Below, piece by piece: positions 1 to 37,399 of a DNA stretch of 37,399 nt. Each line of letters begins with the position of its first letter. The stretch's first letter is position 1. The notes under the pieces were generated by a model that was not told the DNA's origin, did not search any database, and was given only the letters and a program-made list of their open reading frames with translations. The stretch is from positions 1 to 37,399 of the forward strand of contig JAGLTQ010000048.1 of NCBI GenBank assembly GCA_023135195.1. The letters are read 5' to 3'. The translations under genes were made by a program, and so were the position numbers. Source of the stretch: Gammaproteobacteria bacterium (GTDB taxonomy: Bacteria > Pseudomonadota > Gammaproteobacteria > UBA6429 > Thiohalophilaceae).

Positions 1-1
1 C

Positions 2-25
2 GACATGGCAATGGGCGACGCGTAA
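2..25 (+). CDS. C-terminal tail of the gene upstream of dsrJ (partial)
   Basis: Codons in this frame read Asp-Met-Ala-Met-Gly-Asp-Ala and then TAA at 23-25, 45 bases before dsrJ. The rest of the gene lies outside the window. From the usual gene order in sulfur oxidisers (dsrK-dsrL-dsrJ or dsrK-dsrJ) it is likely dsrL or dsrK, but seven residues cannot decide this. Confidence 0.4.
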   Translation, partial: DMAMGDA

Positions 26-70
26 TTTAGTAAATAAATTAGTATAAGAATAAACTGAGGATTGCTGTAA

Positions 71-520
71 ATGATGTCATTTAGACAATTTGCAAAACAT
101 CTAGTCATATTGGTAGGGCTAACTGCCCTTCCAATTTTGTCTAATGCTGGTGATTTGGGGCCTACTCCACCTAAAGCTAAAATGAATTTTTCAGATAACT
201 CCAAATGTGTAAAACCAATTGCTGATATCCGTAGAAATCACATGGAGCTTTTAAAACATAAGCGTGATTTAACTTTACGCGAAGGTGTGCGTACAAAAGA
301 TAATAGTCTGGTTGAATGTATAGATTGTCATATAATACCAAATGAAAAGGGTGAGTTTGCTCGTTTTGGTGAAGATGAACATTTCTGTAGTAGTTGCCAC
401 AACTATGCCGCTGTTAATGTTGATTGTTTCGATTGCCACTCAGACTTACCTGAAGATGCAGCAAAAATTCTTCGTTCAACAAAGAACCCTCATAATATGA
501 CTGAAGGAGGCAAAAAGTAA
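71..520 (+). CDS. dsrJ: DsrJ, periplasmic triheme cytochrome c of the DsrMKJOP complex
   Basis: This 149-aa protein has an N-terminal signal or anchor segment (hydrophobic residues about 10-25) and exactly three CxxCH heme c motifs: CIDCH (83-87), CSSCH (106-110) and CFDCH (119-123). Three hemes and this size are diagnostic of DsrJ, the periplasmic cytochrome of the transmembrane DsrMKJOP complex that links sulfur oxidation in the cytoplasm to the quinone pool and periplasm. Cys46 is the only cysteine outside the heme motifs. DsrJ is known for an unusual His/Cys-ligated heme, so Cys46 is the candidate ligand (inference). A GAGG lies 10 bases before the start, and ATG at 74 is a possible alternative. 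The TAA overlaps the dsrO ATG by one base, which implies translational coupling. Confidence 0.93.
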   Translation: MMSFRQFAKHLVILVGLTALPILSNAGDLGPTPPKAKMNFSDNSKCVKPIADIRRNHMELLKHKRDLTLREGVRTKDNSLVECIDCHIIPNEKGEFARFGEDEHFCSSCHNYAAVNVDCFDCHSDLPEDAAKILRSTKNPHNMTEGGKK

Positions 521-1275
521 TGTCTAACTCTTCAGAGAATACCAATACATACCGCCGACAATTTTTAGCTCAGTCCGCCGCAGTTGCTGGCTTAGCTATT
601 GCGCCTGGTATTGTTTTAAATCAGGTAGCTCATGCGAAATCTGATACTGATAAAGTCACTGATGCTACTCGCTGGGGTATGTTAATCGATACCAACAAAT
701 GTTCAAACGGTTGTACTGATTGTGTTACTGCCTGTAGCGATGAAAATGGTTGGGGTAGCGGCGAAACTCATTCCAGCAAAGAACAACAAGCACAATGGAT
801 TCGCAAAGTAACCGTTACTGATAAACAAACGGGTCATGTTCAATCATTACCTTTAATGTGTCAGCACTGTGAAACTGCTCCATGTGTCGATGTTTGCCCA
901 ACTGGTGCATCAATGAAACGTGAAGATGGTATTGTTTTAGTTGATAAACACATCTGTATCGGTTGTCGTTATTGCATGATGGCTTGCCCATACAAAGCTC
1001 GCTCATTTGTTCATGAAAAACTTGAACTACAAAAGCCGAATGCTCCTCGTGGTATTGGTACTGTAGAAAGCTGCACAATGTGTACTCATCGTGTTGATAA
1101 AGGTCAGGATCCGGCTTGTGTAGAAGCATGTAGTAAAGCAGAACACGGTGCGATGCTCTTCGGTGATTTGAAAGATGCAAACAGTGCAATTTCAATTGAA
1201 TTGAAAAAACATGGCGGCGAACAAATTCGTGCAGATCTCGGTTTAAATACCGGCGTACGTTATCAAGGCCTGTAA
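520..1275 (+). CDS. dsrO: DsrO, Tat-exported four-cluster iron-sulfur protein
   Basis: The 251-aa protein starts with a twin-arginine signal (RRQFL at 12-16, hydrophobic stretch about 18-35, likely cleavage after VAHA near residue 39), so it acts in the periplasm. The mature part carries four cysteine groups of the NrfC/PsrB/HybA family: one beginning at Cys61 (CxxxCxxCxxxC), a CxxCxxxxCxxxCP group, a CxxCxxCxxxCP group, and a final CxxC with a distant C and CxxxC, together binding four [4Fe-4S] clusters. DsrO passes electrons between DsrJ and DsrP. It follows dsrJ with a one-base overlap and precedes dsrP by 41 bases, so all three are co-transcribed. No unusual residues were seen. Confidence 0.95.
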   Translation: MSNSSENTNTYRRQFLAQSAAVAGLAIAPGIVLNQVAHAKSDTDKVTDATRWGMLIDTNKCSNGCTDCVTACSDENGWGSGETHSSKEQQAQWIRKVTVTDKQTGHVQSLPLMCQHCETAPCVDVCPTGASMKREDGIVLVDKHICIGCRYCMMACPYKARSFVHEKLELQKPNAPRGIGTVESCTMCTHRVDKGQDPACVEACSKAEHGAMLFGDLKDANSAISIELKKHGGEQIRADLGLNTGVRYQGL

Positions 1276-1316
1276 TAATATATACCTATTAAAAAATTGG
1301 TAAGAGAATTCTTCAT

Positions 1317-2525
1317 ATGAAAAAAGCAGTTTTCAAACAAATTGACGGTAATAGTATTAACTATTGGATGTTACTTGCCCTTCTTGGCAGTTTTGCTCTA
1401 GCAGCTGTTGGTGCACACTTTTATATGGAACATGGCGGTCATTATGTGACGGGCATGAACAACCAAATCGTATGGGGCTTACCTCACGTATTTGCTGTAT
1501 TCCTTATTGTTGCAGCATCTGGAGCACTTAATGTCGCTTCAATCTCATCCGTATTTAATAAAACTGCTTATAAACCATTAGCACCGCTTTCAACTCTTGT
1601 TGCCATTGCGTTATTGTCTGGTGGTTTAATGGTTCTGGTTCTTGATTTAGGTCGTCCAGATCGTTTAATCGTTGCGATGACGGTTTATAACTTCAAATCT
1701 ATTTTTGCCTGGAACATGATTTTCTACAATGGGTTCTTCCTTATTGTTGGTGTTTATGCCTGGACAATGTTGCAGCGTAATCTGAATAAATACAGCCGCA
1801 TTGCAGGCTTCTCAGCTTTCATCTGGCGTTTAGCATTAACAACAGGAACAGGTTCAATCTTTGGTTTCCTTGTTGCTCGTCAAGCTTATGACGCTGCAAT
1901 CATGGGACCTATGTTTGTTGTTATGTCATTTTCATTTGGTTTAGCGATTTTCTTATTAATCGTGATGGCAACATATAAATGGACAGATCGCCCTCTCGGT
2001 GATGCAACATTTATTCGCTTAAAAAATCTTCTTGGTGTATTTGTTGCTGGTGTACTCTACTTTGTTGTTGCACAACACTTAACAAATTTATACGCTACAG
2101 AACATCATGGTGTAGAAGCCTTTATTCTCAGAGATGGCGGAATTTATACTCAGTTATTCTGGTATGGCCAAATTATTATGGGTGGTTTGATTCCATTAGC
2201 ACTTATCTATCACCCAACGACTGGCAAATCTCGTACAGCAATTTCAATTGCTTCGATATTAATTGTTCTTGGTGGGCTTATTCAAATGTATGTCATCATC
2301 ATTGGTGGTCAGGCATACCCATTAGAATTGTTCCCAGGTAAAGAAGTTTCAAGTTCTTTCTTCGACGGAGTAGTTAATTCATATAGTCCTACTTTAGCAG
2401 AAGCTCTTTTAGGTATTGGTGGCTTTGCTGTGACACTCTTCATGGTTGCCTTTGCTGTTAAAATTATGAAGTTTTTACCAGAGTCTTTAGCTGACGAAGC
2501 TGTTGATCCACATCACACTAAGTAA
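1317..2525 (+). CDS. dsrP: DsrP, NrfD/PsrC-family integral membrane quinone-interacting subunit
   Basis: The 402-aa protein is almost wholly hydrophobic, with about ten transmembrane helices spread over the full length and short polar loops. It starts with a charged cytoplasmic end and finishes with a polar tail rich in Glu, Asp and His. This is the architecture of NrfD/PsrC/DsrP proteins, which exchange electrons with menaquinone or ubiquinone. Position directly after the four-cluster protein DsrO fixes the identity. A purine-rich AAGAGA lies upstream of the ATG. The gene is followed within 25 bases by a terminator-like hairpin, so it may end the highly expressed part of the dsr operon. Confidence 0.93.
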   Translation: MKKAVFKQIDGNSINYWMLLALLGSFALAAVGAHFYMEHGGHYVTGMNNQIVWGLPHVFAVFLIVAASGALNVASISSVFNKTAYKPLAPLSTLVAIALLSGGLMVLVLDLGRPDRLIVAMTVYNFKSIFAWNMIFYNGFFLIVGVYAWTMLQRNLNKYSRIAGFSAFIWRLALTTGTGSIFGFLVARQAYDAAIMGPMFVVMSFSFGLAIFLLIVMATYKWTDRPLGDATFIRLKNLLGVFVAGVLYFVVAQHLTNLYATEHHGVEAFILRDGGIYTQLFWYGQIIMGGLIPLALIYHPTTGKSRTAISIASILIVLGGLIQMYVIIIGGQAYPLELFPGKEVSSSFFDGVVNSYSPTLAEALLGIGGFAVTLFMVAFAVKIMKFLPESLADEAVDPHHTK

Positions 2526-2549
2526 CAAATAACATTAATCTCTTGTTGA

Positions 2550-2587
2550 AAGAGGCCAAATCACTCACACGATTTGCCCTCTTTTTT
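2550..2587 (+). terminator. Rho-independent terminator or attenuator between dsrP and dsrN
   Basis: A 13-base arm (2550-2562) pairs with 2571-2583 with a single mismatch around an 8-base loop, and the right arm runs into six T (2582-2587). This is a canonical intrinsic terminator on the plus strand. The dsrN ribosome binding site starts only seven bases later, so downstream expression needs read-through or another promoter. Confidence 0.8.
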
Positions 2588-2606
2588 AACGTTAGGGAGG
2601 CCTAAA

Positions 2607-4001
2607 ATGCAGCGACTTCTTATCTCTGCAGCACACAAATCATCAGGTAAAACAACACTGACAATCGGCTTATGTGCTGCACTACATGCCCGTGGTTTAC
2701 GTGTACAGTCTTACAAAAAAGGACCTGACTACATTGATCCTATGTGGTTGTCCCGCGCATCAAATCATGACTGTCATAATTTAGATTTTCAAACCATGAC
2801 TAACGATGAAATGTTGGCAACCATTTCACTTTATTCAAAAGATGCTGATATTTCAATTATTGAAGGCAATAAAGGTTTATTTGATGGTGTAGCGATTGAT
2901 GGCAGTAATAGCAATGCAGCAATCGCCGAGTTGACAAAGACTCCTGTTATTTTAGTTATAGATACACTTGGAATGACACGCGGCATCGCTCCCCTGCTTC
3001 TTGGGTATCAGGCATTCAATAAAGAAATAAGTATCGCAGGTGTTATTCTAAATAAAGTGGGTGGTCCACGTCATGAACAAAAATTGCGAGATGTAATTAA
3101 TCAATATACAGATATCCCAATAATAGGTGCAGTACCTCGTTTAGATGAACTGAATATTACCGAAAGACATCTTGGCCTGATACCCAGTAATGAAGCAACA
3201 AATACAAATGAAGTAATTTCAAAAATAGCTCAAATTATTGAAAAGCATGTTGATCTTGATTTGCTCATTAAAATTTCAGCATTAGCAAAAGCTTTACCTC
3301 AAACAAACTTCAAATTATCAACTGATGTAAAACCAATAACACTTAAAGTTGGAATTGCACGTGATGCTGCATTTGGCTTTTACTATCCAGGCGATCTAAA
3401 TGCCTTCCGTGCTGAAGGTGTTGAACTTGTTGAGTTTGATACCTTAAAGGATAAAACATTGCCCGCTGTAGATGCACTGTTTATCGGTGGTGGTTTTCCA
3501 GAAAGCTGGATGAATGAACTTGAAGCAAACGTCACTTTACGTCAACAAATAAAAGACAGCATTAAATCCGGGCTTCCTGTATATGCAGAATGTGGTGGAT
3601 TAATGTACCTGTCCAAAAGCATCAGTTGGAATGGAAAACAATCTCAAATGGTTGGGGCAATTGATTCCGATATAGTAATGAATAAGAGACCCCAGGGCCG
3701 TGGTTATGTCTCATTAAAACCGACAAAAAACGCACTTTGGCCAAATAAAATGCCAGATAATGCTAATATTGAAATTTCAGCACACGAGTTTCATTATTCT
3801 GGATTTAAAAATCCTGCTGAGCTGGATTCAAATGAAAATATGAAATTTGCATATGAGATGAAACGGGGTAGCGGTATTACGGGCAATCACGATGGTCTAA
3901 TCTATAAGAATTTACTTGCTAACTACGCACACTTACGTGACACAAGCCGATATCACTGGGTTTCCAGTTTTGTTGAATTTATTCGACAGGTCAAATCATA
4001 A
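2607..4001 (+). CDS. dsrN: DsrN, glutamine-dependent siroheme amidase (CobB/CbiA family)
   Basis: This 464-aa protein is homologous to cobyrinic acid a,c-diamide synthase. The N-terminal part has a P-loop (SSGKTT at 12-17) in an ATP-dependent dethiobiotin-synthetase-like domain. The C-terminal part is a class I glutamine amidotransferase with the nucleophile in AECGG and a C-terminal His near EFHYSG. DsrN amidates siroheme for the DsrAB sulfite reductase. I place the start at ATG 2607 because AGGGAGG lies six bases upstream. A TTG at 2574 would extend the frame by 11 codons but lies inside the terminator hairpin. The gene follows dsrP and precedes dsrR as in other sulfur oxidisers. Confidence 0.92.
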   Translation: MQRLLISAAHKSSGKTTLTIGLCAALHARGLRVQSYKKGPDYIDPMWLSRASNHDCHNLDFQTMTNDEMLATISLYSKDADISIIEGNKGLFDGVAIDGSNSNAAIAELTKTPVILVIDTLGMTRGIAPLLLGYQAFNKEISIAGVILNKVGGPRHEQKLRDVINQYTDIPIIGAVPRLDELNITERHLGLIPSNEATNTNEVISKIAQIIEKHVDLDLLIKISALAKALPQTNFKLSTDVKPITLKVGIARDAAFGFYYPGDLNAFRAEGVELVEFDTLKDKTLPAVDALFIGGGFPESWMNELEANVTLRQQIKDSIKSGLPVYAECGGLMYLSKSISWNGKQSQMVGAIDSDIVMNKRPQGRGYVSLKPTKNALWPNKMPDNANIEISAHEFHYSGFKNPAELDSNENMKFAYEMKRGSGITGNHDGLIYKNLLANYAHLRDTSRYHWVSSFVEFIRQVKS

Positions 4002-4012
4002 CTTGGTATAAT
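3983..4012 (+). promoter_or_regulatory. Extended -10 sigma70-type promoter before dsrR
   Basis: TGGTATAAT gives an extended -10 (TATAAT at 4007-4012). TCGACA at 3983-3988 is a five of six match to the -35, with an 18-base spacer. It overlaps the end of dsrN and would give a leader of about 55 bases to the dsrR start, allowing dsrR and the two-component genes to be expressed apart from the dsr operon. Confidence 0.5.
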
Positions 4013-4074
4013 TGACTAAATTACTAGGTCTTTAGTGATACTAAGTTTTAATGAATAATTTATTTGGAGTAATC

Positions 4075-4410
4075 ATGATTACAGTTTCAAAATCCGCAGC
4101 AGATCAAATAATTGAATCTGCTAAACAGGGTAAATCTGAAGGTATGGCTTTACGTATCGCTGCTGAGCAAAAAGAAGATGGAAGCATTGAATATATAATG
4201 GGTTTTGCAGATCGAGATATGGATGACGATGTGTTTTTTAATACTGAAGGTGTGAAGATTATTGTTTCTGCATCATGCTATGAATTACTTAAAAATACTG
4301 AAATTGATTATGTGAAATTAGACAATATTGAAGAAATGCAGTTTATTTTTAAAAATCCAAATGATCCAAATTACAAATCAAATGAGTCAGGTACAGAACA
4401 CCACCTCTAG
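4075..4410 (+). CDS. dsrR: DsrR, A-type (IscA-like) protein lacking cluster-binding cysteines
   Basis: The 111-aa product has the HesB/IscA fold signature: an N-terminal ITVSKSAADQI segment, a central GMALRI strand, and the late GVKIIV, DYVKLD and F-NPN motifs. It has none of the three iron-sulfur ligands of IscA. The central Cys region reads EQKEDG and the C-terminal CGCG is replaced by an ESGTEHHL-type tail. The only cysteine (in SASCYE) is at a different position. Loss of cysteines is a known trait of DsrR, which affects expression of dsr genes rather than assembling clusters. GGAG lies six bases before ATG 4075. An ATG at 4051 would add eight residues with no visible ribosome site. Confidence 0.9.
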   Translation: MITVSKSAADQIIESAKQGKSEGMALRIAAEQKEDGSIEYIMGFADRDMDDDVFFNTEGVKIIVSASCYELLKNTEIDYVKLDNIEEMQFIFKNPNDPNYKSNESGTEHHL

Positions 4411-4428
4411 ATGTGCAAATGATATCTC

Positions 4429-6075
4429 ATGACGGCTGACATACAAAAGCAACCTAACAAAAATATTATTATAGAAAGCGGATCGCCTTCTTTATGGAAG
4501 AGTCCGCTTTGTACAACTATTTATGGATTAGGATTTGTTATTTCACTTTTAGCATTGTCTGGAATATTGTCAATTTCATTTCAACATAATGCCTTTTACT
4601 ATATAAACACCATCCTTTTTGTTGTTGCTATTTATCTTATTATTATTTTATTTAAACAAGTACGTAGTAATTTTATTTCTCCTCTTAATAAGCTCCGACA
4701 TTGGTCAGAGGAAATGCTTGAAGATAATCATTCCGCACGGATATCCGTTAAACAACAAAGCGATTTTACTAACATATTTAAAGGAATTAATGTTTTAAGT
4801 GATCGTCTGGAGACTTTAACACTCGATATGCAAAGTCAGGTAAGAAAACAGACTAAACATATTGAACGAAAAACTCACTCACTTGAGGTCATTTATGATG
4901 TTGCTGCCAGCATAAATATATCTCGTGATCTGGATGATCTCCTTACTCGCTTTCTATTTACTTTAAAAGATGTGGTTCATGCTCGTGCAGCTGTTGTACG
5001 ATTATTAACTGATGACGATGAAATGAGATTAGTTGCAAGCATAGGTCTTGATGACGATCTTATGGAAAGAGAACAAACTATACCGTCTAATGAATGTTTA
5101 TGTGGAATCGCTTATAAAGATGGCGATGTACATTTCCAGGATAATGTGCAGAAATGCAATAAAATTATTGGTCGGGAATTTTTTGATGATAATGACAAGG
5201 ATATAGGCATGATCGCTGTACCACTTCAATACCGTGGTAATACTTTAGGTGTTTATAATCTTTTTGTTAATAATCGGGAGTTTCATAACCAGGAAGAAAT
5301 TGAAGATCTATTAACAACAATTGGACGTCATTTGGGCATGGCGATTGATAAAGCACGTTCAGAAGACGAAGCACATCGTTTATCTCTGATGGAAGAACGT
5401 AATCGTCTTGCTCATGAACTTCACGATTCTCTCGCACAAACTCTAGCCAGTTTACGTTTCCAGGTTCGCGTATTAGATGAAACATTGCGTGGCGGGCAAG
5501 AACCCGATGTTTGGCATGAATTAGAAAAAATTGAAAACAATATTGATGAAGCTTATTCAGAATTACGCGAATTAATCACCCACTTCCGTGCGCCAATTGA
5601 TAAGCGAGGCTTAATTCCTGCAGTTGAGCATTTAATAGAACGCTTCCAGTATCAAACTGATATATCAATATTTTTGCAAAAGGAATGGAATGTATTACAT
5701 TTACCAGCAAGTATTGAAGTACAGGCACTTCGTATCATCCAGGAATCTTTAAATAATATTCGCAAACACAGTCAGGCTCATACTGTTCGTGTTATTTTAC
5801 GCAGTGATACACAAGGCGATTGTAAAATTCTTATTGAAGATGACGGTGTAGGCATTAAAAATGTGCCTGATGCTGAAGTCACTTTAGGTGACCATTTAGG
5901 CTTAAGCATTATGCATGAACGCGCCAAACGAATTGGCGGCACGGTAAAAATTGAAAGTGAACCGAATGAAGGTACCCGTATATTACTTGAGTTTGGACAC
6001 TCTGAACTACCCTCACAAAAAAGCAATAAAAAACCTATCCTTGTTTCCCCACCTACGCCGAACTTATTACCATGA
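4429..6075 (+). CDS. NarX-like sensor histidine kinase with GAF domain
   Basis: The 548-aa protein has two transmembrane helices (about 33-52 and 58-76) joined by only a few residues, so unlike NarX it has no periplasmic sensor domain. A HAMP-like linker, a GAF domain (about 165-308), a HisKA_3 box with phospho-acceptor His332 (HELHDS) and a HATPase_c domain (N box QESLNN, G1 DDGVGI, then GLSIMHERA) follow. The GAF domain holds Cys223, Cys225 and Cys243, which could sense redox or sulfur species (inference). The start is 18 bases after dsrR, with a weak ribosome site. The last bases overlap the response regulator as ATGA, so the two are a co-translated pair. It occupies the place where dsrS lies in Allochromatium. 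Confidence 0.88.
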   Translation: MTADIQKQPNKNIIIESGSPSLWKSPLCTTIYGLGFVISLLALSGILSISFQHNAFYYINTILFVVAIYLIIILFKQVRSNFISPLNKLRHWSEEMLEDNHSARISVKQQSDFTNIFKGINVLSDRLETLTLDMQSQVRKQTKHIERKTHSLEVIYDVAASINISRDLDDLLTRFLFTLKDVVHARAAVVRLLTDDDEMRLVASIGLDDDLMEREQTIPSNECLCGIAYKDGDVHFQDNVQKCNKIIGREFFDDNDKDIGMIAVPLQYRGNTLGVYNLFVNNREFHNQEEIEDLLTTIGRHLGMAIDKARSEDEAHRLSLMEERNRLAHELHDSLAQTLASLRFQVRVLDETLRGGQEPDVWHELEKIENNIDEAYSELRELITHFRAPIDKRGLIPAVEHLIERFQYQTDISIFLQKEWNVLHLPASIEVQALRIIQESLNNIRKHSQAHTVRVILRSDTQGDCKILIEDDGVGIKNVPDAEVTLGDHLGLSIMHERAKRIGGTVKIESEPNEGTRILLEFGHSELPSQKSNKKPILVSPPTPNLLP

Positions 6076-6734
6076 AAAATAATTTACGTACTTTACTTAT
6101 TGATGATCACACCCTCTTCCGTGTTGGCCTTGAAGGTTTATTGGTTAGCCGCGGCATTGAAATTGTTGCGTCTGTTGGCAGCGGTCATGATGCACAACGA
6201 CTTGTTGATGAATTAAATCCAGATATTATATTACTCGATATGAGAATGCCGGGGATTAATGGTTTAGAAGTATTAACTATGCTTCGCGAAAAAAATGAAT
6301 CTTTACCCATTGTAATGCTAACCACAAGCACAGAAGAAAACGATCTATTAAGATCATTGCGTTCAGGAGCACAAGGTTATCTTTTAAAAGACATGGAACC
6401 TGACGAACTTGTTTTAGCTCTACGTGAAATTGTTGCAGGAAAAACAGTTGTCGCCCCTGATCTTGCACCTATACTTGCAAAAGCAGTACAAGGAAAAACA
6501 ACTGTAAAAGAAGATAAAGATGACAGCCCTTTTTCAACGCTGACTCCAAGAGAAACTGAAATTCTTGGTTTACTGGCAGAAGGACAAAGTAATAAAGCTA
6601 TCGCCAGAAATCTTGGCATATCTGACGGTACAGTTAAGTTACATGTAAAAGCTATTTTACGTAAACTAAGTGTTCATTCTCGAGTTGAAGCTGCTGTTAT
6701 GGCAGTTGAACGCGGATTCAATAAGACAAACTAA
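6072..6734 (+). CDS. NarL/FixJ-family response regulator
   Basis: The 220-aa regulator has a receiver domain with acidic pair D11-D12, phospho-acceptor Asp56 (LLDMRMPG), Thr84/Thr85 and Lys106, followed by a LuxR-type helix-turn-helix (about 152-210, beginning LTPRETEILGLLAEG and including SDGTVKLHVK). It is the partner of the preceding kinase, whose gene it overlaps by four bases. Targets are not shown by the sequence. From position, the dsr genes or the neighbouring sulfur genes are plausible (inference). All phosphotransfer residues are present. Confidence 0.92.
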   Translation: MKNNLRTLLIDDHTLFRVGLEGLLVSRGIEIVASVGSGHDAQRLVDELNPDIILLDMRMPGINGLEVLTMLREKNESLPIVMLTTSTEENDLLRSLRSGAQGYLLKDMEPDELVLALREIVAGKTVVAPDLAPILAKAVQGKTTVKEDKDDSPFSTLTPRETEILGLLAEGQSNKAIARNLGISDGTVKLHVKAILRKLSVHSRVEAAVMAVERGFNKTN

Positions 6735-6739
6735 ATACT

Positions 6740-7204
6740 ATGAAAAAATTTAATGATCTTGTCGCTGAAAGCGCAAAAAATGTTACTGAAATTTTTCCCT
6801 GGGATCTGGAAGAAAGACTGACTAAAAATCCTTCTCTTCTCTTATTAGATATCCGGGAACCTTATGAATTTGATGCAATGCATATTAAAAATTCGCTGAA
6901 TGTTCCTCGTGGTGTACTAGAAACTGCCTGCGAGTGGGATTACGAAGAAACAGTAGCTAATTTGGTAAATTCTAGAGATAAAGAAGTTATTGTTGCTTGT
7001 CGTTCCGGCAACAGAAGTATTTTTGCATGTGAAGTCATGCAAAAATTAGGATACAACAATATTGTTTCACTTAAGACCGGATTACGTGGCTGGAGTGATT
7101 ATGAACAGGCTTTGTACAATAAAAATGATGAAGAAGTAGATGAGGATACTGCTATAGATTTCTTCACAACCAATCTACGCAAAGATCAAATAGCACCTAA
7201 ATAA
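6740..7204 (+). CDS. Single-domain rhodanese sulfurtransferase
   Basis: This 154-aa cytoplasmic protein has one rhodanese domain: LLLDIREPYEF in the first half, and the active loop CRSGNR with Cys87 as the persulfide-forming residue, followed by GLRGW. The loop length is that of sulfur-transferring rather than arsenate or phosphatase-type members. It starts five bases after the response regulator stop, so it belongs to the same transcript. In Dsr organisms rhodaneses feed persulfide sulfur to TusA and DsrEFH, which fits the setting, although this particular role is inferred. The acidic C-terminal tail (about 130-154) is outside the domain. Confidence 0.9.
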   Translation: MKKFNDLVAESAKNVTEIFPWDLEERLTKNPSLLLLDIREPYEFDAMHIKNSLNVPRGVLETACEWDYEETVANLVNSRDKEVIVACRSGNRSIFACEVMQKLGYNNIVSLKTGLRGWSDYEQALYNKNDEEVDEDTAIDFFTTNLRKDQIAPK

Positions 7205-7206
7205 CA

Positions 7207-7476
7207 GGTCAAAAGATTTCAACGCAAAGACGCGAAGGCGCAAAGAAAGAAAAATATTTTCTTTGATAAATACTGTTTCTAAATGTAGGTCGGTCTTCAG
7301 GCCGACGCGGTGTTAGATACAACAGAAGATAAACAAAATTTCTGCGCATCAAATTGTTAGAAGTTTAATTTTATGCCAGAGCTGTTGGCCTGAAGACCGA
7401 CCTACAACAAGATAATAAACCTTAAAAACTTTGCGTTCTCTGCGCCTTCGCGTCTTTGCGTTGAAATATCTTGACC
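7207..7476. repeat. Nested composite inverted repeat (MITE/BIME-like) between convergent genes
   Basis: The outer arms, about 7207-7248 and 7431-7476, share CAACGCAAAGACGCGAAGGC in opposite orientation and both begin GGTCAA. The inner arms, 7284-7306 and 7384-7406, are 23 bases each with one mismatch. Each inner arm is itself a REP-like unit (TGTAGGTCGG, TCTTCAG, CCGAC) able to form a small hairpin. Both unit types resemble dispersed intergenic repeats common in gammaproteobacteria (recollection, not a search). No coding frame is present. The element lies between converging genes and could also act as a two-way terminator. Confidence 0.85.
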
Positions 7477-7480
7477 TTAG

Positions 7481-7858
7481 TTAGTCATACCGCTTACGTT
7501 CGCTACGCTTACCTTTTGGACTAGCTTGCTGCACAATTACACCTTCTAATGCTTCTAAAGCAATTTCTATTTTTTCGTGCATATAAGATTCATTCAAAGG
7601 CGCGATAAAATACTTTTCATCTTCAATCAATAACTGGCGAAAGATATAACCATTTTCAACCATAGCCATAACATAACATTCATGTTTTATAGTTGCTGAC
7701 GTATCTATAATAATAATACAGTCTTTCTTAAACTCAGGTTCCATACTGTCATCAAGAACTTGCAAAGCAAAAGGCTCACTGCCAGAGCAACTGCTTTCCA
7801 TCATTTCTTTATGAATATCTGGAACAAATTCGACTTTTGCAACTTCTGATTGACTCAT
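7481..7858 (-). CDS. S24/LexA-fold protein lacking a DNA-binding domain and the catalytic lysine
   Basis: The 125-aa protein covers only the LexA/S24 catalytic-domain fold. LDDSMEPEF supplies the nucleophile-position Ser38, DCIIIID matches the GDxVxVD strand, and ENGYIFRQL aligns with the DGEVTVKRL strand. In that alignment the catalytic Lys is replaced by Arg74, so self-cleavage is doubtful. There is no helix-turn-helix and the tail is basic (PKGKRSERKRYD). GAGG lies six bases before the ATG. It stands alone on the minus strand with its own possible promoter. The family call is fairly sure; the function is unknown. Confidence 0.65.
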   Translation of the reverse strand: MSQSEVAKVEFVPDIHKEMMESSCSGSEPFALQVLDDSMEPEFKKDCIIIIDTSATIKHECYVMAMVENGYIFRQLLIEDEKYFIAPLNESYMHEKIEIALEALEGVIVQQASPKGKRSERKRYD

Positions 7859-7886
7859 ACTAAACCTCTATCAATTTTAGAAACGT

Positions 7887-7915
7887 ATTATAGTGTTTTT
7901 TGTGCTCAAACAATA
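7887..7915 (-). promoter_or_regulatory. Possible promoter of the S24-like gene
   Basis: A perfect TATAAT lies on the minus strand at 7887-7892, about 29 bases before the start codon. The -35 (TATTGT at 7910-7915, 17-base spacer) is poor. Confidence 0.3.
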
Positions 7916-7943
7916 TATTTTATTATTATATTTATACATGTTA

Positions 7944-7966
7944 TAGCCCTAACTGTTATGGGGCTA
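7944..7966 (-). terminator. Weak hairpin after the ABC exporter gene
   Basis: TAGCCC (7944-7949) pairs with GGGCTA (7961-7966) just after the exporter stop codon. The following minus-strand sequence is AT-rich but has no clean T-run, so termination is uncertain. Confidence 0.3.
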
Positions 7967-7969
7967 AGG

Positions 7970-9760
7970 TTAACTTTCAGCTGATTCCTGTAGCTGTAAT
8001 GCCCACATATCGGCGTATGTACCTGATTTAGCTAATAATTCTGAATGGGTTCCTTGCTCTACAATTCTTCCTTTATCCATTACCAGTATCTGATCTGAAT
8101 CAGTAATAGTAGATAAACGATGGGCAATGACTAATGTGGTATGAGTTTGCGCAACAGAGCTTAATGCTTCCAAAATCACTTTTTCAGATTTAGAATCGAG
8201 AGAAGATGTTGCTTCATCAAAAATAAGGATTGGTGAACCTTTTAATATGACACGGGCAATTGCCAGCCGTTGTTTTTCACCACCGGATAGCTTTAAGCCA
8301 CGCTCACCAACTGCAGTATCATATCCCTCAGGCAGACTTTCTATAAACTCATGTATGTTTGCCAGCTTTGCAGCACGAATAACTTCTTCTTTTGTTGCAC
8401 CCGTTTTTGCATATTCAATGTTATAAAGAATTGTCTCATTAAATAACACGGTATCTTGAGGAACAATACCAATAGATTTTCGTAAACTTTCCTGTGTTAC
8501 TTTTGAAATATCCTGGTTATCGTAAAGAATACGACCATTGTCAACATCGTAAAAACGAAAGAGTAAACGAGCTAAAGTGGATTTCCCTGAGCCTGAATGC
8601 CCTACTATAGCCATCTTCTGACCGGGTTTTACCGTGAAAGAAATATCACGTAATATTTTTCTATCTTCGTTGTATGAAAAATCTACGTGTTCAAAACATA
8701 TCTCACCTTGCTCATGTTTTAAATCTTTAGCATTCTCTTTATCTTTAATCTCGTATTCTTTATCTAAAAGTTTAAACACCATATCCATATCGGCTAAGGT
8801 ATATTTCAACATGCGATATATGATACCTAAAAAGCTAAGCGGCATAAAAAGTTGTAACATCATGGTATTAATAAGAACAAGATCACCTAATGTCATTCTG
8901 CCATCAATAACGCCCTGCCCCGCATAAATCATAATAAACGTTAAACCTACTGCAATAATTGCACCCTGACCAAAATTTAAAATAGACATTGAGGTCTGAC
9001 TTTTTACCGCTGAGTTTTCCCATTCAGACAAGGTAGAATCATAACGTTGAAGTTCAAAGTTATCATTATTAAAATATTTAACCGTTTCATAATTAATTAA
9101 ACTATCAACAGCATGCCCATTTGCAGTTGAATCAAGCTCATTCATTTTATGCCTGTAATGCATTCGCCATTCTGTTACCACTAATGTAAAGGAAATATAA
9201 ATAGCAACGGTTGAAAATGTAATTAAAGTAAATTTAGCCTCGTAACGACCGAGCAGAATAAATGCTACCAGAATAAACTCTGCAAACGTAGGAACAATAT
9301 TAAATACCATATAATTTAATATTTGGCTGATACTGTTTGTACCTCGTTCCAAATCACGAACGACATTTCCTGTTCGCCTTTCCAGATGATAACGTAATGA
9401 GAGTTTATGCAGATGCTTTAAAACTTTATTAGAGAGCTGACGCATCGCATGATAACGAACCCGAGCAAAAACTGCGTCACGCACTTCGTTAAATAGTGAA
9501 CCGGATAAACGAAGGACACCGTAAACTATAAATAAACTGATGGGGATGATTACAGCGCTTTTATCTACCTTATCTAATATGTCGATAATCTCTTTAAAGA
9601 TAAGAGGGATTCCAACAATAGCGACCTTAGATAAAATAAGACTTAATAATGCAATTAAAACACGACCTTTATATTCCCATATATAAGGAAATATTCGTTT
9701 TAAATTTCGAAGATCCTGACGGTTACCTTCAGGGGCACTGGTATAACGAGACTGGAGCAT
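7970..9760 (-). CDS. Atm1/HMT1-type ABC exporter, fused permease-ATPase
   Basis: The 596-aa half-transporter has an N-terminal six-helix exporter domain (about 30-310) and a C-terminal ATPase with Walker A GHSGSGKST, Q-loop VPQD, signature LSGGEKQR, Walker B ILIFDEATSSLD and the switch histidine in IAHRLST. The stretch VPQDTVLFNETILYNI is typical of the Atm1/ABCB7 branch, which exports glutathione persulfide or metal-thiol conjugates. That would suit a cell handling large fluxes of sulfane sulfur (inference). It is downstream of cysG on the same strand with a 122-base gap, so co-transcription is possible but not certain. The protein looks complete and intact. Confidence 0.85.
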   Translation of the reverse strand: MLQSRYTSAPEGNRQDLRNLKRIFPYIWEYKGRVLIALLSLILSKVAIVGIPLIFKEIIDILDKVDKSAVIIPISLFIVYGVLRLSGSLFNEVRDAVFARVRYHAMRQLSNKVLKHLHKLSLRYHLERRTGNVVRDLERGTNSISQILNYMVFNIVPTFAEFILVAFILLGRYEAKFTLITFSTVAIYISFTLVVTEWRMHYRHKMNELDSTANGHAVDSLINYETVKYFNNDNFELQRYDSTLSEWENSAVKSQTSMSILNFGQGAIIAVGLTFIMIYAGQGVIDGRMTLGDLVLINTMMLQLFMPLSFLGIIYRMLKYTLADMDMVFKLLDKEYEIKDKENAKDLKHEQGEICFEHVDFSYNEDRKILRDISFTVKPGQKMAIVGHSGSGKSTLARLLFRFYDVDNGRILYDNQDISKVTQESLRKSIGIVPQDTVLFNETILYNIEYAKTGATKEEVIRAAKLANIHEFIESLPEGYDTAVGERGLKLSGGEKQRLAIARVILKGSPILIFDEATSSLDSKSEKVILEALSSVAQTHTTLVIAHRLSTITDSDQILVMDKGRIVEQGTHSELLAKSGTYADMWALQLQESAES

Positions 9761-9882
9761 GGCTTTCCCTAAGCTTGAAATTCATACTCAAACCATTAAT
9801 AAGAGATATGATTAATAAAGGTAATAATTCTTAACCGTAATTTGTATACGTTGCAAATTTCGTATAACACATAGCGAACTTC

Positions 9883-11277
9883 TTATTCAACGCCTTCAGG
9901 AACAAACCAATTCAACTTATCATGCAGTAACACAACTTCTCCGACAATAATCAAAGTAGGTGCTTTTACATTATTTTTCTTAACGATTTCATGTAGCGTA
10001 CTTAAATCACCAATGTGAACTTTTTGTTCCTGCGTTGTACCTTTCTCAACAAGCGCAGCAGGAGTGGTATCTGGTAAGCCATGTTTAACCAATTCTTTGC
10101 ATAACTCTTTAACAGTCTGTAGCCCCATATAAAAAACAACAGTTTGATTAGGTTGGGCGATTGCATCCCAATTTAAATCTGTTGAACCATCTTTCAAATG
10201 TCCAGTTACAAACATGCATGACTGAACATAATCTCGATGAGTAAGAGGAATACCAGCATAAGATGAACAACCCGCTGCTGCAGTAATTCCAGGAACAACT
10301 TGAAAACTGATATTTTCCTCTGTCAGTGTTTCAATTTCTTCACCACCACGACCAAAGATAAAAGGATCTCCACCTTTTAAACGTAATACTTTTTTACCTT
10401 CTTGAGCTAAACGAACCAAAAGTGCATTAATACTTTCTTGAGGTAATGTGTGTTTATTTCTTTCCTTGCCAGCATAAATACATTCAGCATCACGGCGAAC
10501 AAGATCCATTACACCTTGCGAAACTAATCGATCATACACAACAACATCTGCTTGCTGCATTAATCGTAATGCTCTGAATGTAAGCAAATCCGGATCCCCA
10601 GGGCCTGCACCAACCAGGTATACTTCACCTCGATCAGCAGGTGCTTCTGCATTTTCAACTGCCGTCTCAAGTAATTCACGAGCTACTTTATCTTTACCTG
10701 CAATCAAATTATCGGCTACAGGACCTTCCAGAATTTTCTCCCAGAAAGTACGTATTTCATCTGTATTTGAAAATTTTGCTTTTACTTTTCCACGATAGGA
10801 TTCAACTAACTTAGCCAGTCGACCATACGCCGCGGGAATAAATGTTTCCAGACGTGAGCGTAGTAACCGGGCTAAAACAGGAGATGCCCCCCCCGTAGAA
10901 ATTGCAATTTGAACAGGATTACGATCAATGATTGACGGCACAATAAAACTACATAAATCTGGTGCATCCACTACATTTACAGGAATATTTTTTGATTTTG
11001 CCAATTGAGATACATGACTATTTACTTTCTCATCATCAGTTGCAGCAATTATGATTTTACAGTTATCTAAGTCGCTATCTTCAAAAAAACGATTTATATG
11101 AGTGATTTCACCGTCATTTTTACGAGTAGTCAGCTCCTGGCATAATTCAGGGGACACTACAGATACCAGAGCACCCGCACGCAAAAGCATAAAAGCCTTA
11201 CGTGAGGCTATTTTACCGCCACCAATAACCAGGCAATTCTCGCCTTTGACGTTCATGAAAATAGGTAAAAAATCCAC
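9883..11277 (-). CDS. cysG: CysG, fused siroheme synthase
   Basis: The 464-aa protein joins precorrin-2 dehydrogenase/sirohydrochlorin ferrochelatase (N-terminal, NAD-binding GGGKIASRK near residue 20, catalytic Asp in VVDAPDLCSF) to uroporphyrinogen III C-methyltransferase (from about residue 218, beginning VYLVGAGPGDPDLLT, with LKGGDPFIFGRGGEE). It makes siroheme, the cofactor of DsrAB, which DsrN then amidates. I choose a GTG start at 11275-11277: AGAGGA lies six bases upstream and translation then begins at the family's usual (M)D-LP-F. An ATG farther upstream adds 18 residues unlike the family. The protein shows no defects. Confidence 0.93.
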   Translation of the reverse strand: MDFLPIFMNVKGENCLVIGGGKIASRKAFMLLRAGALVSVVSPELCQELTTRKNDGEITHINRFFEDSDLDNCKIIIAATDDEKVNSHVSQLAKSKNIPVNVVDAPDLCSFIVPSIIDRNPVQIAISTGGASPVLARLLRSRLETFIPAAYGRLAKLVESYRGKVKAKFSNTDEIRTFWEKILEGPVADNLIAGKDKVARELLETAVENAEAPADRGEVYLVGAGPGDPDLLTFRALRLMQQADVVVYDRLVSQGVMDLVRRDAECIYAGKERNKHTLPQESINALLVRLAQEGKKVLRLKGGDPFIFGRGGEEIETLTEENISFQVVPGITAAAGCSSYAGIPLTHRDYVQSCMFVTGHLKDGSTDLNWDAIAQPNQTVVFYMGLQTVKELCKELVKHGLPDTTPAALVEKGTTQEQKVHIGDLSTLHEIVKKNNVKAPTLIIVGEVVLLHDKLNWFVPEGVE

Positions 11278-11334
11278 TGTATATCCTCTAATTGACAAGT
11301 TGAGAGCTTTTATTACGATGTTCGTACAAGACAC

Positions 11335-11624
11335 TCAAATACATAAAGTGCGTATGATACCTATCCTTTTAAGCCACGTCTTTAGCAAATAAGCGATATA
11401 TCCTCACTATCAGCATGGTTAAGTTATGCTTTAATTTTAACCTACTATACTCATACGGTATTCTCACGAAACTCATAAACCAGAAAAGTCTGGAAAGATG
11501 GCTCCACATTGGGGACATCGAATCTATTCCCTACTACCTAATCTAAATAATACGAAAACAGTACGCAATGAACTCTTGCTAGCACGCATTAAAGAAGAAA
11601 TATGCATGTACTAGCACGAGATAA
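11335..11624. other. Non-coding stretch upstream of cysG
   Basis: No gene was recognised here. The stretch is AT-rich with stops in all frames, and a short frame from 11502 (MAPHWGHRIYS...) ends after about 38 codons without a ribosome site. It must hold the cysG promoter on the minus strand, but no convincing -35/-10 pair was found. Confidence 0.5.
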
Positions 11625-12020
11625 TGTTTCTCTAACAGCTTTATCCGAAGCTTCAATAATAGAAAAAAATGGCTTATTTATGGTCTGCAACTAGGTTTTA
11701 TAGTTGCTGGCTTTACAGGAATCACTCTTGCCATGATTGCATTTCTAACGGGGACGATAATTCAGGATGAGAAAACCGCCTCAATGAGTGAAATTATCAT
11801 TGGTAGTGCATTCTTAGCAGCCTGAACATCAAGTATGCTTGCAATTAATGTACAAAATACACGATTAAAAGAATTCGTGAAAGATGTAGACTCCGGTCTA
11901 GTTCTTTATATGGTAGATGTAGCGGTAAATCGAATAGACGAGATTTCAAACCTGGAATATTCAAATAATCCAGAAGTAACTAACAAAGGTATAGATCATA
12001 CAATACCGGCATTCCCCTGA
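11625..12020 (+). pseudogene. Decayed small membrane-protein gene
   Basis: One frame codes a hydrophobic helix (GLQLGFIVAGFTGITLAMIA), a polar break and then a stop TGA at 11823-11825. The same frame resumes at once and runs to 12020 with a soluble-looking tail. Upstream, plausible codons continue in a neighbouring frame (DNVSLTALSEASIIEKNG) and would need a one-base frameshift near 11665-11680 to join. No ribosome site was found. The helix pair loosely recalls small DUF2335-type membrane proteins, but this is a weak resemblance. Broken gene is the best reading; chance frames remain possible. Confidence 0.4.
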
Positions 12021-12079
12021 TTCCTTTTAAAATCAGGAGAATAACCATCTTAAAATATTTTGCGATATTTTAAGATGGT
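12016..12079 (-). terminator. Tandem hairpins ending the leftward T6SS operon
   Basis: A perfect 15-base stem (12044-12058 with 12065-12079, six-base loop) contains the stop codon of the tonB-like gene. A second stem, CCTGATT with AATCAGG (12016-12038), follows downstream on the minus strand. T-runs are short, so these may stabilise the 3' end as much as terminate. Confidence 0.6.
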
Positions 12080-13005
12080 AAAAACTCAATCGGGAATGTT
12101 ACTGTCACTTTTTGTACTGAATACGAACCAAAGTCAAATCGTTTAATTCGTGCAACCAATCTTGATTCGAGTTTAGGATCATTAAGTTCACTGGATTTAA
12201 TTCTCACTTTCAATACCTTACCAGAGGGGGCAATAGTAATTTCTAAAACGATTTTTCCTTTTAACCCCGGATGTGAACGACGAGCTCGTCTATAAAGAGA
12301 ATGTAATTTACTCTTGTTTTTATCCATAACAAAAATCACATCTTCTTCAGAACGAACATTGTCACCACGTCTGGTTGTTTTATGATTTTTCCCTTTAAAG
12401 CTTCCATTAAGCGCAAGAGATTGCCTAAAGGCAACTTTTTCGGTTTGTGTTAATACCGTTTTACTAACACTTGTAATATATTTATCTTTACTTACACCTC
12501 CGCTTCCCTTTGATGCATTTTTTGTTAAGACACTTTTATTTACCGTTGCCATTTTAAAGGCAGCAGAGCTCCTTTTTACACGTTTACCAACCATCGCATT
12601 AATGGATGAGGTATCCATTAAATCTGATAACTCATTACTTAACGCTAATAAACCGCTAGATTCAGCTTTTTTACGTGCTTTTTTCTGTATCTTGTTAAGA
12701 GGTTTATCTATTTTTGTTTTTTTCTTAACTCGCTTTATAACTTTAGCCAATTGTTTTGGTTTAGGTTTCGGCTTTATCTTGATTATTTTTGGCTTTTCCT
12801 TTTGCAGAATGAATTTTGCCACGCGTTCAGGTACCACTGTGCGAGCTTTTCTTTCTTCTTTTGGAACATTAACCAATGACATCACATAACCGAAGATAAC
12901 CGCTGTAAAAACAACAAAAATACTTAATCTATTAAAATAATTGTCTTGTTTGTTTTCAGGTGTCCAACCTAAAGCGAGGTTTGAATAACTAACCGCTGTC
13001 ATCAT
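12070..13005 (-). CDS. TonB-like energy transducer with AgmX/PglI-type C-terminal domain
   Basis: The 311-aa protein has one transmembrane helix (about 26-46), a Lys-Pro-rich segment (about 65-90, with the KPKPKPK run), a charged periplasmic region, and a C-terminal TonB/AgmX-like domain (about 225-311) containing SHPGLKGKIVLEITIAPSGKV. It would be driven by the adjacent ExbB/ExbD proteins and span the periplasm. I start at ATG 13003-13005, which overlaps the exbD stop as ATGA and has AAAGGG five bases upstream. ATG 13000-13002 is nearly as good. It is the last gene of the leftward T6SS operon. No TonB-dependent receptor is nearby. Confidence 0.8.
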   Translation of the reverse strand: MMTAVSYSNLALGWTPENKQDNYFNRLSIFVVFTAVIFGYVMSLVNVPKEERKARTVVPERVAKFILQKEKPKIIKIKPKPKPKQLAKVIKRVKKKTKIDKPLNKIQKKARKKAESSGLLALSNELSDLMDTSSINAMVGKRVKRSSAAFKMATVNKSVLTKNASKGSGGVSKDKYITSVSKTVLTQTEKVAFRQSLALNGSFKGKNHKTTRRGDNVRSEEDVIFVMDKNKSKLHSLYRRARRSHPGLKGKIVLEITIAPSGKVLKVRIKSSELNDPKLESRLVARIKRFDFGSYSVQKVTVTFPIEFLPS

Positions 13006-13502
13006 CCCTTCCCTTTCGATTTTTGCATAGCAGCAAAAGCAATATGCGTATAATTTGTCTGACGACACGTAGCGAGTATTTTTCTTAACAACTGATAAGA
13101 GATATTCTCGTCTCCCATGATCGTCACCGATCTTCCCTTTTTATTCTTTGAAGAGGAAAGTGATTTAGATGATTGAAATATTAATTCTTTTTCTAAACTC
13201 TTAATAAGAGTCTCATTATCACCAAGCACATCAATAATATTAGACACTTTATTACCTTGAACAATAATACTATCCTGAGTAATAGCTATTAGTAATGTTT
13301 CCTTAGGTGCTTTTTCAGCAATAGATGTGGGCAAACTGATATCTTTACTATTGGGTAACTGTTGTACATTAGAAGAACTAACCAATAGAAAAAACACAAG
13401 AATGGTAAAAATATCCATTAAAGAAACGAGATTAAGAGCCCCCAGTTTATTACGCTTATGATTACGTTCCATTCTTCTGGCACGACGAGACATTGTCATC
13501 AT
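13002..13502 (-). CDS. ExbD/TolR-family protein with the conserved Asp (second of two)
   Basis: The 166-aa protein has a basic cytoplasmic N-terminus, one transmembrane helix (about 24-44, NLVSLMDIFTILVFFLL) and a periplasmic domain. Asp30 sits where ExbD and TolR carry the essential proton-binding aspartate. The periplasmic part has a Ser/Lys-rich insertion (SSKSLSSSKNKKG). It overlaps the preceding exbD and the following tonB-like gene by four bases each, so the module is tightly coupled. With ExbB it would form the PMF-driven motor. ATG at 13502, 13499 and 13493 are all possible starts, and the first gives the ATGA overlap. Confidence 0.85.
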   Translation of the reverse strand: MMTMSRRARRMERNHKRNKLGALNLVSLMDIFTILVFFLLVSSSNVQQLPNSKDISLPTSIAEKAPKETLLIAITQDSIIVQGNKVSNIIDVLGDNETLIKSLEKELIFQSSKSLSSSKNKKGRSVTIMGDENISYQLLRKILATCRQTNYTHIAFAAMQKSKGKG

Positions 13503-14044
13503 TTTTTCGTCCCCACTTGTTTTGAATTACCATTATCAATAACAGCATTACTTTCAAGTTCAGGGGCATCGCCAATAGAAATGTTCGGAAATAACTCAAC
13601 AGTTTCTACGGTTGTAAATTGTACAACATCTGCACTTCTTACATGGTCCATCACAGTGATCAGTGTTTTATAGCTGATACCAGGCTCCAACAATAATGAA
13701 ATACTTTTTTCATCAGGGAATCGTGTTTTAATTTCAACAAGCACATCAGTGAATTTCTTCCATTGATTACCGTCATCATTACGTACTAAGCGTTTAATAA
13801 CACCAAGATTAGCATCCTGAACATCAAAACTATTTTTACGTAAAACCAACTCAAGATTTAATTTTATTTTATCTTGTTGATTATTTTTTACATCGAGCGC
13901 AGGTAAATTTAACTCTAATACTGTAATCCTTGAAAATACCGCAGTTATTAACAAGAACGGTACAAGAATAACCATTAAATTCATAAAAGCAGTTATATTT
14001 AGCTCAACAGCAGCTTCAACGCGTTTTTTACCAATTCGTTTCAT
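13499..14044 (-). CDS. ExbD/TolR-family protein with Asp to Asn at the proton site (first of two)
   Basis: The 181-aa protein aligns with ExbD over its single transmembrane helix (about 17-38): ELNITAFMNLMVILVPFLL against the usual INVTPFIDVMLVLL. Asn22 replaces the otherwise essential aspartate, so this subunit alone should not carry protons. The periplasmic domain continues to about 150 and ends with a polar tail. It lies between exbB (10-base gap) and the Asp-containing exbD (four-base overlap). A mixed motor with one protonatable and one non-protonatable subunit is the natural inference. Confidence 0.82.
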   Translation of the reverse strand: MKRIGKKRVEAAVELNITAFMNLMVILVPFLLITAVFSRITVLELNLPALDVKNNQQDKIKLNLELVLRKNSFDVQDANLGVIKRLVRNDDGNQWKKFTDVLVEIKTRFPDEKSISLLLEPGISYKTLITVMDHVRSADVVQFTTVETVELFPNISIGDAPELESNAVIDNGNSKQVGTKK

Positions 14045-14054
14045 AAGTTAACTA

Positions 14055-14672
14055 CTAATCTCTGTCCATTAAATTCAAGCACTTGACTGCTGCCATTTCC
14101 AGGTTATCGACTAAACGTGCCGTTTTCGTTACAAGGTATGAATGAAATAATAATAATGGAATTGCAGCAAGCAAACCGAAAGCTGTTGTGTTCATAGCAA
14201 CAGATATACTTGCAGATAGAAGATCCGCTTTTTCAGCCGGATCGGCTGCTGCAACAGCAGTAAACGCCTGAATCAGGCCAACAATAGTACCAAGCAAACC
14301 AAGTAGCGTAGCTATATTTGCAAATGTTGCAAGATAATGAGTGCGTTCTTCCAGACTAGGAAGAGCTTCCATCATACCTTCTTCCATTGCTGACTCTATC
14401 AACTCCCTTTTTTTGTTAGCACGATGGCGAGCAAAACCATAATTTAACAAAAGTGCCAGAGGGGTTTTTATTGATTCAGTTAAACTCACCGCACGTTGAA
14501 AATCATTTGCCTTAAGCATAGGTACCAATTCACCCCATATTTTTTTCGTACTAGAATCAGTACGTGTCAAATATAGAAACCGTTCTAAGGCAATCGCAAA
14601 ACCAATTGCAAATACAATTAATATCGGATACATAAAAGGACCACCTGTTTGAAAGAATTTTACAAACTCCAT
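14055..14672 (-). CDS. MotA/TolQ/ExbB-family proton channel subunit
   Basis: The 205-aa protein has the three-helix TolQ/ExbB layout: helix 1 near residues 12-32 (GGPFMYPILIVFAIGFAIALERF), a cytoplasmic helical region, helix 2 with the LLGLLGTIVGLIQAF motif, and helix 3 with MNTTAFGLLAAIPLLL, including the Thr that lines the proton path. It would form the pentameric channel around the two ExbD proteins. A strong AGAGGTGA site lies just upstream of the ATG. The gene is 34 bases after the 78-aa gene and in the same direction as the whole T6SS operon. Confidence 0.9.
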   Translation of the reverse strand: MEFVKFFQTGGPFMYPILIVFAIGFAIALERFLYLTRTDSSTKKIWGELVPMLKANDFQRAVSLTESIKTPLALLLNYGFARHRANKKRELIESAMEEGMMEALPSLEERTHYLATFANIATLLGLLGTIVGLIQAFTAVAAADPAEKADLLSASISVAMNTTAFGLLAAIPLLLFHSYLVTKTARLVDNLEMAAVKCLNLMDRD

Positions 14673-14706
14673 AAATCACCTCTTTTCCATAAATAAATAT
14701 TTAAAA

Positions 14707-14943
14707 TTAATTAGTTTCATTAAGTTTATCGATTTTTAAAAATGATAGTACTTTCTCTATAATCGATTCATCTTTTTTAGTTTTTACTTGTTCAATAATT
14801 TTTATACCGTTAAGATCTTCATCAATCAACCTCAACAATTGACTACGCTGTTCACGATATTGCAATAACGATATTCTGTTTTGATAATAGTCATTCGACA
14901 ACGTGCGTAGTGAAGACATGCTTGCTCGAAAATTCATAGTCAT
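14707..14943 (-). CDS. Small hypothetical protein (SHOCT-like helix) coupled to ppkA
   Basis: The 78-aa protein is polar and predicted largely helical, with no transmembrane segment or signal. The segment YYQNRISLLQYREQRSQLL resembles the short oligomerisation helix of SHOCT-type proteins (pattern G/N-x-I-S-x-x-x-Y-x-x-x-R-x-x-L), followed by a LIDEDLNG turn and a Lys/Glu-rich tail. Its ATG overlaps the kinase stop as ATGA, so it is translated with ppkA and may bind the kinase or the ExbB motor (inference). No known T6SS family was recognised. Confidence 0.7.
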   Translation of the reverse strand: MTMNFRASMSSLRTLSNDYYQNRISLLQYREQRSQLLRLIDEDLNGIKIIEQVKTKKDESIIEKVLSFLKIDKLNETN

Positions 14944-17486
14944 TTCCTTTTCTTAATTTCACGTAATACACGAAAACCACTAATACCATCAGCTTTACCA
15001 CTATGATTTAATGCTAAAGTAACATCACATTTATCCATAGCATCTTTGTAAGAACCACCCACAGCAATTAAATTACGACCATTGCCATATACCCATTCTC
15101 GTGCATTACCTAAATAATTAACTATTCCCCAGGGGTTTTGTTTTCCCGTAGTTACTTTAACCAACTCATTTCCTTTTGAAATACCGCGCGTACTCATTTG
15201 ACAGTTTCGATTAGGATCACGTACCGTTCTTTTAGATTTCGCTGCATATATCCATTCATGCTTTGTAGGTAAACGATATTTTTGTCGCGTTTTTTTACTT
15301 AACCATTTCAAATAATTTTTGGCCGTTGAAATCGTTATACCTGTTGCAGGAAGTTTTTTATTAGCAGCTTCTATGCTGCAAGTTTTTGTGTTTTTACAAA
15401 ACTCATTAATTTCTTTTACAGAAACTTCGTATTTACCAAGGGCAAAAGGCTTAATCATTTTATTCCCTGGAATAACAACCAATGAAGGCCCGTAGTTTAT
15501 TCCTTGTAATCGATCACGACATATTGTGCGTTTACCACGAGCTCCTAAGCCTGCAATCGAAATATCGCAAGCATCACGAGGCAAGATCTTTATAGAGGAT
15601 ATAACCCGGTTATGTTTAAAAATACGAGAAGCATATTTTTTAAACTCCGCAGCACGTTCTGGTCTTAACTTACCAATTTGAGCAATACAGGATGAGAGAG
15701 TATTTACAATTTTATTTTCAATTTTTTTATATCTTGATTGGTCTAAAGAACGTATTTTTTTGATTGCCACATCAAAATCACGCATTTTAAGACTACCCTG
15801 ACATTTCAACTGGTGATTTACATTTTTCAAAGCGAGATTAAAGCTATCAAGTTTTTTCTTTTCTTCTTTTTTATTCGCAATACGCAACACTTCACTACTG
15901 CGTTTATTATTTAGAGCAATCGCTTTACTTTTATTATTTCTCTTAATAGCCGAAGATAAAGTTAACTCTGCATTATTTAACTCTTCTTTATCCGAAGTAT
16001 ATCGATATGCGTTTACTATCATCAACTTAACACGGGTAAAACGTTTTTCACTTATATATGCATGGACTTTATTAATATAGAGTCCATATATGTCTTTCTT
16101 TATATTATTTAGCCACTCATCGTCAGTATTGTTTAGCAATGAAGAAACCCCGCTAAATTCATTCCAGATATTTTCTTCCCAATCAATCGAAAAAGTTGGC
16201 TTATTTATGAGTTTGACTATTTCAGCCTGGTATAAATCGAGACGAATCTTGTATTCCAGTTCATTTCGTATGTCGCTTTCAGAATATAACGGGGATTGAT
16301 TATTGGATACCTGTACAAACGCAGCAACACTAACAGCTAAAAACAAAAATAAGGCAGCAATACTCTTAAAGCCAGGTTTATAAACGTAAGTCAGTTCTTT
16401 ATAAAACTGCTCTACTGTCGCAGTTCTATCTTCACGCTTAAAAGCAAGTGATTTTTCAATGGCTTTCCATTGATGCTTTTTAATTCCATTTATTTTATTT
16501 AACTTCAAGCCCCGTTCAAAGGCTTCATCAGCAGGAACTTTATTAAATGGATGTTCGCCTGTAAGAATTTCATAAATCACACAGCCCAATGCATATATAT
16601 CATCACGAACATCCGGGGTTTCACCTTGCAGCATTTCCAGGCTGGCGTAAGCAGGTGTTAAAGCACCCAGGTTTCCAGCATCAAATACAGTCTTGTCATC
16701 ACCTTTATTTTCCAGACTATCTACATTGGCAACTGCTCGAGCAATACCAAAGTCGAAAATCTTCGCCATACTATTGCCGGTTATAAATACATTCCCCGGT
16801 TTAAAATCTGAATGTACAATATTTTCTGCATGAGCATGAATTAATGCCGAACACATGCCATTAATAATTTCCCAGCAATCATCTCGAGACAATCCTGTTG
16901 CCTTATATTGTCGTATTAATTGATCTAATGGTTTTCCTTCCATGTATTCCATGGTCATAAATACGGTATCACCATCACGATCGAAGTCGTAAACTTTTAC
17001 CGTATTTGGATGAGCAATACGTTGTGACTTTCTTGACTCTCGTTGTAAAGAAATAAACGCCTCTGGATGAGACTTAAATTCCTCACTCAATACTTTAATC
17101 GCAACATAAGGATCTCTATCCTGTGCTTCAACTTTCAAACGATCCTTTGCTTTATAGACAATCCCCATTCCGCCGACACCAAGTACCTTTTCCAGCAGAA
17201 AGCGGTCCTTTAGTATTTTATGTTGAGTAGAGTGTTGCTGTTGATTATTTGTTACTGGTGCTGTTGCTGTTGAAGTGTTCTTTTCAGGTGCAATTCGAGT
17301 TGTATCATGATTTGTGTTTTTAACAGCCTGTTTAAATTGAGTAGCATCATTACTATTAGAATCAGTTACTACTTTCTCTCTAATTCGCGTTGCTTCAACA
17401 CCTCTGAAAACTGTTTTATCATCATTATTTTGATGAATATTGTCAGGAATGTTTTTATCGTTATCTTTCATGTCCATATTAATCAT
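14940..17486 (-). CDS. ppkA: PpkA-like Ser/Thr kinase fused to a TagR/FGE-sulfatase-like periplasmic domain
   Basis: The 848-aa protein has a Thr-rich N-terminal tail (1-90) with TVFR, TRIR, TQFK and TTRIA sites. A Hanks kinase domain follows (about 95-365): GVGGMG loop 103-108, Lys131, HSDFKPGN (Asp227) and DFG 245-247. After one transmembrane helix (about 374-394) come a long helical periplasmic region and an FGE-sulfatase fold (about 670-846) with REW, VGGSY and GFRVLRE motifs. The FGE catalytic cysteines are not evident, so it is probably a binding domain. In Pseudomonas, TagR, an FGE-like protein by my recollection, activates PpkA; here the two appear fused. Many periplasmic cysteines suggest disulfides. 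The activation loop repeats DKTVF (Thr266). Confidence 0.88.
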   Translation of the reverse strand: MINMDMKDNDKNIPDNIHQNNDDKTVFRGVEATRIREKVVTDSNSNDATQFKQAVKNTNHDTTRIAPEKNTSTATAPVTNNQQQHSTQHKILKDRFLLEKVLGVGGMGIVYKAKDRLKVEAQDRDPYVAIKVLSEEFKSHPEAFISLQRESRKSQRIAHPNTVKVYDFDRDGDTVFMTMEYMEGKPLDQLIRQYKATGLSRDDCWEIINGMCSALIHAHAENIVHSDFKPGNVFITGNSMAKIFDFGIARAVANVDSLENKGDDKTVFDAGNLGALTPAYASLEMLQGETPDVRDDIYALGCVIYEILTGEHPFNKVPADEAFERGLKLNKINGIKKHQWKAIEKSLAFKREDRTATVEQFYKELTYVYKPGFKSIAALFLFLAVSVAAFVQVSNNQSPLYSESDIRNELEYKIRLDLYQAEIVKLINKPTFSIDWEENIWNEFSGVSSLLNNTDDEWLNNIKKDIYGLYINKVHAYISEKRFTRVKLMIVNAYRYTSDKEELNNAELTLSSAIKRNNKSKAIALNNKRSSEVLRIANKKEEKKKLDSFNLALKNVNHQLKCQGSLKMRDFDVAIKKIRSLDQSRYKKIENKIVNTLSSCIAQIGKLRPERAAEFKKYASRIFKHNRVISSIKILPRDACDISIAGLGARGKRTICRDRLQGINYGPSLVVIPGNKMIKPFALGKYEVSVKEINEFCKNTKTCSIEAANKKLPATGITISTAKNYLKWLSKKTRQKYRLPTKHEWIYAAKSKRTVRDPNRNCQMSTRGISKGNELVKVTTGKQNPWGIVNYLGNAREWVYGNGRNLIAVGGSYKDAMDKCDVTLALNHSGKADGISGFRVLREIKKRK

Positions 17487-17495
17487 TAAAAGTTG

Positions 17496-18299
17496 CTAAT
17501 GATTTACTCCTTGATGAAGTTCAGGTTGAACTTGGTTTGAATTTGTAACATTCACTTCAGAAACACTTTTGACAATAATTATTGAGACGTTATCTGGTGC
17601 ACCATTTTCTAACGATTTTACTATTAGCTGTTTAACAGCATTGTCTGTGTCATGACTACGCATTTGATATTCGATTTCAGCTTCATCAACAGAGTTATAT
17701 AAGCCATCACTGCATAATAAAAAAGTATCTCCAACCTGTACGTTAAAGGCACTAACATCAACATATAACTCATTAGCAGTACCAACAGCTCGAGTTATTA
17801 CATTTCCATCCGGGTGATTTATTGCTTCTTCTTCGGATATCGTTCCCATATCAAGTAATTCCTGTACATGACTATGATCACGAGAAACTTGTTGTAATTG
17901 ATTATTTCTCAACAAATACAACCTCGAATCACCTGCCCATAAACAAATACCAACTTGTCCTTTAATAAGCAAACTAATAACTGTACTGCCTAATATACGG
18001 CCATCGTGCATAATTTGTGAATATTCAAGAATTCGGGTATTTGCATCAATAATTTTATTCTCTATATCATCTACAAAATCATCAAGGTATTCATGTTTCT
18101 CAATTTCAGCTAAAGACGATACGATCATATTGCTTGCAACATCACCCGCTTCATAACCCCCCATCCCATCAGCCACAGCCCATAGCCCCACTTCTGGTTT
18201 GGTCATAATAGAGTCTTCATTAACACTCCTAACCATTCCAACATTTGTATCGGCTGATGTATTCCAATTAATGGGGCGTCTTACAGTAGTGTCACTCAT
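17496..18299 (-). CDS. pppA: PP2C-family protein phosphatase of the T6SS (PppA)
   Basis: The 267-aa protein has the full set of PP2C metal and phosphate motifs: VRSVNEDS, VADGMGGYEAGD, WAGDSRLYLLR, SRDHSHVQ, ITRAVG, LLCSDGLY and APDNVSIIIV. It is soluble. In T6SS threonine-phosphorylation pathways PppA reverses phosphorylation by PpkA on the FHA protein or TssL. The start overlaps the tagF stop by four bases (ATGA), and the kinase gene begins nine bases after its stop, so kinase and phosphatase are co-expressed. The protein is complete with no missing motif. Confidence 0.93.
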   Translation of the reverse strand: MSDTTVRRPINWNTSADTNVGMVRSVNEDSIMTKPEVGLWAVADGMGGYEAGDVASNMIVSSLAEIEKHEYLDDFVDDIENKIIDANTRILEYSQIMHDGRILGSTVISLLIKGQVGICLWAGDSRLYLLRNNQLQQVSRDHSHVQELLDMGTISEEEAINHPDGNVITRAVGTANELYVDVSAFNVQVGDTFLLCSDGLYNSVDEAEIEYQMRSHDTDNAVKQLIVKSLENGAPDNVSIIIVKSVSEVNVTNSNQVQPELHQGVNH

Positions 18300-19048
18300 G
18301 CCTCTTCTCTATACTTTTCAAAGTCATTAATAACATATGGCTGTTGCCAGTTATAGCCTTGCCAATCACCATTTAGCATTGCAGGCATTTTTTGTACACC
18401 GGGTAATCCCTGTGTGCTAAACAAACACGGACTAATACAGTCAGATCCAGATGTTTGCCAAACACTATAACTTTGGAATGTCCTGGTCATAATTGAATCC
18501 AGTAATAAGGGATAAACAGTTGTTATTGACTGCTCCTCAAAACTCATATCAAATTCAAAGCTATCACTATCAGAGTTAAATGCTGCTCGAGAATAGTCAC
18601 TTTGATGTTCCACTTTTTTTCTTTCAAGTTCTGAAATTAATTCATCAATTAAAATTTCTTCATCAAGCGCATTTAAAGCAAGCATTTCAATTTCTTTAAA
18701 CCATGCAGTTTGTAACTGAACATATTCAAAGGGGTTAATGTTCTGAGGAAGCTGTCTCACAATAGTAAACGGATAATAACGACCGACACGATCAATACTC
18801 GGTATCATAACTCCAGCCCAAACATTCTCATCGATAACCCCCGCGGAAAAGACAAAACGCCATAATGGGCTTGTTAAGTAAATGTCTAGCCAGGATTCAC
18901 CTAATTGCTCTTTTGTTCCAGCGATAAAATGTTGTAACCACTCATCCCAAACATTAATGAAAGAAGAAGATAGATTCCTCTGTATGAAGTCACCATGTGC
19001 GGGTAACTTACCAAAAAGACCAATTATGTCTGTGTTAGTACTCATCAA
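18296..19048 (-). CDS. tagF: TagF, T6SS-associated repressor (ImpM family)
   Basis: The 250-aa protein opens with the TagF/ImpM signature GLFGKLPAHGDFIQRNL, followed by the WLQ, SPLWRFVFSAGVI and GVMIPSIDRVGRYYPFTI motifs. TagF represses T6SS after translation by binding the FHA protein and works in parallel with the PpkA/PppA pathway. In Agrobacterium it is fused to PppA; here the two genes are separate but overlap by four bases. The gene starts one base after tssM ends. Full length. Confidence 0.93.
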   Translation of the reverse strand: MMSTNTDIIGLFGKLPAHGDFIQRNLSSSFINVWDEWLQHFIAGTKEQLGESWLDIYLTSPLWRFVFSAGVIDENVWAGVMIPSIDRVGRYYPFTIVRQLPQNINPFEYVQLQTAWFKEIEMLALNALDEEILIDELISELERKKVEHQSDYSRAAFNSDSDSFEFDMSFEEQSITTVYPLLLDSIMTRTFQSYSVWQTSGSDCISPCLFSTQGLPGVQKMPAMLNGDWQGYNWQQPYVINDFEKYREEA

Positions 19049-19049
19049 G

Positions 19050-22000
19050 CTAAATTCTCTCAGGAAACCTGAATGAACCTAAAAGATTTTTGCTAAATGG
19101 ATTGTTAACACTTTTAGCTTTAATTTTATAAGTTACAGCGTGAGCAACTTTTTCATCAACCTCACGTTTTACGTTATATGTCACCAGGTATACATTAGAC
19201 TTGCTTGTTTTCTTCAATACAGAATGATCTTGCAGCCTAAACCATGCCCACGGCCCATCAAAATCTTTAGAATATTCACGTTCATTTAAATCTTCAAAAA
19301 TAATCCTTACTCTATTATTTTCATCATCGCCTACCCACTTTAAAGTTTTCCAGAATTTCGGACCATGACTATAGGCAATACTTTTATCTCCGATTTCTAA
19401 AGTAAAACGTGCATCTTTTTTACCCATTTTATGAGGCTTTAGCTGGAAAGATAAACTGGGCATGGCAGGATTTGTACGAAAGAATATATTTTTAATCGAT
19501 TGCGCTTTATAAACCTGCTTCAATGTCGCAGCAGATAGCCCAAGGCTATAATTATCAATAACACGACTAGACCATCTGGCTCCGCGAGTATTAACAAAAG
19601 GTTTCATATACGCAGTATAAAATTTGTCTATTGTGCCTTCAGGTTTAAAAAATTCTGTAAAGTCAAATAATGCAAGTTCATCCCGTGATGAACGTTTTAA
19701 GGGATAACGTCCGGCTAATCCTTTCATGTAAGGTTCATAGACTTGACTGCGCCATTCAGTATTAACATGCTGATGTGCAGACTGAAGAACAATTTTCCAT
19801 GTTTCACTTGATAATGTTGTCAGCCATCTTTTAACCGGCTGCGGTGTATTTTTAGCATAAGCATAAAGTGAGGTGATCGCATTTCCAGCGCCACTTTGGT
19901 AGCGGGCTTTGGCTATATCAAAAGACATTTTCGCCGAATCCGGAGAAACAGATATCACATTTACTAACTCATAGAGTTGCTGAACTTTTGAAATAATCCC
20001 ATTAATTGCAGCAGGTTTATTTTTTGCATCCCGCATTAAATTATTAAGACTACGAAATTCCTTATCAACTTTTGTCCACTTTGTTTTTGCTGCAGCAAAC
20101 CCGGCAATTTTACCACCTACTCCTTTCTCATTATCATCCGCCATGTTTGCAAATAGCTGACTTGATAATTGGGTGTTGGTTACTCCAATTTGAAGTATTG
20201 ATATTAGTGGCGAATAAACAGGATCAGTGAAGCCAGCTAAAACATCATTGGCATTTTTCAAGCTCTTGAAAGGCTTAACTTGTAATGTTTTATAGATTTT
20301 TTTCCAATGTTGCTTGTAATCAGACAAATAATGTTCTTTAACTTTTTTACTTATTTCATCAAGATCGGCTTCAATAAAATCTACTTTTGCAGTTTTATCA
20401 TCCGATAAGACCCAGCGTTCATTGACAATATTTGCAATTACATCCGACTCAGATGACAAATCAATATTCTCATACCCCTCGATCGTAAAAATGAGTGGAG
20501 TCGATAAATCTTTATTAATTTTGGGATTGTTTATATACGTATTTCTTACAGATTCTCCAAATTCATTAAATAAATTAACATTTTGAGTGTACTTTGGATT
20601 GGTTTTAATTCTGCTGTAAATACGTTGAGAAACAGGTACACGCAAAAGTAACGAACGTGTTGCTTTAACCAGGCGAGGTTTTAATGCAGCAGGTTCTAAA
20701 TCCAGATTTAATAAAGCATCCAGGTGGATTTCCAATTCTTTTCGCTTAGTAGCTTGACCATGCAATTGTTTTTGCCAGTTTGTTTTAAACCAATCTGCAA
20801 TCAACTGTCGATCCATATGCTCAGTTTTCTTAAACATTAAATAGGTTCTAAACGTATTATAGAGATCACCGCCACGATGTCCTTTTTGCAGATAAGTCTC
20901 AAGATGATTAAGTAAACGTGGCAAAAATATTTTTTTCAACTGCGATTCATACGCATCATCAGCTGCAGCATCAACATTTCCGTTATACATCCCCATACTG
21001 GATAACCAGGGATGTTCATCCTGATTATAAACAATGCTGGCTTTAGCCAATGCATTCAATGATGGTAGTATTGTGCGTAAGTCACTCGACCAGTTATTTA
21101 AGCGTTTTTTCTCTGCTTTATATTCTGTAATATACGTTTGTACCTCATGCATATACATTTTATTACGTGTAAAACTACCAGCCCAAACAATAAATATGAT
21201 AATTGTAATACCGGCAAAACCTGCATAACTCGCTCTTTGTAACCAGCGAATAAATGTTTCATATTTTCTATTCGAGCCAACAAGTTCAGCCTCAGGAAAA
21301 ATAACACTGCGAAATAGTTGGCCGATAAAATAACTTTTACCTTGTTGATTTACCTGTTGCACCGTTTCTCGAGCAAAACCAAAATTTGAAGATACCGATG
21401 TCATCATTCGGTCTATCGGTGAGCCATCCTGCGTACCACTGGTAAAATACATGCCACGCAGGTAGGGTTGAAACTGGTATCTATTCTTAACAAATGTTTG
21501 TTTAATAAAGCCATCAACAATTGTTTTAATATTTTCCATTTGTTGAGGAAAACCTTGAATGGCTCCTCGTCGAGTTACATCACGTTCCTGATGAATACGC
21601 CATAAAACACGATCATATACGCGTTCAAATAACTTATCGTATTCACCCTCTAAATATTCAAAATCAGGGCTTTGAGATCGGCCAGGTGCATTGGGTAAAC
21701 TAATGCCCCAAACTTGTTCTCGATCTTCTTTTCCAAGATCTTCAAAAAACTCTGAAAAACCTGATACCAAATCTGTTTTGGTAAACATGAGATAGATAGG
21801 AAAACGAATTTCTAATTTTTCCATCAATTCATCAATGCGTGAACGTATCGTTTTTGCATGCATAATACGTTCTTCATCAGTTTGTGATAGAAGATCTAAT
21901 AAACTCATAGCAATAATGGCACCATTAATTGGGCGACGACGGCGATTACGTTTTAATAAGTTTAAAAACCCTTCCCATGCAGAACTATCAACCACTTTAT

Positions 22001-22589
22001 GACTATCTTGTGTGGTATATCGACCCGCAGTGTCAATAAGCACAGCTTCATTGGTAAACCACCAGTCACAATTACGTGTTCCACCGACACCCTGTAGCGC
22101 TCCTTTACCAAACTGTTCCGCTAAGGGGAAATCCAGCGTCGAATTAATAAGAGCCGTTGTTTTACCTGAACCAGGCGGACCAATTATGATGTACCAAGGT
22201 AGTTCGTATAATGCTTTTTTACTGCCTCGGCCTTTAAACTTAAGCTTTTTTAACGTTGCTAAGGCTTGCGTGAATCGATCATTGATCAGATTCATTTCTT
22301 CTAATGTTTGTTCTGATGTCGCATCAGTTATTTGATTATCTTTTAAATCAGCAACGAGTTCATCGTTGTGCTTTTTATCTTGCATTTGTGAACGAAGATT
22401 ATTTAATCCCCAGGCAACAAGAATAATCATAATTAAGATTAGACGTGCAATAGTACTTCCTAATGGCGCTGAATTACTTTCCCCAAACTTTATCATTGGT
22501 CCGACGAACCAAATAAGTAATGAAAGTACGATTAATCCAATAATGGAAATAACAACTCTATTTTTAAAAAACTCAACAATTTTTGACAT
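19050..22589 (-). CDS. tssM: TssM (IcmF), inner-membrane T6SS scaffold
   Basis: The 1179-aa protein has two N-terminal transmembrane helices (about 11-35 and 44-66), a cytoplasmic nucleotide-binding domain with Walker A GPPGSGKT (137-144) and a DTAGR motif (186-190), a third transmembrane helix near 450, and a large periplasmic region ending in an ImcF C-terminal beta domain. TssM bridges TssL in the inner membrane to the TssJ lipoprotein. Walker A is intact, as in the ATP-hydrolysing TssM proteins. It is 13 bases downstream of tssL and touches tagF. Confidence 0.97.
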   Translation of the reverse strand: MSKIVEFFKNRVVISIIGLIVLSLLIWFVGPMIKFGESNSAPLGSTIARLILIMIILVAWGLNNLRSQMQDKKHNDELVADLKDNQITDATSEQTLEEMNLINDRFTQALATLKKLKFKGRGSKKALYELPWYIIIGPPGSGKTTALINSTLDFPLAEQFGKGALQGVGGTRNCDWWFTNEAVLIDTAGRYTTQDSHKVVDSSAWEGFLNLLKRNRRRRPINGAIIAMSLLDLLSQTDEERIMHAKTIRSRIDELMEKLEIRFPIYLMFTKTDLVSGFSEFFEDLGKEDREQVWGISLPNAPGRSQSPDFEYLEGEYDKLFERVYDRVLWRIHQERDVTRRGAIQGFPQQMENIKTIVDGFIKQTFVKNRYQFQPYLRGMYFTSGTQDGSPIDRMMTSVSSNFGFARETVQQVNQQGKSYFIGQLFRSVIFPEAELVGSNRKYETFIRWLQRASYAGFAGITIIIFIVWAGSFTRNKMYMHEVQTYITEYKAEKKRLNNWSSDLRTILPSLNALAKASIVYNQDEHPWLSSMGMYNGNVDAAADDAYESQLKKIFLPRLLNHLETYLQKGHRGGDLYNTFRTYLMFKKTEHMDRQLIADWFKTNWQKQLHGQATKRKELEIHLDALLNLDLEPAALKPRLVKATRSLLLRVPVSQRIYSRIKTNPKYTQNVNLFNEFGESVRNTYINNPKINKDLSTPLIFTIEGYENIDLSSESDVIANIVNERWVLSDDKTAKVDFIEADLDEISKKVKEHYLSDYKQHWKKIYKTLQVKPFKSLKNANDVLAGFTDPVYSPLISILQIGVTNTQLSSQLFANMADDNEKGVGGKIAGFAAAKTKWTKVDKEFRSLNNLMRDAKNKPAAINGIISKVQQLYELVNVISVSPDSAKMSFDIAKARYQSGAGNAITSLYAYAKNTPQPVKRWLTTLSSETWKIVLQSAHQHVNTEWRSQVYEPYMKGLAGRYPLKRSSRDELALFDFTEFFKPEGTIDKFYTAYMKPFVNTRGARWSSRVIDNYSLGLSAATLKQVYKAQSIKNIFFRTNPAMPSLSFQLKPHKMGKKDARFTLEIGDKSIAYSHGPKFWKTLKWVGDDENNRVRIIFEDLNEREYSKDFDGPWAWFRLQDHSVLKKTSKSNVYLVTYNVKREVDEKVAHAVTYKIKAKSVNNPFSKNLLGSFRFPERI

Positions 22590-22602
22590 GATTACAACTC
22601 GG

Positions 22603-23541
22603 TTAAATACTACTGCCAGATTTAAATCGTTTACCGCTCTGTTCAGGTTTATTGTTCGCGATATCTGTTAACTGTTGTGCTACAGGCGCTGATGATTGAT
22701 ATAACCAATAACGAAAACCCGAATAACTTAATAATAAAACCCCGGTAACCACACTTGCGACAACCCACATTGGAATATACTCAGCAAGTGAATTTTTCAT
22801 GCGTCCTAAACCCTGCCAACTTGGAGATAATGAACGTTCATATTCTCCACGATGATTTCTAATAATTCTAAACAGCTCATCACGTATTTGTTCCAGTGAC
22901 TCTTTGCCACGATGAACAACCCGATATTTTCCTTCGTATCCCAAACTTAAGAATATATAAATCATTTCTAATATAGATAAATTATCCGCAGGCATATCAC
23001 GCATATGATCAAGAATTAAAAAGAACTTTTCTCCACCCGATGTTTCATTATGAAACATGCTTAATAATGTACGTTGAGTCCATGCGCTTTCTGCACCCCA
23101 TGGTGTATTAAGTACAGCCTCATCTAATACGGTACATAAAATATAACGCGCAGATAAAACGACCTCTGGTTTTATCCCCTGCTCTTTCGCTTTTGTCTCA
23201 AACGCTTTTATTTCGTTAACCAAACGTTGATGCAAGCCACCTACATTAGGATGACTCATTGATTTATGTGTTTTCTCAAATACAGCTGTAAGCGTCGATG
23301 CTGCACTAACTAAAGGATTTAAACCTTTTCCTGTACGAAAATAAGCTGCCTGGCTATCGAAAGATGGTGCCGAGTTCGGCTTGTACGCTTGCTGCTGTGG
23401 ACTAGATTCCGGTATTGCTTGATTAACGGGGGCTTGTGCTGGAGCATTACTGCGTCCACTAGGTCGAGGCCGCATAACAGTACGATCTGCTGCACCAGCA
23501 GGTTGGCGAAAAACGGTTTTGTCTGGATTATCTGTAGACAT
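22603..23541 (-). CDS. tssL: TssL (DotU) with an N-terminal phospho-threonine-type tail
   Basis: The 312-aa protein has a DotU domain (about 75-255) and a single transmembrane helix near 262-284 (MWVVASVVTGVLLLSYSGF), with only a short periplasmic end and no OmpA-like peptidoglycan domain. The disordered first 75 residues are rich in Pro, Gln and Ala and carry DKTVFR (Thr9) and DRTVMRP (Thr21). Agrobacterium TssL is phosphorylated near its N-terminus (Thr14) by PpkA and then bound by Fha. The matching motif inside the kinase encoded here makes the same circuit likely. It lies between tssK and tssM as usual. Confidence 0.95.
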   Translation of the reverse strand: MSTDNPDKTVFRQPAGAADRTVMRPRPSGRSNAPAQAPVNQAIPESSPQQQAYKPNSAPSFDSQAAYFRTGKGLNPLVSAASTLTAVFEKTHKSMSHPNVGGLHQRLVNEIKAFETKAKEQGIKPEVVLSARYILCTVLDEAVLNTPWGAESAWTQRTLLSMFHNETSGGEKFFLILDHMRDMPADNLSILEMIYIFLSLGYEGKYRVVHRGKESLEQIRDELFRIIRNHRGEYERSLSPSWQGLGRMKNSLAEYIPMWVVASVVTGVLLLSYSGFRYWLYQSSAPVAQQLTDIANNKPEQSGKRFKSGSSI

Positions 23542-23591
23542 CGTTGCGTACCTATCTTTAATAGTGATCTATTAGAAAATTAACTAAATAA

Positions 23592-24926
23592 TTACTGCCG
23601 GATAGCCCAAAGCTCTAACTCAAGCCCGGGGAAATCTCCGCCAATATGGAATGCAAAACCGCCTGAACTTTGTAATTCTTTCCAAAATTCACTTTGTTGC
23701 TCTAATTCAAAATAGGTATAACCAGAATGATATGGAATTTGTCTTGGTGCTACAGGTAATGCTTTTAACGGTATACCCGGCATAGCAGCATTAACAAGTT
23801 GTCGTATACGCTCAACCGGCCCAATTTTAACTTGTGCAGGCAAATGTGTACGCAATGTATTTTCTGGCATATCGGCTTTTACCGCTAAAACAAACATTGA
23901 ATTTGTTATAAATGAACGATCAGGTATTTGAGCAACACGAATACCATAGTTTTTCTCAACCAACGCCAGTGATATCGCTGTTTGTTCATACACCATACTT
24001 AAGCACTGACGTAATGAGCTCATAACAGGAACAAATGTTTCTTGCAGGCTGTCGTGCAAATATTGTGGAAAAGCAGGAGGTCGTTTATTTTTCGCGACAA
24101 AGGTTGATAGCTCACCTATCATTTGCACTGACTCGGAGAATAATTGTTCTGGATGTAAACCTTGCACTTGTGATAAGTGAGTTGACATAGGTTCAAGTCG
24201 ATTAACCAACTGCAACATCATATAATCAGCAACTTCAGCTGTACCGCCTTGATTTGAGTCTCCCATTCGGCCAGATATCGATTCACCTCGATGATGAAGC
24301 AAGCCAACCAGTTCAGATATAAAACCAGATAATTTTGGAGAGGCATTACAATCAAGACACGTTGGAATATATTGATCATCAAGCAAAATATTTTTATCTT
24401 CACGTGATTCTGCAATGCGTAAAAGTCCAATACACGCATAGCCACTTAAGTCATCAGTCTCAAGCAATAATCTGAATCGTAATTTACCTACATTGATAGA
24501 AATATTATCTCCACCATCAACGGTTACATCACGAATATCTTGTTCACTGGAATAATAACGGGCTAAGCCTTGCGCATCCTGTTCTGCAAGAACATCTACA
24601 GCACCAGGTCGTTTCACCGGTACAGCAAGGTAAACAATTGTATTATGTGTATTTTCAGGAACTTCAAAAACAGCAGGTGCATCGTCTATATTTGGAAAAC
24701 TAAAGGGTGTTCCATCAGGAAATACGCCTTTGGCACTTATGACGGATATTTTCCCTAACTTTAATAACTCCTGATCAATTTCAAAATCATGTAAGCCCCA
24801 ACCATAGGCGCCATAGGCAGAACACTTACCATCAACATAACGTTCAAAATAACGTTCTTGCTGCTGAAAATGCTGAGGGTTAAGGAACATACCTTCTGAC
24901 CAAACAACTTTACTATTTAATGACAT
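23592..24926 (-). CDS. tssK: TssK, baseplate to membrane-complex adaptor
   Basis: The 444-aa soluble protein starts with the TssK hallmark VVWSEGMFLNPQHFQQQERYFERYV, continues through the RLLL and LLHHRGESI segments, and ends with the family's conserved C-terminal tail (LWAIRQ). TssK trimers link the TssF-TssG baseplate wedge to TssL and TssM. Length agrees with the family. There is a 74-base gap to tssJ and a 50-base gap to tssL, with no terminator in either. Confidence 0.96.
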   Translation of the reverse strand: MSLNSKVVWSEGMFLNPQHFQQQERYFERYVDGKCSAYGAYGWGLHDFEIDQELLKLGKISVISAKGVFPDGTPFSFPNIDDAPAVFEVPENTHNTIVYLAVPVKRPGAVDVLAEQDAQGLARYYSSEQDIRDVTVDGGDNISINVGKLRFRLLLETDDLSGYACIGLLRIAESREDKNILLDDQYIPTCLDCNASPKLSGFISELVGLLHHRGESISGRMGDSNQGGTAEVADYMMLQLVNRLEPMSTHLSQVQGLHPEQLFSESVQMIGELSTFVAKNKRPPAFPQYLHDSLQETFVPVMSSLRQCLSMVYEQTAISLALVEKNYGIRVAQIPDRSFITNSMFVLAVKADMPENTLRTHLPAQVKIGPVERIRQLVNAAMPGIPLKALPVAPRQIPYHSGYTYFELEQQSEFWKELQSSGGFAFHIGGDFPGLELELWAIRQ

Positions 24927-25000
24927 ATGACTCTGCCTGTTTTATTTATTACTTCTTTAAAGATTTAAATTAATTTTCGACTACTTCACTTAGCATCTGG

Positions 25001-25513
25001 TTATTTTTTTGCTTGTGTCCCACCCAGATGAACAAGCTTGTTACCGGCAATCAATACATCTTCACTTGTACCTATAACATTGGTTGGTACAACAGGAATA
25101 AGTAACTTAAACGATGATTTTTTATATTGTAAAAACTCTGCATACAAACCGATGTAATGCGTTTCTTTATTTAACACAAAGTTTTCAACTCTGCTTTCAC
25201 CTGGTTTAATTCGACGCAATATCTGTTTAGAAATCAAATCTGCGCCAATCACATCATTATCTTTTTCGTAAAGGTCTATAAAATTTGCTCGATTAAACAT
25301 TTTTGCAGATTTTAACTGATACATCCTGATAAATAATGGCGATGGTTTTTTATCATCGTCAGGATTAACATCTGCATCAACTTTAAATTTAATTTCAAGG
25401 TCGGTATCCATATTAAAAAAGCCACCTACCGAGCTATTTATTGACGAGCAAGCAGGTAATAAAAAAACAAGCCCAGCTAAAACCATAACTTTATAAACCA
25501 GTGAACATTTCAT
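25001..25513 (-). CDS. tssJ: TssJ, outer-membrane T6SS lipoprotein
   Basis: The 170-aa protein has a lipoprotein signal peptide: two early Lys, hydrophobic core about 9-19, lipobox LPAC with Cys22, then Ser23-Ser24, which favours outer-membrane sorting. The mature part has the TssJ beta-sandwich motifs VNPDDDKKPSPLFIRMYQLKSAKMF and the late YIGLYAEF strand. TssJ docks the TssM C-terminus to the outer membrane. The lipobox has Pro at -2, which is uncommon. The gene is 21 bases after tagH. Confidence 0.94.
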   Translation of the reverse strand: MKCSLVYKVMVLAGLVFLLPACSSINSSVGGFFNMDTDLEIKFKVDADVNPDDDKKPSPLFIRMYQLKSAKMFNRANFIDLYEKDNDVIGADLISKQILRRIKPGESRVENFVLNKETHYIGLYAEFLQYKKSSFKLLIPVVPTNVIGTSEDVLIAGNKLVHLGGTQAKK

Positions 25514-25534
25514 ATTCTTTCCATAAATAATTTA

Positions 25535-27094
25535 TTAACTTTTTGTTTTACGTGCAATCGACAATTTTTGTAATTGCTCTTCATATGCCTGAACAAATTC
25601 ATAGCCAAACAAATGTTGAAATGAGTTATCCATATCATCAACCAATTCATTGTAATAGTGTTTATATGAATCCCAGTTTTTAGCTTTACTCATTCCAGGA
25701 ATTATTCCCGGCTTACTGAATTTCTCAAATCGTTGCTCAAGTACAGCAGGATCAAACCTGTTTAAAACTCCTTTAAAGGCTGTCCTGATTCCAGCTAATA
25801 TTGCAACCTGGTGTTCTGCAATGCCTTCAAAACCTTCTTTTATCGCCTCAACTGGTTTTTTGTACGCGTTTCCATCTTTAAGGAACATGTTTTCAATTGC
25901 ATCGTCTACTGTCGCAGAAAATTTTAATGGGTTATTTTCTACAGGCTGAATCGTTGTTACATTCATACGAAATTCATTTTTTATTGAGCTACGAGAACTC
26001 AAAACCTGCATCATCCCTGTTATTGTTTCACGAACCAATTCACCAACAACTGTATTAATTTCTATTACTTTCTCATCACTCAGGTTGTTTGCATCAAGGC
26101 CAAGCGCTTCAATTAATGATTGCTCATTAGATGTTGATGAACGATTAATGTTTTGTACACTTTTAGACGCTTGTGAAACCTGTGTGTTCTTTTCTATTTG
26201 TCGTTGCAAAGCATCCTTTTGCGCCTGTTTTTTAAGAATTTCAATTTCTGTAAGTATCTTTTCATTCGCTTTTTCTAAAGCACTTTTTTTATCAACGGCA
26301 AGTTTTTCATTAAAAGTATTTACTACGGAAGCTTCATTGCTAGCAAAATCATCTGTATTTATTTCTGGTGGTACGGATGCAAATAAATCACTTTCCCAAT
26401 CTTCCGGGATGGCGCCTGCTTCAATATTAGAATTTGGCCAGCTTACGGCTTGTTGCATTGGATTAGCTTGATCAGATTGACTTGCCGATGAAAAGTAATT
26501 ATTTTCCGGTTGAATTGCTTCTGGTATCTGACGCACATTGTTTAAAGCAGCTAAAGGATCTGTCTCTATTGGAGAAGAGTTAAAAAGTGCATCTGATTGG
26601 GATGAATGAGCTGAAAGTGGACTTGCAAAACTATCTATATTTAAATTTGCAGATGAAAAATAGTCTTGTTCGACAACCTGTTCTATTTGTTGTTCTGCAG
26701 GTTTAGGAATTGAATCGGGTATATTACTTGCGAATGGACCCTGACTTAAATTTTCTGCTTGATCATTTTCTGGCTGCCATACACTGGCCAAAAACTCGTA
26801 ATCACCCAAGGAAAATTTATCTCCATCTTTGAGTGCAATTGTGTTTCCCTTACCAATGGGCTCAGCCGAACCATTTGAAAAAGTACCGTTCGTACTTAAA
26901 TCAGTAATATAGTATTGACCGTTCTCAAAACTGATTTCGCTATGTTGTGATGATATAAAGCGCTCTTCATCTTCAAGCACCCATTCATTCTCAGAACTGC
27001 GCCCAATAGTCCCACCCTGATGAGCAAAGGTATGCGTTGCTTTTGTGTTTACCGCACTATCGGGTAGCTTTACTATAGATATGACTATCGACAT
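25535..27094 (-). CDS. tagH: TagH/Fha, FHA-domain phosphothreonine reader of the T6SS
   Basis: The 519-aa protein begins with an FHA domain (about 25-105) holding the phosphothreonine-binding residues GR (31-32), SSQH (48-51) and NGT (69-71). Residues about 110-260 form a low-complexity linker rich in Gln, Ser and Asn with seven F-(A/S/N)-S motifs. A coiled coil (about 262-305) and the TagH C-terminal helical domain (about 325-515) follow. It should bind the phosphothreonine made by PpkA, plausibly on TssL or the kinase itself. It is the first gene of the leftward operon, with AGGA ten bases before the ATG. Confidence 0.93.
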   Translation of the reverse strand: MSIVISIVKLPDSAVNTKATHTFAHQGGTIGRSSENEWVLEDEERFISSQHSEISFENGQYYITDLSTNGTFSNGSAEPIGKGNTIALKDGDKFSLGDYEFLASVWQPENDQAENLSQGPFASNIPDSIPKPAEQQIEQVVEQDYFSSANLNIDSFASPLSAHSSQSDALFNSSPIETDPLAALNNVRQIPEAIQPENNYFSSASQSDQANPMQQAVSWPNSNIEAGAIPEDWESDLFASVPPEINTDDFASNEASVVNTFNEKLAVDKKSALEKANEKILTEIEILKKQAQKDALQRQIEKNTQVSQASKSVQNINRSSTSNEQSLIEALGLDANNLSDEKVIEINTVVGELVRETITGMMQVLSSRSSIKNEFRMNVTTIQPVENNPLKFSATVDDAIENMFLKDGNAYKKPVEAIKEGFEGIAEHQVAILAGIRTAFKGVLNRFDPAVLEQRFEKFSKPGIIPGMSKAKNWDSYKHYYNELVDDMDNSFQHLFGYEFVQAYEEQLQKLSIARKTKS

Positions 27095-27158
27095 ACAAAT
27101 ATCATCCTGATAAACCGCTCAGTAACTAAAGTAAGTTACCGAATATCCTTATTGAAAT

Positions 27159-27192
27159 TTGGTAGAACAAGATGATTGAACATCTTTACCAA
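27159..27192 (-). promoter_or_regulatory. Leader hairpin upstream of tagH
   Basis: TTGGTA (27159-27164) pairs with TACCAA (27187-27192), and AAGATG (27169-27174) pairs with CATCTT (27181-27186), leaving a four-base bulge and a six-base loop. It lies in the probable 5' leader of the leftward T6SS transcript. Function is unknown. Confidence 0.4.
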
Positions 27193-27216
27193 TTCAGCAT
27201 TCCTGTATTCGCAGAC

Positions 27217-27245
27217 ATAATACAATGACAATCATTTTGTTCCAA
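27217..27245 (-). promoter_or_regulatory. Leftward T6SS promoter (sigma70-type)
   Basis: On the minus strand TTGGAA (27240-27245) and TATTAT (27217-27222) are separated by exactly 17 bases, matching the -35 at four of six and the -10 at five of six positions. It would start a leader of about 115 bases before tagH and drive tagH through the tonB-like gene. Confidence 0.5.
27221..27239. promoter_or_regulatory. Fur-box-like operator overlapping the leftward promoter
   Basis: TACAATGACAATCATTTTG matches 14 of 19 positions of the classical Fur consensus and fits the 6-6-1-6 hexamer arrangement. It fills the spacer between the -35 and -10 of the leftward promoter, where a repressor would block polymerase. 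Fur repression of T6SS is known in other bacteria; here it is inferred. Confidence 0.45.
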
Positions 27246-27414
27246 GTCACTTTTGTAAATACTTGCATGAATTATATGTTCTTGAGTTGGCAAATTGGTA
27301 ATAGACTATAAAGGTATAGGATGGAAATTGGCTTTAATAAGATATATCAAGATTAATAAAATATAATAAATACATTAAATTTATGTCTTTTTGTATATAT
27401 TTTGCAATCTTGCT

Positions 27415-27443
27415 TTGACAATAGACCTACAATATTTTATAAA
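27415..27443 (+). promoter_or_regulatory. Rightward T6SS promoter (sigma70-type)
   Basis: TTGACA (27415-27420) is a perfect -35, and TATAAA (27438-27443) is a five of six -10 with the optimal 17-base spacer. Transcription would start near 27450 and leave a leader of about 94 bases, including a small stem ATTACT/AGTAAT (27474-27489). It drives tssA onward. Confidence 0.7.
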
Positions 27444-27543
27444 TAGCATTCTTCAGTATTCCTGCGATGCTGAATTACTAGGAAGTAATATTTTGCTGGT
27501 GTGATTAGATTTTTACTCATACCTGAATAACAAGGACGTACAG

Positions 27544-28650
27544 ATGCCATCTGAAGCAATAATTGATATTAGCAGTTTACTCGATCCTGTCTCTGAAGAT
27601 AATCCTGTCGGAAATGATATCCGTGAAGATTCATCTCTCACATCAGTCTATTACACCATTAAAGATGCAAGAAACTCTGCACGCACTGCAGAACGCAATA
27701 GTATGTTTGATGGTGGTAGCTCAGAAGCAGATGAAAACTGGCGAAAAATTTTAGAGCTCGCCCCTGGCATCCTTAAAAATAATGCAAAAGATCTTGAAAT
27801 TGCCAGTTGGTATACAGAAGCATTAATTCGACGTTATGGTTTTCCTGGTTTAAAAGCCGGCTTTTCAATTATTAAACAAATGATTGAAAAGTATTGGGAT
27901 AATTTATACCCATTACCCGATGAGGATGGTATTGAAACACGTGTTTCCTCATTAACAGGCTTAAATGGTGAAGGTGCTGAAGGCGTGCTTATAGCCCCTA
28001 TTCGTAATGCAAATATTACTGAAGATGTTCAACCCGGCCCCTTTAACTTTTGGCAATATACTCAAGCATTAGATATTCAAAAAATCACTGACGATAATAG
28101 TCGTGCAGAAAAAACCGATAAACTTGGTTTTAATATTGATGATATAGAGAACGTTGTTGCCGGTTCAAGTGAATCATTTTTCCTTGACCTGAAAAATGAT
28201 GTTGTTGCCTGTTTAGCTGATTACCGTGATATCAGTAAAATGCTTGATGAACATTGCGGTACTATGGATGCGCCTCCTACAAGCAATATTATCAATACCC
28301 TCGAAGATACATTAGGTGTAATTAATCATATTGGTAAATATAAATTACCGGATGAATCATCTAATGAAGAAGAATTTAATGAAGATGGTACACCAGCAGA
28401 ATCATCTTCCGAAGCAAAAGCAATTGGTGGTCCAATAAAAACACGCACTGATGCTTTTCGCCATTTAAACGAAATTTCAGATTTTTTTCGCAGAACTGAA
28501 CCTCACTCACCTATTTCATACGCTTTAGAAAAAGCTGTTAAATGGGGTGATATGTCGTTAAGTGAATTAATGCGTGAACTGATTCCCGACTCTTCATCAC
28601 TGAATTATTACAGTTCATTAACAGGTGTTAAAACAGATGAAGAACAATAG
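27544..28650 (+). CDS. tssA: TssA, T6SS sheath/baseplate assembly protein (ImpA N-terminal domain)
   Basis: The 368-aa protein has the ImpA_N domain in its first 130 residues (LLDPVSEDNPVGNDIRED, then WRKILELAPGILKNNAKDLEIASWYTEAL) and the usual Trp/Pro-rich YWDNLYPLPDEDG motif. An acidic linker (about 275-300) separates it from a C-terminal helical domain with HSPISYALEKAVKWGDMSL. TssA proteins prime and cap the growing sheath. AAGGA lies seven bases before the ATG. It is the first gene of the rightward operon. Confidence 0.93.
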   Translation: MPSEAIIDISSLLDPVSEDNPVGNDIREDSSLTSVYYTIKDARNSARTAERNSMFDGGSSEADENWRKILELAPGILKNNAKDLEIASWYTEALIRRYGFPGLKAGFSIIKQMIEKYWDNLYPLPDEDGIETRVSSLTGLNGEGAEGVLIAPIRNANITEDVQPGPFNFWQYTQALDIQKITDDNSRAEKTDKLGFNIDDIENVVAGSSESFFLDLKNDVVACLADYRDISKMLDEHCGTMDAPPTSNIINTLEDTLGVINHIGKYKLPDESSNEEEFNEDGTPAESSSEAKAIGGPIKTRTDAFRHLNEISDFFRRTEPHSPISYALEKAVKWGDMSLSELMRELIPDSSSLNYYSSLTGVKTDEEQ

Positions 28651-28678
28651 CCGCCAACATAACATGAGGTAAAGGATT

Positions 28679-29194
28679 ATGGCTGATAGTATTCACGATA
28701 AACTTAAACGAGTACGTAAACCCCGCGTACATATTACATATGACGTAGAAACAAATGGTGCAGTTGCCGAAAAGGAAATTCCCTTTGTAATGGGCGTCAT
28801 GGGTGACTATTCAGGTGACAATACTGAAAATAAAAAGCCCCTTAAAGATCGTAAATTTTCTCAAATTGATCGAGATAACTTTAATGAAGTTATGGGTAAC
28901 GTTGCACCTGTAATTTCTATGAAAGTTGAAAACACACTTGAAGATGATGGTAGTGAAGTTTCAATCGATCTTGCTTTTAAAAGCATGGAAGATTTTGAAC
29001 CCCATAAAATTATCGACAAAGTTGAACCTCTGAAAAAATTACTCGATACTCGTAATAAATTACGTGATTTATTAACAAAAGCAGATCGTTCTGATGATTT
29101 AGAAAAGATTCTGGAAGAAGTATTAAGTAATACAGATGCTATCACTTCACTATCAAGTGAATTAGGCGTTGATGACGACAAGGGTGATAAATGA
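28679..29194 (+). CDS. tssB: TssB (VipA), small contractile sheath subunit
   Basis: The 171-aa protein shows the TssB signature near its start ([21 protein letters not shown], then [14 protein letters not shown]) and the DRDNFNEVM region. The C-terminal helix with [10 protein letters not shown] interlocks with TssC to form the sheath. GAGGTAAAGG lies just upstream. The stop overlaps the tssC start by four bases, which keeps the two sheath subunits in step. Confidence 0.96.
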
Positions 29195-30678
29195 TGGCTA
29201 AGAAACAAGCAGCAGAAGCACAAGAAGCCGAAGCAACGGAAGTCAGTTTCCTTGAACAAGCTATCGGTGCAACTAAACAAACTTCTCGTGATGTAACAGA
29301 AGACCTGTTAAAAACATTAACCAAAGAAGCTATGAGCGGAACGGTTAAATGGGATAAAAACTTAACAGTGACAATCAATTCTGCTATTGCAGCAATTGAT
29401 GAAGCAATGTCAAAACAACTTTCTGCAATTTTACAACATGAAAAATTACAAAAGCTTGAAGGTTCGTGGCGTGGTCTAAATCACCTGGTTATGAATTCAG
29501 AAACGAGTTCACAATTAAAAATTCGTATGCTTAACCTGAGTAAAAAAGAATTATCAAAAGATTTAGAAAAAGCCGTTGAATTTGATCAAAGCCAGACCTT
29601 TAAGAAAATTTACGAAAGTGAATTTGGTACTGCCGGTGGTGAGCCATACGCGGCGCTTATTGGAGATTATGAATTTTCAGGCCATCCGGATGACCTCGAT
29701 TTATTAACGAACATGTCAAATATTGCTGCGGCAGGTTTCTGTCCGTTTATTTCTGCAGCAGCACCTGAAATGTTTGGTTTTGACAGTTTTACTGAACTAT
29801 CTAAACCTCGTGATTTAGAAAAGATCTTTGATTCAGCTGAATATACTAAATGGCGCAGTTTCCGCGACAGTGAAGACTCTCGTTTTGTAACGTTAACAAT
29901 GCCTCGTGTATTAGCACGTTTACCATATGGATCAGCAACTAAGCCTATTGAAGCATTCAACTTTGAAGAAGCAAATATGGATTCAGATGGTCGCCAATTA
30001 GAGAGTGATCATGATGAGTATTGCTGGATGAATGCAGCCTATTCTATGGGTACTACACTGACTAAGTCTTATGCAGAATATGGCTGGTGCACAAGTATTC
30101 GTGGTGCTGAAGGTGGCGGTAAAGTTGAAGGTTTGCCAAGCCACACATTCGTTAGTGATGATGGTGATGTTGATCAGAAATGTCCTACCGAAATTGGTAT
30201 TACAGATCGCCGTGAAGCCGAATTAAGTAAATTAGGTTTCTTGCCATTATGCCATTACAAAAATACAGATTACGCAGTATTTTTTGGTGCGCAAACAACT
30301 CAAAAACCTAAGAAATTTGATGATCCAGATGCAACATCAAATGCTGAAATTTCAGCACGTCTTCCCTACATAATGGCAACATCTCGTATTGCTCATTTCT
30401 TAAAAGTTATGGCACGCGATAAAATTGGTAGCTTTATGGAAGCGTCTGATGCAGAAGAATGGCTAAACCGTTGGATTGCTAACTATGTAAATGGTAGCCC
30501 GGGTGCAAGTGCAGAAATGAAAGCACGCTTCCCATTAGCAGAAGCAAATGTTGAAGTTAAAGAAGTGCCAGGCCAACCAGGTGTATATAGTGCTATTGCA
30601 TGGATGCGTCCCTGGTTACAAATGGAAGAGTTAAGTGCTTCACTTCGCCTTGTAGCGAATATTCCTAAAGCAGGATAA
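29191..30678 (+). CDS. tssC: TssC (VipB), large contractile sheath subunit
   Basis: The 495-aa protein contains the EvpB/VipB core: [64 protein letters not shown] and the C-terminal ARDKIGSF and FPLAEA motifs. With TssB it forms the tail sheath. ATG 29191 overlaps tssB; ATG 29194 is an alternative. A strong hairpin follows the stop codon within ten bases, before the second tssC. Confidence 0.96.
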
Positions 30679-30685
30679 TTAAATT

Positions 30686-30714
30686 AACAGGGGATCTTTA
30701 TAGATCCCCTGTTA
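30686..30714 (+). terminator. Strong hairpin between the two tssC genes
   Basis: AACAGGGGATC (30686-30696) pairs perfectly with 30703-30713 around a six-base loop, extended by one T-A pair. It is followed by ATTTAAAAA rather than a solid T-run. It may partly terminate or protect the tssBC messenger end, lowering expression of the genes downstream relative to the sheath genes. Confidence 0.65.
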
Positions 30715-30733
30715 TTTAAAAAATGGATTTTTT

Positions 30734-32260
30734 GTGTCAGCTTCTAGTAGTCAAACATTACCCTTGCCGTTAAGTGCAGCAATTCCTGCTATAAATTTTG
30801 ATGATATTCTAAATACTCCATCCTATATAACCAATCTTGATGAATTTCTTAATGAAGAGGATGATCTAAAGGCACTATCATATTGGATAATTGAACGTGA
30901 AAATCCTGAACATATAAAATCTAAAGAAAATATTATTAATGCCATTAGTAGAAATATTGCAGACATTGATAATTTAATAAATGACCAGTTAAATGTCATT
31001 ATTCATAATGAAAAACTTCAAAAACTGGAATCTTCATGGCGAGGACTTTGGTATCTGGTTGTTCAGGCTGAAGGTGCTTTAAATATAAAAATAAAAGTTC
31101 TTGATGTCAGTTGGAATGAAATAGTTAAAGATATTGCCCGATCACTTGAATTTGATCAAAGCCAGTTATTCCAAAAAATTTATAGTGAAGAATATGGAAC
31201 ACCAGGCGGTGAACCTTATGGCGTTTTAATTGGTGACTATGAAATAAGTCATCGTATATCAAAGAAACATCCTCATGACGACATTGCAACGCTTGAAGGA
31301 TTGTCTCAGGTTGCAGCAGCCGCATTTGCACCATTTATAGCAGCGGGATCATATGAGTTATTTGGTCTGGATAATTTTTCAGCTTTAGCGACACCATTAA
31401 ATTTACGAACTGTTTTTTCCCAAAAAGAATATTTAAAATGGAATTCATTACGAGAAAAAATTGACTCTCGTTTTATTGGATTAACCGTGCCTAGAATACT
31501 CATGCGGTTACCCTATAGAACAACACCCGGTTCATATAAGGGTGTCTTCTTTTATGAAAAACCTTCATCAAATGAACATAATAACTATCTCTGGGGGAAT
31601 GCAAGCTACGGTTTTGCATCAATACTTATTCGAGAATATGCGAATGTAGGTTGGTTTGGTCATATTAGAGGCGTTCCCAGAAATCAAATTGCAGGAGGCC
31701 TGTTAACAAATTTACCGGTTGATTGCTTTGAAACAGATGCAGAGAACATTGCGCATAAACCTGTAACAGATGTGATTATTTCTGACACCAAAGAACGTGA
31801 GTTAAGTGACCTTGGATTGATACCGCTATGTCAGTGTTATGATATTCCCTTTGCGGCATTTTATAATAACCAATCTTTGCAGAACCCTCAGATTCATGAA
31901 TCAAAAGAAGCTAATATTAACGCTAAATTATCCGGTATGTTACAACATGTGCTGTGTGGTTCACGTATAGCACATTATATAAAAGTAATGATCCGCGACA
32001 AAATCGGTTCGTTTGTAACCGCAAATGATTGTGAAGATTATCTACGTGACTGGCTATTCAAATATACAACAGGACGTGATGATTTAGACTGGGAAGAACA
32101 AGCACGTTACCCATTAAAAGAAGCCGCAGTACAAGTAAAAGAACATCCTTCAAAACCAGGAAGTTATTTGTGTGTTATACATCTAAAACCACATTACCAA
32201 CTTGATCAAATGGTGTCTGAGCTTGAACTCGTAACAGAATTAGCACAATCCGGAAAATAA
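30734..32260 (+). CDS. Second TssC-like protein (ImpD/TssC40 type)
   Basis: The 508-aa protein is a divergent paralogue of the preceding TssC. It shares EKLQKLESSWRGLW, EYGTPGGEPYGVLIGDYE, RFIGLTVPRILMRLPY and RDKIGSF. It has a different 90-residue N-terminus and a longer insert after GDYE (SHRISKKHPHDDI). Agrobacterium has the same order of two TssC proteins (TssC41, TssC40). I assign a GTG start at 30734, since no in-frame ATG occurs upstream; GGA lies six bases before it. It is separated from tssC by a hairpin and followed by tssE after one base. Confidence 0.92.
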   Translation: MSASSSQTLPLPLSAAIPAINFDDILNTPSYITNLDEFLNEEDDLKALSYWIIERENPEHIKSKENIINAISRNIADIDNLINDQLNVIIHNEKLQKLESSWRGLWYLVVQAEGALNIKIKVLDVSWNEIVKDIARSLEFDQSQLFQKIYSEEYGTPGGEPYGVLIGDYEISHRISKKHPHDDIATLEGLSQVAAAAFAPFIAAGSYELFGLDNFSALATPLNLRTVFSQKEYLKWNSLREKIDSRFIGLTVPRILMRLPYRTTPGSYKGVFFYEKPSSNEHNNYLWGNASYGFASILIREYANVGWFGHIRGVPRNQIAGGLLTNLPVDCFETDAENIAHKPVTDVIISDTKERELSDLGLIPLCQCYDIPFAAFYNNQSLQNPQIHESKEANINAKLSGMLQHVLCGSRIAHYIKVMIRDKIGSFVTANDCEDYLRDWLFKYTTGRDDLDWEEQARYPLKEAAVQVKEHPSKPGSYLCVIHLKPHYQLDQMVSELELVTELAQSGK

Positions 32261-32261
32261 A

Positions 32262-32750
32262 ATGGCGCGAGTAGATAAAAAGAAAAAGCTTCGCCCATCT
32301 ATTCTTGATCGTTTATTTGATGATGAGCCAGATAACAAGCATGACATTGATCATGGGCAACATCAGAAACTAAAACAATTACGCGGCAGCGTAAGACGTG
32401 ATCTGGAAAGTTTAATGAATGCTCGTTTCCGGGTAATGGAACCTGCCGAAGAATATCATGAACTTGAAAAATCATTATTGAATTATGGATTACCTGATTT
32501 AGCAACCATTAACATTACAGATTTAGATAAACGTAAAGAATTTACATCTAAGATGGAAACAATATTAAAAGAATTTGAACCCCGATTTAAAGATGTAAAT
32601 GTTTCTTATCTCGATAATAAAGATGATGCAGACAGGACTCTGCGCTTCAGGATTGATGCGACGCTATATGCTGATCCGTCACCTGAAATTGTCATTTTTG
32701 ATTCGATTCTCGAACCCGTAACAAGAAATATAAGCATAGAAGAAGCATAA
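32262..32750 (+). CDS. tssE: TssE, gp25-like baseplate protein
   Basis: The 162-aa protein has a basic N-terminus (KKKKLRPSILDRLFDDEP) typical of TssE and a gp25/GPW domain (about 40-145) with LRGSVRRDLESLMNARFRV, SLLNYGLPDL and EPRFKDVNV. TssE joins the baseplate to the sheath and nucleates its polymerisation. It starts one base after the second tssC stop and ends one base before tssF, so translation is probably coupled. Confidence 0.95.
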   Translation: MARVDKKKKLRPSILDRLFDDEPDNKHDIDHGQHQKLKQLRGSVRRDLESLMNARFRVMEPAEEYHELEKSLLNYGLPDLATINITDLDKRKEFTSKMETILKEFEPRFKDVNVSYLDNKDDADRTLRFRIDATLYADPSPEIVIFDSILEPVTRNISIEEA

Positions 32751-32751
32751 A

Positions 32752-34587
32752 ATGGCTGATGAATTACTCCCCTACTACGAAAAAGAACTGGCCTTTATTC
32801 GCCAGCTTGGTGCTGAATTTGCGGATGAACATCCAAAAATTGCCGGGCGTTTAGGTATTAATACTGACACTATAGATGACCCTCATGTATCTCGTTTAAT
32901 TGAAAGTTTCGCGTATATGAATGCGCGTATCCAACATAAAATAGATGATGATTTTCCAGAATTGTCTGATGCGTTATTAAATGTGTTATTTCCACATTAC
33001 CAACGCCCTATTCCTTCGATGTCGATCGTACATTTTAAAGCAGACGAAGAACAACTGGAAAGCACATATAGACTCGATAAAGATACATTATTGGAAACAG
33101 AACAATTTCAAGGGGAAACAGTTCGCTTTTCAACCGTTTACGAAACTGATCTTTTACCTATTAAAGTTAAATCTGCTTCACTAATGGGACGACCATTTAC
33201 TACTCCAGGTTCAGCTGATGTTAAAGGGGCTGGTGCAGTACTAAAGATATCACTCGAAACTTTTAATGAAGAAATTACTTTTTCAGATATTGAATTTAAT
33301 AAAATTCGATTCTATTTAAAGGGGCAACCACAATATGTTAACCCTTTATATCAGAAACTTTTAAATGGCTGCAAAAATGTTGTAGTAAGCTTATCTGAAA
33401 CAGATGGCAACCCAATCTTTATCGGAAAAAATGCCATCAAGCCTGTTGGCTTTGAAAGCAATGAAGGAATATTACCTTATCCAGACTCATCATTTATTGG
33501 ATATAGGTTGTTAACAGAATATTTTGTATTTCCAGAAAAATTCATGTTCATTGATTTTACAGGCATAAAAGAGAAGCTGCCTAAACATGCAGCCAATACT
33601 CTCGATCTCTATATTTATCTTGATTCATCTGACGTTGAACTTGAACACAATATTACTGAAGAAACTTTTGTATTAGGTGCATGTCCCGTTGTAAATTTAT
33701 TTAAACAACGTGCTGACCCAATAAAACTTGATCATACACAAATAGAATATCAAGTTGTACCCGATTCTCGTCGTCCAATCGGCTATGAAGTTTATTCTGT
33801 TGATAAAGTTACCGCATCCACATCAACGGGTGAAGATATTGATTACCATCCATTTTATGGTTTAAACCATGAACATCAGGATGCAGAAAATCATGCCTTC
33901 TGGTTTGCTAATCGACGTGCTTCAAAAATGAGTAATTCTGAGCGAGATGAAGGTACCGATATTTTCCTTAACTTTGTTGATTTGGAATTTAATCCTAATA
34001 TTCCAGAAGATCGAACACTGACTATTCAAACAACATGCAGTAATCGAGACTTACCTGCCAAATTACCTTTCTCAGCAGATCAACCACAACTTCAAGGCGT
34101 AGATTGTGCGCCACCTTGTGAAATAATTCATTGCTTAACTCAACCTACTCAGACAGTTAGAGCGCCATTACGAAATCATGCTCGTTGGCGTTTAATTTCT
34201 CACTTGAACTTAAATCACTTATCTATAACGGGTGGAGGTGATGCAACACAAGCATTAAAAGAGATATTACGTCTCTATGATTTTAAAGAATCATCGGTTA
34301 CAAGAGCACTAATTGAATCCATTGATACCGTGAAAGCAAGACCAATAAGTTCACCGCTTACTATAGATGGTCATGCAACAATGTGTAGAGGTATAGAAGT
34401 TGAGATTGAGCTGGATGACAGGCAATTAACAGGCAGTAGTGCATATTTATTTGCATCAGTACTGGAGCATTTTTTTGGGCTCTATTGTTCAATAAACTCT
34501 TTTACTCGTGTATTAGTCAAAGAAAAAAGCAAAGAAGGTTATTTAAAAAAATGTCCACCACGAGCTGGCGAAAAAATACTTCTATAA
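32752..34587 (+). CDS. tssF: TssF (VasA), baseplate wedge protein
   Basis: The 611-aa protein begins with the family hallmark LLPYYEKELAFIRQLGAEFADEHPKIAGRLG and DPHVSRLIESFAYMNARI. It includes PRPxxSIV and VFPEKFMFIDF segments, the CSNRDLP region and the C-terminal LFASVLEHFFGLYCSINSFTR motif. TssF pairs with TssG in the baseplate wedge. Its last 37 bases overlap tssG. Confidence 0.96.
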   Translation: MADELLPYYEKELAFIRQLGAEFADEHPKIAGRLGINTDTIDDPHVSRLIESFAYMNARIQHKIDDDFPELSDALLNVLFPHYQRPIPSMSIVHFKADEEQLESTYRLDKDTLLETEQFQGETVRFSTVYETDLLPIKVKSASLMGRPFTTPGSADVKGAGAVLKISLETFNEEITFSDIEFNKIRFYLKGQPQYVNPLYQKLLNGCKNVVVSLSETDGNPIFIGKNAIKPVGFESNEGILPYPDSSFIGYRLLTEYFVFPEKFMFIDFTGIKEKLPKHAANTLDLYIYLDSSDVELEHNITEETFVLGACPVVNLFKQRADPIKLDHTQIEYQVVPDSRRPIGYEVYSVDKVTASTSTGEDIDYHPFYGLNHEHQDAENHAFWFANRRASKMSNSERDEGTDIFLNFVDLEFNPNIPEDRTLTIQTTCSNRDLPAKLPFSADQPQLQGVDCAPPCEIIHCLTQPTQTVRAPLRNHARWRLISHLNLNHLSITGGGDATQALKEILRLYDFKESSVTRALIESIDTVKARPISSPLTIDGHATMCRGIEVEIELDDRQLTGSSAYLFASVLEHFFGLYCSINSFTRVLVKEKSKEGYLKKCPPRAGEKILL

Positions 34588-35672
34588 TTAATAAATTATC
34601 TGAAGCCCCATATGATTTTCGTTTCTCACAGGCTGTTCGCTTGTTGGAACGTTCTGCTGTGTATGGAAATAAGATAAAAGATGGACAATACTTATTCAAC
34701 AAACAACCCGTTGCACAATTTACTCCGCCAAATACTGAGACTATTCGGTTCAGTTCTAATCATGCTTTAAATTTCTCATCTTCTGAGATTTCAAAAATAT
34801 CTAAAAACACCAATGCAAAAGGCAAAATAAAATGGGACTTATCCGTTAATTTCATGGGTTTAACGGGGGCTCAAGGTGTTCTCCCCTTCCATTATACTGA
34901 AATGGTGTTAAAACGACTTAAAATGAAAGATGAGTCGTTATCTGATTTTCTTGATCTGTTTAATCATAGAACCATTTCATTATTCTATCAGGCATCTAAT
35001 AAATATAAATTACCAATTGAGTATGAAAGAAAAAAACTTAACCCGCCTGCAACAAAAGTTCGTGATGATCATTCTCAAGTATTACTATCATTAATAGGCT
35101 TAGGTACAAAAAACTTAAACAACCGTCTTTATATTCGTGATGAATCTTTATTTTATTACAGTGGCTTATTATCACAACAAGTTAAAACAACATCAGGGCT
35201 AAAGCAAATATTACGAAGCTATTTTAATATACCTGTAGAAATTAATGAATTTATAGGGCAATGGCAGGACCTAATCGAGGATGTAAGAACTCGTTTACCA
35301 GGAAAAGACGAACCAAATGGACAAAACAACCGTTTAGGACGTTCTGTAATGTTGGGTAAAAAAGGTTGGTTTGCACAAGGGAAAATAAATATTATCCTCG
35401 GCCCTCTAACAAAAGAACAGTTGCAAATATTTTCACCGGGTACAAAAGCTCTCAAGGCCTTAAATGAGATCGTACAAATATATGCGGGTATGGAATTCAG
35501 TTATGACTTTATTATCAAAGTAAAACGTTCTGACATTCCAGAAAAAATACAATTAAGCAGTAATAAACCTCCAGTCATGGGATGGAATACATGGTTATCA
35601 TCATCTGCAAGTGAATCTGTACAAAATAATGAGACGCTGGAAATAAAAACATCATCTAGTCGCATCAATTAA
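34551..35672 (+). CDS. tssG: TssG (VasB), baseplate wedge protein
   Basis: The 373-aa protein has the TssG motifs PYDFRFSQAVRLLE near the N-terminus, MGLTGAQGVLPFHYTEMVL, FLDLFNHRTISLFYQA and, later, LGRSVMLGKKGW. I start at ATG 34551, where similarity to TssG begins and AGAAGG lies upstream, although at 12 bases. An ATG 66 bases earlier lies deep in tssF and adds non-homologous residues. TssG forms a heterotrimer with two TssF molecules. It is followed by clpV after 21 bases. Confidence 0.94.
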   Translation: MSTTSWRKNTSIINKLSEAPYDFRFSQAVRLLERSAVYGNKIKDGQYLFNKQPVAQFTPPNTETIRFSSNHALNFSSSEISKISKNTNAKGKIKWDLSVNFMGLTGAQGVLPFHYTEMVLKRLKMKDESLSDFLDLFNHRTISLFYQASNKYKLPIEYERKKLNPPATKVRDDHSQVLLSLIGLGTKNLNNRLYIRDESLFYYSGLLSQQVKTTSGLKQILRSYFNIPVEINEFIGQWQDLIEDVRTRLPGKDEPNGQNNRLGRSVMLGKKGWFAQGKINIILGPLTKEQLQIFSPGTKALKALNEIVQIYAGMEFSYDFIIKVKRSDIPEKIQLSSNKPPVMGWNTWLSSSASESVQNNETLEIKTSSSRIN

Positions 35673-35693
35673 AATAAACATAAGGGATTATTA

Positions 35694-37399
35694 ATGATTA
35701 CAATAGATTTAAAGTCACTCGTTGGAAAACTTAACGAGCCAACAAGGAATGCTCTCGAAGGTGCCGCAGGTTTATGTTTGTCACGTACACATTACAATGT
35801 GGAAATAGAACACTGGTTATTAAAACTTCTCGAAATCCCTGATAGTGATTTACTGGCATTACTTGATAAATATGAAATTGATTATGGAAAACTGACTCAG
35901 GATCTCAATAAAGAACTCGATATTATTAAAACAGGTAATACTCGAGCACCTGCACTATCACCTGCTATTGTCGATCTCGCCAAGAATGCATGGATGTTAG
36001 CCTCAGTAGAGTATGGGCATCCACAAGCAACATCAGCCCATGTATTAGCCGCATTAATGCTTGATGATAGCCTTCGCCGTTCTACAGAAGCATCATCAGG
36101 TGAATTAAAAAAAATCCAGCCCGAATCATTACGCGTAGTCGTTGGCTCAATAGTGGGCAGTACCAGTGAATCATCCAGTGTTGATATTGGTGACACTTCT
36201 TCCTCTGGTGCTCTCTCTATGCCCAGTAAGACTCCATCTCTTGATAAATTTACTGTTAACCTCACAGAAGCAGCACAGCAAGGAAAAATTGATGCTGTAT
36301 TAGGACGTGACGAAGAAATAAGACAAATTATTGATATTCTTATTCGTCGACGTCAAAACAATCCAATTTTGACCGGAGAAGCAGGTGTAGGTAAAACAGC
36401 CGTTGTTGAAGGTTTTGCATTACGTATTGCATCCGGTGATGTGCCTGAACCACTAAGAGACGTATGTGTACGCAGTCTTGATTTAGGTTTGTTACAAGCA
36501 GGTGCAAGCGTTAAAGGTGAATTTGAGAATCGCTTAAAATCGGTTATTGCAGAAGTTAAAGCCTCTCCACAACCTATTATTATGTTTATTGATGAAGCCC
36601 ATACTCTCATCGGTGCAGGTGGTAAAGAAGGCCAGGGTGATGCCGCTAATCTATTAAAACCTGCATTAGCACGTGGTGAGTTGCGTACCATTGCAGCGAC
36701 AACATGGGCAGAATACAAAAAATATTTTGAGCGAGATCCTGCCCTTACCCGTCGTTTCCAGGTTGTAAAAATAAAAGAGCCGGACGAAGAAAAAGCTGTA
36801 AATATGATGCGCGCAATATCTGTTATGTTAGCCAATCACCATGGTGTACGTATTATGGATGAAGCCATTGTTGATTCTGTAAAATTATCTACACGTTATA
36901 TTACTTCTCGCCAATTGCCTGATAAATCTGTCAGCCTGCTTGATACCGCTTGCGCTAGAGTTTCATTAAGCCAAAGCGCAACTCCAGCATCTATTGAAAA
37001 CACACGCCGCCTGATTGAACAAACAGAAACAAATATCACTTCTTTAGAAAGAGAAAATGCAACCTTAGGGAATTGTGAAGAACGTATAAAAGAACTACAA
37101 GTAAATAAAATATTACTTGAAGCCACATTAAAAGAACAAGATGAACAGTGGGACAAAGAGAAAGATAAAGTTGTTCAGATACATGCTTTGCAAAAGAAAA
37201 TAGAAGTTGATTTTAATGCTAAAAAATTATCTACGGAAGAACAAAAGAAAGATGATGCACCTCAACTCTTAAATGATAAAGAACGCACTAAAATTAAAAA
37301 AGAATTACTAAAACTCATGGATGAACTAACCGATATCCAGGGAGATCAACCATTAATTCAGGTTAATGTAGATAGTCAGGCTATTGCAGAAGTTGTTGC
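35694..37399 (+). CDS. tssH: TssH/ClpV, AAA+ sheath-disassembly ATPase (truncated by window end)
   Basis: An open frame from ATG 35694 runs to the end of the window (568 codons, no stop), about two thirds of a normal ClpV. It opens MITIDLKSLVGKLNEPTRNA, with a Clp N-domain (1-150) and a Ser-rich linker. The first AAA+ domain follows, with Walker A GEAGVGKT (228-235) and Walker B MFIDEAH (Asp300-Glu301). The coiled-coil middle domain comes next (about 425-540). The second ATPase domain is outside the window. ClpV unfolds contracted TssB/TssC sheaths. AAGGGA precedes the start. Confidence 0.96.
   Translation, partial: MITIDLKSLVGKLNEPTRNALEGAAGLCLSRTHYNVEIEHWLLKLLEIPDSDLLALLDKYEIDYGKLTQDLNKELDIIKTGNTRAPALSPAIVDLAKNAWMLASVEYGHPQATSAHVLAALMLDDSLRRSTEASSGELKKIQPESLRVVVGSIVGSTSESSSVDIGDTSSSGALSMPSKTPSLDKFTVNLTEAAQQGKIDAVLGRDEEIRQIIDILIRRRQNNPILTGEAGVGKTAVVEGFALRIASGDVPEPLRDVCVRSLDLGLLQAGASVKGEFENRLKSVIAEVKASPQPIIMFIDEAHTLIGAGGKEGQGDAANLLKPALARGELRTIAATTWAEYKKYFERDPALTRRFQVVKIKEPDEEKAVNMMRAISVMLANHHGVRIMDEAIVDSVKLSTRYITSRQLPDKSVSLLDTACARVSLSQSATPASIENTRRLIEQTETNITSLERENATLGNCEERIKELQVNKILLEATLKEQDEQWDKEKDKVVQIHALQKKIEVDFNAKKLSTEEQKKDDAPQLLNDKERTKIKKELLKLMDELTDIQGDQPLIQVNVDSQAIAEVV

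What the first reader, a model, noticed from the sequence alone, without database searches (positions are those of the whole stretch)
16681..17415. DKTVF threonine motif in the kinase tail, the kinase activation loop and the TssL N-terminus
DKTVFR occurs at kinase residues 23-28 and at TssL residues 7-12 (23506-23523). DKTVFD occurs in the kinase activation loop (264-269). TssL has a second, DRTVMRP (19-25), and the kinase tail adds EATRIR, DATQFK and DTTRIA. Identical hexamers in unrelated disordered tails within one operon suggest a shared phospho-acceptor, read by the FHA domain of TagH. It predicts Thr25 and Thr266 autophosphorylation and Thr9/Thr21 phosphorylation of TssL.
Basis: partly seen in the sequence, partly recalled or inferred. 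Interest (0 to 1): 0.75.

Follow-up and report, generated by a model that had tools for sequence, protein, structure and literature searches.

The report
Shared phospho-threonine tag in secretion operon
A short threonine tag recurs in a bacterial weapon's switch kinase and in the membrane protein it probably marks; the tag is kept across many bacteria wherever the protein that reads phosphorylated threonine still has a working pocket, which suggests a common on-switch that has been shown by experiment in only one species.

Summary
DKTVFR lies in the kinase tail (res 23-28) and TssL tail (7-12), DKTVFD in the kinase activation loop (264-269), DRTVMRP in TssL. Genome-wide, DKTVF occurs five times: these three, plus two in short frames that look non-coding.

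The motif is not local. In the family, TssL D[KR]TVF[RK]Q (13/13) and loop D[KR]TVFDAG (15/15) are invariant; kinase tails carry DxTx(hydrophobic) repeats (77 in 20 tails; 1.1 expected by shuffling). Across Proteobacteria the tag marks TssL tails in kinase-containing clusters (27/53 against 5/57). It also tracks the FHA domain's phospho-Thr pocket: 34/48 clusters with an intact pocket, 0/12 with a lost one (not phylogenetically independent).

Best reading: a general form of the switch shown in Agrobacterium tumefaciens, where PpkA phosphorylates the TssL N-terminal Thr and the Fha FHA domain reads it. Kinase-tail copies are probably autophosphorylated docking sites. The loop copy is less certain, because this kinase is non-RD. 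No phosphorylation or binding was tested.

New here: breadth, co-loss with the FHA pocket, kinase-tail and loop copies, a matching pair in Pseudomonas-like systems (DRTQF in both), and a clade-specific DxTxRRP start on the phosphatase.

The parts
14940..17486 (-). PpkA-like Hanks kinase, 848 aa: disordered tail 1-90, non-RD kinase domain ~95-370, C-terminal FGE-sulfatase-like domain
   Evidence: Pfam PF00069 and PF03781; HSDFKP catalytic loop; AlphaFold2 gives pLDDT under 50 for residues 1-85
17403..17420 (-). DKTVFR, kinase residues 23-28 (Thr25)
17379..17396 (-). EATRIR, kinase residues 31-36 (Thr33)
   Evidence: tail repeats conserved in kind, not in place
17331..17348 (-). DATQFK, kinase residues 47-52 (Thr49)
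17289..17306 (-). DTTRIA, kinase residues 61-66 (Thr63)
16680..16697 (-). DKTVFD in the activation loop, residues 264-269 (Thr266)
   Evidence: T266, F268 and D269 invariant in 18 kinases
22603..23541 (-). TssL (DotU family), 312 aa
   Evidence: PF09850 E 1e-67
23506..23523 (-). TssL site 1, DKTVFR, residues 7-12 (Thr9)
   Evidence: D[KR]TVF[RK]Q in 13 of 13 family orthologues with a readable N-terminus
23467..23487 (-). TssL site 2, DRTVMRP, residues 19-25 (Thr21)
   Evidence: [DE]xT[VI]x[RK]PxP in all 13; the form found most widely outside the family is DxT(hydrophobic)2 followed by PxPGG
25535..27094 (-). TagH: FHA domain (res 29-97) with pThr-pocket residues R32, S48, H51, N69, and T6SS_FHA_C with conserved Thr380 (NVTTIQP)
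   Evidence: Pfam/NCBIfam; pocket conservation; Thr380 column
17496..18299 (-). PppA-like PP2C phosphatase; N-terminus MSDTTVRRP (18273-18299)
   Evidence: [DE]xTxRRP start kept in the same clade
18296..19048 (-). TagF
   Evidence: PF09867, TIGR03373

Best explanation
The D-[KR]-T-[VI]-hydrophobic motif is the phospho-threonine tag of a T6SS threonine-phosphorylation switch. PpkA phosphorylates Thr21 and probably Thr9 in the disordered TssL tail; the FHA domain of TagH binds the phosphothreonine and brings TagH to the TssL-TssM membrane complex to start assembly; PppA reverses it. The repeated motifs in the kinase's own disordered tail are autophosphorylated and serve as multivalent docking sites that gather TagH around the kinase. 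The activation-loop copy is either a further autophosphorylation and docking site, as in the mycobacterial PknB-GarA pair, or reflects the consensus that the active site prefers. Shown here: sequence, conservation, co-occurrence, intact FHA pocket, disorder of the kinase tail. Inferred: every phosphorylation and binding event.
For: All real-gene copies of DKTVF in the held genome lie in these two genes. TssL sites and kinase loop invariant in the family; kinase tails keep the motif while everything else in them changes. TssL tag associated with kinase: 27/53 against 5/57. TssL tag associated with an intact FHA pThr pocket: 34/48 against 0/12, and in clusters without a nearby kinase 7/7 against 0/11. 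FHA pocket R and S intact in 46/47 kinase clusters but 8/21 without a nearby kinase. Experiment in A. tumefaciens: TssL Thr14 (DLPpTVVEI) phosphorylated by PpkA and bound by Fha through R30/S46 (PMC3953482); NLPT[IV]VELT tails in our sample are of that type. PpkA interacts with TssL and its condensates recruit TssL and Fha in A. citrulli (PMC12607579).
Against: No direct evidence of phosphorylation here. About a quarter of kinase clusters lack even a T-hydrophobic-hydrophobic motif in TssL (40/53 have it). Associations are not corrected for phylogeny; the loss-of-pocket group may stem from few events. In S. marcescens Thr438 of Fha was reported as the only PpkA target (PMC6082577), so TssL need not be a substrate everywhere. 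Non-RD kinase makes an activating Thr266 phosphorylation doubtful.
Confidence: 0.68

Rival explanations
1. The motif is the kinase's substrate consensus only. Loop, tail and TssL share it because one active site phosphorylates them; the phosphate acts by changing TssL/TssM directly, and FHA reading concerns mainly the conserved Thr of Fha itself.
For: In A. tumefaciens TssM changes shape without Fha pThr binding (PMC3953482). Matched loop-TssL pentamers are more alike than re-paired ones. TagH has its own conserved Thr380, whose context NVTTIQP lacks the Asp.
Against: The tag is absent from all 12 clusters whose FHA pocket is lost and present in all 7 kinase-poor clusters whose pocket is intact, which points to the reader domain, not only to the writer.
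Confidence: 0.2
2. The activation-loop copy is structural, not a phosphosite: DxTxFDAG is a conserved loop packing element and only resembles the tag.
For: Non-RD catalytic loop (HSD); F268, D269 and most of the following residues are invariant too; VFD is modelled as a short strand; the short Pseudomonas kinases lack the loop Thr though their TssL keeps the tag.
Against: T266 invariant in 18 kinases; DxTxF at the same distance from TPxY in RD-type Pseudomonas-like kinases, where TssL changes with it to DRTQF; the mycobacterial precedent of FHA recruitment by a kinase loop (Villarino 2005, title cited in PMC6213207).
Confidence: 0.4
3. The tag is a phosphorylation-independent short binding motif for another cluster protein (for example TssK or TssM), and correlates with PpkA/Fha only because T6SS subtypes differ as whole units.
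For: Associations are uncorrected for phylogeny; some tagged clusters have no kinase within 10 kb.
Against: The invariant residue is Thr itself; the same tag recurs in the kinase tail; two of five exceptions have a kinase 21 and 32 kb away on the same contig; the equivalent Thr is phosphorylated and FHA-bound in A. tumefaciens.
Confidence: 0.1

Closest known systems
A. tumefaciens PpkA / phospho-TssL Thr14 / Fha switch (Lin et al. 2014, PMC3953482)
   Same: Thr near the TssL N-terminus followed by two hydrophobic residues, cluster-encoded PpkA, PppA, TagF and an FHA protein with intact pThr pocket
   Different: Here the tag is DxT(V/I)x with Asp at -2, occurs twice in TssL and is repeated in the kinase tail and loop; TagH also keeps the Thr that the authors could not find in A. 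tumefaciens Fha
PpkA-Fha threonine phosphorylation pathway of P. aeruginosa, S. marcescens and A. citrulli (reviewed or shown in PMC6082577, PMC12607579)
   Same: Kinase, PP2C phosphatase, FHA protein, TagF in one T6SS cluster; conserved Thr in the Fha C-terminal domain
   Different: Reported substrate there is Fha; TssL and PpkA-tail tags were not described in the papers read
M. tuberculosis PknB activation loop recruiting the FHA protein GarA (Villarino 2005, known through the reference list of PMC6213207)
   Same: FHA protein recruited by the kinase activation loop; TagH FHA matches GarA weakly in the PDB (E 1e-3)
   Different: PknB is an RD kinase controlling metabolism; here the kinase is non-RD, T6SS-linked and carries extra tail copies

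Membership tests
T6SS threonine phosphorylation pathway (PpkA-PppA-Fha) | Hanks kinase, PP2C phosphatase and T6SS FHA protein encoded in one T6SS cluster | tested here: met
T6SS threonine phosphorylation pathway (PpkA-PppA-Fha) | FHA domain with intact pThr-binding residues | tested here: met
   R32, S48, H51, N69 present
T6SS threonine phosphorylation pathway (PpkA-PppA-Fha) | conserved Thr in the Fha C-terminal domain | tested here: met
   Thr380, the only Thr column over 50%; equivalence to P. aeruginosa Fha1 T362 not verified on the reference sequence
A. tumefaciens-type phospho-TssL/Fha switch | Thr in the cytoplasmic N-terminal tail of TssL in a T-hydrophobic-hydrophobic context | tested here: met
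   Thr9 and Thr21
A. tumefaciens-type phospho-TssL/Fha switch | PpkA-dependent phosphorylation of that Thr and phospho-specific Fha binding | not testable with these tools
   needs biochemistry
PknB-GarA-type loop recruitment of an FHA protein | activation-loop Thr at a conserved position | tested here: met
   T266 invariant in 18 kinases
PknB-GarA-type loop recruitment of an FHA protein | RD kinase of the loop-phosphorylation-activated class | tested here: not met
   HSDFKP, non-RD
PknB-GarA-type loop recruitment of an FHA protein | loop autophosphorylation and FHA binding to it | not testable with these tools
   needs biochemistry

The most novel reading that the evidence does not exclude
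T6SS clusters with PpkA use one common phospho-threonine code: the same tag is written on TssL, on a fast-evolving multivalent array in the kinase tail, on the activation loop and, in this clade, perhaps on the phosphatase; one FHA pocket reads all of them and so nucleates the assembly site around the kinase. Tag, pocket and kinase are gained and lost together across Proteobacteria.
Probability: 0.4. Interest if true: 0.75.

Novelty: new variant of a known kind. Interest (0 to 1): 0.6.

Why it matters
Whether TssL phosphorylation is an Agrobacterium peculiarity or a general trigger of T6SS assembly was left open by Lin et al. (2014), who saw the Thr14 region conserved only in Agrobacterium and Rhizobium. 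The DxT(hydrophobic)2 tag names a residue to test in many systems, and its co-loss with the FHA pocket predicts which T6SSs use the switch. The kinase-tail arrays suggest how a kinase could collect FHA proteins into the condensates recently reported in A. citrulli.

Tried and rejected
Chance repeat or recent DNA duplication: rejected (codons differ). Motif confined to this operon: rejected. Motif following the kinase alone: not the full story; among FHA-bearing clusters without a nearby kinase it follows the FHA pocket. Association of kinase with the Fha C-terminal Thr: weak (p 0.13). Co-variation of loop and TssL pentamers: present but small and not phylogeny-corrected. Searches for a published TssL or PpkA-tail motif outside A. 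tumefaciens found none in the held library, which lacks most subscription journals.

Full report
The window is a whole 37.4-kb contig of a gammaproteobacterial draft genome. Its nearest named relatives by TssL are an uncultured Ectothiorhodospiraceae MAG and other gammaproteobacterial MAGs. About two thirds of it is a T6SS cluster. On the minus strand lie the kinase, a PP2C phosphatase, TagF, a TssM-like gene, TssL, TssK- and TssJ-like genes and TagH. TagH, TssL, TagF, the phosphatase and the kinase were identified by Pfam and NCBIfam; the others are named by place and appearance only.

Observation. All named hexamers are present at the stated residues. A degenerate DNA search for DKTVF finds five places in the held genome: kinase tail, kinase loop, TssL, and two short open frames of 54 and 34 codons. 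The TssL site-2 pattern matches once, in TssL. The codons differ between copies.

Orthologous pairs. In same-family genomes TssL site 1 is D[KR]TVF[RK]Q and site 2 is [DE]xT[VI]x[RK]PxP in all 13 copies with a readable N-terminus, and the activation loop is D[KR]TVFDAG in all 15 kinases. The kinase tail always carries DxTx(hydrophobic) repeats or close variants, but number and place change; the reading frame before the kinase domain is about 270 codons longer in G015. In 20 kinase tails there are 77 motifs against 1.06 expected by shuffling, maximum 6. AlphaFold2 leaves residues 1-85 of the window kinase without confident structure. So the repeats look like short linear motifs under selection in a disordered tail.

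Breadth. Eighty named loci found through TssL nearly all carry D[KR]T[VIL](hydrophobic) or a close variant near the TssL N-terminus, from Colwellia and Teredinibacter to Methylococcales and Pseudomonas, although the rest of the tail diverges. That set is biased towards close relatives, so an even sample of 397 proteobacterial genomes was searched with PF09850 and 120 TssL neighbourhoods were read. After removal of near-identical tails (110 left) the strict motif occurs in 27 of 53 clusters with a Hanks kinase within about 10 kb and in 5 of 57 without (p 9e-7); shuffled tails give 0.8 and 0.4. Two of the five exceptions have a kinase on the same contig 21 and 32 kb away. A looser T-hydrophobic-hydrophobic definition gives 40 of 53 in kinase clusters (5.9 shuffled) and 3 of 40 where neither kinase nor FHA is present (2.7 shuffled). 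The looser class includes NLPT[IV]VELT tails, which resemble the proven A. tumefaciens Thr14 site DLPpTVVEI (PMC3953482).

FHA pocket. The Arg and Ser that hold phosphothreonine are intact in 46 of 47 FHA domains from kinase clusters but in 8 of 21 from clusters without a nearby kinase. The relaxed TssL motif is present in 34 of 48 clusters with an intact pocket and in 0 of 12 with a lost pocket. Among clusters without a nearby kinase it is 7 of 7 against 0 of 11. This is the strongest sign that the tag is read as phosphothreonine by the FHA domain. The relaxed definition was widened after looking at the sample; the strict definition gives 26 of 48 against 0 of 12 (p 6e-4). The loss-of-pocket group spans several families but may descend from few events, so the p-values overstate the case.

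Kinase loop. T266, F268 and D269 are invariant in 18 kinases. DxTxF sits the same distance before TPxY in Pseudomonas-like RD kinases of about 1000 residues, where both loop and TssL read DRTQF. Matched loop-TssL pairs are slightly more alike than re-paired ones (p 0.006), again without phylogenetic correction. But the window kinase is non-RD (HSD), a class that, from general knowledge of kinases, usually does not need loop phosphorylation, and short Pseudomonas kinases lack the loop Thr while their TssL keeps the tag.

Other candidate sites. The phosphatase starts [DE]xTxRRP in this clade only. TagH Thr380 (NVTTIQP) is the one strongly conserved Thr of T6SS_FHA_C; it is missing from the Rhizobiaceae-like proteins and from most kinase-less FHA proteins. 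It probably corresponds to the Fha Thr phosphorylated in other species, but that was not checked against the reference sequence.

Mechanism. The most economical reading is the A. tumefaciens switch in general form: PpkA marks TssL, TagH reads it, PppA erases it. Kinase-tail copies would add docking sites and could help explain how PpkA gathers Fha and TssL in condensates in A. citrulli (PMC12607579). All phosphorylation and binding steps are inferred here. Kind: a broader and more elaborate variant of a known switch, not a new kind of system.

Noticed in passing
window 18273-18299 (-), PppA N-terminus: The phosphatase begins MSDTTVRRP; [DE]xTxRRP with Thr at a fixed place is kept throughout the clade around this window and absent outside it. 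It resembles TssL site 2 and may be a further phosphosite or FHA tag.
   Followed up: partly
window 25955-25957 (-), TagH Thr380: Single strongly conserved Thr of T6SS_FHA_C (NVTTIQPxENNPLKFS); missing or replaced in most kinase-less FHA proteins and in Rhizobiaceae-like ones. Candidate equivalent of the phosphorylated Fha Thr of other species.
   Followed up: partly
L180, L181, L186: Pseudomonas-like clusters with DDRTQF both at the TssL N-terminus and in the kinase activation loop, mirroring the DKTVF pair of the window.
   Followed up: partly
L040 (G015): Kinase reading frame about 270 codons longer upstream of the kinase domain, filled with PDxTVMRG-like repeats; possible expanded tag array.
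   Followed up: no
window 29191-32260: Two neighbouring TssC-like genes (495 and 508 aa) that look like paralogues; by eye only.
   Followed up: no
window 12070-14672 (-): Genes resembling ExbB, two ExbD and TonB directly downstream of the kinase, same strand; a possible link to the kinase's periplasmic part was not examined. By eye only.
   Followed up: no
window 71-2525: DsrJ/DsrO/DsrP-like genes, suggesting a sulfur oxidiser; by eye only.
   Followed up: no
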